From: Thunnus maccoyii
Lineage: Eukaryota > Chordata > Actinopteri > Scombriformes > Scombridae
Length of the DNA stretch: 64,000 nt
Reading direction: 5' to 3'
Assembly (NCBI RefSeq): GCF_910596095.1
Contig: NC_056554.1
Location: 6,983,501-7,047,500 of the forward strand
The position numbers and the translations under genes are program-made. The notes beneath the pieces are model-generated. The model did not search any database and was not told the DNA's origin. It saw only the letters and a list, made by a program, of their open reading frames with translations. Numbering within the stretch: position 1 is the stretch's first letter; each line of letters begins with the position of its first letter. Positions 1 through 64,000 of the stretch are shown in pieces.

Positions 1-162
1 ACATGACTAGGGCATTCACATGATGCTCATTCGAGAGCAGATTCTTCGACTGAATGACCGGGTCAAAGTGATGGGATTTTCTTTTTTCTTTTGCAGACAA
101 ATGTAGCCACAAAAGGTTGGATGTGCTCCTGATTCCACGTGTCTGCCTGGGTTATGAAAGAA

Positions 163-163
<1 letters not shown>

Positions 164-238
<75 letters not shown>

Positions 239-246
239 ACACACAC
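164..246. repeat. (CA)n microsatellite
   Basis: About 34 CA units to 232, then a TC interruption and five more units. Confidence 0.98.
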
Positions 247-639
247 TACAATAGCTTTTCAGATACAGTTCTGGAGAGGAGAACAATTGCAAAGCAGAAT
301 GGCATTGTTGTTATTGTCACATCGAGCAAAACAAGTGTTGCGCAGAAGAGAAGGGACACACTCAAACACACACACAAGAAGAGAAATGGTACCTACAGTA
401 TAGCGACAAACTTCCAAAGCCACTTGCGAGGCTTAAGGTACAGTCGAAAGTCTGAAGGATAAGTGTGTGTGTATGTGTGTGTACTTTAGTTGTATTCACC
501 TAGGTGTTTAAAGGGTTTGTTAAGGGTCTTGTTTTATTTTGTCCTCTGCGGCGGCGCGATAGAGGGAATTTCATTATGCAAATCTATGTCTCTCTGCTGA
601 TGAGCATGCCCTCAGGCTTCTGTCTCACACACAATGGCA

Positions 640-969
640 CTCACACACACACACACACAAACACTCTGTCTTTGTCACGCACACTCACGCATATAAATAC
701 TCTCATCCATGCAGTCTGTGCCTCCTTCACCCACACACACTCCGAGACACACACATGCTCAGACACTCATGAAAACATGCGTGACTGTGCCACACAGACA
801 CAGTCACGCATATCATGTCTGAGACTGGAGGCACGACAGGGGATTGTGCGTGTGTGTGCGCGTGTGTGTACGTGTGTGTGTGTGTGTGTGTGGTAAGGCT
901 AAGGGGGGCTGCTTAAGGTTACAAACCATTTCCCCCAATTCCCTGGTACATGGCTGCTCCGGATACCCC

Positions 970-1016
<47 letters not shown>

Positions 1017-1290
1017 GGAGTTATGCACACTCATAGTAGCTGCCACAGATATAGTGACACACACTCACACACACACACAAATATATGAAACACACACATA
1101 AAAAAACCAACAGACATTAATATGAACAAAAAGTAGCACAAAAATCAGTGTACATGTACACACACACAAGAACATGTACCTTAACACACACACATACACT
1201 CATGAAAAATAACACACAAATACACGTGTGCATGCAAAAGGTCAAATTACACACACTCACACACATACACACACAAAAGGAGAGTCCTAC
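640..1290. repeat. Cluster of CA/GT microsatellites
   Basis: Runs include (CA) at 641-659, (GT) at 871-892, (AC) at 974-1014 and many short interrupted CA runs from 1055 to 1275. The open frames here are His-Thr and Cys-Val repeat translations. Confidence 0.95.
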
Positions 1291-1354
1291 CCCATGTGGA
1301 TGTGACCCAATGACCCTGCTGTCACACACAGTGCCCATCTGCCACAGAGAGGCA

Positions 1355-1457
1355 CAGAGGGAGGGGACAGGGGTGGGGGTGAGGGTGTATTGAGGGAGGA
1401 GGAGGTTAGATTTTGGGGGGGAGGTAAGTGAGTGCACTGGAGGGGGGTGGGGTGGGG
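1355..1457 (+). other. Guanine-rich, quadruplex-capable tract
   Basis: G-runs at about 1361-1385 (GGGG, GGGG, GGGGG, GGG with 1-3 base loops), a GGGGGGG near 1415 and three more runs at 1442-1457 fit the G3+ quadruplex pattern on the plus strand. Confidence 0.7.
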
Positions 1458-1624
1458 CACCAGAGCAACTCAGGACGGAACAGAGCAAAGAAAGAATGTG
1501 TCTTCATGGTAAATTTGGAGTTCAGTTTTGCACAGATGTGCTGTTTGGTACTCTGAGAAGTTTTAGTGGTTTTAGACCCCCCTCTATTCTTGCTTGGTGC
1601 CCTCCCCCTCCTTACACTCACTCA

Positions 1625-1626
<2 letters not shown>

Positions 1627-1656
<30 letters not shown>
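1627..1656. repeat. (CA)n microsatellite
   Basis: About 14 CA units. Confidence 0.97.
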
Positions 1657-1658
<2 letters not shown>

Positions 1659-1659
1659 C

Positions 1660-2600
1660 ACTTAAGTAACAAAATGTATTCCTGTTAGCCCGGGGCTCAT
1701 CTATCCAGAACCTCCTGTCCGCTGTCTCCTTTAAACTGGAGCCGTCTCTGACTTCCTATGGTAAATAAAGAAAATACTCAGGGAAGCAGGCTGACTACTG
1801 TCCTGAATGTAGAACAGATGAGGAACAGAGAGGGAACAAAGACGTCAGAGGCACTGGAGGGCTGATGGGGGGGAAGGAAGAACTTGCTGTTGCCATGTAA
1901 AAACTGTTCATCCCCACTTTTGGTGACTTTTTGGCTTCCTCTGGTGATGTTATATCAGCTTAATACTACAGGCTTATAAAATAGTTTCAGAAACCTGTTT
2001 ACTAAATTAAAAAGAAATCATGGTTTTTAATCTAAAATCGTGCTTGTTTTCTTAGTTTTGGAGATATGAGGTTTTCCTTGATGTGGAAACTTGTAATATC
2101 AATAGAAAATCTCTTCCAGTCCACAGGAAATTTGGCTTCATGGAAGGTTCATGGAAACTTTTTGGGGTGCACAGACATAGCTTCTAAACAGAAACAAAGA
2201 CATAGGGATGATGTGTCTGTTGTGCAAATCTGGTTATAGTTAAGCAGATATATGATCTGCAGTTACATCGGGCAGTTATTGCTTTTTTATGACATATCAT
2301 ATATTGGCATCCACTGCCAATATGATGGCAGTTCCTCTCTGACCACAGCTGCCCGAAAACAGCCTGTAAAACCTGCAATAAAGTTTTATTTTCTGTGCAG
2401 GCTATGTTTCATTATTTTATTGTTCAGTTATAATTTTTGTGAATTAATTCTTCATTTAATGCCGACTATAACCACACAAAATATTAGACATTGACATCTT
2501 CAGTCTCAAAATATCTTTGAAACTCGTAAAGGTGGAGGTATAGAGATGATGGAAGATATGGGCAGACAATAGAGGAGGAGGAGGAAGAAAGGGACAAGGA
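1660..2600. other. Non-coding stretch
   Basis: Unique-looking, AT-rich DNA without a supported exon. The short open frames have no recognisable domain. Confidence 0.6.
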
Positions 2601-2777
2601 GGTGGGAAGTGGGAAGAAGGTGCCCGGGCTTCTTCCCCGGAAGACAGGAGGAGGAGGGAGGGCAGGTTGTGGAGCAGGAGAACAGGGGGTGCGAAGGATA
2701 TCCAGAGGGGACCAATTGTAGTAGTGTCAGACGGGGGTGCTGCCAGCGCACATCCTGCCAACACACACCAGGAGCCA

Positions 2778-2778
<1 letters not shown>

Positions 2779-2808
<30 letters not shown>
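2779..2808. repeat. (AC)n microsatellite
   Basis: 15 AC units; a second, shorter (CA) run lies at 2897-2913. Confidence 0.97.
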
Positions 2809-2811
<3 letters not shown>

Positions 2812-3029
2812 TGCACAGCCTCAGGCCTGGCCCTAAGTGTGTGAACAATCCTGCCAACTGTACCCCTACCACCACCCCATCCACCCGCACCCCCCCCACA
2901 CACACACACACACAACCCCTGAAGACCCAATCTGGAATCAGTCTACAACGACAACTCTGGTGCCAAGCTCGCCCTGCTGCCGGCCCTGCTCGCGTTTACT
3001 TCACTGAGTTAGAAACGCAGGTTGAATGA

Positions 3030-3989
3030 GCTCTCGACATAAAGACTGATCGCATATGACAGTGCTAAGAGGTTGTGATGTATTTTGAAGCTGTGAATTG
3101 TTTGCGAATATTTGTATTCCTTTGAAACACTGGAGCAAAATCAATCTGGAGGTTGCATAACGCTGGGAGCAGTAAGTTGTGAAGTGATTGTTTTACATAG
3201 GCAAGCATTAGCCTTGGAGAACCTTTGTATACATATCCACAATTTATTTACTCCTTAGGGTGAAGTGGTGGTTCAGCAGACACATGTAGTACCATTTACA
3301 GCTGATGTTGTGGATTTAAATTCTGCTTACAACCTTTGTTGTATGTCATCGCTTCTCTTATTTTCCCCCTTCTGCATCAAATACATGCAATCTTTGGAGA
3401 AATGCTTCAAAAATCATTGTTGAAAATCCCATAATGCATTTTTAAACCTCTTCTCAGCCCATCCCCCCCCCCGCCTCTAAGCGACACTAACCCCTAACCC
3501 TCTTAATTCCCTAATCATGTTTATGCAAATTCTATTTGTATGTAATGTGTGTACATAATGGATGCAGCTATCACCTATGGGACAGACCAGCCTTATATAT
3601 ATGTATATGCGGGTTTCTCTATCACAGGAAGGCTGATAAAGATTATATATAGTCTGCAGATGGGAAAATTTTTTTTTTTTTTTAAATTTCAAACGAGCAA
3701 GGCTTCTAAATCTGATTATGTAAAGACTGCACTGTAACCTGGGGTGCTGTGTAGACTCGTAATCCAAGAAAGATAAGCAAAGAAATCATACTCCAAATGA
3801 TTTGAGCAGACTATTGCAACCATCACTCACGACTAACTCGCTGTTACATTTTCACAAAGGTAGTCTCAAAAGAGCTGCGGGTGTTGAGGTTTTGCAGAGA
3901 TAAACAACAGGTTACAATCAATAAAAGATAAACAAAATGAATCAAAACTTTAAAGCAATTAAGATGTTGTCAAGATCAGTCTAATATTA
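3030..3989. other. Non-coding stretch
   Basis: No gene seen. A T-run of 14 lies at 3668-3683 and a C-run at 3464-3472. Confidence 0.6.
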
Positions 3990-4435
3990 GAGCTAAACTG
4001 ATAAGGCAGTTAATCAATACTTTATTTATTCATTAGATTATTCATAGGGGACAATGCAGATTAATCAACACTGACATTTTAGCAACGTCAATTTGCCGAG
4101 GTTAGCACAATAGCTTATTTGTGACAATTTTATTAATTGATTTGTTGTTTAAGTCATTTTTAGAGGAGAAATTACAAAAAAAAAAAAAAATCAGATGTTC
4201 AATGATCAAATATTTGCTTGTTTTCTTCGTCTTCAATGGTTGTCAGTATCTTTGGGTTTGAGGCTGCTGCTCAGACAAAACAAGCACTTTGAAGAAATCA
4301 CACTGGGTTGTTAGAGATTGGCATTTTTACTGTTTTCTAACACTGTATAGACCAAACAATTCATTGATTAACTGAGAAAATTATCGGGAGATTCATTGTT
4401 AATGGAAAACAATTGTTAGTTGCAGCTCTATCTAA
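3990..4435. repeat. Dispersed teleost repeat (GCAGCTCT / TTAATCAAT family), copy a
   Basis: It is bounded by AGAGCTAAACTGATAAGGCAG on the left and GTTAGTTGCAGCTCT on the right, so the ends are inverted (AGAGCT...AGCTCT). TATAGACCAAACAATTCATT near 4347 is typical of a widespread teleost repeat that also occurs near 20 kb and 27 kb. Confidence 0.55.
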
Positions 4436-5340
4436 TATCACCAAACTTATTATCAAAAACAGAATCTGTTGAATCTGCTGATAAATGTCCTACTAGCACC
4501 AACGCCTGTCATGATATTATTACAGTATATACATGCTCCACCACTTGGAATGCTTCTACATTGCTTGTGCTTGCAATTTCCATCTGTCAAAGGAGCTTCC
4601 ATTTTGTTCCTTTGGCAGATTTTTTATATGTTAAAAACAGTTTGAGGCAAACAGGAAGCTGTGAACTTACCTAATAAGTTATAGCTTGTCTCATACTACT
4701 CTGTATCCACCAACCTCATGGCCAAATATACAGGGTATACAGTGTTGAATAACAATATATTGTACAGGAGTTTAGGAGTAATATTGAAAATATTGTTCTT
4801 CTGTAACCTTGAGATGTATACATTTAGATGTCTCAACAGAAAGATAAACAAAACTGTAATTGCTTTGACTCTGAAGCTAACTTCGGAGCAGGCATCCTAC
4901 AATTTGCTAAACAAACTCCATCCCTTTTGCCTGTAAACAATTTCCTATTATAAACACATGTTGGAAATGAATCACTCCTTAGTTCAACTCTGAGAGAGGA
5001 CATTTCAGACAAGTTCCCCCTCCTGTTTTCCATTTGGCTGTTTAATTGTCTCAGCGCTGTCAACAGACTATCAAGGTAATTAGCCATGACTGCACAACAA
5101 CACAATCAGACAGACAGGAATGAACTGCAGCCTCTGAACATGATACTTAGAGGGGGAACGGGTGGGAACAACTTAATGTGGGCGCACGTATGCACACACA
5201 CGGGTATGCACACATCCGGGCGCACATATACACTGACACACAGCCTCTCATGCACAGTCATTACCGTACCCTGAGTACATAGTTCCATGCCACACATTAT
5301 ATTTCCTCCGCCAACCATAACCCTCCACCCACCTCCTCCT
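4436..5340. other. Non-coding stretch
   Basis: No gene or clear repeat seen beyond short CA runs near 5195-5245. Confidence 0.55.
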
Positions 5341-5361
5341 TAATCCTTCTACCTCTTACAA

Positions 5362-5362
5362 C

Positions 5363-5417
<55 letters not shown>

Positions 5418-5418
5418 G
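5362..5418. repeat. (CT)n-(CA)n compound microsatellite
   Basis: CT run to about 5402, then eight CA units. Confidence 0.97.
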
Positions 5419-5871
5419 TTACAAAACCAAAACCTCATTTCCTCTGTGCCTCAAGCTATAGGAGCAGTGTTAATTGCGAGAAGGTGGGGAGTGAGTAAAG
5501 GGTGTGCTTTTGTGTGTGTGTTAGTTCACGGGAACATGAGCTTTTATAGGTGTGTGTAAGCCTTTGCAACTGTACATGTGTGCATTTCTGTATTTATGTG
5601 TGTGTGTGTGTGTATTCATTTCTTTTAAGTGTGTGTGGGCAGTCTCTCCTATGCCAGTCTGGGCATGGCTCCAGGGTTTCCTGCACCACCTGGGCATCTG
5701 TGAGTCCTAGTGCCTGTCACTGGGTACCATCCCAGCTGGAGTGTGTGTTTCTCTCCATGTGCATATGTGTGTGTTTGTGTGTGTCAGCTGAGGAGGGGCC
5801 GCCCATGATGAGCCTTGAGTGCCAGCAGCAAACACCATTGTCTTATCCTCTTTGAGCCACGGGGGCCCATA

Positions 5872-5912
5872 CACAAACACACACACACATACACACACAC
5901 ACACACACACAC
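5872..5912. repeat. (CA)n microsatellite, interrupted
   Basis: CA run with one CATA interruption. Confidence 0.95.
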
Positions 5913-5914
5913 AG

Positions 5915-8900
5915 TCAGGGTATGTACATCTGGTTCCCACCTCCGCCTTCTTCTCCACACAATGAGTGGATTCTTCCCTTTGAAAAACATTACCAATAAA
6001 AAAAGGACACAAGAAATTAGGAGGGGAGAGAAAGAATTCGATTAAACAGCCACCATTAAGTAGCCAATGAAGCTCTCTGTGCCTGCTTGCTTAGACTATA
6101 CATACACCATTAGTTGTTCAGGCCATGGCGGACTTAAAAGTTCCCTGACTCAAAGGTCATCTACCTCCATTGAGCAGAGCTAATATTAGATTAGCTCTAT
6201 AGCACTATGTGAGTTAAAAAAGAAAGGGCATTCTGGGTAGATTGGAAAGGAAGAGATTATATTGACTGTGGGGTGGCCATTGTCTCTGTTCTCTAGAAAG
6301 AACTGCATTTACAACAAATGATTTATGTTTTTAAGGGAACATTTGGTGGAAAAATATGACAGTACAGGTTGTGAGGAAGGGTAAACCCAGTAAAAACTCT
6401 TGCAGAAAAACATACATTTTGAGGCTGATATACAGCACATGTGTATAGTTTTAATTCATGATACACATCAGGCATCTAGATAATGTAAGAAAAGTATCAT
6501 TAGTCGAAACTGTATGTTTTTGTCTCATGATGACCAAGTAAATGTGGTTCATTATCTGCATTTTTTATTTACCACTTCATTATTGGGTATAAGGTAATAA
6601 AGTTAATAGCTGATAGAGGTAATTGGTAGTGAAGCTAATGTTTAAAATAAGCGATAAGGTAAAAAAGTTGGAGACAAGAGCTAATGGAGTGCTAATATTG
6701 CTGTCAGCCGGCATGGGCATTAGTAACAGAGACAAAATTAATGACAACAACAACAAAGAGGGCAGAAGAGAAATGAAAGTGTAATAAAAGAACGTCCTTG
6801 GTCCTCTCTGTTGGTGAAATGGCCCTCAGAATGATGCATTCTCTCTGGATGATTATGGGAAAATGTGCCAAAGCTTTAGCGGTGAAAACAATTTTAAGAG
6901 CATTCAGGTAGGGGTCAACAGATCGCTGTGTACAGAAACACTTCAGGGTTGAAACAATACACCCAGCCCCGATACAATAACACCCTTGGCCTCGGGCACC
7001 ACACACACACACAAACACATAAAGACACGCAAACACACACTCCTACGTTCTCTGCCCACTGTAGCCCCAAGGTTGAAACTCTAAACCTAATCACTCAGTA
7101 CTCAGTGCAGGCAACACTCCTGCACTCAGCCAAACTAATCTCTCACACATTTTTTTCTTGTGTGTGTGTGTGTGTGTAGGTGCTTTGGTGTGCATGTTTG
7201 CATATAAGTAGATGTCTTGTACTTTTGCACATACAATAGAGAAGCATATGTGAGCTCGGTTCATTCTTTTATTTCTTTTCCTTCCTTCCACTCGCATGTA
7301 AAGATATTCATGCTGCAGTGTAGTGGAGCATTAAACTAAACTACTGGAGTGTGTGCTTAAATACTGCATGTGCTTTCCTATGGGTAAAACTTGTGGTATA
7401 TTTATCTGCATATGGTCTTCATCTGTGAGTCTACATGTGAGTTGGGCCAGAGTTAAGCACAAGGTTACATGAGATGCAGCAATAGACCCAGTACAACCCT
7501 GAAATGTATCAAAAATGTATGAATAGAAAATCATTAATTCATTATTTATTCATTTAATTATTTAATAATTTGTTTAATTATTAAGGTCCATATGGTATAT
7601 GTACAAACTGGATATAAGCCAACATGCATATGAAAATAACGTTTTTTAACATAATAAATAAAATAAAAAATGCATTTAAATATTGCATTATATGCATTTA
7701 TGCATGTACCATATTTAACAATGTTTAAAATGCATTTTCAGGCCCTTCTTGCAATATTCAGATACTTTTTGACAAAAGTGTCCAAAGTTCTCAAAACAAA
7801 GACAAAATGCCCTTATTCTGAAATTGGATGGTGAAACTGGTGTTTTGATTTGTTAAATTTACGTCCGTCATAATCACTGTTTGTTGCTGATTGGTTGAGG
7901 TTTGTTGGCCAATTAAAGGGCAAAAGTCATGCAGGTGGGCCATCCTGTGACGTAGCCAACTCCTGTCAACAAGGCGGATAATAGAACATTTTATGACAAT
8001 ACCGAAAACACCAAAAAGAAAAAGGAATGAATGTCACAGCTAACGCGCCAAAAAACCGATGAGGTTTTTCGTCACACCGGTAGAAGATGCAGCTAAATAC
8101 ATCAGTCATGACGTTAAAAGTGGATTTTACTCACCTGTTGAGGTTTGCTGCTGAGAATATCTAGAATACAACGCGTCTCAAAGGTAAGGACTTCCTTGTG
8201 TAAATCACTGTATGATTTTTTATTTGGACTGTTGGAGTATTTTCTTGGCCATATTGTTAACTTGGCCAGTGATGCTGTGTGCTGTGCGGGCTATTAAAGA
8301 GTTGTGTGTTGGCTAAGTGTGTGTTGGACACCCGTTTACCTTGTGCGCCTGCACATGCATGCAATATCATCGACTTCAGACTGTCATATACTGTTGGTAG
8401 GTTTTGAGAGTGTATACTCTGCTGAGGGATCCTTTGGTCACATGTGTATTCTTGTGTTGCGCTGTGTTGCCTATTAAGTCCAATTTTGGGGTTGAATTTA
8501 GTATCTTTGTCTGTATTCATGCAGTCAGATGCTGTTCCCAGCTGTTTGTGTCTCTCCATCATTTCTAGCATCGCTCTGTCTTTCTCTGTCTCAGTCAGTG
8601 CTCAGTGACCTCCTGCTGTTTCTGTGTTGTAGTAACAGTTTAAGTATAGTCTACTCAGGATCTTTGACATAACAGACTTTCTGTGATCCTTTTGGCATGG
8701 CATTTCTCTGTATTATATCATTTCATGGTGTAGGTAGAGTCTGGATAATGACTCAAGCCCAGGGGCCCCAACCATCCCAAGCCCCCCCGCCCTCCCTTCT
8801 GTGGGTGTACAGTATATGTACTTTAGCCTTGGGAGGACAGTTCAAAATCACTTTGTGTATTAAAAAGCAATTTGTTTTTCAATGCATATACGCTGTAAGT

Positions 8901-9320
8901 GGCTCTATTCTCTGTCTATATGTGTGCACATGCGTCCTTGTACGCCTGAGAGCACGTATTTAAGTATATATTTGTCCGCGCTTCAATATGTGTGTATGTT
9001 GGATCGTACAGTGTAAGATATAAATATATATGTATGTGAGTGTGCGTGTGTAATGGGTTTGGGGAGTCAGCAGGGGTCCCGCGAGGCTGATTAGTGGACC
9101 CTACCAAATGTCATTAGGGGGTAATGAAAAAGCAGCCCTGGTACTAATGCATAATAAAGTGAATGGGCTGTTACATTACCACAGCATCCAGACTACGCCT
9201 GTTGGCACATCAGCACTTCATCGTCTGTACATGTGTGTGTGTGCGTAGCAGCTCTACATCGAATATCTGAAGAAAAGATGACGGAAACAGAGCTGGTTTG
9301 ACAGAACGCCAAACATGAAT
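5915..9320. other. Non-coding stretch
   Basis: No supported exon. A short (TG) run lies at 7160-7178. The interval 7535-7740 is very AT-rich. The part from about 6019 to 6220 is of balanced composition, unlike the repeats around it, and could be a conserved non-coding element; the sequence alone does not show this. Confidence 0.5.
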
Positions 9321-9329
9321 GTATGTGTG

Positions 9330-9351
9330 TGAGAGAGAGAGAGAGAGAGAA
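9330..9351. repeat. (GA)n microsatellite
   Basis: About 10 GA units. Confidence 0.95.
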
Positions 9352-9849
9352 AGGAAAGAATGAGTATGACCTCTCCACGCCCGCAATTGTGTGAGAAACT
9401 TTATATGCGTGCACGCATGTGTACATTGTAAATTTCTTTTAGGCAAATACATTGCATAAACTTCTCATGTTAATGGGTGCAAACTGTATCTTTTGCATAT
9501 GTGTGTGCCTGACAATTAGAGTATGCACATACTCAAATGTTTTACACACAGAATATGTGTGAGTGTATTTTGTTTGAAAAGTTCTCGTACATCTAAGTTT
9601 GCCTCTGTTGTGGGTATATGAGTGCCCTTGAGCGTGTGTGTGTTCATACTGCATGTGTGTGTGTGTCTTTGTACTGGCTCTGTGACTCCATCTACATTTT
9701 CCAAGAGTAATATCAGTGACAGGGCCAAAGGAACAGCTTTCATTCTGTGGTTGATAGAGAGAGAAGGAGAAGTAATAACTGTCTACTACTGTGGCCTTGA
9801 CTTCACTATTGACTGCATTAGAGGCGTCGCATTCAGCTTCGTTATGCAC

Positions 9850-9850
<1 letters not shown>

Positions 9851-9884
<34 letters not shown>
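9851..9884. repeat. (TG)n microsatellite
   Basis: 17 TG units. Confidence 0.97.
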
Positions 9885-9885
<1 letters not shown>

Positions 9886-10239
9886 TGGCCTTATGAGTAG
9901 TGCTGTGGAGTGCAGTGACTGGTTGCTCATTGTGCCAGCTGTTAAATGTAAGAAGTGTATAAAAAAGCCTTGTCGCTCTAAAACGTTAAACGGCTGTCCG
10001 TCTTCCTTTTTTTCCTCGACAGGGACCACAGTGAAGGGCGAACGAGGATGCGTTCGTAATCCATTCCCTCTCTCTCTCTCTCCCCCTCATGGCCTCTGTC
10101 ACAGCACCATCTCTTTCTTTCTAAGTCCCCTCAGAATGATTGAATATTTACTCTCATTTAATGTAACTGTCCAAAAGACATCGGGCAACAGAGACACACA
10201 CATATATACACAGACACACACATACACATGCACAGCCTA

Positions 10240-12620
10240 GTCTACCCATTTAATTAAGCACTCTATGAATAATTCAGTTTGAGCCTCTGGGCTGAAGATA
10301 ATTATAACGATCAGGATAATAATGTTTATTTTGCTTTTTATTGTATTAAGACATCAATATCTCTGCAGTGCAGTGTGGACAGTTTGCAGCTACACTTCTA
10401 ATGCCTGAAGCACCACCTCTAAGTGCTGGAGTGTCTGCTTGTGCATATGCATGTGTATGTTTGTCGCAGAGGGTGGCTGCTTGAATATAAGTGAGAGGAA
10501 AGTTAGAAAGGTATTAGAATTTGCCTTCCTCACGATGCCAGTGAGAAACTGGATACAGTTTTACTTTATATTTTATATCATGGATGTAACTATAAATTGA
10601 TGACAATGAACCTGATAGTTGGTAGTTCTGTCCCGACGCTGTGATTTCCAGCTGTGACCTTGAAAACTGTGACTGTTCTCACTACCAGTAGAGATATCAC
10701 AACCCATAATCCTCAGTTTAGCAGATCAATAATATATAATGTGATTACAGGCGGGCTCGCTGGACACAGCAGCTGTTCTCCACCCTATGCGGTTTCTATC
10801 AAGTTCTGATTAGTCAATGATTGTCTATTCTTTGCCGGGCATATGGAATCAGCAGTCTATTTGCTGTCACTGTATAGTCATTGATTAACCCCGGCAACAG
10901 ATGTGGGAACAGTGATTGTGCTGTATTGTTGGTCTGCACCCCCGCATATTGCTACACTCTGGGTAGTCGTTTCTAAATGGCTGCAATTTGCTATTCTTTT
11001 TGAAGATTATTGTAAATCTTTTCTTCTTTATTCTGCAGGCGCGAGGTTGGAGAAATGGAATGATACGCAACTGAGTCATGAGCTAAATTTGATCCTGTGA
11101 CGTATTTGTACTCAGGATACGCTGTAACCTATTCTTCTGTCAGCTGGTATTGTTCATTATTTCTTTCGTCGTCCTACTCGTGTGTCGCTTCCTTTAAAGT
11201 TGCAATCATCTTCATCTTCTTTTCTCATAGATTTGCTGTCAACATAATAGGCATCTATCCATCCCATCCTCCTTTCCATATCATATTCCCATCCATCATC
11301 AACCTTCCCCCATATGCACAAACACACACACATACACACACACACACACACATCAAGTCTATTCTATCAGGCCTGAGATCCTTAAAGTCTACCATTGATC
11401 CTTCTTTCTGTCACCCCCCAAAGCTCCAGGGCTTCTGTTCAGACACCCAGCCTCTCCAAGAGGCCTGGCCCAATGATGGCCTCTCCCTCTGGGCTTCAGC
11501 GGCAGGGAAAAGTCCATCTGTGGAGCTGGACCTGGTGGAGTTAACCCATCAGTCACTGGGGCTGACGGATGGCCTAGAAAGACAGCGAGGTTGTTTGGTC
11601 ACATGCAGACACACATACACACACGGACACAAACTGAACAACAGATTGACTCTGTGTGTGTAAGTGGTAAATGGACTGCCTTTATATGGTGCCTTTCTAG
11701 TGTGTGTGTTTGTATGCGTGGGTGGTGTACAAGTCTAAGAAACTTGAGAAACTTTGAGCTGCCTCTTGTGTCCCCTCAGTGTCCGCCTCATTTGATTAGT
11801 GGCCTTAAGGGGCCCCGTGAATCAATAACTGACTTTGGTAGACCCCTTCAGCTCCACACTCAAGCCCAACAATAATGCACAGAGCTCTGCTGCAGTTCAT
11901 TTAGGCCAAGCCGTCAATCATCAAGGTCCAGTCTGGCCCAGCCTATCTAGGACGCTGTAGGGGGCTTATGTTCGTGTGTGTGTGTTTATGCGGATGAGAT
12001 ATTATGTGTCTGCTTGGTCCATCTGTCTTGTGCAAGTGCGTGTGAGTTCCAATTAGTTCACGTTCCTTGTTGTCCCCGCCAATAACGGCACGCCAATATG
12101 AGCAGGTGGGTCGATGTCAGTAATCCTGAAGTCAGACAGATTTTTTTTCCTTTTAATCCTCCTTTTAACCAGGTAAGATCATTTAAGAAACACACTTATG
12201 ACTTGCGGGTTAACTACTGGGAAAGCCGTGTACCACATACACACACAGGCTGGATGATGTCACTACCAGCATGACCATAATCTCCTACCACTGGATATTA
12301 GGTTAACTGCTGTGCTCAAGGGCACTTTGACATTAATTGTGGTGGGAGGTGGGAGCATTTTATCATCCAAATTTTCCCTTGTGGTCCAGTAATTGGAACG
12401 GTTGGAACAAAAGAACCATTAGACGACCACCTGCAGCTTTATAACGTGGATAAAAGACATTAAATAATTAAAACAGCAGCTTCATTCGTGTGGAATACTT
12501 GAGTAAACACAACAAAGGCTTGCGTTAAGTTATCCCACAAGTGATATGTCCATTTAAGAGGCAGTTTCAAAGTACAAAGTGTGGTATTTTAACATCAATA
12601 AATCATTTAAGACGTAAGTT
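10240..12620. other. Non-coding stretch
   Basis: Apart from the CA run near 11,330 I see no gene or well-bounded repeat. The open frame spanning 11097-11663 runs through that microsatellite and shows no domain. Confidence 0.5.
11320..11352. repeat. (CA)n microsatellite, interrupted
   Basis: CA run with one CATA interruption. Confidence 0.95.
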
Positions 12621-12975
12621 AAAGGTGCAGTGTGTAGAATTTAGTGGCATCTAGCGGAACAGACTTGACAGAAGAAGACTTGACAGAAGTATGTTTCAAT
12701 GAGTGTATAATCACCTGAAAATAAGAATTGTTTTCTTTTCGTTACCTTAGAATGAGCCCTTTATATCTACAGAGGGAGCCCGCCATGTTTCTACCGTAGC
12801 CCAGGATGGACAAACCAAACACTGACTCTAGAGAGGGCCTTTCACATTTTTTGTGAGTCTTGCAGCCATCGTAGGTTCTCCTACATGCTTGGAAGTGGAG
12901 GGGGAGGAGTATACAGTTGGCTGCAGTCTGCAACCTCGCTGCTAGATGCCACTAAATCCTACACATTGGTCCTTT
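12621..12975. mobile_element. MITE with ~36-bp inverted termini
   Basis: The left end AAAGGTGCAGTGTGTAGAAT continues TTAGTGGCATCTAGC. The right end read in reverse is AAAGGACCAATGTGTAGGAT followed by TTAGTGGCATCTAGC. The flanks leave a possible TTAA or TA target duplication. The 355-bp interior has no coding capacity (the open frame on the minus strand at 12742-12933 is part of the MITE). It matches a very common teleost MITE by recognition. Confidence 0.8.
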
Positions 12976-14620
12976 TAATTTCTGTGACACCTAGTTAGAT
13001 TTGCAAGATTGCTTGAAGGCTTGAACGAGGAAGCATTTTACCATAATTTCAAATAATACAAATCTTAATTCTAGTTTCTCTGTTATATCTGCATGTCATC
13101 AGCTCCACTGCAATTTAACTTGTCAGAATGTATATTCACGACTAAGGCTGCGGGGCTGTTATTGTCTCTCATCCTCTTTTAGTTCTTCAAATCAAAGGTT
13201 TAGTGACAACTAAGGCAAATTAATTGAAACACTCTGTTTTTGTGTCAAGAAGCATCAAGTCTTATAGTGAAAGTGGTGTTGATTTAAATGCTAAGTGCAG
13301 TTTAGTGTCTTGGAGGCTAAAATCAAATATGTCTTAACTAGATTAAACATTTAGCTAATTCATAGGTCTAAGATTTAAACATCTTAAGCTCAGTGAAAAA
13401 TGATTTCATACTTTAGCCTGAAAATATGAGATCTTGCATTAAAAAAATGAACCCAGACTAGAACTCAAGGGGGGCTGGTTTGTGTGAAGTCCAAAAACTG
13501 TAATTATTTGGTAATATAATATTGCTGAGATCTTTTTTGACTAGTGAACCAAGACAACCTACGCTTTTGAGTTTACACAGGCTTCAAAACCAGACTTCTG
13601 ACCTCAGGTTCCGGCATGTCACAGGGACATCAGCACTCAGTCCTCGTGGTCATTTCTGTGCCTTGTGTGGTCCGCTTGTCCAGGCTAAATGGAAACAGAG
13701 AGAGTTCGACAAACAGCCTGTCCACCCACGGACGATTTTCTTTGAGAACCTTGAAGACTCCACTGCAGCTGACCACAGTGCTACACACTCAATTTCACAC
13801 AGACACACACACTTAAACGCACACTGTCACCTTCCCTGGGGTGCTGTCCGGCCAATCGAAACACAGCCCACCGCCCACGCCACTGTCACTCACTTGTAGG
13901 TCCGCCCGTCGGCTCTGCCTTCCCACACACACACACACACACATGCGTAAACACAGTCATTGGTCGCCCACACGTGCCAGTTAACCTTCTAATGAGGCGG
14001 CACGGGTCGTGTCGTGTTCCGCTGCCCCCATGGGGCTGGCCGACTTGTCTGCGTGTCGGTTTTATTCCCGCCCACGCTGACTGCCTGATGGACTGCCTTG
14101 CTTAATTGACTGACTGAATTACCGACTGACCGTTTGGATGACTGACTGGGTAAACATATAGCATGCTGGGATAGCGTGGGCGTGGGAATTTGAATCAAAG
14201 CATGGGGGTGTAGAGTGGAGCGCGGTCCTATGGCTGTAGAAGACTCAGCCAAAGAAAAGACTGCAATATTCTTTTAATATTCCTATATGGACTCAAAGTA
14301 TGCTGTAATTATTGCTGAGTGGTGACCTTATGCTCCCTGCACACCAACTGTGGACTTTATGGTATATTTTATTCTCCCTGTAATGTTTCTCCAACATTCC
14401 TAGGGATTTATAGACATCAGACTCATGACACCATTTGAAAACACTTTGGCTAAACCCTGAAATTAATTCTGGGTAATCTGAAAACTATTTATTGTAGCTT
14501 CAGAAAATGTGGGAAATACTCAAAGAGCGACTTGTAGGATTGAACAAATTCTCTGAACGTTACAAATGTTTATCCCTGTGTTTTTATTCTATCTCATCAC
14601 CCAGGAATTGTCAACAGAGC
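12976..14620. other. Non-coding stretch
   Basis: No supported exon. A (CA) run lies at 13926-13942 and a tandem of ACTGACTG-like units at 14088-14148. Confidence 0.5.
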
Positions 14621-14622
14621 AA

Positions 14623-14641
14623 TTTTTTTTTTTTTTTTTTT
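14623..14641. repeat. Poly(T) tract
   Basis: 19 T bases in a row. Confidence 0.97.
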
Positions 14642-14935
14642 GCAACTCTGCTTTAAGTGTGATAGTGAATGCACATTGTCAGCAGAATGTAACAGATCTG
14701 TGTAGGAGAAACAGTCGATTCAATTAATTTTCCTCACATTAAACATGTTACACACTCATGCTGTCAGTATAACGGCTGGGACTGCTCACGCTCAGATGTA
14801 ACAATTAAAACCATTTGGAACTTTGTCGACTTGTACACAGAATTGATGGACAGTTATTTTAGTAACTATTGATATGCAGCACCTGTCTTGCTTTCCCTCC
14901 GAGTGTACGTTGTCATGTGTTTCTGAATGCGCGAG

Positions 14936-15260
14936 TGTGTGTGTGTGTGTGCGTGTGTGACTCATGCCAGTCCCTCGGTGATGATCATCTATTGTGAGCG
15001 TGGCAGCAGCCCGAACACTTGACTGCACAACTGTTAATTTCTCTCTCAGTGCATAAATTAATAGTTCATAAATAAGCGAATAAATTAAAGAATGGATGGG
15101 AGGAGAGCGAGGGAGGAGAGGAATAGGGGCAGGAAAAACTTTCTCATCAGAAAAATTTAATTTCTCACTCCGACACCCACGAGAATGGGGGGAGGGAGGC
15201 TCGGGCGGCGGGTAATGGATGTGAGAGTGTGTGTGCGTGTGCGCACGTGTGTGTGTGTAT
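14936..15260. repeat. GT-rich microsatellite cluster
   Basis: Runs at 14936-14958 and 15216-15260, both mixed with CG and AT steps. The 214-codon frame across it is not a gene. Confidence 0.85.
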
Positions 15261-15399
15261 GTGCAAAAAGGATTCATTTTCATCGTTTCTATCACAACCC
15301 TCTCAGCACTGACATGTTGGCTTTTTTTTTTTTTTTTCCTTTTCCCGAGATTCATATTTGACAAACATCTGTGCCTATTACTGAACACACACACACAAC

Positions 15400-17815
15400 T
15401 AGAGGCCTGACAGAATTGGTAAACTCTTTTTTTCATTATGAAGCGCCATGATGTTGATGCTGCAGAACGGCGCTGGTGCCATTTTAACTCAGTTTACTGA
15501 TGTGTCAATAATAATCAGTCAATATGACCTTAAACTCAGCGTAGCTACTCCTCTGTCTCAACCCTGACATCTGGAGAATGTCACAGCTGGTTACAAAAAG
15601 GGTGGAGACGAAAGGTGGAGCATGACACTGGTGCTCACCTGACTAATGTCCTAGTAGAAACAATGATTTAGATCCATGCATGTAGTTATAGACTAATCCC
15701 TTACAACCAAGTCTCCCTCTGAAGCTCATAAAGACAACATAAACATTACAAGACACCATTATTCAGTGATATTTTCAACAGCATGGTAGATAATGAAACA
15801 TATCTTCAAATGTCTGGAATGTCAGAATTAAGTTATATGAATCAGGTTTCAGGGCAGCAGTGGCTCCTGACAGGTGAATACAGGTTAGCAGCAGCAGTAT
15901 CTTAAAGTGAATAGTATGACTGAAGGCTCTGGAGGCGGATGGTGTGTTTCAGCTTTCAGTGCATAACAGCCACTGGCCAGAGTGTGTTTTGCAGCAAGAG
16001 AAATTTGCAGCAGCAATTGCTTAAAACGGCTTGAATGATATACAGTATGGTTTAAGGCTTGCATTTTTAGTAGCGTTTTCCAGCCTCTTGGGAGTGAAAG
16101 CAGTTAGAAGCTGAAATAGTATACACTGTACCAACATCAGTAGCAATTAGAGGTGGGTTTTTAAGTAGAGTAATCTCTTATGTGAATGTGTGTAGTTGTG
16201 TAGTTTTCTCGGGCCAGTGAGGTCAGCTGATGGTCAGCTGATGTGGGTGGCACTAATTATGACTTCACACTCCTAAACTAAGAGCTCAGTTTTGGCAGCG
16301 ATTTTTAGATTGGATATAGCATCTGTTTTAAGTTTACACCAATTATGAGCCTTTTAACTTAAGCAAACTGTTCTTAAGTTAAATTAGCCATGAACACTTC
16401 ATATTGTTTATTAGGCTAGACAGAGGATAGACCACCAAACATTTCTCTTTTCCAAGTAATACATCACAGGCTGTTGCCGAGCCCGGTGGTAAACATGGCA
16501 TTACTTCCCAACTTTTCATCAGTTTATCATTAAAATTGCTGAACCCAACAAAGAAACTTGTTTGTAGCAAGAGAGAAAACACACTGCATTTACCATTTGA
16601 AGCATTGTGTGCTGGCTGCCTCTGGCTCTACATGGTCTTATACAACATTTACCGATCACAATTTCTTTAGACCTCAGCGAGCTTTAGGGCAGTTACAAGA
16701 TCTTAAGAAGGCCTGATGGGCTCTCTAGGATAAAATATGGCTGACATTACTGTTCAAAATCGACCTTAAATTGACTTATATTTGTTACAGACCAAACAAC
16801 TACTTCTGAATAGCCATCCCGTGCAAAAAATGCTTCCCCAACGTCTTGTTTCAATTGGAAGTATGTTGAATTTCTGAAGCAAGACAGCGCTAAAAGCTGT
16901 TTACTTGTGACTTTAAGGAGAATATGCCCTAATTGTTGATTAGCTGCATATCAAAAAATAATGTGCCAGCGTCCACAATGTGCGATAATGTGTGTGGTTC
17001 AGAATTTGTAATATGCAAAAGCTGATTTCCCTTGCTAGTCATTAGCGTTTCCAATAAACCGTGGATTGGCCCAGTGCAGATACTTGGCCAGCCATTTGGG
17101 CTTAAGGATGACTCCTTTGGGCTGGAACGTGGCCACGCTGGTGAACAGCTATGTTGGTTTGTTTGTTTTGATCCACTCCCCAGCACAGCATGCTGTTTGG
17201 AAGACTTTCCCGGGATTACATATACCATGAAAAGTAGATTACTACACTCAATGGATTCCGACCAAAGACTGCTGAGAGATGAGGTCTGCTGAGGTCTGCT
17301 AAGACTACTCCGATTCAATTATTTATTTTGGCGCCATGCTTTTGGATATAGGTCCTTGCAACTGAGTGAATTCCTCGGACACCTCTTTGACTTTTTATTG
17401 TCCTGAACCAAAAATGGTTGTATGCTCAGTGGAAAAGATCAGACCCTGGTATACACCTTGAATCTATTACAAAGAGAAAATAAGGAAGCTCTGCTGCCCA
17501 GTTAGCCAGATAGCTGTGGAGAAAAAAAAGACAGAAAAAATGGGGTTTTTTATGCATGTTTTGCCTAGTGATGACCTCTCTGTATAACACAGAGCTATCT
17601 TTGGGATTTTTTTTCTGTGCAATGTTTCCAAACTTTTTCTCTGTGTGATTGTCCTGAATGTGTCCTTGAACAGAGCAGCCGACAACAGACGCTGCAGAGA
17701 TCCTCCCTGTAAAAGTGTTTTTAATTATTAATGCTGGCCCTCCATACTGGCAGAACTCCAGGGCTGCCCGTGGACGGCCACAACATTTCACTCACTCACT
17801 GCCATGAATTATTCT
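15400..17815. other. Non-coding stretch
   Basis: No gene, microsatellite of note or recognisable transposon seen. Confidence 0.5.
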
Positions 17816-17819
17816 TACG

Positions 17820-17875
17820 CTACATGCTCACGCTCACATACACACAAATACACGCACGCACACAAACACACACAA
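17820..17875. repeat. CA-rich degenerate microsatellite
   Basis: CACA/CGCA/CACG units; similar degenerate runs continue to about 18210. Confidence 0.85.
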
Positions 17876-18420
17876 GCGAGAACACACGCATGGAGGGACG
17901 AAACCCACAGTGGACACATGGAAGGAAGTATGCTCGACTAACTAATAAAATATGACCATTGTACATGTGCACATACACACACATGCTCACTAATGACACA
18001 GTGCTCATTCAATAAAACACAGGACATTTGCAGTATTTATCATGTCGGCAAACACACAGAGATACAGCTCTTATGCAAGAATGTACACACACAAACCTGT
18101 ATAGAAGAAAGTGTGCACAACACCACACATCCATGTTCCAGCTGTATGTTATCTGACACATTACACACACACATATACACACTTCACCAGACACACAATA
18201 GATCCCCGAGCACACACAGGCCATTTGCAGTATTTCTTCTATTCAGTGTATTCCGTCCAGCTGTCAGCAGGCTGTCAGTGTGTTCAGTTGCCAGGCAAAC
18301 AGCCCCGCCTCCTCCCAATAATAAAATATGCCTTTAAAATGTCACCCGCTCCCGAAAGAGCAAAAGCAGAGGCAACAAATCGATTCACATTAGTTGTTCA
18401 ATTGACTTTGGCTTGAACTT

Positions 18421-18955
18421 ACAGTAGCTCTCACTCTCCCTCTCTCACCCCATCTTCTCTCTGTCTTTGTCTTTCTTTCTTTCTGTCTTTCTGAAGAAAA
18501 ACTTTTCTGTCTGTATGTCTTTACCCTCATGTCCCTTTCTAGCAGGTTCTCTGTCTTTCTCCCCTCCTCGTCACCTGCTTTTTTCCATTTGGCTTTTTTC
18601 CTTTTCATAGGTTCACCGATCTCTCCACCTCCTCTCCTCCCTCTCACTTCTTTCTCACCTCCTGTCTATTTTCTTTCCAGCTAATCTAAGCGAATGAATG
18701 CAGCGGTGGCGGTGGCTTCAGCACAACTCCTATTCTTTTCTCTCCCCGCCGACCATCGCCGTGGCAGCACTCATTTCAATTTTCACCTCGTTTTAGACTT
18801 ATCACATTGACATCATTAAGGCTCCCTCTCAGCGGCGCACTCATTCGTTATCCTCTCCATTTTACACCTTTCTATCTCTCTCTCCCTCTGTTTGTGTGTG
18901 TCTCCCTTTCTCTCGCTCCTCTCTCTCTCCTTATCTGTCTCGCTCATTGTCAGAG
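18421..18955. other. Pyrimidine-rich tract
   Basis: The plus strand is dominated by C and T (TCTCTC, CTTTCT, CCTCTC motifs), with short breaks. The minus-strand Arg/Glu/Lys-rich frames here are composition artefacts. Confidence 0.75.
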
Positions 18956-19188
18956 GATTTAAAAGGCTCTCTATTTGAGAGCGGTGAGTGTCTGGGCTTT
19001 GGTTTTTCATCCTAGTGACAGAAACCTGTTGGAGTCTCCTTATTCAGAATGTAAGAGTTGGACATTTTTTGCCTTTTAAAGAGGGTAGCAGGTAGCGGCA
19101 TTGGGCTTGTAAATTTGAAAAAGTAACACATGACTCTTCTGTTTGCTCATTTCAAAAGCATTAATATTGCTTTTCCCAATACAACTTT

Positions 19189-19807
19189 AGGGTTGGGCTA
19201 AAAATTGTCAAACCAGTTTGATATTAAGCCAAATACCGAATTTTACCACTAGGTGTCGCACATGACTCAGTTGCTCCCAAGTGGAACATAATGAGAGCCC
19301 ATGAATGACAGTTTAGTGGCACCACAGTCAGGACAACCGAGAGACACATTGTGTTTTTATTTCTCACAACAATTTAACTTAACTTTTCTTCTTGTGCTAG
19401 GGTGCTGTATCTAGCTGTAGTGTTTTCGGTTTAACAGCCAGAAACACCACGACCACAATCCTATCCATGCTAACTAGCTACTAGCCGAAGTGCAGGCTGG
19501 TAAAATGATCCAATGAACACAAGCTGCTCTCAGACTGCTGGCGGCTGTAAGCGGCTTGGACAGGTTTATCCGGGTTATCGGTGAGATCTGTGCCGTTAGC
19601 CCAGGTCGGCCTACCTCCTCCAGCTCATATTTGGCATCCAGCTGCGTTGACAGCAGCAGCCGGCCCTGTCAGTGTCAGAGCCTCCGTGTGAGCCATTTAG
19701 ATGTCTCATGATAACAAATGTCGGTTTAGTCGGTTCGTATAAAGTCAAACCGGTTTAAGCTTGAACACTGGACCAGACAAGCAAAACCGGAAACCGACCC
19801 AACCCTA
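19189..19807. mobile_element. Non-autonomous DNA transposon with TAGGGTTGGG ends
   Basis: The sequence starts TAGGGTTGGGCTAAAAATTG and ends ...GAAACCGACCCAACCCTA, giving 10-bp perfect inverted termini. Paired CCGGTTT/AAACCGG-like motifs lie just inside both ends. It has no transposase frame. The length (~620 bp) and termini suit a hAT-like non-autonomous element; the superfamily is inferred. Confidence 0.6.
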
Positions 19808-19957
19808 CCTCGGAGGAATGATTTTTATTTAGATTTTAACAGAACCCAGCAGACATGTTTGACAGTTAATTTTGAATATAATGATAATTCAGCTTCCATT
19901 TGATATCTGAAATTTTTTGCATTACTGTATTACTATACTATTGAATGAAATAACACA

Positions 19958-20305
19958 TTACTAGTGCTGAACTATATAACTATTAGTTGATTGGAAAATC
20001 AGTTGATCAACAGAAAATGAATTGAGAACAGTTTATTAATCATTCAAGTCATTTATCAAACAAAAAGGGCAAACCTTTACTGATTCCAGCACCTCAGTTG
20101 GTAGATTTTTCTCTGCATTACATCATGGTTATTGAATATCTTTGGATTTATGACTGTTGGATGGACAAATCATGCAAATTGAAGACTTCACCTTGGGTTC
20201 TCTGAATTTGTGATGAGCGTGTGTCACTGTTAATCAGTTAATCTGGAAAACAATTGCCCTGTTGTTCACTTATAAAAAATAATAGTTGAAACAATGAATG
20301 AGAAG
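19958..20305. repeat. Dispersed teleost repeat, same family, copy b
   Basis: It starts TAGTGCTGAACTATATAACTA and ends near AATAATAGTTGAAAC. The interior GATTAATCAGTTAATC-like stretches and 'GAAGACTTCACCTTGGG' match the same family as the copies near 4 kb and 27 kb. Assignment is by recognition. Confidence 0.5.
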
Positions 20306-21489
20306 TTCTTGAAGTGTTAAAGTGTCTATAACAACTTGGTTCACATAATGAAGAAACATATCACGTAGTGCAATGATGTGTTTCATTGATGAACAACAAC
20401 AGGACTCTGTGGCACAGAGGAATAAGCTATCAGGCTTTGGCTACACAGACAATACTTAGTAGGATCAGTTTATTGTTGGTTTTGGTCTTTTCGTGGGATT
20501 TGTTTGTTTATAACAAGAAATACATATAATATCACCAGCCTTCTCCAATAAATGTTGCAGACATAAAAGGAAACTAAAAGAGAAATGAAGAAATATGTCA
20601 TCATCCCAGTTTGGTCAAATTCTGCTCCAAGTAAAACAGTAAACAGAAAATGTTGATTAATCCTTGTAATAAAGTCTATCTTGTCATGTGACTGGCCCAG
20701 AGCTCTTCCTGCAGCACTCTACTGTACTCCGAGTTTATGCATACAGGCTCGGAGCTATATGTTTGCCTGACTACTTGCACCAGCTTATCTTCCAGCCAGC
20801 AGCATCTTGTTATCTGTGACTTGGAAATAAACGCAGTCATAATGTGCGGTACTTTATTCCTCTTATCTCAGTGCAATGTTTTCTCAACATTGAATCGGTT
20901 TTGCCACTGTGTTGATACTTCACTTGGCTTATCTCATTGTGTTGTCCACATTAGAGGAGGGCTGCCGGGTCTCAGAGCCCTGCTGTAGTTTGCTACATCT
21001 GAATGTTGCCTTCTGTCCCGGCTCTCTCCTCCGCTTATCTGAACAGCCGTGTTTTCACAGACGGTGTTTGACACGGAGGACCCTACCGTTGGCAGGGTGG
21101 AGCTGACAGGTTAGAGGTCAAGTGAAGTGAAACTGGCAGAGGGAGAGGTCAGGAGAGAGGAAAGGAAAGAATACAGGGAAGGGAGATGGAGGTGGAGGAA
21201 GGTTAAGACCCCACTGAAAAGGAGCCCAAAGTTAATATCCCTCGTCATCCCCTGTGCCTTAACCCGGGGCTAAACTAATATGGCCTTTCCTAATGAACAA
21301 CAGTGGCCCACATCTGCATTGTTAGTCAGGAATCCAGGCTGCCATCTTGGATCAATTTGAGGGCAAATAAAAGCTCAGTGCCAGGGCCATTTCTGTGTCT
21401 CCGGTGTCCCGCTTGCCACACCGCAGGCTTTCACAAGCTGGGAGTCACAATGTGAGACTGTGCCCCAGGAGTGGAAAGTGAAAGCATTT

Positions 21490-21490
<1 letters not shown>
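20306..21490. other. Non-coding stretch
   Basis: No supported exon. A weak splice-acceptor-like sequence near 21060 is discussed under rejected items. Confidence 0.5.

Positions 21491-21524
<34 letters not shown>
21491..21524. repeat. (CA)n microsatellite
   Basis: 17 CA units. Confidence 0.98.
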
Positions 21525-21527
<3 letters not shown>

Positions 21528-24500
21528 CTCACCTCCCATCTATAAACAGGAGCCCAGGGTAGGGTGCGGTCCTGCGGCCAGCATTGAGGTTGTGTGTGCA
21601 GGGGGAGAAGGTACAGGTTAGAGGCTGGTGGCGACAGTGGCAGCGCCGCGGTAAGCCTTACGAGCCTGGCGTCATGCACCCAGCGTGTCGCACCTCCCTG
21701 CCACCAGAGCCTGTAAAGACGTTTTAGAATCCTACAGCCCTTCTCAGCAGGAAACTGAGGTTTGCTGATGGATTTTTTTTTTTCTTTTTATAAACATCTA
21801 AACCAGTACGCCCTAATTAGCATCCACTCTTTGCGTATGCATATTCGAGAGTGTGTGCACGCGCGCATACGTGCTTGTGTGCATCTGTCAGCTCTGTGTG
21901 GCATGTGTGTATTCACACTTGCCCAGATGCACACTAAAGGGCGTGTGTTCATATAGTGTTTTTCTCTGGCAGAAAAACACTGGCATGAAGCGCTTGTATG
22001 GTGAGAGAAAAAACTTAACGCTATGTTAACAGAGGGTGAGGAGAGACTGTACAGCTAACAACAAGCTTACAATGCATAGGTTGATAAAAGCACAACATTC
22101 ACCACAGCAACATTCAGTGTCTGGCAGTTCCCACAAATGTGCTTTTCGGTCTTTGTAATGATAGTTTCTGTCTGACATATCATAAATCTCAGGATAGACA
22201 GACACAGCCAGAACAAGCTTCCCCTCCATTTTATTTGTTACCAGGGTGACAAGTCCGCCCCATCTAATATATGATTGGTTGCCTGAAAAGGAGCGACTGT
22301 GACGACACCAGCACCTTTCTGAAAAGTTCATTTTCCACTAGAAGCGCTCAGAAGAAAAAAGACGCTGGGTGCAGCGCCTTTTCTGTAGGCAGCCGCATGA
22401 TGCCGCATACACTCTCTCCTCATTGGGAACAAATGAAAAAAGCTGGCACTCAGAAAAAAACACTATATGGACACCAGCCCTAAGGCTGCTTTATTTTGAT
22501 TGTAAGTGTGCGTGTGTGGGTGTGATGCTGTGATAAAAGTCAAAATAAGGCTGGCACATGGGATCGTTTATCTCGCGACAGACCACTTCTGTCTAATTAG
22601 CTTGAAACACAGTGGAGAAATATAGGCAACTGTAATTAAAGTAGGGGATCAAGATTTGTGTGTTGCACATATGGTGCATGTGAGTCAGTGTATGTCGGAG
22701 TCCCTGTGGTGTTTCAGGTGAAGCTATCACTGCTGTCAGAGTTAGCGTGCTGCATATGTTCAACAGTTTCATTTATACCTCACATGTCTTCTCTGTGTCA
22801 TAATGGGAAGGTTAAAGATTTGCTGGTGGTGAGTAAGCCTAAACCTTCAATTTCAGATTGGGTAAATCAGTGGGATGTTCTAAGATGCATTTAAATCTAG
22901 TATGTTGGCAGCAGTTTATTTGAACTCTTGAACTCTTCAGTGTTTCATGCGTCTGGCGAGGTGAAAACGAAGCATTCGACTTTACAAAGACACCTAAAAA
23001 TGCAGCTCTTTCTGTCCTCCTTCCAGACAACTGCAGCATGTTGTGGTAGGAGTGAGAACATAATCTGAACAGGAAATTGCTCCGGAACGCAAGGGTTTAT
23101 GGGTATATGGAGACAGATTATAACGTCTTAAAGCCAAGTCAGTGATGCTTGGAAAGCATAACAGAAAAAAATAACCGAGGGCAGATTTCAGTCTGGGCTG
23201 ATGCTCAGATTCTATTTTTGTGTGTATTTTTAACTGCTTTGCACTGCACAAAAGGTTAATTATAAGAGAACAAACCCATTATGCTAACCTGAAGTTTAAG
23301 GGACTCGGTTCAGATTTGTTTTGTGCACCCCCAGGGCCAAATTTACAACCTTGTGGGAAGTTACCAAAAATCTAATAAAGAGGATATTTTGTCTGGGTTG
23401 TTTTTAATTGTCTTTGAACCTTGGTTCACCTGTAATTAGGCAGTGTGTACAAAAATAAACTTAATAAAAACTGCAAATTCCAGCATGATTTCTACCAAAG
23501 GAAACAAAGCATCACATGATTGTAGACGTGCATATTTTTATATAAAATCCAGTCAAGAGCAGCTTTACGCAGGATGTGTATGAGGGTGCAGCGTAGCCTA
23601 AGAACATACCGTGATGTATTGGTCTTGCAGACATATACAATCAAGTCTGACTCCGCTACCTGTCGTTTTTTTTTTCCTCGTTGTGACATTTCTTCTTTAC
23701 CTCATCTTTACCATTCTTGTTGTGTTGCACATCGAGGTTTCGGGAAAACAATTTGTCTCAGCATAGAATGTGATAAATGAAAGCCATATGTCTTTGCAAG
23801 AACAGATTGAGCCCTGTGTGTGCTGACAGTACATTTTGTCCCAGTGGGGCTTCCATCTAAGCCTTGACATTTTCAGACAATATTGCGGTGTTGAGCCACA
23901 GTTAGGATTTCATAAGTCAAGCTAACACTAGAGACGCAAGTGTGTGTATCTGCTAACATAACGATCATCTCTCTCCCTGTCTCAGTGTTTCAGTGTCTCT
24001 GTCATAACACTTATTACTTTCTGCAGCATGTATGTACATGTTTGTATGTGTGTTTGCGTGCATATGTCTCAGAACATACTCCCAGTCTCTGAATATGTGT
24101 TACTTTGAATTCTTCTCCCTGTCACTATATTTGTCCTTTGTTTCATAAACCTGTCTGCTTGTTGTCTGGGGTAAGATGAATTATTTTTCCCTATTTATCC
24201 CCACTTTTGTCTTTTATCTAGGTGTTTTTTTCTTGTTTTGCCCAGGTATCCATGCCAGTAGGTTGCATAGTCTCCAAGGCCTTGATGCTGATATCTGAAC
24301 TATTGCTGCACTTTTGTACCATCCCCATGAGCAACTGCTTGGTAAAAACAGGCTTTCCTCTCTTTTCAGTTGTCAGAAGTCACAAGGAAAGGCCTGATAG
24401 GGGGCTGAGAGAAGCTTCAGTTTTATATTTCAATATAGTAATCGGCCTCTACTGCCTCTGCTATACAACAGTGAAGAAAGACTTGTCTGCAGTGCTAATG

Positions 24501-24654
24501 CATTATAGATGCAGAAGAAGTGCATTAGGGGGAATTTCTAAAGTAGTACTGTGAATATGACTTTTTCTTTCTATAGTCCTTTAGCTGTATGCCCTAGCAT
24601 GTTATATATATCAGATCCTGACTGATACTGGAGGCTGCTACAGATGTCAAAATT
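21525..24654. other. Non-coding stretch
   Basis: No gene or bounded repeat seen. A short Z-DNA-like alternating purine-pyrimidine run lies at 21851-21890. Confidence 0.5.
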
Positions 24655-25135
24655 CGAGAGTTAAAGACATAATATGTAACTTTTCCGCATTAAAATGTCT
24701 AAAACCAACAAGACCAATGTTATATATTTTGTTAAGTTGTGCAGATACATCTGTCAATGGCGTCATATCCCTTTTACTCCCTCTACTTGCTGTAACTTCT
24801 GGAGAAACATGGGAAAGACCAGATGATACATCAGAGTGAGGAAGGAACTCAAAGAACTAGCTAGCCATTCTATTATTTACTATTGTTTGTATTACTCACT
24901 CGTGATGGAGAAGGATTATTCATTGCCGTTTGCTGCGCATTCTGACGCCGAAGCTGTCCTCGTAAAGTGCAAATGTACGGGTGAATCAAATGACCCAAGA
25001 AGATTATGGGGCAAGAAGAGAGCTAAAACAAGGGTAAATATTGGTGTGGCATTTCCAAGATGGAGAGCTTCATGACAAGCAAGGACTACAAATAGACGCC
25101 GATCTTGCATGTGTTCTGTTAGACAGGTAAGCAAC
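24655..25135. repeat. Probable dispersed teleost repeat (unclassified)
   Basis: The start (TTAAAGACATAATATGTAAC) and the run that follows ('TATATATTTTGTTAAGTTGTGCA') resemble a high-copy teleost non-autonomous element. I see no open frame that looks conserved. This is recognition only; boundaries are approximate. Confidence 0.4.
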
Positions 25136-25155
25136 CATTTGGCTATAGTTATTGA

Positions 25156-25156
<1 letters not shown>

Positions 25157-25198
<42 letters not shown>
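25157..25198. repeat. (AAT)n microsatellite
   Basis: An uninterrupted run of about 14 ATA/AAT triplets. Confidence 0.97.
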
Positions 25199-26299
25199 GC
25201 ATGCTGTATATTATTATGATGATACTGATAGCAGTCTAGTGAGTTAACTAATGTTAGCTAGCTAGCTTCTATAACAATACTTTTATGATACTGATAGCAA
25301 ACATTAGCTAAGTTAGCTCGATAGTGTAACAATATTATAGCCTATATGATAGCACAATGCAGTGACTCATATTGAAAGATTCTCTTCTTTTCATGAATTG
25401 GAACGTGTAACATATTTGAGTCTAGCCTCAGATTCAAGAGTTTCACTTTACTCCTCAATCCAGACACACATGCTGGGTGGTGATACAAATAGTGTAATGT
25501 TACAAAATACAATGGTTTCATATGGTAACTTATTCTGTCTTTGCAAATAGTTGGAATTAACCTTAGCTAGTTACTAAGCCAGTCTTGGATTGAGTTTGTT
25601 AGCTAGCTACAATGTTGAAAAAGTAATGGCCAGACTGTTTGTGTGTTTGGTGTGAGGAAATAGCCAGATCAGGCTCTCCTTGATTTCCCCAAGGCATGTT
25701 ATGAACTGTTGGCTGTACGTTTGTTAGCATCCTGTGTCTTTGTGTGAGGCTTACTATCAATGTATTATCAGATTGTGGCACATGCAAGATTACACCTTTT
25801 TTTTCCAAATTGAACAATTACCAAAAAGGAGGACCATCCACACGTCAACTCCAAGCAAGAGACCTGGAATGGAATGCCTTTTCAGGCTCTCTCTACCGTA
25901 TCACCATCCACTGACTCACCATCAGATAGGTAAGGAATGCTGAATTCTTAGAATGTCACTTCTCCAAGTTGCTGCATATGATAAGTACACAGGTCAAATG
26001 GTTGAAATGTGTTTTACAAAGACGACTGCTTTCGGGAGCCTGGAATTGAAGACCTTTCCATGGCAGTACAAGTGCCTCATGCCAGCCACCAAGCTAATGC
26101 ATATGTAATGGTAAGTTAACGTTATGTAATAGAAATGGTTATAATGGTTTATAGTTAACGTCACTTGAGGCTATTTCATTAGAATGAAATGACATAACAT
26201 GAATATAACTTTAATACATTACCTCATACGTGAACATGTTTTCGCCTCTCTTCTTTCCTTCTTCTGTCTGAGTCTCGTCAGATCGATTTCCATCGGCAA

Positions 26300-26395
26300 T
26301 GGTGGTTGTTTAACAATGAAGACAAAAACTCCCATGATCCCACACTACTTTAAGATGTCATCAAACTCAAGCAACAGAAATTAGCCTAAATACCG
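26300..26395 (+). repeat. Dispersed repeat, partner of the 54.9-kb insertion
   Basis: This copy contains TTTAACAATGAAGACA, AACTCCCATGATCCCAC and ATGTCATCAAACTC in the same order as the minus strand of 54892-54965. It may be the right end of a larger element starting near 24655, where another sequence I associate with teleost repeats begins. Confidence 0.55.
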
Positions 26396-26712
26396 TGTGT
26401 TTAGAAGATCTGATAAATATATATTGGCAGATGTTTTCTTTTTGTTTTTTTGTATATGTGAACACATAACATAAACAGCTTCTTTTGATAAGAATCCCGT
26501 AAATGTGTTTTTTTGGTTATCTTTAGTTATTGTCCCTATGATAGGTAGTAGACGGGATATTTTAGAATTAAACTAAACATTGTTTCTAAATGATCTCAGA
26601 TATATAATTTGCCATTCCTGTACTAAGTTATACATGCTCATACAGATCTATACCATTGACCAAGGTCACATACTACTTGTAGCCTATGCTAGTTTGCTAT
26701 TCCCTAGATTGG

Positions 26713-26714
<2 letters not shown>

Positions 26715-26787
<73 letters not shown>

Positions 26788-26788
26788 C
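26715..26788. repeat. (AT)n-(CA)n compound microsatellite
   Basis: 28 AT units (26715-26770) followed by about 9 CA units. Confidence 0.98.
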
Positions 26789-26904
26789 TAAAGAAATGCA
26801 TATGTCTGATCTCACTTCAAAGTTGTTTTCAAAAGTCTTAAATTTAAAAGTATCCCATTTATGGTCCATTTTTAATTTCGATGTATTGTTCAAATATTAT
26901 TCAA

Positions 26905-27215
26905 AGAAAGGGCAGCAACTAATGATCATTTTCATCATCAGTGAATCTTGCCATCATTTTCTGTCATCGTTTGGTATGTAAAATGTCAGAAAACAGTGAA
27001 AAATGCCCATGGCAACATCTTCAAATTTCATTTATTTTTGTCAAATCAAGAGATATGTATTCAGTTTGAAAAAGAATCCAGAAAATATTTTAAATGGTGG
27101 AAAGAGTATGAGTAACATAATTTTCCTTAAAAATTAACTTATGATTGATTATCAAGATTGTTTTTGGTTTTCTGTGTATTGACTCATAGATTAATCATTT
27201 CAACTATAAATTTAA
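26905..27215. repeat. Dispersed teleost repeat, same family, copy c
   Basis: It starts AAGGGCAGCAACTAATGATC and includes AAAATGTCAGAAAACAGTGA followed by AAAATGCCCATGGCAACATC. It closes with a GATTAATCATTTCAACTA end. This is the clearest copy of the family in the window. Confidence 0.6.
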
Positions 27216-27359
27216 TGAGATTATTAAAACGTCACGTTAAGTTTCTTGACAACATGGTAGATGGCACTAGTGAGATCTTACTGCCTTACTATGTAAATTT
27301 TTCAACTTATTCCACAGTTTATGTCATCTGAAGAGGCTTGATTTATTATAGCTCTTGTA

Positions 27360-27690
27360 GTTGCTGCTACATACAGTATATAGACACAGTTGCCAGTTTA
27401 TCAGGCATACCTCAGTATACATAACACATTTATACCCTGCAATAAATTCAGCCCTCATGAAACTTATTATGTTGACTTTTTTTTTTTCACTGTTTTAGAG
27501 AGATGCGTTGATTCATCTTTATGGCATTTTTGAGCTTGTTTGTGGTGTGGCTGATTTGTCATTGATATGAATGGGGTGAACTACCGTAAATATTAGAAAC
27601 GCCTCTCAGTATAACGCAATACATTTTAACAGTACCACAAATGCCGAGAGTAGGAATTTATATAGTATAGTACATAACATTACATAGTAG
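27360..27690. repeat. Probable dispersed teleost repeat
   Basis: Stretches such as TAGACACAGTTGCCAGTTTA, 'CTGTTTTAGAGAGATGCGTT' and 'AATGGGGTGAACTACCGTAA' followed by CGCCTCTCAGTATAACG are, from memory, parts of a common teleost repeat. No coding frame. Boundaries are approximate. Confidence 0.45.
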
Positions 27691-28518
27691 TATATAGGAC
27701 ATAACATTTGCCAAAAGCTTTCAGAGATGTGACAGTGTTTGTTCATTCTGGTGGAAACACAACAGAGAGAAAAAGGAAAGAGGCAATTCTGCACTTTATC
27801 CCCCTTTCAATACATAATGCTCACTCGGGGAATTCTTTGAGCCACAGCCACAATCATCGCCACCCTCTGCTCCCTCTCTCTCTCCCCTCCTCTCTTTGTT
27901 TCTCTCCCTCTACCCATCATGCTGCACTGCTTGCTTTCTTCCTCCTCTTACAGACTCCTGTGTGTGTCTGTGTGTGCGCTGCCACATCTACTATGTATCT
28001 GCACAGCATGTGTCTCCTGTGTGAGTGTGTTCCTCGGGTTTTATGCATATATATATATTTTAGATGTCTGATTTCTCCGCTTGTCTTGATAGCTTAGGTT
28101 TGTTTGCATGCGCATGCATGCGTGTGTGTGCTCCACTGTATCCGTTATGAATCTGAACTACATGTCTCGACATGTAAATCTCATGCATCTGTTGTTTATG
28201 CACATTATTCCTGTGGTAGTCGTTATAGCTTGCGTGTGTGTGTGTGTGTTTGTGCTCTTGCATGCAAAGGGATTTTTTATGAATATGGACATATCCGTTA
28301 TAAATCCGATGCATGTCTTTTTATCTGTTCTGCATTTCTGATTTTTCCACTCACCTTTATAGCTTGTGTGTGTGAGTGTTGATTTATATTCTGCAGTATA
28401 TCTCTATTGTAAATCTCTTGCATGACTTTCATGTAGAGTACAGTACGTCTGAGTTTTCTGCTTGTCTCGCTAGGTTTTGTCTTCTCAGTATGAGTGTGCA
28501 TGTTTGCCGGCGTGTGTA

Positions 28519-28520
<2 letters not shown>

Positions 28521-28551
<31 letters not shown>
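28521..28551. repeat. (TG)n microsatellite
   Basis: 15 TG units. Confidence 0.97.
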
Positions 28552-28555
<4 letters not shown>

Positions 28556-28677
28556 CTGTCTGCTTGTGTATTAATATGCAAGAGAAACAGCTGGCGTGGC
28601 TAATGGCTGTCCCTCCCCACGTCCCTCCCAGATCTAGTCCTCTCCTCCACACTCTGCTCATTCAACTGAACACTGCC

Positions 28678-28711
28678 TTCTTCTTCTTCTGCTGCTGCTG
28701 CTGCTGCTGCT
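28678..28711. repeat. (TTC)n-(TGC)n triplet repeat
   Basis: About four TTC followed by seven TGC (CTG/CAG-type) triplets. Confidence 0.95.
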
Positions 28712-29107
28712 CTTCTCTCCTCCTCAAGGCTTCAAACAGAAGCAGGTGTGTGTGTGTGTGTTTGTTGGAGGGGATGATACTGAGGCATAAAGAAAAGGGG
28801 AGAAAATGCAAAAAAATTAGAGAAGGTTGAAAATAGGTGAATGTGGGATTAGCGTAGAGGAATTATTTACAGTAATGATGAAAGAACAGAGATTGCGTTA
28901 GTCTATGGAACAGTAATGTAATCACCATGCAAATTTAAATTAAAGCTAACAGCATGGTCTTGAAGTCCAGAGAGAATGAAAGAGAAGTGGAAGAGTAGGA
29001 GGAAGAGAGAGGTTCAGCATAAGCGAGTTCAATTAGCTGAATTTAGCCTATTAATTAGTGCTATTAGCAGCACCACGCTGGGGTGTTACTTAGTGAGCGT
29101 ATGCGGG

Positions 29108-29137
29108 TGTGTGTGTGTGTGTGTATGTGTGTGTGTC
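29108..29137. repeat. (GT)n microsatellite, interrupted
   Basis: GT run with one TATG interruption. Confidence 0.93.
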
Positions 29138-29374
29138 CATTTGAGATTTGACATGAAAGTGACTTGTTAAGAGGTATAAACAAGAAGCTTTGAAATGCCA
29201 GAAACAAAAAATACACACACTCATAGACACACACACACGAATGCAGGTTATGGAGATGTGGTTTGAATTAGCATTTTTGAGTGCATTCCTGCCCCTAGTT
29301 GCACAAACATAGACTTCCACACATGCACTGAGCAGTTCGGAGTGTGTGCAGCAGTGCAGGCCGTTTTAACCCGG

Positions 29375-29378
<4 letters not shown>

Positions 29379-29406
<28 letters not shown>
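29379..29406. repeat. (TG)n microsatellite
   Basis: About 14 TG units. Confidence 0.96.
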
Positions 29407-29407
<1 letters not shown>

Positions 29408-29906
29408 CAGGCTGTCGTGAAGTGGGCGCAGTTCGGCGTCCTGGCTTGCGTGTCTTTTCTTCATAAAAATGCCACTCAACTCCTCCGCCGAGGAATCAGG
29501 AGCAGCTGGCGGCATTTTCACTCTTTTTTTTTTTTTCCCCTTTATTTTCTCTCCTTTTCAGGCCACTCTAGTTCCCTCTTCTAGAGTCTCTTCCTCTATT
29601 TTTAGTTTCCTGCATTCATTTGTGCATTTCTCGGTTTATATCCTCACTGTCTGTTTGACTTGGGCTCTATCCCTGACTTTTCTTTCATTCTTCTTTTATT
29701 CTTCTCGGGGTTTTTTTGTCTGGTTCAAAAAACACTCACCGGCTTCTCTGAGCTCCAAGGCCGGGCGCTTTGCTTTTCACCAACCCGAAAACACATGAAT
29801 CATTTTTATTCATGATCAGACAAGCCTCTGAATGATGCTGCTGGGGGCTCCAGGGGCCAACTGTGCGTTTGAGTTCTGTGCAATGATCGATGGTGAGAAA
29901 GAGGGT

Positions 29907-29960
29907 TGTGTGTGTGTGTGTGTGTGTGTTTCTTTTTCTTTTCTTTTTTTCTTTTTTTTG
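29907..29960. repeat. (GT)n microsatellite plus T-rich tract
   Basis: GT run to about 29929 followed by TTTC/T-rich sequence. Confidence 0.93.
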
Positions 29961-30520
29961 TAACGGACGATCTTGAACTATTTTCAAGTTCAGATGAAAA
30001 TAATTTGCCATAGCGAGGTGCCGATGCACCGCCAACACGTGTACGAGCATATTTCTCTACAATCATACACATATTGTAGTTAAAGGAATGGAGAGAATGA
30101 TGGAGAACAAACAAAGGAAACCTCAGACCACCCTCCTCTCTCCCTCCACTCAGGCTGTGAAGCTCATCAGCTCCCTCTGCTGGCAGGAAGAGTCACTTCA
30201 GCAGGCCACTTGTTGCCTCCCCTCCACTCAATTGGTTTAATTGTGTTCTTATTTATATATTTCACCATTGATTTCTCTGTTGAGGCTGACATGGCTCTAA
30301 TCCACAGCGACTGGCTGTCATGGTGTGATGGATGGAACAAAGCCAGTAAGCAAACACAATGCAAGACGAGTGTGACACCCTCGTGTGTGTCTGTGCGAGT
30401 CGGAGTGCGTGTGTCTGTTTGTTTAGGTGTGTGTCTGTGTTTGTGTGTGTTTGCTCTTGCATCTCTATCAAAGTGTGTCTGCGAACAGATTTGTAACACC
30501 GTCGTCCCGCCGTGCATGTA

Positions 30521-30522
<2 letters not shown>

Positions 30523-30561
<39 letters not shown>

Positions 30562-30614
30562 ATGACGAGCATGTGGTAGCTGCCGAAGAAAAAAAAAAAA
30601 AAAAAAAAAAAAAA
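30523..30614. repeat. (TG)n microsatellite and poly(A) tract
   Basis: TG run 30523-30559, then 26 A bases at 30589-30614. The poly(A) might be the end of a retroposed copy, but no source sequence is recognised upstream. Confidence 0.95.
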
Positions 30615-31049
30615 GAGGCAGGACAATGTGTCATAATTACGCTCTGGGTGTCACCGTGAGAACAGCGTTAAAGACAGATGAGGTGGTGTTTACCAATATG
30701 AACAGACAAATAGAACACCATATTGGTGTCAGCTATCCCCCTCTCTTTTTCTCTCTCACACACACACACAGACACACACACACACTCTCCCCATCCCTTG
30801 TGGCCGTGCTTCCCTTGTCTGTCACTTCCTGTGTGTATTTATGGGTGTGTGCCAGTACGGTAAATGTATGCAGTGTCTGCCCCATTTCTTCCACTTGCTT
30901 CAAATACGACAGAGGGGAGGAGGAGGAGGAGGAGGATGGGGGGGGGAGCAAATGAGAAAAAGTCTCGCAATAGATCCAGGCCTGGAAAGAAGGTCAGTGT
31001 ATTGCTTATCAAAGAGGAAAGAGAGAGAGAGACATAAGAACCAGAAATG

Positions 31050-34000
31050 AAGCACAAAATAAAGGGGGAGGAGGAATGATGATATTGATATGACATAAAC
31101 ATTTATGACATCACCTCGATTTAAACATGTATATTTTTGGCATATCACAGGTATAGCAGCAGGGGTAGAAAGGTAGGGTTGAGGTTCGACAGTGTTTTAT
31201 CCAAACTGGATCCACTATACTAATAGCTAAAACTCAAAGATTTGAGCGGTAATATAGGTGAAAGTTTAAGCAATGAGTCATCATTCTGTTCATGAACCGC
31301 AGAAACACTCACAATCATACAGCTCTGTTCTATAGCGGCACCATCCTGCAGAGAGCCAGTTGTTTACCTCAAGAAATGTCGATATTAGACGCTTTCATGT
31401 CTCACAATTAACATCCAGTGCCAAGGTCATTGTTAATGCAGGAAGTAATAGTAGTAGTAGTAGTCGTAGTAGGTGGAAAGTAAAGGTGTGAAAGACCTTC
31501 AATTCACATTCCCCTTTCTATTAATCGTATCCATGATCTTTCCGTAACCTTACACATACCAGAGATGCCGTGTGCAGTCGTCGTAGAAAGCAGGAATTTT
31601 AATTAACGATGACATTGGATATAAAAAAAAAAAACATTGTGGTAATAACAATCATCAAACAACAAAAATCAGACAAAACTAAATTAACAGTGACCTTTTG
31701 AAAATAAGAATTATAATGAAATGAATGACATTTTTCATCAACAAATAAAAACGAAATGATGTGAAAGACGGGCAAATAGACAAATGGACCGTGGTCTGTG
31801 GAATGGATTCATTAGCCCTCTAATTCATATGTCATATTCATCATCAACCTGCATGAATCTGCCCACCACACTGTAGCTCCTGACTTGTAAATCCTCCGCC
31901 ACGCAAAAATATCTCTTGTTCAGACATTGATTTTGCTCCCAGAGTTGTTGCAATACCGTTAATAAGAAGCATCTTGCATTCAGTAATGTTATGTCTTTGT
32001 CAGTAACGTTATCTGATGTTGTTGAAAGAAACAGATTGATGAGCGAAATTCATCCACAATTCATTAGAGGATTAGAAAGGCGATGCCAACAACTACAACT
32101 ACAAAAGTATGCAGGCCAGCTCGCTGTCATTCATATAAAGTAGCTGTAACTGATAATCTGCCACTTGGTTCGTCGTTCCAACCTGCGAAAGCGATAGTTG
32201 GCGCCAACTGAAGATGAGAAGCCTGCTACCTGAATGTTTTGTGCATTTCTCAAAAAAAAAAGTGATAAGAGATCAAATATACCATAAGAAATTTGTTAGC
32301 CTGGGAGCGTAGCAAATCTACATATAGAGACGCAGTAGTGAAGTCAAGATGAGAGTGAGAAAGTGAAAGAGAAATGGGGGGGAAAACCGAACAAAAAGGA
32401 AGATATAAGTCTCTAGGGATGGATAGAAGGCTGAGAAAGAAGATGAGAAGACAAACAGAGAAGCGATCAAATTTCAGACATTACAATCCAATCAACATTA
32501 TTCCTCCCAAGGCAGCAGTAACTGCAGGAATGCATTAAAAACACATAAAAACATCACAAAAATTATATTATGCACTCCAAAAGGTCAGGATTGATTCAAG
32601 ATAGTGCGCTACACAATGTATAAGTACATAAACGCTGAGAGAGGAGTGGACTGTTGATGAAAGGAAAAGACAAAAAGAGTGTGTGTGTGACAACTGTGAA
32701 TGAGAGTTGGCAAAATGGGAAGATTGACGAAAGAGAGGCTGTGGAAAAAAGGCCGTACTTAGCGAAAGGAGACAGGAAAATGCTTGTTAAGAGGATGGAA
32801 CGATAAAAAAAGCTGATAAAAGGAGAGAAATATGCTTTAGCTGGAGCCTGTACGAGCGAGAAATTATCTAAAATGATATAAAAGAGCTTTATACACACTC
32901 GCATAAAGCAAAGAACATGCTTAATGTGCGGTATGCACTTTCCTTCCCTAAATCTCCACGAAAAAAAAAACAACATTTCCTTAAACGTTCTCCTCTTTTG
33001 TCGTTTGCTTTCAAGCTCCAAATATCATAAAAAGGCGAGTGTGTGCGTGTTAAATGGATGTTATCATGTATCGGGCTACGTGTGTGTGCGAGAGTGCGTG
33101 TTTGAGTGTGTGCAGTAAGTGATGTTTGCTATAAGCACTCAGCCGTCCATGACAGTGAAGTGGTGTAATGTATTACAGTCCATCCAATATCCAATATCAC
33201 CATAATTCCACTATTGAGCTACATGGCTGCCAGCTAGTACCAACTAATACCACACACACTCCCACTAAAACACACACACACATGCCAAAGGCCACAGTGA
33301 AAGCAAAGTTTTTAGTGTTTTTTTTCAACGTTCTTGTGGATGAACTGCTCGAATTCCACATGTTTCTGTTTAACCAAAGTAAACACACACATTTTAATTT
33401 ACGAATAAAGACCGTCCTCACCCTTAACCTGCACACTCAGCCCTAAAAACAGACACTTTTCTAATAAAAAGCAGGATAAAGGACTCCCAGGAGACCCCTT
33501 TTTTTTAGGGTTATCTATTCCCACGGGGGCACTATTTGGCGTCTCAGGATAGTAAAAACCCAGTCCACTCACACTTACACAAACATACACCGACACGGCA
33601 CAATAAAGCAAATTTATGATGGCTCAATTTATGCTGTAGTTCCATACACAGCCAGACACAGCTCCACGTAGGGTCGTATTTGTCTTATACTTCATCCCAT
33701 AGCACACACTTCACAGGTTGCGGAGGAAGAGCGGCATAAAATTGAACCATAAAGTGAATCTCGATGTGATGTCATCATACACAATCATAAATTGATGGTA
33801 GGTTGTAGCTGCCCGGGCTGTATTCATCATAAAACACTAAATGTTGTTTGGATATTAGAGGGACTTTGAAGGGTAAGTCACCTTGTGGTGATGTCATGAT
33901 AATCTCATGAGGTAATGCAATCTGAGATAATTATGTCATCTTCTATATCATAACTGACCAAAGCTTTTCTATGCTTGTGAGTCTTTCAAGAAGCCAAAGG

Positions 34001-35035
34001 ATTGTGAATCACAGCAAGAGCTGCGGCCCGTTCACCTTCTCCTGTTTAATAACTGCAGGAGTACTTGTATCTTCAGATCAAACTGTTGCTGCGGTACAAA
34101 GCACAGCAGTAAAGCAATAATAGTTCCAAACACTTTATACAGGTCCATCTTCTTCAAAGGTTCGCCTGCAGTGAATGGCTGGAAACAACAACCGCACAAA
34201 TGAGAAACATCTTTTTCTGATTACCTACTGTGGAGCAAGTAGGCAGAGACACCATATCTGATCAGTTTATGTAGCGCTCTTTTAAATATGTTTATAGGAA
34301 TCATCAGCTGGAATGATTTCGCTCGGGAAGGGAAAAAAAAAAAATATTGGCTCAGGTAATTTGTGAGAAGCGTATCATATTGTTCTCAAAATATAAAAAA
34401 AAAAAAACAACAACATTAAAATTGGGTTTTTTTATGACATGATTCACGCTGTGATGTGGTTGAAAATGGAAAAGCCCAGGCATCGTGAGACTAACAACAA
34501 CCGATGTAAACAAAATTCAATTTCCTCTTCTTCCCCCTTAAAACAGCCTATCTTCATATAACTTGCATTTTGTTTGATGATACTCGCTACGATGCGGACG
34601 ACAAATTTATCTCATAAATATTTATGGCAGCCTCCAAAGGTGGGTGAACTCTATTCTGTAAATAAGAAGGTGTACACGGAGATAAGTTGGGTTTCATTTT
34701 GATGTGTACAACATGTATCAAAAGCTGAAATGGCTGCCACCCCGCCACTGCCACAGAAGAGGAAAACACCCTGTCGGCCTGTGTTTTAACATGGAAAAAT
34801 GAAGTTTGATAAAAGGCACACCGAATACAACCAGACCTTTTCTTTCCGTGTGGTCTTTTCTCAGAGTGAATAGTGCCATTACTTGTAGTTTTAGACAGAG
34901 TGAAGCCGAGGGTGGCTCAAAAACACATATTGTATGAGTGGTAAAAAGGGCTGAGAGAGGGAGAGATAGATTTGCACACATCTCGCTTTGGCCTTTAAGA
35001 GGCGGAAGCTGTCTCTGGTTTGTCATTTAGTGATG
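31050..35035. other. Non-coding stretch with few microsatellites
   Basis: About 4 kb with little microsatellite content, unlike its flanks. A short (AGT)n run lies at 31448-31473. No exon is supported; conserved non-coding DNA is possible but not shown. Confidence 0.5.
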
Positions 35036-35039
35036 AGCA

Positions 35040-35300
35040 CGTGAACAGAATAGGGTTGTGACTTTAACAGAATACTGAGAGAAATGGAGTAAAGGAGGGG
35101 GAGAGAGAGGAGAGGAAGGAAATGATAGAGGGAAAGATAGAAGTGGAGATAGAGAGAGAAAGAGAGACTTAGATGTGGGAAAGATGTCGAGGGGAAAGGA
35201 AGGAGAGAGGATGGGGGAGGAGGATAAAAAGAAGGGAAAGGGCAGGACTGACTCATCTTGTGAGGGAGGAAAAGGAGGACAAGAGGAAGAATGGGTGGTA
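35040..35300. other. Purine-rich tract
   Basis: The plus strand is almost all A and G (GAGAGAGA, GGAAAG, GGGAGG). The Ser/Pro/Leu-rich minus-strand frames are composition artefacts. Confidence 0.75.
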
Positions 35301-35391
35301 AACAAAAGGACGAATGGTGTTGATAGGAGGATGTTGAATGGTGCCTCTGGTCATTATATATCACCCCATGGATTCTGTCAGGACAAGCTGG

Positions 35392-35394
<3 letters not shown>

Positions 35395-35436
<42 letters not shown>
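35395..35436. repeat. (GT)n microsatellite
   Basis: 21 perfect GT units. Confidence 0.98.
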
Positions 35437-35440
<4 letters not shown>

Positions 35441-35619
35441 GTGGTGTCTGTGATTTAACCGATTGATCAACAGTATCATCAAGAGACAAATGTGAGTTCA
35501 CACACTTATAATGAAACACTAACACATTGAATCTGTATGACACACATACATTTGATGAGCTCACTTGCTCATTCAGCCACATACTGTACTTAAAGCCTCA
35601 CTCTGTCACACCGATCCCC

Positions 35620-35665
35620 CTCTCTCTCTCTCTCTCTCTCTTACACACACACATACACTCACACA
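35620..35665. repeat. (CT)n-(CA)n compound microsatellite
   Basis: CT run 35620-35641 then short CA runs. Confidence 0.93.
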
Positions 35666-36089
35666 ATCAAATGAAAGAAGTCAGCGAGCGTCCCACAGCT
35701 GGGCACTGATGAGGGAGAGAGAGAGGGCGTTCGACCTGCTGCGTGAACAGGCAGTATTTCCATACAAATCAATGGAGCGTCAGGCTAAGCTCAGGGACAC
35801 ATCAGGGGACAAGCCTGGTCACACACGCGATGAAGCTGCACATACACACACATCACATCACGACATGCAGGCACAGGAAACTGCAATCACCTGCCCTTTA
35901 CGGCACACACACACACACACACATATAACCAGCTGGCTGAAGATAGCACATCAAGAGGATGGGTGAGCAGGCAAGGTTACTTTCATAATAAAATCTGCTG
36001 CACTGATTACGCTCTGAAAACCTCAAATTTGTAAAAGAATCCATTTAATTACACCAAACTGATAAGATTACATAATTATTTTTGCTTTA

Positions 36090-37233
36090 TACTATATGCC
36101 AAAAGTATGTGGAAAGTATGTCCCTATCTAACACCCCATATATTTGGGTACTTTAGTCTAGACCTTAGTTGCAGTGAAGGTACATCTTAATGCTACAGCA
36201 TACAGTAATCTTTTAGACACTTATGTGCCTCCAGCATTGCGGCAACAGTTTGGGGAAAACCCTTTTCTGTTTCAGCCATAGACTGTATATAAAGATGGAC
36301 GTAGCGAGGCGTGACGTCACCCATTGGTTTGCATTGGAGCCAGTTTGAAACCCAGAGTTGCTTCTTATGATTGGCAACTTGTCCGTTTGGAGCCAAGACC
36401 CTCTAAATGAGAAGTGTGGGGTGCTGCATTTCATGCTCTGGGAACATGCACCGCTACCTCGGACCGAAGCTAACGCTAGCTTACTGAGAACAACAACCAG
36501 TGCACACTTTGGTTATTGCTAGCTATTTAAATTGTGTTAACAGGGCAGGTATTGTAATCAAGTAACATTAAACTTAGTAAAATATTGTGACAGTAGTCCG
36601 ACTCAGTGTGAGTCTGGAGCTGGGGAGAGTTGCAGATTAGCGAACTGTCTGTCATAGCTGTCAATCATCGCCCACATGACAGACATCAAAGCTACTGTAA
36701 GCCTTCAAATCTTATTAAAAGAGCAATAATGTACAAAATGACCACCAGTACACTTATTAGAGGGCCCGAATTTAGTGATTGAGAATTGGAGCCAGGGATT
36801 TTTTGGAACCAGCATCTAGCAGCTGACAGTAGCGTTACACTTTAAGGATATTAAAACAGCAACCTCCACATTGGATTGAGGCTTAAGCCAATGCAGAAGT
36901 TGTTATTTCTTTTCAACATAACAATACTCTGTACAGAGAGCCAGGTCCAGAGCCAGTTTGGTGTGGAAGAACTTGGCTTGCACAGAGCCCCAACCTCAAT
37001 CTCATCCAACACATTCGAGACGAATGTGAACGCCAGACTTTATCGTCCAACATCAGTGTCCGACCTCACTAATGCTCTTGGCTGAATGGGAGCAAATCCC
37101 TGCAGCCAGGATCCTTCACAGATTTGAAGCTGTTGTAGCCAAATATTTATGTCCATGGTTTCGATTGAGATCTTCAACAATCACATTTGGATGTAATGTA
37201 CAGAGGTCCACATATTTTTGTCCTTTAAGTGTA
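36090..37233 (+). mobile_element. Tc1-like relic with a nested repeat
   Basis: The left end TACTATATGCCAAAAGTATG and the right end (inverted: TACACTTAAAGGACAAAAAT) both resemble the TATAGTG..CAAAAGTATGTGGAC type of terminus. The left inner part (36165-36276) and right inner part (36900-37190) match successive pieces of the 3' half of a Tc1 transposase gene. These include the regions for 'TTTGGTGTGGAAGAACTTGG' and 'ACCTCACTAATGCTCTTGGC'. Stops and gaps break the frame, and the 5' half of the gene is missing. Confidence 0.7.
36277..36900. repeat. Repeat nested inside the Tc1 relic
   Basis: The Tc1-like sequence is interrupted after 'TTCTGTTTCAGC' and resumes near 'TTTCAACATAACAATACTC'. The inserted part begins CATAGACTGTATATAAAGAT and includes GACGTCACCCATTGGTTTG, which I recognise as a common teleost interspersed repeat. 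Boundaries are good to about 20 bp. Confidence 0.55.
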
Positions 37234-37849
37234 CATTTGAATCCCTTATCCTCAAAAACTATGCAATATACTGTACAGATAACTGGCCCTCTCTTAGTGT
37301 TGCCTTATTAGCCCTACCATGAAAGCAAGTCTATGTATGCAATAAATATAGTTTATGTTTCAAGTGTTGCAGTATCTGCCCTCATTTCTCTGTCTGATAC
37401 CCACTTGGGTTGAACAAGCACATCAGCTTTCTGAGAACCAATTCAGGCCTTTGATGAAAAATGAGATATGGCTCACACTTTAATTAGATTCCATGTGTGG
37501 ATACATCTTCTTCACCACCACCATCTTTGCTTGGAGTAGAGGTTAGTGTCACATCATCTTCAAGCCACAAAAGAGCAAAAGAGCAAAACTGGATACTTTT
37601 ATCATTTTTGGCCTGGAGACTGTCAAATGTAAAATGAATTCCAGCCCAAACACAGTCTAATGGAAATGGAAATGCCAAAAAAAATACTCATCAGTCTTTA
37701 AAGAAAAAAAAGCCCATAATGTTCAAACCCTACTGCACACCAATTTTATCTGCCATCATCTTTCTTTGTGATGGGGAACAGGAATTAAGTATCACATTAG
37801 AGTAAGCATATTAAAAGGATAAGAGCATCACTACAGGGCTGACAAAATT

Positions 37850-38480
37850 GTCCAGGGATGAGGAGAGAAAAGGACAGAGGGAGCAGAGAGGAGGAGAAGG
37901 TGAACATTGTAAAAAATGAAGAAGAGGGGGGCCAGAGACAGAAAGGAAAGAGGTGCGAGACTGAAGAAGGCTGATTTACCATTAGTGCCAACAAAGGCGA
38001 GAAGGAGAAAGACTAAGCAAAGGCTATTCATGGTCTGCTGTTTGGTAAAATTTTTAAAAAAAGAGTGAGATTAAGAATTGGGAGGGGTGATCAAACAGGA
38101 GGGCAGAGAGGAAAATGAGAAAGAAAGCAGAGACAATTCATTATTAACCTGGGCAGGCTGGACACTCAGACTTTAGATGGATAGAGGGAAAAGAAAAATA
38201 GAGGTGAGGGCAGAGAGAAAAAGTATGTGTGAAGGAGAAAGAGGGAAAGAGAGAGACATAGGAAATGAAAACAAGCAAGCCATCATCCATCCAATCCTTC
38301 TATTGTTGCTCAGTTCTCCTTAAAGGTCGCCTTGCTTTTCTTCTACCAGTGTCAACAGGAGGGAGGGAAGGACGACGACTGAGCGGAGAAAGGAGCGGAA
38401 AAAAAAAATGTTGAAGATTTATCTATCGAGGGGAGAAGGAGGAGAAGGAGGAGGAGGAGTGGCAGCAGTGGCGGCGGCGA
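37850..38480. other. Purine-rich tract
   Basis: Extended A/G bias on the plus strand with GGAGGA and GAAAGA motifs, broken near 38270-38340. No gene seen. Confidence 0.7.
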
Positions 38481-39078
38481 CACTTCAGAATTCTTGATCA
38501 TCGCCACGGCGACCAGTCACCTGGCAACCGGGTACACAATGGCTGCGGTAGCCTTGGCAACAGCGTGGTCTCCGTCGGATACACGAGGAGGATGATGAGG
38601 CGGGCAGGCAGGGAGACAGGTAGACAGATGGAGTGATAGGGAGAGAAGTGTGAGGTGGAGGGCAGAAGGGTGAGATTGAGCGAGGGAGGGAGAAACAGGA
38701 GGAGGAGGAGAGGAGCAGGTGTAAACAGAGTCGGTATATCACACCTCAACAGGTGCAGAGGATCAGCCAAATGTGTGTAAAGACATAATGAGAAATGTAA
38801 TGAGCTACTGACCAGGAGAATGGCCCGCCATATGTGATCCTGCATGTAGGAAGGATGTGTTTTTGTACCTTATATGTCTGTCTGTGTGGGCGTGCACTTG
38901 TTTGAATGAAAGGCAAGTGACAGCTCGCTTGTTTCTGAGCTTGTAGGTTCACACTCCTTGTTTCTTCACAGCAATTTCCTTTTTCATAGTACATGTGTGT
39001 GTGTTCCCCTTTGGCGTCTGCACCAGCCAGCCGCCAGCTCAAATCTCAGGTTTTAGAGTGACTACAGATGAAAGCCCC

Positions 39079-39259
39079 TGTAGCGAAGGAGGGTTTGCTA
39101 CCGGGGTGGGTCTCGAACCCCGGTGTCCCAGACCACGGACGACTAGACATGCTGGCCCTTGGCTAGCAGGTTGACCCTTTGGCTGAGCAGTTAGTGCAGT
39201 CATCCCTGGTCTGGGAGACCGGGGTTTGAGACATGGTGTGGGAGCCCTTCTTCACTACA
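39079..39259. repeat. Palindromic terminal repeat of the miniature LTR-like element
   Basis: The left arm (39079-39150) and the reverse complement of the right arm (39190-39259) align over about 70 bases. They share TGTAG-GAAG-AGGG, then AACCCCGGT, then CCCAGACCA. The repeat could therefore fold into a long hairpin, and tRNA B-box-like sequences occur on both strands (minus strand at 39108-39122). Confidence 0.65.
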
Positions 39260-39529
39260 TTTGGTATCAGAAATGGGATGGCCATCGGAAGAGCGTGCAC
39301 CCATTGGCGTGAGGGACCCAGGAGGCTGAAGTGCAGAGACATGAGGGAGCTGGTAGGCTGAAGCATGGGGACGCGCTTCCCGATGAAGGAGGTAATGTCA
39401 CGGTGCCGTGCCCTCTAGAGAGTAACAACCAGCCAGTGGGTTGACCCTTTGGCTGAGTGCTTAGCGCAGTCATCCATGATCTGGGAGACTGGGATTCAAG
39501 ACCCAGTGTGGGAGCCCTCCTTCACTACA
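39079..39529 (+). mobile_element. Miniature LTR-like element (TRIM-like) with tRNA-like boxes
   Basis: The 451-bp unit starts TGTAGCGAAGGAGG, ends CCTCCTTCACTACA, and is flanked by perfect 5-bp duplications (GCCCC at 39074-39078 and 39530-39534). The left terminal repeat is 39079-39259 (181 bp). Its right half recurs at about 39439-39529, and a shortened, diverged right repeat probably starts near 39384. Directly after the left repeat, TGGTATCAGAA (39262-39272) resembles an initiator-Met primer-binding site. Each repeat carries tRNA-like A and B boxes: TGGCTGAGCAG at 39180 with GGGGTTTGAG at 39221, and GGCTGAG at 39451 with GGGATTCAAGACC at 39491. There is no coding capacity. It could instead be a tRNA-derived SINE relative. 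Confidence 0.65.
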
Positions 39530-39842
39530 GCCCCATATCTTTTTTTTTTGGCTTGCACAAATGATTCAAGTTTGCTTTAGGAAGAATGCATGTAACCTGA
39601 TGAGTCAAATGTCATACGTCAGACCCGAATTTATTTGGCTGGAAGAAGTTTATGGTGATTCACGTGTACATTAGATGAAAGCTTATATTGCATATTCATG
39701 TGAAACACCCACACGTGTGCGTGTGCACATGTCGTGACGCAACACCAATGCAAAACCATGATGAATAAACGTGTGGAAAATGTGTGGAAAATGTGGAACA
39801 ACAGGAACAAAACTGCAAACCTATATATATATTCTGTACATA

Positions 39843-39866
39843 TACACACACACACACACACACACA
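39843..39866. repeat. (CA)n microsatellite
   Basis: 12 CA units, preceded by a short AT run. Confidence 0.96.
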
Positions 39867-40226
39867 GAGAAATACATGCATTGCACCACCTAAAACGATT
39901 AGAAACATAGTGGAGTAATACATCACCAGCACACTCATACTCTAACTTAGTCAGTTTTTAATTTGATGGACATGAATTAATAGTTAACATTTCAGATAAG
40001 ACTTATTGAGGCCTTAAGGCCCAAGATTGCAGAAATGGTGTAATTTTGTGTGTGTGTGTGTGTTTGGAAGAACTGAGGAGCAACAGAGATTGAGATTGTG
40101 TACAGTCTATAAGCCCATTAGCCCCAGGTTAAGTGATTTACAGCTTCAGCTTTAAGCCCCTCCTGCAATCTCATCCCCAACGCCCCTGTCTATCTGCTCA
40201 CTCTATCTGCCTACCTTATCTGGGAG

Positions 40227-40230
<4 letters not shown>

Positions 40231-40265
<35 letters not shown>
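40231..40265. repeat. (CA)n microsatellite
   Basis: 17 CA units. Confidence 0.98.
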
Positions 40266-40267
<2 letters not shown>

Positions 40268-40885
40268 GTCAGTCCGCTTGTGTAGACACACTGCCAGACA
40301 CAACTTTGAACAGGTACGAGCTTGCGGTGTACAGAAAACAAATTTAAGACATGTACTAATCACACACAATGCGCGTGCATACACACACACCTTGGTACAC
40401 AGCTCCCCATTAGAAGGTGTTGTGCTTCTGGAGCCAAACACAAAGGAGGTGTTTCATCTGCTCTGTATTTTTGTTCTCATTGTGGATTCTCTTTGATACG
40501 GGCTTCCTCATCAATGCATCTAATAGCTCCATACACTCAGTCTCTCTCTGTAATGGTGAGTGCGTGTGTGTGTTTCAAAGTATGTATGTGTGCTTGAGAC
40601 AGAGAGACAGAAAGGGAAAAGATGCTTGTGTATGAGAGAGAGAAAAGTGCGTCCATGTCCGAGTGTGTGTGTGTGTGTGCGTGCGTGCATGATCAACCCA
40701 ATAAACTTCACAGCTGCTCTCTCACATGGCCACTTTTACGGGAGCGGCGAGCAGCCTCCAACCTCTGAGACAAAAGGAAATGTAGAAAGCAGCTCTAAGG
40801 ACAGATAAAAGCAAGAGAGGGAAGTGCTAAATGATTGCTCCTGCATCAACCCCCCCTTCCCCCCTTCCAAACATACCTCCCTTAC

Positions 40886-40926
40886 CTCCTCCTCTTCTTC
40901 TTCTCCTCCTCCTCCTCCTCCTTCTC
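40886..40926. repeat. (CTC/TTC)n triplet repeat
   Basis: Mixed CCT and TCT triplets. Confidence 0.93.
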
Positions 40927-41077
40927 TCCCCCGTCTGTCGGCCCCCGTTTTTTATTCTCTATTTCAAAGGGACAAAGAGAGGAAAAAGGGAGAAACCAAC
41001 AGCAGCAAAGCAGCAACTCCACTTACAAACACGCAGGCATTATAAGCGGCCGCGACGTTGCCACGACAACACACGGG

Positions 41078-41115
41078 GAGGTGAGGGGAGGATGTTGGGG
41101 AGGTGGGGAGGGTAC
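41078..41115 (+). other. Guanine-rich, quadruplex-capable tract
   Basis: Five G-runs of three to four bases (GGGG, GGGG, GGGG, GGGG, GGG) within 38 bp, with loops up to about 7 bases. Confidence 0.65.
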
Positions 41116-41389
41116 GGCGACACAGAGGAAAGAGATGGGAGAAGGAGGAGGTAGAGTAGGTGGCAATAAAGAAAGAAAGGGAGGGATGGAGGTTGTTATC
41201 TTGGCTGTATTTACCTGTAGCTCTCGTGGCTGTTCGGCAGAAATGTCTTTCTCTCTTGCCACTGATCTGCCGTGTCAGTCAGCGAGTCGATGTGTTTATC
41301 ATGCTGCATTTTATCATACGGGAATGACGGCAGATAGAATACAAGCTCCCTGCTTGGAAGCGCTGCTCAAATCTGCATTCTAGTTGTAT

Positions 41390-44300
41390 AAACACAACCC
41401 TAGATTTGGTTTCACCACATTTATGCTGATTTTTTTTAGTTAAAATGAAATGAGCATGTTATTGTGCATATTATTTTGCAATCCTAAGGACAGAACTACA
41501 TGCTGGACTTTGCAGTGGTTTCTTTCAAATACTGTCATGCGGAATAGATGTTGAGATTTTGGCTGCTATCTGCTTCGTGCTGTGGAATTGTGGCCTAAAT
41601 AACTTGCTGATATCAGTTTACAACAATTTTCAAAGTTTAAGGTTTCTAGTCAGCAATTGGAATGCTATAATGAGTCAGAAAATGTTTTTCTCCTTTATGA
41701 ACATCAGATGTATTGTTCAATATGTGCATGTTTTTTTTAAGTGTGAAAAAGGTGAGCAGGGATGTTAAAAGTCTCCAGACAAGTTTGATCACGCTATTCG
41801 ACAAGATCACAAATTTCGTGGTGCGTGGAGTTGTTCCCAGCTCGGTATCATGTTCAAACTGGACGATTCCGCAACACTTGATGTGCCAATGTAGGAAGTA
41901 GTGTGTCCCCGAGGAAGGCGGTGGATAAGGCTGACAGTGTGGAGTTCTTGGGAATTTGCATCCCATTACAGAGCAACAGTTAACATTTGCTTTTTTTGTT
42001 GTTGTTACCACAATCTTTCCCGAAAGTTAACCTCATCAATATCTCAACCGTTATTTATTTGCCACAACCAAGATCTTCTAATCATAACCATCCAGCAACT
42101 GACAGATGCACAGATACTGTAGAAATGAATCATTTTCAACTTTGAACTTTCTGTCTGGTGATGAACAAGACAGCAGCATTAAACTGCCTGCAATGTGCCA
42201 TGACTAACTGTCAGACCGTGTCTGTCTCAGTACAAACCACAAGAAAACAGGATCCCTTCCAGATATTTTGGCTGAAGGTGAAAGCCAAGAGTATGTTGCA
42301 ACCTCTTACCTTTGCTATTCAAAGCTGCGGTACTGTAGTTGCTGATGATGTCAATCAATAGTGTAATGTGGAGGCTGTTGTAGGTGGAGAGTCTGAGTCA
42401 ATGGCGTCTCTCATTCTTCCTCTAGGTGCACAGCAGCAGACGGGCGAGTCAAGAGTGGGAAGGAATCCAGGGAATGTAATGCATGTAGATCATGTCTACT
42501 CCATTGTGTTAAATCACTGACATACATAGTGTAACTCTCAATTGTTACTTCTATCAGTATCCGTCCAATTAATGGAATATGTGTTCATTCACGTATGTTT
42601 CCTTATTCAATCAGTTTCACAATGACAGTGTAGCATCGTGATCACAGGTATATAACTATAAGATCATTATGCTTCATTAAAATTGACAAAACGGCCGCTA
42701 TCTTTATTCATTTTAAAGATGTCTCCTCATGCAACTTAAGTGATTTTGATGCAACAGTAAGTACACTGAGCTTTGCTAGGTTTAGCCTCCATTACATCAC
42801 AGGTCACAGATGTTGACACAAAGCAACGGCTCGATTCAAGTCTCCACTTTAGCAATCCGGCAAGTTAATTCACCAATAAGAGCCGCTGACAGATACAATC
42901 AAACCACCGCTTAAGCTTGTTCCTGTACAAATCTGAGTTTCCGACATAGAAAACAGGTCACGGCAGCTCATAGCTGTATGAAAAAGGATTTAGGTTCTTG
43001 CCAGTTTGAAGTATAGACGTCTTCCAGAGGGCGTCTAGGTGGATAGGCCACGCTGCATTGCCTATTGACAGTCTGCGCATGAATCAAAAAGCCTGGGCTG
43101 TGTTGACGGAGATGAACAGGAGATGAACACAATGTCTGAATGTCAAGTCAAGGCTGTCAGACGGTCAGAGGAGTCGGTGATGGAGCCACTGGAGGCAATG
43201 AAGGAAGGAGGAAGAGAGGAAGAGGACAGACAGGAAGGAGTCGGTAGTGTAAGGGAACGGAGAGGAGAAAACAGGCGATAGAGAACGAGCGCAGAGAGGC
43301 ATAAACATACAGCGTGCATTCATGCTCATGCAGGATTGGAGAAATGATTCGGATGGGGAGTTAGAGAGTGAGACGAAGTAGAGTGCAGGAGCAGGCAGAT
43401 GGAGCTGGTTAAATCCTTGTCCTGAGTATTGTACCAATTGTGGCAGAGAGGCAGACACAATAGCTGAGCGGTCTCCTGTCGCTTCCATAAACAAGATAAA
43501 TTGATGGGGCTCCCCCCGCCCACTAACATCCACAGTTTGTTTTTATTGCCTTCCAAGAGAACAGAATGGAAACCTACTCTGGTAAAACAAAAAGAAACCC
43601 TCCGCTAAATATTCCTTTTCCACTCTCTAAGGCTTTCTCAATAGCATCATGGATGAGTGGCAGCATTTGATGCCATTGTCTCATATGAGTAGCTTTGGCT
43701 TGTATTAGGAAGAGGCTCTTTCAGTCTGGCTCCCATGTTGCTGAGAACAAACTAAAAGGGATGTAATTCAATCAGTGAGGTTTAAAAAGCCGCCTCTTTA
43801 CAAAATGATTTGATTATATATTTTTTTAAACTTAAGATAGACAAAACATGATGGAGCATAACCGGTATTGATTTTGACTACATTTCCTCATCTTTGACAA
43901 CCCCCAGGGATGTTTTTCCTGAATAATATTTTATTATGACGGACAGGAATGTTTTACACAGACATAGCAGGCATGGAGGAACACAAGCAAAATATCCAAA
44001 ATGGGATTTGTCAGTCAGTAAGCAGAAAGATGATGATGAGTCCTAGCGCTTACAGAATGGGTTGTAATGGAAAAAAGAAGACAGGAGAAAAAAAAAGACA
44101 TTAATCACATAATTTGATGAACTAAACTCATAAAATCATGCAGGCTTGACCTAAATTAAGTCAAATGAGGCAAAATAATGAGTAATTAGTTTATTTTAAG
44201 ACAGTCATTTGATTCAAGTAGAACTCTTAAGAGAAGTAAAGACAAAAAAAAACCCCAAAGTGAAGCAATCTTATCCAAACATTAGATGACCTTTAGAAAG

Positions 44301-44550
44301 TGACATTTTTGTGGTGAGAAATCAAAAAGGAAAAAAAAAAACATGTTTATTAAAGTTGCTCTCTGTCTCCTCTGGTATTTATTCTGTGCTTGTCTACTTG
44401 TTGATGCAGTGTTGTTAGCGGTGATCTATGTAGCCTTCAGCGGAGTCCATGATTTACTATGAGCTCTGACTGTGACACGGGCCAGGAAGGGAAGAGGCCC
44501 CCCCACCCGCCACCCTAGTCCTGGGTCACGTTTAATGACTGTCTGACCAC
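41390..44550. other. Non-coding stretch left of the lectin cluster
   Basis: No supported exon and almost no microsatellites. A purine-rich segment lies at about 43140-43330. Confidence 0.5.
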
Positions 44551-44715
44551 CATCCATCTTCCCACCCAATAAATGACACCATTTAGGCAGATTTTATCCA
44601 ATAAAAGCAGGACTATGTGTCATGTTGGGATGTGAACCCATAACTGTGTGTCTGTTGCTTTTATCAGGTTGCTTCACACACTGTAAACTTGAAGCCAAAG
44701 ACTTATCTCATATGT

Positions 44716-44721
44716 TTTATT
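44716..44721 (-). terminator. Poly(A) signal of the 213-residue lectin gene
   Basis: AATAAA on the minus strand, about 180 bp past the stop codon. It is the first canonical signal seen downstream. Confidence 0.5.
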
Positions 44722-44898
44722 TGGAAGAAAACTGAATTTCATTGAAACACTTCACACAGTAATATTGATGAGGAAGGATAAAACTCTTCTATACAGGATT
44801 TAGTAAAGGTTATGGTTAAGCTGATGATGGTGTATTGTTAGCAGATAGAGAATCAACATTCAACATGGATTACAGATAAGTAAAGCTGGCTTTTAATT

Positions 44899-47565
44899 TC
44901 AGAGCTCAGTCTTCTTTCTTTTTTTCTTCTTCTCTTCTTTTCCCTCCTTGTGGAAGACTTTCCCATCAGGCTGTTCTCTCCACTTCAGGGCGACTCCACT
45001 CACTCCTTGCTCCTTCAGTCTGTCCTGCAACTGGGAAACACAAATGGAAGCCATTTTGAAACATTCATCCCCTCTATTTTGTTGTTGTTGTGTCTAAGAA
45101 ACCCCACTGGTTTTTAGATATCATCAAACTTCATAATGGCAAAACACAGCAAGCAGAATAAGCATGTAAACAAGTATTCTAGACCAGTTTGAGACACCCT
45201 CAGCCCCCATCCCAGTCTGGATTTTGGAGACTTGCCTTTTTCAGGATGTCTGCTTTCACAGCAGGGTCATTGAGATCCACGGAGGAGTCCTGCACCTTCA
45301 TCCTCAGGTTAACTACCCGCCTCTTTACTGGTGTTGAGACACATAACAAGAGGAGAAATGAATCATTAATTGGCTGTCGTAGTTAGTTCTATGATATCTG
45401 ATTCATTACAACAAATGAGCACATTCTTTCTGTGTACATTCAAACATGATTTATGCTAAAGTTACGCAGCATTCCAGGGCTCGACGTTGTGTTTTCGAGG
45501 CACTTGTCCTTCAGACGAGTAAATTTACCTGTCACTAGTCCAGGTACAAAAGTAACTTGTCTGGGTAAAAATAGCTATAATTTACAAGGAAACACTTGAA
45601 ATCATCCAAACAGTTTCAACATATAAATGATTCAGTTTATGAATTTTATTAAAGCCATTACTTCCCTGCTAATGATCTTTTTATTTGACCTTGAATTGCG
45701 AAGCACTTTGTAAAGTCTGATTTAATATGAACTCAATAGATTAATCACTGATCATGCTTCTGATGTTTAATAATGATGATTGACAGGGTTCCCCCTAAGA
45801 TTTTTTTTCAGGAGGGTTGGTAGGACCCCTGAAACTACTAGTTTTGTCATGAGGCAGGTATGTCATGGATTTTGTTTATATTTGAATAACAAATTGTGCT
45901 TAAAATATGTACAGATCAGTGTCTCATCTACAGGTGTAGGTCACACCCAACCAGTTTTTTCTGTCTCCTGCTTTGAATTTGTTCATATCTCTCCATCACC
46001 TGACGACTGGGCTGCCTCTGTGTTTCTCTTTCCTCCTTAAACTTTTTCTTCCTTCTTGAATCAGTTCTTTACTTCCTCCTTGTTTTTCTTTCAACATCAT
46101 TAACGTTACATCCTGCGATTCTTCCTCACTTCTGTCTCCTCTCTCCTGATTCCTTCATGAAGCAGAACTTTAACTTGTATGATGTTAATCACAGTAATTA
46201 TGGACAAACGACACACAGTGGGAATGCATCAGTAGTCCAGTTATCCAAACTATCAGCTACATTAACATTACTGTAATGTAAAGCAGCAGCACCTGATAAA
46301 CTGGATGGTTAAAACAACACTTATGTCAATTTTAAAAACTTTAGCTTCACTGAAGAGCTGTTTTAGCTATTTACTTTGTTGTCTTTTGTCTGACATTAAT
46401 TATTTGATGCTGCACTTGTCAGTTAGTGTCATATATGATCCTCTTGACTGATTCACTCATCTGTCTCATGAAAGCAGCTCCAGTCTGCCTGCTAGCTTCA
46501 ACACGGAGGGTTTGTTTGTTTTGAAAACCTGCGTAGCAGGAGCTGGTGGTGGTTTGTTGGTCCATGTCAACAGTAACAGTCGTCTCCGTGTCTCAAACGG
46601 GGATACAGTGTTCAAAACAAGCGCTCCTGCGGTAGGAGGCCAGTCTGAGTTTACAGCTGTAATGTGATGAAAGTTTGTGTAAATGCTGTTTCTGAATTTG
46701 AGAAAGTTTCTCTTCCACTTGCCCTATTAAAAATCCAATTGTCCCGGACAAGCAGACAAGCCTTAATGTCGAGCCCTGCGTTCTCTGGCTTCTACTGAAG
46801 GACAGTAAACTACTCACCAGGAGGGATGCTGTAGCAGACAAATGGAAATCTCTTTTTACAGGACATAAATGTCCATTGGTTTGATTCCTGCACACCACAC
46901 ATCATTTTCATCAGTGATTCTGAAGCTGAGCCATTCCATCTGGTGAACGAGTAGTCACTACCATCAGACCAGTTAATGTCAGGATCTCTGTACAGGCCAA
47001 TCCAGACCAGACTCTTATTACCAGCAGATGAAACTGTGTTGATGAGTTGGTTCATATCTTCAGTGTTTTCAATGGTGACCAGGTCTGTGTATGTCTTTCT
47101 GCAGTACATCTGAGCTTCAGTCCAATTCATGGGTTTATCAACAAAGTGGTACTGAAGGAGACGACATGTGGAGAAGATGGACCAGCCTGTGAGCCCTGTG
47201 AGGAAAACACCACTTTTTAACATGTAAGGTGGCTCTAACATTTTTTTGAGTATTACAGTATAATGAAATAATATGACTGCTTCTGGCAGACAACAACAAC
47301 ACTGACACATGCACAAAGGGCATATGACGCAGTTGACTGCCGACCAAATGAAATGGACCGTTGCCTTGATTAAAATTATGCATTTCTTTGAGTTTGAACA
47401 TTGTTGGAAACATTTGGGATAATGTAAGTACACAACTCAATAAAATATATAACATAGGTCTAGTCGTTTTTAGACATCATAATGCAGAAAAGTTTTATAT
47501 TATACCTTTTAAATATTTCACTGACCTGAGAGATACAGGACACCCAGCAAGAACCTTTCCATCAT
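44899..47565 (-). CDS. Secreted single-domain C-type lectin-like protein, 213 residues, four exons (copy 1)
   Basis: Reading the minus strand, the coding exons are 47565-47526, 47195-46818, 45327-45236 and 45030-44899. They total 642 bases with phases 1, 1 and 0 and give an uninterrupted 213-residue protein. Exon 1 starts with two Met codons and, with the start of exon 2, encodes a signal peptide (MMERFLLGVLYLSG, cleavage likely near residue 22). The CTLD spans about residues 24-137. It shows WIGL at 78-81, the WSDG turn at 89-92 and the disulfide cysteines C45, C113, C126 and C134, with C24 extra. There is no EPN/QPD or WND motif: the equivalent is QWTFMSC, so calcium-dependent sugar binding is unlikely. 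N37, N73, N88 and N101 are N-glycosylation sequons. Residues 140-213 form a tail found in other fish CTLD proteins (SSVDLNDPAV, LKWREQPDGK), ending in KKKKRKKTEL. There is no transmembrane segment. The last intron has a GC donor. A role in innate immunity is inferred from the family only. Confidence 0.88.
45475..46778. mobile_element. hAT-like non-autonomous element in the lectin intron (copy 1)
   Basis: The element is bounded by CAGGGCTCGAC at 45475 and its inverted complement GTCGAGCCCTG ending at 46778. It sits between exons 2 and 3 of the 213-residue gene. The termini resemble a common teleost hAT-like family. No transposase frame is visible, and I could not find a clean 8-bp target duplication. 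Family assignment is by recognition. Confidence 0.6.
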
Positions 47566-47634
47566 GATGCTGCTCTGAGGCTTCTATGTGCCGAGGTTCA
47601 CGCCAAAAAAGAAACTCTAATATTAGGTAAATCT

Positions 47635-47642
47635 ATGCAAAT
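47635..47642 (-). promoter_or_regulatory. Octamer (ATTTGCAT) upstream of the 213-residue lectin gene
   Basis: A perfect octamer, read ATTTGCAT on the coding strand, lies about 70 bp upstream of the first Met codon. It is a known POU/Oct-factor site in immune promoters. It is kept in copy 2 and destroyed in copy 3. No TATA box is evident. Function is inferred. Confidence 0.35.
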
Positions 47643-47867
47643 TCAACACCACAAGTCACTGTTCTGCTGCATGCTATATGCAAAAAGTATTGTCATGCAT
47701 GTAAAGGTTTATCTCTTAAACATTGTCATGTACCCACAGTGCAATTTTGAGGCTGCGTTTTGTTCAGAGTCACACTTTGGTTGTGTATATTTTATTTCTC
47801 ACTTACCTCCAGTCGTATCTAGCATGCAGAGTTTTAGTTGTATTTGTCTTTATGTTCTGAGATTTCT

Positions 47868-48042
47868 GCCTTCTATACAGTAGAGGCGAATGAAATTTTT
47901 GTTTGTTTTTTGGTGCTCACAGTGTTGAAAAAGTGGCATTCAGATAAGTCAGCAGCAACATCTCCCTCTGGAGTCTTCATTACTCTGGACAGAATTCACT
48001 GTGATCAGTTTTCATTTGGACTATTTCTTCAGTAGAAAGTAA
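47868..48042. repeat. Dispersed repeat upstream of the lectin gene (copy 1)
   Basis: The segment TACAGTAGAGGCGAATGAAA ... GTGCTCACAGTGTTGAAAAAG ... CTCTGGAGTCTTCATTACTC resembles a teleost interspersed repeat. Its first part also matches 62545-62620 (ACAGAGGTGAATGGATTTTC ... GATGCTCACAGCATTC). The duplicated copy lies at about 55973-56150. Confidence 0.5.
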
Positions 48043-48233
48043 ATGAAAAGTCAAAAAGCAAGAGAAAAGTAGAGAAAGAGGAAAAATACTTCCTGAAAGT
48101 GTGTGATTTGATAGAAATTTCTGATCAAGGTTAAATATGTGTGAAAAATGACAATATGTATAAGTGAAAGGCTCAACAGACTTCCTGCTGCCTCAAGGCA
48201 ACAATATGCAGTAAAGTAGTGGTAGGCAAATAC

Positions 48234-48276
<43 letters not shown>

Positions 48277-48286
48277 TACACACACA
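48234..48286. repeat. (AT)n microsatellite inside duplication copy 1
   Basis: AT run with one ATGT interruption, ending in a short CA run. The matching site in copy 3 (about 56310-56350) is much shorter. Confidence 0.96.
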
Positions 48287-48880
48287 AATCAGATGAAGTT
48301 GAAGTGGGTATAATGTTGCATTTTTGAGATGGGACACACCTTCAGGAAGTGGAGCCACATGTAGTACAGTGCTAGAAAAGGGTCAGATATATTTGACTGT
48401 ATAACACCTTGAAATCAAGATAACCTTTAAAAAAATACAAGCATGTGCATTCATCACTAAAATAATTGAAATGATGGTTTAAAGACTATTTTAAAAGATT
48501 ATTTTTTCTGAGCTGTGATTTTTCATGTGTTGCCCGAGGCATAATTAGACAGTTAGTGTAAATGTTAAGACATTCTAAATGATGATGATGTATTATTGTG
48601 TAAAATGATGATGCGGTTAATGTTTTTGCTATCTACTACTCACTGGCAATAACGGACACAAGTACATTTTATGGTCTAAAGTGTGGAATAGATGCATACA
48701 AATATATTGTATTTCTTATTCAAAGTGCAGAAAGTGTGATGTCCATCTCTGGTTTACCAACAAACTCAAGTGCTTCCTAAGATTCCACACAGGATGAGAC
48801 ACCAGAAAATGAAGTTGGAGGCTTTTAAGAACAAAACAAAAAAAAAGAATGTTTACATAAAGAAAAGGATGTACATGTAC

Positions 48881-49390
48881 AGTGAGATCCAAAGTCTGAG
48901 ACCACTACTCAAAATACTTCTATTTTGCATTTGTTTCGATTGTAATACTATTTCTTTCATTACAAATGATAATATCAGCTTAACAATTTGAGTGAAAAGT
49001 TTCATCTTTGAAAAATGTACATGAATATCAGAATATCTTAGTATTTCCCCTCTTTTGCTTTAATGACAACATGCACTCGAGCTGGCATGGACTCCACAAG
49101 TTTGTGCAAAACCTGATGACCCACATTATCCCAGCAGGATTTGACAACATTCCAAAAAGCAAGGTTGAGGTCAGGTGACTGTGGAGGAAAGTCCATGACA
49201 GTCAGGACTCCTTTGGTCTTCTTTGGTCTTCAAGCAGTTCTTGCAAAGCTTTGAGGCGTGTTTGGGATCATTATCCTGCTGCAGTATGAATCCTTCTCCA
49301 CAAAGATGCAAACCAGAGAGTACAGCATGTCTCTGAAGAATGGAGTGGTACTTCTCCAACATTAAGATTGATATATAATGTGTGTTCATG
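48881..49390 (-). pseudogene. Dead Tc1-like transposase fragment (copy 1)
   Basis: Minus-strand frames show the end of a Tc1/mariner transposase. FILQQDNDPKHASKLC is the block around the second catalytic Asp, and after a frameshift comes PPQSPDLNLAFWNVV. The shift falls in a duplicated AAGACCAAAG stretch near 49210-49230. The catalytic Glu of the usual PDLNPIE block is absent. A C-terminal frame ends near KAKEGKY at about 49040. A terminal repeat-like sequence (CAGTGAGATCCAAAGTCTGA) lies at 48881-48900. The N-terminal DNA-binding part is missing, so the element is inactive. Confidence 0.75.
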
Positions 49391-49653
49391 TGTGTGTGTG
49401 TGTGTCTACGTCATTCACTGTCCCTCGATGTGACATATTGATACATATTGGCAGCAAGATATTTCCATCTTCCATCTGTCCATCTGTCCATCCATCTTCC
49501 CACCCAATAAATGACACCATTTAGGCAGATTTTATCCAATAAAAGCAGGACTATGTGTCATGTTGGGATGTGAACCCATAACTGTGTGTCTGTTGCTTTT
49601 ATCAGGTTGCTTCACACACTGTAAACTTGAAGCCAAAGACTTATCTCATATGT

Positions 49654-49659
49654 TTTATT
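49654..49659 (-). terminator. Poly(A) signal of the two-domain lectin gene
   Basis: AATAAA on the minus strand at the same relative position (about 180 bp past the stop) as in copy 1. Confidence 0.5.
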
Positions 49660-49836
49660 TGGAAGAAAACTGAATTTCATTGAAACACTTCACACAGTAA
49701 TATTGATGAGGAAGGATAAAACTCTTCTATACAGGATTTAGTAAAGGTTATGGTTAAGCTGATGATGGTATATTGTTAGCAGATAGAGAATCAACATTCA
49801 ACATGGATTACAGATAAGTAAAGCTGGCTTTTAATT

Positions 49837-52800
49837 TCAGAGCTCAGTCTTCTTTCGTTTTTTCTTCTTCTCTTCTTTTCCCTCCTTGTGGAAGACTTTC
49901 CCATCAGGCTGTTCTCTCCACTTCAGGGCGACTCCACTCACTCCTTGCTCCTTCAGTCTGTCCTGCAACTGGGAAACACAAATGGAAGCCATTTTGAAAC
50001 ATTCATCCCCTCTATTTTGTTGTTGTTGTGTCTAAGAAACCCCACTGGTTTTTAGACATTATCAAACTTCATAATGGCAAAACACAGCAAGCAGAATAAG
50101 CATGTAAACAAGTATTCTAGACCAGTTTGAGACACCCTCAGCCCCCAACCCAGTCTGGATTTTGGAGACTTGCCTTTTTCAGGATGTCTGCTTTCACAGC
50201 AGGGTCATTGAGATCCACGGAGGAGTCCTGCACCTTCATCCTCAGGTTAACTACCCGCCTCTTTACTGGTGTTGAGACACATAACGAGAGGAGAAATGAA
50301 TCATTAATTGGCTGTCGTAGTTAGTTCTATGATATCTGATTGATTACAACAAATGAGCACATTCTTGCTGTGTACATTCAAACATGATTTATGCTAAAGT
50401 TACGCAGCATTCCAGGGCTCGACATTGACTTTTCAAGGCACTTGTCCTTCAGACGAGTAAATTTACCTGTCACTTGTCCAGGTACAAAAGTAACTTGTCT
50501 GGGTAAAAATAGCTATAATTTACAAGGAAACACTTGAAATCATCCAAACAGTTTCAACATATAAATGATTCAGTTTATGAATTTTATTAAAGCCATTACT
50601 TCCCTGCTAATGATCTACCAGTTTTGTCATGAGGCAGGTATGTCATGGATTTTGTTTATATTTGAATAACAAATTGTGCTTAAAATATGTACAGAACAGT
50701 GGCTCATCTACAGGTGTAGGTCACACCCAACCAGTTTTTTCTGTCTCCTGCTTTGAATTTGGGAAATGATCTTTTTATTTGATCCTGAATTGTGAAGCAC
50801 TTTGTAAAGTCTGATTTAATATGAACTCAATAGATTAATCACTGATCATGCTTCTGATGTTTAATAATGATGATTGACAGGGTTCCCCCTAGGATTTTTT
50901 TTCAGGAGGGTTGGTAGGACCCCTGAAACTACTAGTTTTATCACGAGGCAGGTATGTCATGGATTTTGTTTATATTTGAATAACAAATTGTGCTTAAAAT
51001 ATGTACAGATCAGTGGCTCATCTACAGGTGTAGGTCACACCCTACGGGTTTTTTCTGTCTCCTGCTTTGAATTTGTTCATATCTCTCCATCACCTGACGC
51101 CTTGGCTGCCGCTGTGTTTCTCTTTCCTCCTTAAACTTTTTCTTCCTTCTTGAATCAGTTCTTTACTTCCTCCTTGCTTTTCTTTCAACACCATTAACGT
51201 TACATCCTGCAATTCTTCCTCACTTCTGTCTCCTCTCTCCTGATTCAGCAGAACTTTAACTTGTATGATGTTAATCACAGTAATTATGGACAAACGACAC
51301 ACAGTGGGAATGCATCAGTAGTCCAGTTATCCAAACTATCAGCTACATTAACATTACTGTAATGTAAAGCAGCAGCACCTGATAAACTGGATGGTTAAAA
51401 CAACACTTATGTCAATTTTAAAAACTTAAGCTTCACTGAATAGCTGTTTTAGCTATTTACTTTGTTGTCTTTTGTCTGACATTAATTATTTGATGCTGCA
51501 CTTGTCAGTTAGTGTCATATATGATCCTCTTGACTCTGATTCACTCGTCTGTCTCATGAAAGCAGCTCCAGTCTGCCTGCTAGCTTCAACACGGAGGGTT
51601 TGTTTGTTTTGAACACCTGCGTATCTCAAACGGGATACAGTGTTCAAAACAAGCGCTCCTAGAAGCTACAACTAACTGTGGTAGGAGGCCAGTCTGAGCT
51701 TGCAGCTGTAATGTGATGAAAGTTTGTGTAAATGCTGTTTCTGAATTTGAGAAAGTTTCTCTTCCACTTGCCCTATTAAAAATCAAATTGTCCCGGACAA
51801 GCAGACAAGCCTTAATGTCGAGCCCTGCGTTCTCTGGCTTCTACTGAAGGACAATAAACTACTCACCAGGGATGCTGTAGCAGACAAATGAAAATCTCTT
51901 TTCACAGGACATAAATGTCCATTGGTTTGATTCCTGCACACCACACATCATTTTCATCAGTGATTCTGAAGCTGAGCCATTCCATCTGGTGAACGAGTAG
52001 TCACTACCATCAGACCAGTTAATGTCAGGATCTCTGTACAGGCCAATCCATAGCCACCTTTCACTCGGCACCACCTTGTTAGCCTCCTTGTTCTCAGTGT
52101 CGTTCCTCACAGTGGCCAGGTCTATGAAGTTCTCCCTGCAGTACCTCCGAGCACTGGACCAGTTCATTCTTTGATTCACAAAAACAAATTCAGGATCCAG
52201 CTGTGTTCCTACAGTTAAGTTATTGGGGGAAAAATGAATCTTTGAGTTGAAGTCCTAAACTTCAATATAATCATTATTAGAGAAGAAATAATGCTTTGCT
52301 TAGTGCTTACCATTATAACAGGTGAAAATATTTTGACCTTGGCAGAAATCATCCCACCATAACTGATCTTTAGCTCTACTCACTGCACAGAATTCATGAG
52401 CCCTTAAATCTGGTTCTTTGGGTGCCCAGTTCCTATATTCAGCCCCACTCCCTCTGTACCCATCTGACCACTTCCAATCAAAGACTCTGTACAGGCCAAT
52501 CCAGACCGGACTCTTATTACCAGCAGATGAAACCTTGTTGATGAGTTGGTTCATATCTTCAGTGTTTTCAATGGTGACCAGGTCTGTGTATGTCTCTCTG
52601 CAGTAGGTCTGAGCTTCAGTCCAATTCATGGGTTTATCAACAAAGTGGTACTGAAGGAGACGACATGTGGAGAAGATTGACCAGCCTGTGAGCCCTGTGA
52701 GGAAAACACCACTTTTTAACATGTAAGGTGGCTCCAACATTTTTTTGAATATTACAGTATAATGAAATAATATGACTGCTTCTGGCAGACAACAACAACA

Positions 52801-53064
52801 CTGACACATGCACAGAGGGCATATGACGCAGTTGACTGCCGACCAAATGAAATGGACCGTTGCCTTGATTAAAATTATGCATTTCTTTGGGTTTGAACAT
52901 TGTTGGAAACATTTGGGATAATGTAAGTACACAACTCAATAAAATATATAACATAGGTCTAGTCGTTTTTAGACATTATAATGCAGAAAAGTTATATATT
53001 ATACCGTTTAAATATTTCACTGACCTGAGAGATACAGAACACCCAGCAAGAACCTTTCCATCAT
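49837..53064 (-). CDS. Secreted two-domain C-type lectin-like protein, 329 residues, five exons (copy 2)
   Basis: Minus-strand coding exons are 53064-53025, 52694-52311, 52208-51867, 50265-50174 and 49968-49837. They total 990 bases with all junctions in phase, giving 329 residues without a stop. Exon 1 encodes the same signal peptide start as copy 1. Exon 2 is CTLD1 (about residues 23-141), with WIGL, WSDG, a KEPD sequence where EPN would sit, and WWDDFC in place of the WND site, so a calcium site is at best partial. Exon 3 is CTLD2 (about 142-254), preceded by a 102-bp intron. It starts GTQLDPEFVFVNQRMNW and ends QWTFMSC...FVCYSIP, with no calcium motif. Exons 4 and 5 encode the same 74-residue tail with a Lys/Arg-rich end. 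This is the least rearranged copy and probably resembles the ancestral gene. Ligand and tissue are unknown. Confidence 0.88.
50413..51827. mobile_element. hAT-like element in the lectin intron (copy 2)
   Basis: The same CAGGGCTCGAC terminal repeats flank this intronic element. It is about 110 bp longer than copy 1, largely because a roughly 145-bp piece (50619-50763) repeats material found again at about 50930-51075. Other small gaps partly offset the gain. Confidence 0.6.
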
Positions 53065-53133
53065 GATGCTGCTCTGAGGCTTCTATGTGCCGAGGTTCAC
53101 GCCAAAAAAGAAACTCTAATATTAGGTAAATCT

Positions 53134-53141
53134 ATGCAAAT
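53134..53141 (-). promoter_or_regulatory. Octamer (ATTTGCAT) upstream of the two-domain lectin gene
   Basis: The same octamer sits at the same distance (about 70 bp) upstream of the start codon as in copy 1. In copy 3 the matching bases read GCAAAT after AGGC (near 55725), so the octamer is lost there. Confidence 0.35.
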
Positions 53142-53213
53142 TCAACACCAAAAGTCACTGTTCTGCGGCATGTTATATGCAAAAAGTATAGTCATGTACG
53201 TAAATGTTTGTCT

Positions 53214-53582
53214 GTATAGCTGTATTTCTCTACACTGAGCTGAAATGAAACAAATGCTCAAAAATTTGGTAAATAAATATTAACAATATTTATTTACAAC
53301 ACATAAATAAACGTAGGCCTTAAAGATGGATAAGTGGACCAATCAGTTTCTATCTTAAAAACAAATCTCGATACTCACACCGTCTGTATGGTCCTTAATA
53401 TAGATCAATGTTTGTAATATAACTTAATAACAAAAGTGACTAAAGGGGAATTAATTTGCTCACATTTAAAGCCAAATCAAGAAATTTGAATTTAAGAAAA
53501 CATCATGTTAATAGCGTTGTTGCATAGTGTTAGTACCTGTATTAAAAGATCTTGTGCTTTGACTTTTTTTGTTAGGATGTCC
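53214..53582. other. Unshared spacer between duplication copies 2 and 3
   Basis: This AT-rich stretch of about 370 bp is not found in the other copies. I see no gene in it. It probably marks the junction of a deletion or rearrangement that removed the Tc1 part of copy 2 and the left end of copy 3. Confidence 0.6.
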
Positions 53583-54488
53583 TTTTGTTTATATTTGAAA
53601 AACAGATTGTGCTTAAAATATGTACAGAACAGTGGCTCATCTACAGGTGTAGGTCACACCCTACGGGTTTTTTCTGTCTCCTGCTTTGAATTTGTTCATA
53701 TCTCTCCATCACCTGACGACTGGGCTGCCTCTGTGTTTCTCTTTCCTCCTTAAACTTTTTCTTCCTTCTTGAATCAGTTCTTTACTTCCTCCTTGTTTTT
53801 CTTTCAACACCATTAACGTTACATCCTGCAATTCTTCCTCACTTCTGTCTCCTCTCTCCTGATTCCTTCATGAAGCAGAACTTTAACTTGTATGATGTTA
53901 ATCACAGTAATTGTGGACAAACGACACACAGTGGGAATGCATCAGTAGTCCAGTTATCCAAACTATCAGCTACATTAACATTACTGTAATGTAAAGCAGC
54001 AGCACCTGATAAACTGGATGGTTAAAACAACACTTATGTCAATTTTAAAAACTTAAGCTTCACTGAATAGCTGTTTTAGCTATTTACTTTGTTGTCTTTT
54101 GTCTGACATTAATTATTTGATGCTGCACTTGTCAGTTAGTGTCATATATGATCCTCTTGACTCTGATTCACTCGTCTGTCTCATGAAAGCAGCTCCAGTC
54201 TGCCTGCTAGCTTCAACACGGAGGGTTTGTTTGTTTTGAACACCAGCAGGGGCTGGTGGTGGTTTGTTGGTCCATGTCAACAGTAACAGTCGTCTCCGTG
54301 TCTCAAACGGGGATACAGTGTTCAAAACAAGCGCTCCTGTGGTAGGAGGCCAGTCTGAGCTTGCAGCTGTAATGTGATGAAAGTTTGTGTAAATGCTGTT
54401 TCTGAATTTGAGAAAGTTTCTCTTCCACTTGCCCTATTAAAAATCCAATTGTCCCGGACAAGCAGACAAGCCTTAATGTCAAGCCCTG
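53583..54488. mobile_element. hAT-like element, left-truncated (copy 3)
   Basis: Only the right part survives, ending in AAGCCCTG at 54488 (one change from the other copies). The left terminus and the adjoining lectin tail exons are missing, so the duplication breakpoint lies inside this element. Confidence 0.55.
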
Positions 54489-54527
54489 CGTTCTCTGGCT
54501 TCTACTGAAGGACAGTAAACTACTCAC

Positions 54528-55636
54528 CAGGAGGGATGCTGTAGCAGACAGATGGAAATCTCTTTTTACAGGACATAAATGTCCATTGGTTTGATTCCTG
54601 CACACCACACATCATTTTCATCAGTGATTCTGAAGCTGAGCCATTCCATCTGGTGAACGAGTAGTCACTACCATCAGACCAGTTAATGTCAGGATCTCTG
54701 TACAGGCCAATCCAGACCAGACTCTTATTACCAGCAGATGAAACTGTGTTGATGAGTTGGTTCATATCTTCAGTGTTTTCAATGGTGACCAGGTCTGTGT
54801 ATGTCTCTCTGCAGTAGGTCTGAGCTTCAGTCCAATTCATGGGTTTATCAACAAAGTGGTACTGAAGGAGACGACATGTGGAGAAGATGGATGGATGGCG
54901 GAGTTTGATGACATGGTGAAGTAGCGTGGGATCATGGGAGTTGTTGTCTTCATTGTGAAACAACTACCATTGCAGTCATTGCAGTCAGCTTCTCCTGGTT
55001 AGGATTCCTTCAGTGTTCAGCGTTCATGAGGTTTTTACCAGGAGCCGAATTATCCACAGAGGTGTCCTCCTCTCCAAAACAAACGGACCCAGTGGTTAAA
55101 ACCAGTAAAAAGACCGAATAAAGCAGTCTCACATTAAATATCTGTGTTTCTCCCACGCTGTTCAGCAGACACGACAGCCAGTGGAGCTGTGAGCCAAGCT
55201 GCTGCCAACGTTTGCTCAGCTTGTTTTTCCGATAACTTAAGATCCAGACTAAAATCCAGTTAAAAGATATAGTTTAAAAACGACCAAGATCTAAAAAGTA
55301 TATTGTAAAAATGTGACTTAAAACTGAATAAAAAAGTAAATTTATGACAGCTTCTTGTGGACAACCACAACACTGACATTCGCAGAAAGGGCATATGATG
55401 CCGTTGGCTGCCGACCAAATGAAATGGACCGTTGTCTTGATTAAAATTACAGATTTCTTTTGAGTTTGAACATTGTTGGAAACATCTGGGATAATGTAAG
55501 TGCATAACTCAACAAAATATATAACATAGGTCTAGCCATTTTAAGACATTATAATGCAAAAAAGTTACATATTATATCTTTAAATATTTCACTGACCTGA
55601 GAGATACAGGACACCCAGCAAGATCCTTTCCATCAT
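54528..55636 (-). pseudogene. Broken C-type lectin-like gene (copy 3)
   Basis: The signal-peptide exon is intact (55636-55597, MMERILLGVLYLSG, good GT donor). A CTLD exon from about 54891 to 54528 is almost identical to exon 2 of the 213-residue gene, including WIGL, the sequons and the CCTCCTG/GTGAGT donor. Its first ~24 bases and the splice acceptor are gone: at about 54892 the homology stops and unrelated repeat sequence begins, running to about 55340. A frame stays open leftward from a TTG at 54963, but a stop codon lies immediately upstream of it and no acceptor there would match the phase of exon 1. The two tail exons present in the other copies are also missing, because the duplicated block starts inside the intron at about 53583. 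I therefore call it a pseudogene. Use of a distant 3' exon or a new acceptor cannot be excluded. Confidence 0.72.
54892..55260. repeat. Dispersed repeat inserted in the broken lectin gene
   Basis: This segment replaces the region holding the CTLD exon acceptor in copy 3. Its inner part, read on the minus strand (AACTCCCATGATCCCAC, then ATGTCATCAAACTC), matches 26311-26375 on the plus strand with few differences. It is therefore a dispersed element present at least twice in the window. I recognise it as a high-copy teleost repeat but cannot name the family. Confidence 0.65.
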
Positions 55637-55972
55637 GACGCTGCTCTGAGGTCTCTTTGTGTCAATGTTCACTTTTAAAAGGAAATTCTACCCCTGTATT
55701 AGCTGTTCTTAGGCAAATCTAGGCAAATTCAACGCCCCCGTGTCTTCTTTGTCACTGTTCTGCTTAATTCTATATGCATTAAGTATTGTCAGGTATGTAA
55801 ATGTTTGTTTCCAAAACATTGTCATGTACCCACAGTGCAGTTTTGAGGCTGTGTGTTGTTCAGAGTCACACTTTGTAGTGTATATTTTTTTTCTCATTTA
55901 TCTCCAGTCGTATCTAGCATGCATGTTTCAATTGTATTTGTCTTTATGTTTTTCTGAGATTTCTGCCTTCTA

Positions 55973-56150
55973 TACAGTAGAGGCGAATTAATTTTTTGTT
56001 TGTTTGTTTGTTTTTTTGGTGCTTACAGTGTTGAAAAAGTGGCATTCAGATAAGTCAGCAGCAACATCACCCTCTGGAGTCTTTATTACTCTGGACAGAA
56101 TTCACTGTGATCAGTTTTCATTTGGACTATTTCTTCAGTAGAAAGTAGTT
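55973..56150. repeat. Dispersed repeat upstream of the lectin gene (copy 3)
   Basis: This is the counterpart of 47868-48042 carried along in the segmental duplication, with an expanded GTTTGTTTGTTTG stretch near 56000. Confidence 0.5.
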
Positions 56151-56737
56151 CCGATGATACCTGTTCACAGAGAGGCTGGGCTTGATGTTTGAAATGTTTA
56201 AATGTGGTTTGCACCTCTAATGAGTCCAATGTGTATATACATCAGATGAAAAGTCAAAAAGCAAGAAAAAGGTAGGGAAAGAGGAAAAATAAATATAATG
56301 AATAAGCACACACACACACAGAGTATATATATACTGTGTTTGTAAATATACAGCAGGAACTCTGTTGAGCCTCTCACTTATACATATTGTAATTTTTCAC
56401 ATCCTAAACCTTGATCAGAAATTTCTATCAAATCAGATGAAGTTGAAGTGGGTATAATGTTACATTTTTGGGGTTGGACACACTTTCAGGCATAATTAGA
56501 CAGTTAGTGTAAATGTTAAGACATTCTAAATGATGATGATGTATTATTGTGTAAAATGATGATGCGGTTAATGTTTTTGCTATCTACTACTCACTGGCAA
56601 TAACGGACACAAGTACATTTTATGGTCTAAAGTGTGGAATAGATGCATACAAATATATTTTATTTCTTATTCAAAGTGCAGAAAGTGTGATGTCCATCTC
56701 ATCAAAAAGAATGTTTACATAAAGAAAAGGATGTACA

Positions 56738-57253
56738 TGTACAGTGGGATTCAAGTCTTAGACCACTAGTCAAAATACTTCTATTTTGCATTTGTTTCGA
56801 TTGTAATACTATTTCTTTCATTACAAATAAGATAACATCAGCTTAACAATTTGAGTGAAAAGTTTCATCTTTGAAAAATGTACATGAATATCAGAATATC
56901 TTAGTATTTCCCCTCTTTTGCTTTAATGACAACATGCACTCGAGCTGGCATGGACTCCACAAGTTTGTGCAAAACCTGATGACTCACATTATCCCAGCAG
57001 GATTTGACAACATTCCAAAAAGCAAGGTTGAGGTCAGGTGACTGTGGAGGAAAGTCCATGACAGTCAGGACTCCTTTGGTCTTCTTTGGTCTTCAAGTAG
57101 TTCTTGCAAAGCTTTGAGGTGAGTTTGGGATCATTATCCTGCTGCAGTATGAGTCTTTCTCCACAAAGATGCAAACCAGAGGGTACAGCATGTCTCTGAA
57201 GAATGGAGTTGTACTTCTCCAACATTAAGATTGATATATAATGTGTGTTCATG
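56738..57253 (-). pseudogene. Dead Tc1-like transposase fragment (copy 3)
   Basis: This is the duplicated counterpart of the fragment at 48881-49390. It has the same minus-strand QQDNDPK block, the same AAGACCAAAG duplication with frameshift, and the same end. A few substitutions separate the two (LTSKLC here, HASKLC there). The shared lesion shows that the element was already dead before the block was duplicated. Confidence 0.75.
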
Positions 57254-57434
57254 TGTGTGTGTGTGTGTCTACATCATTCACTGTCCCTCGATGTGACATA
57301 TTGATACATATTGGCAGCAAGATATTTCCATCTTCCATCTGTCCATCTGTCCATCCATCTTCCCACCCAATAAATGACACCATTTAGGCAGATTTTATCC
57401 AATAAAAGCAGGACTATGCGTCATGTCGGAATGT

Positions 57435-60400
57435 GAACAATGCAAAAAGCCTGGTTTTAATAGACAACTACTGACCTCTTTACAAACAGATTAAAAATAA
57501 ATTCAGAAACCATCTGGACAACATACTTACAGTACCAGTAATGCAAACTTCACAGCTGACCGAGCAATATAACAAAATTGGATGCAGCAATCATAAACTG
57601 TACTCTAACAGCCACAAAATATATCCAAGCACAGTTCACAGCACCTCCATGGCCGTAGGGCAGCAGTTCATATTTGCTGGTTAAATATTATATCACATAA
57701 TTTTCAATAATGAATTACCCTCTAAAGCCCTTTTCAGACATGTAACACATAACATTGTTGGCTTCATCTGTCTGGTAAGATAATGGTTTTTCATGTCATT
57801 CAGACATTGATGTCTAAATAAGAGAAGAGGGTTCTTGCTTCTCTTAATCACTGATGGATTTTCTATTGAAGCCTTAATTAATGACCATTGTGAGCACTGT
57901 GCTTTTCACAATGACTGCACTAATACATTTTCTCATCAGTTTCATCATTTATTAGATAGGAAACTGTGTTTAGTTGAAATATGTCTGACAGCATGTAGGC
58001 ATAGACTGACAAGACGTTAAGTTGGGACTCCTCTTTGTTTCCTATTTGCTGTATGGAAACATTTATTCATAATTTCATCTAAAAGGAGGGAGTGCAGGTC
58101 AGATTGTAAGTATTTTTTAAATGTACCTCTTTTGCCCACACCATGAAGGTAAAGAAGACCAGGGGTCTACAGCCACGCTAGCAGCTCCGTGAGACTTCTA
58201 ATGTCAGCATACTAACATGCTCACAGTGACAATGCTAAGATGCTGATGTTAAGCAGGTATGATATTGACCATGTTCATCTTAGTTTAAAATGATAGCCCG
58301 CTAACATTTGCTAATTAGCCCCAAACACAAAGTACAGTTGAGTCTGAAATGTCATTGGACTTGCAAGTATTCAGTCATAAATCATCCACAAGTATTGAAC
58401 ATTTTTAATTTTAACTTCATGATCATGCTAGATGAAAGTCGAGTTTGTACCGAATTACACGGCACACAGTCTAACAGCTGATGCGATATATCGCTCACAA
58501 CCACTATAGTAAAACCTCCTGGTGATGAAAAGCCAGTGGATAACCAAAGTCAGACATTCATCCTCTGGAGAGTATGAATGTCTGAACAAAAGGGATTTTG
58601 CTAGCTGTACCTTCAAGACTAGAGAGTCAGCTGTTCACAAGCAAAAAAAATCAGAAAATCAAACATGAAAGACAAACAGTAAATAACCATGGACAACATG
58701 GGAAAAGATCTAAATGAAGATATAAAATTTCCTTCTGTTTGGCAGCCGACACTCAGTTTCCCTGAATTCAACTCCAAGGAAGAATTATAAAAGCAGGCCT
58801 GCCTGCAACTGCATTAGTAGAGAGGTTGGAAATCAATCTCCAAAGTTAGCGCGCATTGGAAAATGGTCAGCACTGATGTGAAGTATATGTGATTTGTAGT
58901 TAGCGGACTAAAATGTAGAAAACTGCCAGTATGGTCTTTTAAGCTAATAACCCCTTTGAGAGGCGTCCTTGTCAATCTCAAGCCCATAATCCATCTGTGT
59001 GCTCTGAATGGCTTCTATATTATTCATGGAAAAGTTTCCCTGTTCCTTTAAGGTAATTTATTTTCGTCATTCAATGCGAGTTTCTGCTTGGGTTTATTTT
59101 AGTGGCCTCAGTAGGAAGTATTTCTGTGGGAGCAGACTCTTTATTGTGTTTTAAATATACTATATAAATGTGGACTTATATAAACTGTGTATGGCCAAAA
59201 AACATGGCAAAACATGCCAAATAACATTCCTAAAGCAAATTTTATGAAAAAAAAAAAATCCTTCACCATCGAGGAACATGATTTATATTTTGTGGGTAAC
59301 ATTTTGAGGCTATGTAGATTAGCTATTTGGCAAAATAACTGGTAATAAACAAGAAAAATTGTAAATGGTGCTTTCTTCATTGGTTATGCACTCCACAATG
59401 ACTTCTAACATTTGCCAAGTCACACCCAGGCTTGTTGCCCAGTGCCCTTGCTTCAGAAAGTAATCCTTCCCTTCAAAGTCAAGCATTTACCAGGGAAGCA
59501 CATGGTCAGAATTGTAAATAAATCATCAAGTTAGGACCAGACGTCCCACCAGGAGGAAGCCACACACATCTAGCGGTAAATGATTGGTGTGTGTCTAAGC
59601 CAGACTCCTATAGAGGAGGTAAGCGGGCTACTGATGAATGCGCGTCTGTGGTTTAATGAAGTGTGTTTATTACCGAGTGATCAGTGGTTAACGGACAGAC
59701 CTCCCCTGGCAATATACTAAGAGGACATTACCACAGACACAGGGAGCAAGAGGAGGGAGACTAATGTAAGGAAATCGTGAGGAACAGACAGAGAGAAATG
59801 AAAAGGTATAATGACAGAAAGGGAAGGAAGAAGAAAGTAGAAGAAAAGTGGGGAGAAAAAAAGCTGGAAAAGTGTCTAAAATAGGTCATAATATCATCAT
59901 ACTCAGAATACAATATCATCTAGCATTACAACTCACCAGAAATCACACACATACACACTGTCAGCTCGTCACTTTCAGTTTTCATAGTTCATTTATGTAC
60001 AAGCAGTGCTGGGAGTTCCTCTCAAGGTCATCTTAATAGACTTTTGCTTTCACACTCGCACTCACTCACACAGCCATATACTACCTCCCGATGCCATAAA
60101 TCACATTCACACACACGCACATCCATCACTGAGAGCGAGTCAGAGTGACAAATAATACCTCCAACAATAGGTCCTATTCATCAATATGGCCATATGTTTT
60201 TCAACAGTGAAAAATGTCGAAATAATGGACCAAAACGTATTCAAAACAAATATGCATGACAAATGTTTGAGAAACTTCATCACAGCCCAAATTGAAGCTG
60301 ACTATTTCTGGCAGCGGGAAGCCATAAATGTTGTATTTCATATAGCTGAGTTCTGTGCTACGTACACTCAAATAAAACATATCTACCCTGAGAGTTGCAG

Positions 60401-61300
60401 TAGGTAATGAAAGATGCAGAGAGCTGCTTCACATTATTTAAATCAGTGCTTTTTTTTTTTTTTTTCTAAAGAATACAAGGTTTGTGTAGGATGCTCTTTA
60501 AAGAATCCAAGAACAAAAGGGGTCTTATTTTTCTTCCTGTGGCAAACATTGTATTCACCGAGTTAATTGCAGAGACCTGGGTAAGCAGAGACATCACTAA
60601 AACAAAGTGCGACGGGGCAAGAAACACAAGCCTTTAGACAATTACAAACCTCCAGGTTAGAAAAGCTTATTTGGAAGATAAAACAAAGGTAAACTGTAAA
60701 AATCATTTACATAGTGCACAGTTGTACTTCTGTTAGTTCTGTTTTCCTGCACAGTGAAAGATTACATCAGACATTTCAAGTGCACTTACTTTTGGTTTTC
60801 CTCCAGATAAAGCAAGTATAGATAATCTGACTAACATGCTTATTTACTACCTGTCTGATTGTCTGACTGCTTGTGTTTCCTCCTTGTAGTGATGTCATCA
60901 CCATTAGTACTCAACAGATACTTTGGTATTAACCAGCAAAAACTACAGAACAGATTGAAAAATTAGCCATGTACCAAAATCCTTTTAAATGTTACATTTT
61001 CAGTTTTTCTACTTGACCGCTCTACAATATCTCATTAAAATGTATGCTTAAGTGTAAAGTATGGATGCTTTGATGTATACCAGAGGCACACAGATGATTT
61101 TCCTGTCTGTTGACCAGCCATGTGACCTTCCATTAGAATCGATTTGAATATACTAAAGCTGAAATTTATAAGGCCAAATAAAAGCTAGATTGGGGCTCTG
61201 ATGAGGTCCATAGTGTTAAGGCCAGCCCTGTTAACAATCTGCATTCAGACACAATGCTGACTGATTACTAATCAGAGACACTGAGAAACAGCCAGCTGCT
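57435..61300. other. Non-coding stretch right of the lectin cluster
   Basis: Apart from the repeat at 58155-58610 I see no gene. A-runs lie near 59250 and a T-run near 60450. Confidence 0.5.
58155..58610. repeat. Dispersed teleost repeat (GCTAACATG-rich)
   Basis: It contains GCTAGCAGCTCCGTGAGACT and ACATGCTCACAGTGACAATGC. GCTAACATTTGCTAATTAGC and 'AAACACAAAGTACAGTTGAG' follow, then a tail with GCTAGATGAAAGTCGAG and GAGTATGAATGTCTGAAC. I recognise this order from a high-copy percomorph repeat. There is no open frame. Confidence 0.6.
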
Positions 61301-61312
61301 CAGCCTAGACAC

Positions 61313-61352
61313 TCACACACACTCACACACACACTCACACACACACACACAC
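61313..61352. repeat. (CA)n microsatellite, interrupted
   Basis: CA runs separated by CACT units. Confidence 0.95.
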
Positions 61353-61485
61353 AGGAGTGGAGCAGAATACACCAGAGAGCTGCAAATTGTGATTGCATCT
61401 AGGTAAGGAAGTAAGTATAATGCATATGATGTACGCATTTGTGCGCACATAAAAGGCATTCATACTTTTTTTTTTTAACTGTTTC

Positions 61486-61491
61486 TGTGTG

Positions 61492-61523
<32 letters not shown>

Positions 61524-61568
61524 TCACACACACACACACACATACACACACGCACACACAGAGAGAGA
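61486..61568. repeat. (TG)n-(CT)n-(CA)n-(GA)n compound microsatellite
   Basis: Four dinucleotide types in succession: TG to 61500, CT to 61521, CA to about 61560, then GAGAGA. Confidence 0.96.
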
Positions 61569-61718
61569 CCTCTAACAGCCTCCAATCAGCAGCAGTGCCA
61601 TGCAGAGATGAGAGGACCACACCTTGTTCTGAAAACAACTGAAATCAGTTTAAGGACACGTATTACCACAGCGCTCCTTCTGTATCTCCCCCCTCCTCCC
61701 CTCTTCTCCCCCGTTCTC

Positions 61719-61770
61719 CTCTCTCTCTCTCTCTCTCTCTGTCTCTTTCCCTCTCTCTCTCTCTCTCTCT
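61719..61770. repeat. (CT)n microsatellite
   Basis: Two CT runs separated by GTCTCTTTCC. Confidence 0.96.
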
Positions 61771-62118
61771 AACTCCAGCTTTTTACTTTTCATCGTGTAC
61801 CACCTGAGCTCTTCAAGGTTGTCGCCACAATTTGGGTCATTCAGCTCGGCCCCATTTCAGCCACCCCGCACAGACACGCACATACACACACACACGCAAT
61901 CACACACCTCCCCCTCTGTGTATTACCTGACACCGCCAGGTGGGAGAGACTCCATTACCGAGTTGCACTCTGACCCCGCTTCGACTGCCCGGCCAGAGAG
62001 GAGAGATGTGTGGTGTGTGTGTGTGAGAGAGATAGAGGGGGGAAAAAAGAGAAAGCGGTGAGCAACTGAAATGAGGCCAGCCTAAATGTTTGTGTGTGAA
62101 TGAGCGTTCACATTTGTT

Positions 62119-62142
62119 TGTGTGTGTGTGTGTGTGTGTGTG
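62119..62142. repeat. (TG)n microsatellite
   Basis: 12 TG units. Confidence 0.96.
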
Positions 62143-62534
62143 GGCATGTGGGGAGGTGGGGTAGGAGGGTTGAGCATGTCTCATATGACACCTCTGGCCA
62201 TTATTAAGTCCACTTTATTCTCTGGTCTCTGGCATATTCTCTTCTCTCCATATGTTCACATTTTTTCTCCTGAACCCAGTTCCATAACAATGCTTACTGA
62301 GTTTGCACGCACACCAACACCTTATTAATATTCAAGAAATCTCCAAGTAGTGTCTATGTTAAGAAGTTGGCTCACGTAAGCATCAAATCCCACTCACAAT
62401 AACCTGGAAAAGCTTTTATTTTGATTATGAAAAACCACAGTGTATTTTTTTTCATCTTTTCTCACTAACCAATAGCAGTATTTAACCATGCAGAATTGGT
62501 TTCATTTCTCTTGGTTTTTAGATACAGTATGTCT

Positions 62535-62685
62535 GTAAGATTTATGCCTCCACCCCGGTACAACAGAGGTGAATGGATTTTCCTTTGTGATGCTCACAGC
62601 ATTCAAATATTACATTTAAAATTTCAAACTGCAGAAGAAATAGCTGCAGTGAAAACTGTTGGCTGACTTTTGTTTTTGTTTAGGT
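62535..62685. repeat. Dispersed repeat related to the 47.9-kb repeat
   Basis: TTTATGCCTCCACCCCGGTAC followed by ACAGAGGTGAATGG and GTGATGCTCACAGCATTC matches the start of the repeat near 47.9 kb. The 3' part has degenerated. Confidence 0.45.
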
Positions 62686-62689
62686 TGTT

Positions 62690-62850
62690 TTGTTGCCTCC
62701 AAATGGATCTGATTTTTTTCACACAAGTGTGGACAAACACAATCGGATTTTTTTTTGCAGGGGGCCACTTGCATATGTGGTCCTATATGTGATTAATATC
62801 CGATCTCTGGCTATACGACCGCTGTCAGATCGGAATTCTTGTGTGTGTGT
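62690..62850. repeat. Possible dispersed teleost repeat
   Basis: CGGATTTTTTTTTGCAG, 'CCACTTGCATATGTGGTCCT' and 'GACCGCTGTCAGATCGGAAT' recall a common teleost DNA-element family. Evidence is recognition only. Confidence 0.35.
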
Positions 62851-64000
62851 TTTTTTTTTAATGTCTCGTATTGCCTGTTGTCATCACTCAGTGTCGGCAC
62901 CTCATAGGCCAGTAAAAATAAACATGGAGGAGAGCAACAACAGTGACGGGTCAATGGAGAGATGAGGAAATTTCAAATTTGTTGGACATTTGGGGAAAAG
63001 TTTCTTCTTTATTTATTCTATTTCTTTTCTATTTCATTTCTATTTGACTGTCGCACATTATTATTGTTCTAAGTCTGCACATGTGTGGCAGTTTAGGACC
63101 TCAACAGTGTTCACACCAGAGCTAGAAACATGAATGTGAACCATCAACACAAAAAGATCATATCTGACTAAAAAAATTGAATTGGACATTAATGCCTGTA
63201 GTTTGAGCGTAGCCTAATTTATCACAAGCACAATTCTATTCACTTCCATTGTGTCAGAGTGTTGGCAAAAAGCTCCACACTAAATCAGCCTTTAGGTAAT
63301 GGATTTTAAGTTAAAAAAAAATACACAATATTCTCTGTAAGTATCACCTGTTGATTCATCACTTTATGCCTCTTAGGGCTTTTACACTTGCTGTGTTTGG
63401 TAGGCTTTTCTTGTGTTAAGTTTTCAGACATGATGGAAATAGCAGTGGTTAGTGGGGAATAAACAAGAAAAACTGGAAAGTAAGCATGAATGGTGATGGA
63501 TGCCATGGCTGAGCAGCGAGCGAGGAAAGAACGTCGCCCGTGGAAACTCACATTTCCTAAACAGAACCTCCATCGAAAAAAAAGAAACGGCGGGAGGCTA
63601 CTGCCAACACTGTTTGACTGACGAGTAGGAAATGTACTGCCGAAAACCACACAGCATTGTTTATTTTAGTGCCAAAGATGGAGAAAATGCTGAAAAAACA
63701 AAACAAAGATATCACGTATTACCATCTAATCAGGACAGGAACTGCTAGCCAAAACGATGCCTTTCTGTGTAACACGGCACTCCTTAGCTCTGTTTACAAC
63801 TGAAACCCCTTAAGCAGGGCACTATGATATGGGAAAGAGAAGAAGAGAAGAGAAGTGGAATTTTGGCTAATGTGTGCTGGAGAGTGTGGGAGAGTTTCTG
63901 CTCTTCTTTCATCCTGGCTTTTGCACTGAAGCTGCAGGCGTCTCCTGGTGTGAGCTCTCCATCGAAGCAGAGCAACAGCCCCCTTCTGTTTTCTAAATGT
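62850..64000. other. Non-coding stretch to the window end
   Basis: No gene, microsatellite or bounded repeat recognised. Confidence 0.5.

Follow-up and report, generated by a model that had tools for sequence, protein, structure and literature searches.

A single-domain lectin gene in the window, the 64,000-nucleotide stretch of Thunnus maccoyii DNA that we analysed, carries a CTLD exon that matches the first domain (CTLD1) of a neighbouring two-domain gene up to the codons for WIGLYR and the second domain (CTLD2) beyond them. From the sequences we consider it very probable that one in-frame microhomology deletion, followed by duplication, made this hybrid from a two-CTLD gene. The locus would then be a natural half-domain swap in which the parent type and the product adjoin and the exchange point is resolved to 19 bp.

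The switch point in the CTLD exons

Three gene copies lie on the minus strand (Table 1). Copy 1 has one CTLD exon. Its part upstream of the 19-bp WIGLYR sequence resembles CTLD1 of copy 2 (184/191 identical positions in a simple alignment, as against 96/191 with CTLD2), whereas the downstream part resembles CTLD2 (162/168, as against 91/168 with CTLD1). A codon-guided scan gave 158 informative sites, which divide between CTLD1 and CTLD2 as 70:1 before the breakpoint and 0:87 after it. The breakpoint is bracketed by 47005 and 46985, exactly the 19-bp repeat, and its maximum χ2 of 154 was reached in none of 5000 permutations (highest value 17.8). Self-BLAST pairs 46627-47004 with 51676-52050 and 46986-47714 with 52485-53213, the two blocks overlapping within copy 1 by exactly these 19 bp. 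The CTLD1 and CTLD2 exons of copy 2 are identical at 171/333 aligned nucleotides, and apart from the 19-mer they share no exact match of at least 9 bp.

These results agree with the preliminary description, which had read the exon as CTLD1 followed by CTLD2, had placed the switch inside a 19-bp sequence present in both domains of copy 2 and had named the absence of a shift in best match at the WIGLY codons as grounds for rejection. The motif that it gave lies within the repeat, but the shared motif is one residue longer, WIGLYR. Its equation of 453 bp with the length difference holds for the spacing of the repeats in copy 2, which is 351 coding bases plus the 102-bp intron, but not for the CTLD exon totals of copies 1 and 2. 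These differ by 348, because the copy 1 exon is one codon longer at its far end (SIPP, compared with SIP in copy 2). The exon end CCTCCTG is common to copies 1 and 3. Copy 3 lacks the exon start and the 3' exons and has the same junction as copy 1, so the hybrid is indeed carried by an apparently intact and a broken copy, as had been proposed. Drawing the 453-bp segment as 52032-52484 is equally valid.

Table 1. Gene parts of the three lectin copies, in window coordinates
Feature	Position	Strand	Basis or remark
Copy 1 exon 1	47526..47565	-	MMERFLLGVLYLSG, signal-peptide-like by eye; GT donor, open frame
Copy 1 hybrid CTLD exon (CTLD1 N-half, CTLD2 C-half), 378 bp	46818..47195	-	AG/GT flanks; Pfam Lectin_C, E 2.6e-14; breakpoint scan
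Copy 1 19-bp junction, WIGLYR codons	46986..47004	-	Self-BLAST, 19-mer position, breakpoint scan
Copy 1 92-bp tail exon	45236..45327	-	GC donor (AAAAAG/gcaagt)
Copy 1 last exon	44899..45030	-	Stop codon
Copy 2 exon 1	53025..53064	-	Signal-peptide-like by eye
Copy 2 CTLD1 exon	52311..52694	-	Pfam Lectin_C, half-domain profile scores
Copy 2 intron between CTLD1 and CTLD2, 102 bp	52209..52310	-	
Copy 2 CTLD2 exon	51867..52208	-	Pfam Lectin_C, half-domain profile scores
Copy 2 19-bp repeat in CTLD1	52485..52503	-	
Copy 2 19-bp repeat in CTLD2	52032..52050	-	
Copy 2 453-bp segment absent from the hybrids	52051..52503	-	One 19-mer, CTLD1 C-half, intron, CTLD2 N-half
Copy 2 92-bp tail exon	50174..50265	-	GC donor
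Copy 2 last exon	49837..49968	-	Stop codon
Copy 3 hybrid CTLD exon, 5' end cut	54528..54889	-	Without the acceptor of copies 1 and 2; 19-bp junction 54696-54714
Copy 3 exon 1-like sequence (MMERILLG...)	55597..55636	-	Start and donor like copies 1 and 2; more diverged 5' half

Relatives and direction of change

Three protein searches returned 727, 205 and 28 matches, of which the best 120, 120 and 28 were taken, giving 172 distinct proteins. Profiles for the N- and C-terminal halves of each domain (1N, 1C, 2N and 2C) were built on 25 non-Thunnus proteins; of 87 candidates with two WxG motifs, 53 failed the boundary pattern and the remaining nine, labelled Thunnus, were excluded. The order 1N-1C-2N-2C is found in 123 of the 172 homologues among the matches listed, many of which bear labels of non-tuna species, and the halves of copy 2 score in the same order. 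The N-half of copy 1 scores 112.6 bits as 1N and 46.6 as 2N; its C-half scores 63.9 bits as 2C and 18.9 as 1C. These orders favour the direction originally suggested, from a two-domain lectin to one hybrid domain, and support the two-domain form as the likely parent. Compared with 171 proteins among the matches listed (P0122 set aside), copy 2 is the best scorer for both hybrid halves (57/61 and 53/55), P0121, itself a part of copy 2, tying with it for the C-half. WIGLYR is present in both domains of nine of the 12 Thunnus-labelled two-domain proteins and of none of the 111 others among the matches listed; in the latter the pattern did not find the CTLD1 motif in two and the CTLD2 motif in eight.

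The preliminary description had also called for a search of related fish for both forms. The two-domain form is the common one noted above, and the window's junction occurs in one of the 172 proteins among the matches listed. This is P0122, labelled T. albacares and named snaclec stejaggregin-B subunit beta-1-like, a 1N-2C hybrid like copy 1 with 97% identity over 141 amino acids to the window hybrid. Unlike our copy 1 model, the annotated P0122 model ends at SIPPGE and has no tail exons; in the window this ending corresponds to read-through of the donor site of the exon. The residue after the MSC cysteine is lysine in copies 1 and 3 and in P0122, and glutamate or glycine in each of the 17 further sequences matched, all tuna or tuna-like. 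Near the last cysteine P0122 has SVC like copy 3 but RFS like copy 2, a mixture that indicates a history other than a clean tree.

In the process that we propose, a two-CTLD fish lectin gene of the copy 2 type would have lost 453 bp between its identical 19-bp WIGLYR stretches, probably during repair, or by slippage, at these short repeats. What the hybrid lacks is the C-half of CTLD1 together with the intron and the N-half of CTLD2; in copy 1 the frame and both outer splice junctions are retained, so that a single hybrid CTLD is left with a first exon and tail like those of copy 2. Tandem duplication would then have spread the hybrid to copies 1 and 3, a step supported by the lysine that they share with P0122, although these repeats might in principle have given rise to an identical junction on two occasions. 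The deletion itself we infer from the proteins and from copy 2. In the 3' part, private changes number 13 in copy 1, nine in copy 2 and six in copy 3 among 1066 sites compared without an outgroup; three such copies cannot fix the order of events.

Alternatives to the proposed explanation

It is possible, though we think it unlikely, that the hybrids are relics in decay, with copy 3 broken and copy 1 perhaps unexpressed. Copy 3 has lost its exon start and tail exons, and the hybrid exons of copies 1 and 3 differ by 3.5 non-synonymous and 0.5 synonymous changes, with no sign of constraint. Copy 1, however, retains its start codon, splice sites, frame and stop codon; its comparison with the matching parts of copy 2 gives a pS of 0.042 and a pN of 0.013, on few changes (5.5 and 6.5); and P0122 is annotated as an open hybrid starting at MMERFLLG.

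Somewhat less probable still is an unequal crossover in which two tandem two-domain genes misaligned, the CTLD1 of one gene against the CTLD2 of its neighbour. Its products would be the hybrid and, reciprocally, a gene with three domains (1N-1C-2N-1C-2N-2C). The genes do stand in tandem and a three-CTLD relative is known, P0001 of Scomber. The order in P0001 is 1N-1C-2N-2C-2N-2C, which reads as a duplication of CTLD2, and we rejected it as the reciprocal product. P0012 (Nibea), which has the sole 2N-to-1C neighbour pair in the 172 proteins among the matches listed, was also rejected, as tail-exon residues lie between its halves and it probably represents two merged gene models. The exchange would moreover have used only 19 bp of exact homology between exons that are 51% identical, and both hybrid halves lead to the same parent type, which still permits two near-identical parents.

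Two further explanations have very little probability. Were the single CTLD ancestral, copy 2 would have acquired the inner 453 bp by insertion; no direction follows from the three copies by themselves, but the inner halves of copy 2 score as 1C followed by 2N, as in 123 of the 172 relatives among the matches listed, and the two halves of copy 1 as 1N and 2C. Tandem near-identical copies are difficult to assemble, and reads might have collapsed at the 19-bp repeat; against such a slip, the junction is present in two copies, each with private changes, and P0122, itself so close to the window hybrid, is encoded on a 27.6-Mb contig.

Predicted fold and comparison with known lectins

Both genes pass the curated Pfam PF00059 cut-off of 22.6 bits, copy 1 with 54.3 bits and copy 2 with 100.3 bits over two stretches. 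Read from the sequence, the hybrid has the four core cysteines (YC, MMC, MSC and VC), and these together with the structure matches point to a C-type lectin-like fold. The model of the hybrid exon has a mean pLDDT of 66.6, compared with 68.7 for native CTLD2 modelled with the same 17 companion rows; residues below 50 number 39/125, mainly 68-97 directly past the junction, compared with 22/113. The best 50 PDB matches of the hybrid model are venom C-type lectin-like proteins, lithostathine, mannose receptor CRD-4, CL-K1 and similar proteins, some of them CTLDs, with TM scores of 0.59-0.65 by query length and high superposition r.m.s.d. values of about 5 to 11 Å.

EPN/QPD-type and WND motifs have a role in canonical Ca-dependent sugar-binding CTLDs (PMC7618208). 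Neither was found in the hybrid sequence, and the predicted protein clearly lacks the EPD/WDD-type motif of CTLD1. With the first ten residues of each half excluded, [EQ]P[DNS] occurs in 80/123 CTLD1 C-halves and 0/123 CTLD2 C-halves among the matches listed. Since the long loop begins shortly after the switch, the hybrid would be expected to present the CTLD2 ligand face on a CTLD1 scaffold. The exchange point lies at the edge of the ligand-binding half, which a deletion of this kind would replace in one step, and the locus offers a direct means of asking if a long loop moved to the scaffold of the other domain can still fold and bind there.

A broader reading, which we regard as doubtful, is that fish lectins with tandem CTLDs undergo repeated exchange at the WIGL-to-WSDG codons: with this stretch strongly conserved between the domains and placed directly before the long loop, in-frame deletions would swap whole ligand-binding halves. 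Turbot, damselfish and tilapia would then be further independent cases, tuna being the only one seen in DNA. The single-CTLD models P0158 (Scophthalmus maximus), P0162 (Stegastes partitus) and P0171 (Oreochromis) run 1N then 2C like the tuna hybrid, but switch differently: P0158 at WSDG, P0162 raggedly, with WSDG twice, and P0171 apparently just before WIGLYR (a weak 2C score of 23 bits). They are protein models, a few of which may owe their form to artefacts of splicing or gene modelling. In other proteins CTLD1 stops at WIG or WIGLY (P0123 and P0141) or part or all of 1C is missing (P0026, P0072, P0133 and P0153); these six are at most candidate RNA-level switches.

The nearest described system is group F1 of fish dual-CTLD proteins (FDC-F1 to F7 and FTCP; Zelensky and Gready, 2004, PMC514892), soluble proteins with two or three CTLDs that were initially read as mannose-receptor fragments. 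Current tuna protein names likewise suggest such fragments, and some tuna proteins called snaclec or L-selectin are of the dual-CTLD-type family, which calls for caution. The passages of PMC514892 consulted mention no single-CTLD member of the group, and neither such a hybrid nor these tuna genes appeared in the open PMC literature among the best matches by title and abstract opening. Copy 2, with two CTLDs, may be linked to group F1 by its architecture, secretion being judged by eye. Copy 1 has one CTLD and so falls outside the two-or-three-CTLD definition, though derived from that type. A mechanism of this kind is already known; the half-domain lectin chimera would be the new element. Group F1 members have two or three CTLDs and the window hybrid has one, assembled from halves of two.

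Switch point and gene structures

The preliminary description proposed that the single-CTLD exon follows CTLD1 and then CTLD2 of the two-domain gene, with the switch in a 19-bp sequence common to both, and our scan bears this out. Self-BLAST blocks overlap by exactly 19 bp (46986-47004). Aligning copy 1 by codons to each domain of copy 2 left 158 informative sites, and the ratio of CTLD1-like to CTLD2-like sites is 70:1 before the break and 0:87 after it. The break falls between 47005 and 46985, and the observed chi2 was reached by 0 of 5000 permutations. A cruder alignment gave 91:3 and then 1:72. The two domains of copy 2 are identical at 39 of 111 aligned amino acids and 171 of 333 nucleotides, and the 19-mer, encoding WIGLYR, is their sole exact match of at least 9 bp. 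The repeat spacing stood as described (52485 - 52032 = 453, or 351 coding bases, divisible by 3, plus the 102-bp intron). The CTLD exon totals differ by 348 rather than 351, since copy 1 carries an additional codon close to the donor.

Exons of the lectin copies, all on the minus strand
Copy	Feature	Coordinates	Strand
1	exon 1	47526-47565	-
1	single (hybrid) CTLD exon	46818-47195	-
1	92-bp tail exon	45236-45327	-
1	last exon	44899-45030	-
2 (two-CTLD gene)	exon 1	53025-53064	-
2	CTLD1 exon	52311-52694	-
2	CTLD2 exon	51867-52208	-
2	92-bp tail exon	50174-50265	-
2	last exon	49837-49968	-
3	CTLD exon, retained	54528-54889	-

The predicted products are 329 aa (copy 2) and 213 aa with one CTLD (copy 1). 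Splice sites of both are GT-AG, the sole exception being a GC donor behind the 92-bp exon (AAAAAG/gcaagt; 45231-45248 in copy 1, 50169-50186 in copy 2). A copy 2 intron holds a 147-bp direct repeat (50615-50761 and 50929-51075, 95% identical) with a single counterpart in copy 1, 45835-45981. Homologue models P0048 and P0122 (both Thunnus-labelled), P0155 and P0156 end in SIPPGE; some go on with WFTVLQWKPENAA, resembling read-through of the last CTLD exon's donor, and P0157 ends similarly (SIPGECFTVLQW...). Such ends are possibly a short isoform lacking the basic tail.

Direction and number of events

Half-domain profiles (N- and C-halves of CTLD1 and CTLD2) were built from 25 relatives without a Thunnus label, window sequences left out. 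Copy 2 scores as 1N-1C-2N-2C, as do 123 of 172 relatives among the matches listed, and copies 1 and 3 as 1N-2C. By this order the two-domain gene is the parent form, and the proposed in-frame loss between short repeats is sustained. Among the same matches, four are purely 1N-2C (P0122, P0158, P0162 and P0171), 1N followed by a weak 2C lies inside four longer models (P0160, P0163, P0166, P0168), and only P0122, labelled T. albacares, has the window's junction. The single-CTLD models from turbot, damselfish and tilapia (P0158, P0162, P0171) join 1N to 2C at different points, that of P0171 just ahead of the window's junction as far as can be told; they are possibly independent fusions or gene-model artefacts.

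Identical repeats can yield identical junctions twice. Against this counts a lysine after the MSC cysteine common to copies 1, 3 and P0122, where all 17 others among the 18 matched tuna or tuna-like sequences have E or G. These include P0121, labelled Thunnus maccoyii, whose whole sequence occurs unchanged within the protein of copy 2. The extra SIPP codon is uninformative, being also present in other tuna proteins such as P0002 and P0005. P0122 agrees with copy 3 at SVC but with copy 2 at RFS, and a clean tree therefore does not describe the history. Across the three copies, private changes in the 3' part number 13, 9 and 6 of 1066 sites (copies 1, 2 and 3).

Among the matches listed, WIGLYR occurs in both domains of 9/12 Thunnus-labelled two-domain proteins as against 0/111 others, which suggests that the tuna lineage carries a better-matched repeat. 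In those 111, the commonest CTLD1 reading is WIGLYS (50), and CTLD2 reads WIGLFR in 39 and WIGLYR in 36; the motif pattern found no match in 2 CTLD1 and 8 CTLD2. The best eight matches of one protein search comprised seven labelled Thunnus and one Scomber scombrus; with the P0121 match, this leads us to read the window, which is fish DNA, as that of a tuna.

Copy 3 in turn appears to be a mosaic: the block that contains its hybrid exon matches copy 1 at 97.7% identity, whereas on the exon 1/intron 1 side 54/440 aligned sites are private to copy 3. The exon's 5' end is swapped for other sequence, of which 54901-54973 matches 26296-26368 inverted (73 bp, 90% identical), marking it as a repeat dispersed in the window; its position may link it to the damage. 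The homology block begins only at 53583, and accordingly no counterpart of the tail exons seen in copies 1 and 2 was found in copy 3. Patchy similarity upstream (55343-56147 with 47272-48041; 56488-57438 with 48537-49575), about 86% in one block and 97-99.5% in the blocks that follow, suggests mosaic origin or gene conversion within the array.

The hybrid domain

A published description places the WIGL motif in strand beta-2 of the CTLD core, so the switch should replace the ligand-binding half. Among the matches listed, [EQ]P[DNS] occurs in 80/123 CTLD1 C-halves versus 0/123 of CTLD2, and WxD in 101/123 versus 15/123. Copy 2 CTLD1 has EPD and WWDD; neither is in the copy 1 hybrid sequence.

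For the hybrid exon, AlphaFold modelling on 18 rows gave mean pLDDT 66.6 and pTM 0.63, with 39/125 residues below 50, chiefly 68-97. When native CTLD2 took the place of the hybrid beside the same 17 companions, the values were 68.7 and 0.65, with 22/113 below 50 in the same region. On these scores the fusion appears just a little poorer than its CTLD2 parent, neither model being strong. Foldseek placed C-type lectin-like proteins among the best 50 rows (TM about 0.6, rmsd high). Copy 1 differs from the matching parts of copy 2 by 5.5 synonymous and 6.5 non-synonymous changes (pS 0.042, pN 0.013), and from copy 3 in the hybrid exon by 0.5 and 3.5, numbers too low to speak for or against selection.

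Loss between short direct repeats that merges tandem domains in frame is a known kind of process. Here the parent type adjoins the hybrid in the same cluster, and a second tuna-labelled record has the hybrid too. What is new, judged from sequence, is a variant of the fish dual-CTLD lectins: the hybrid has a single CTLD, built from two CTLD halves.
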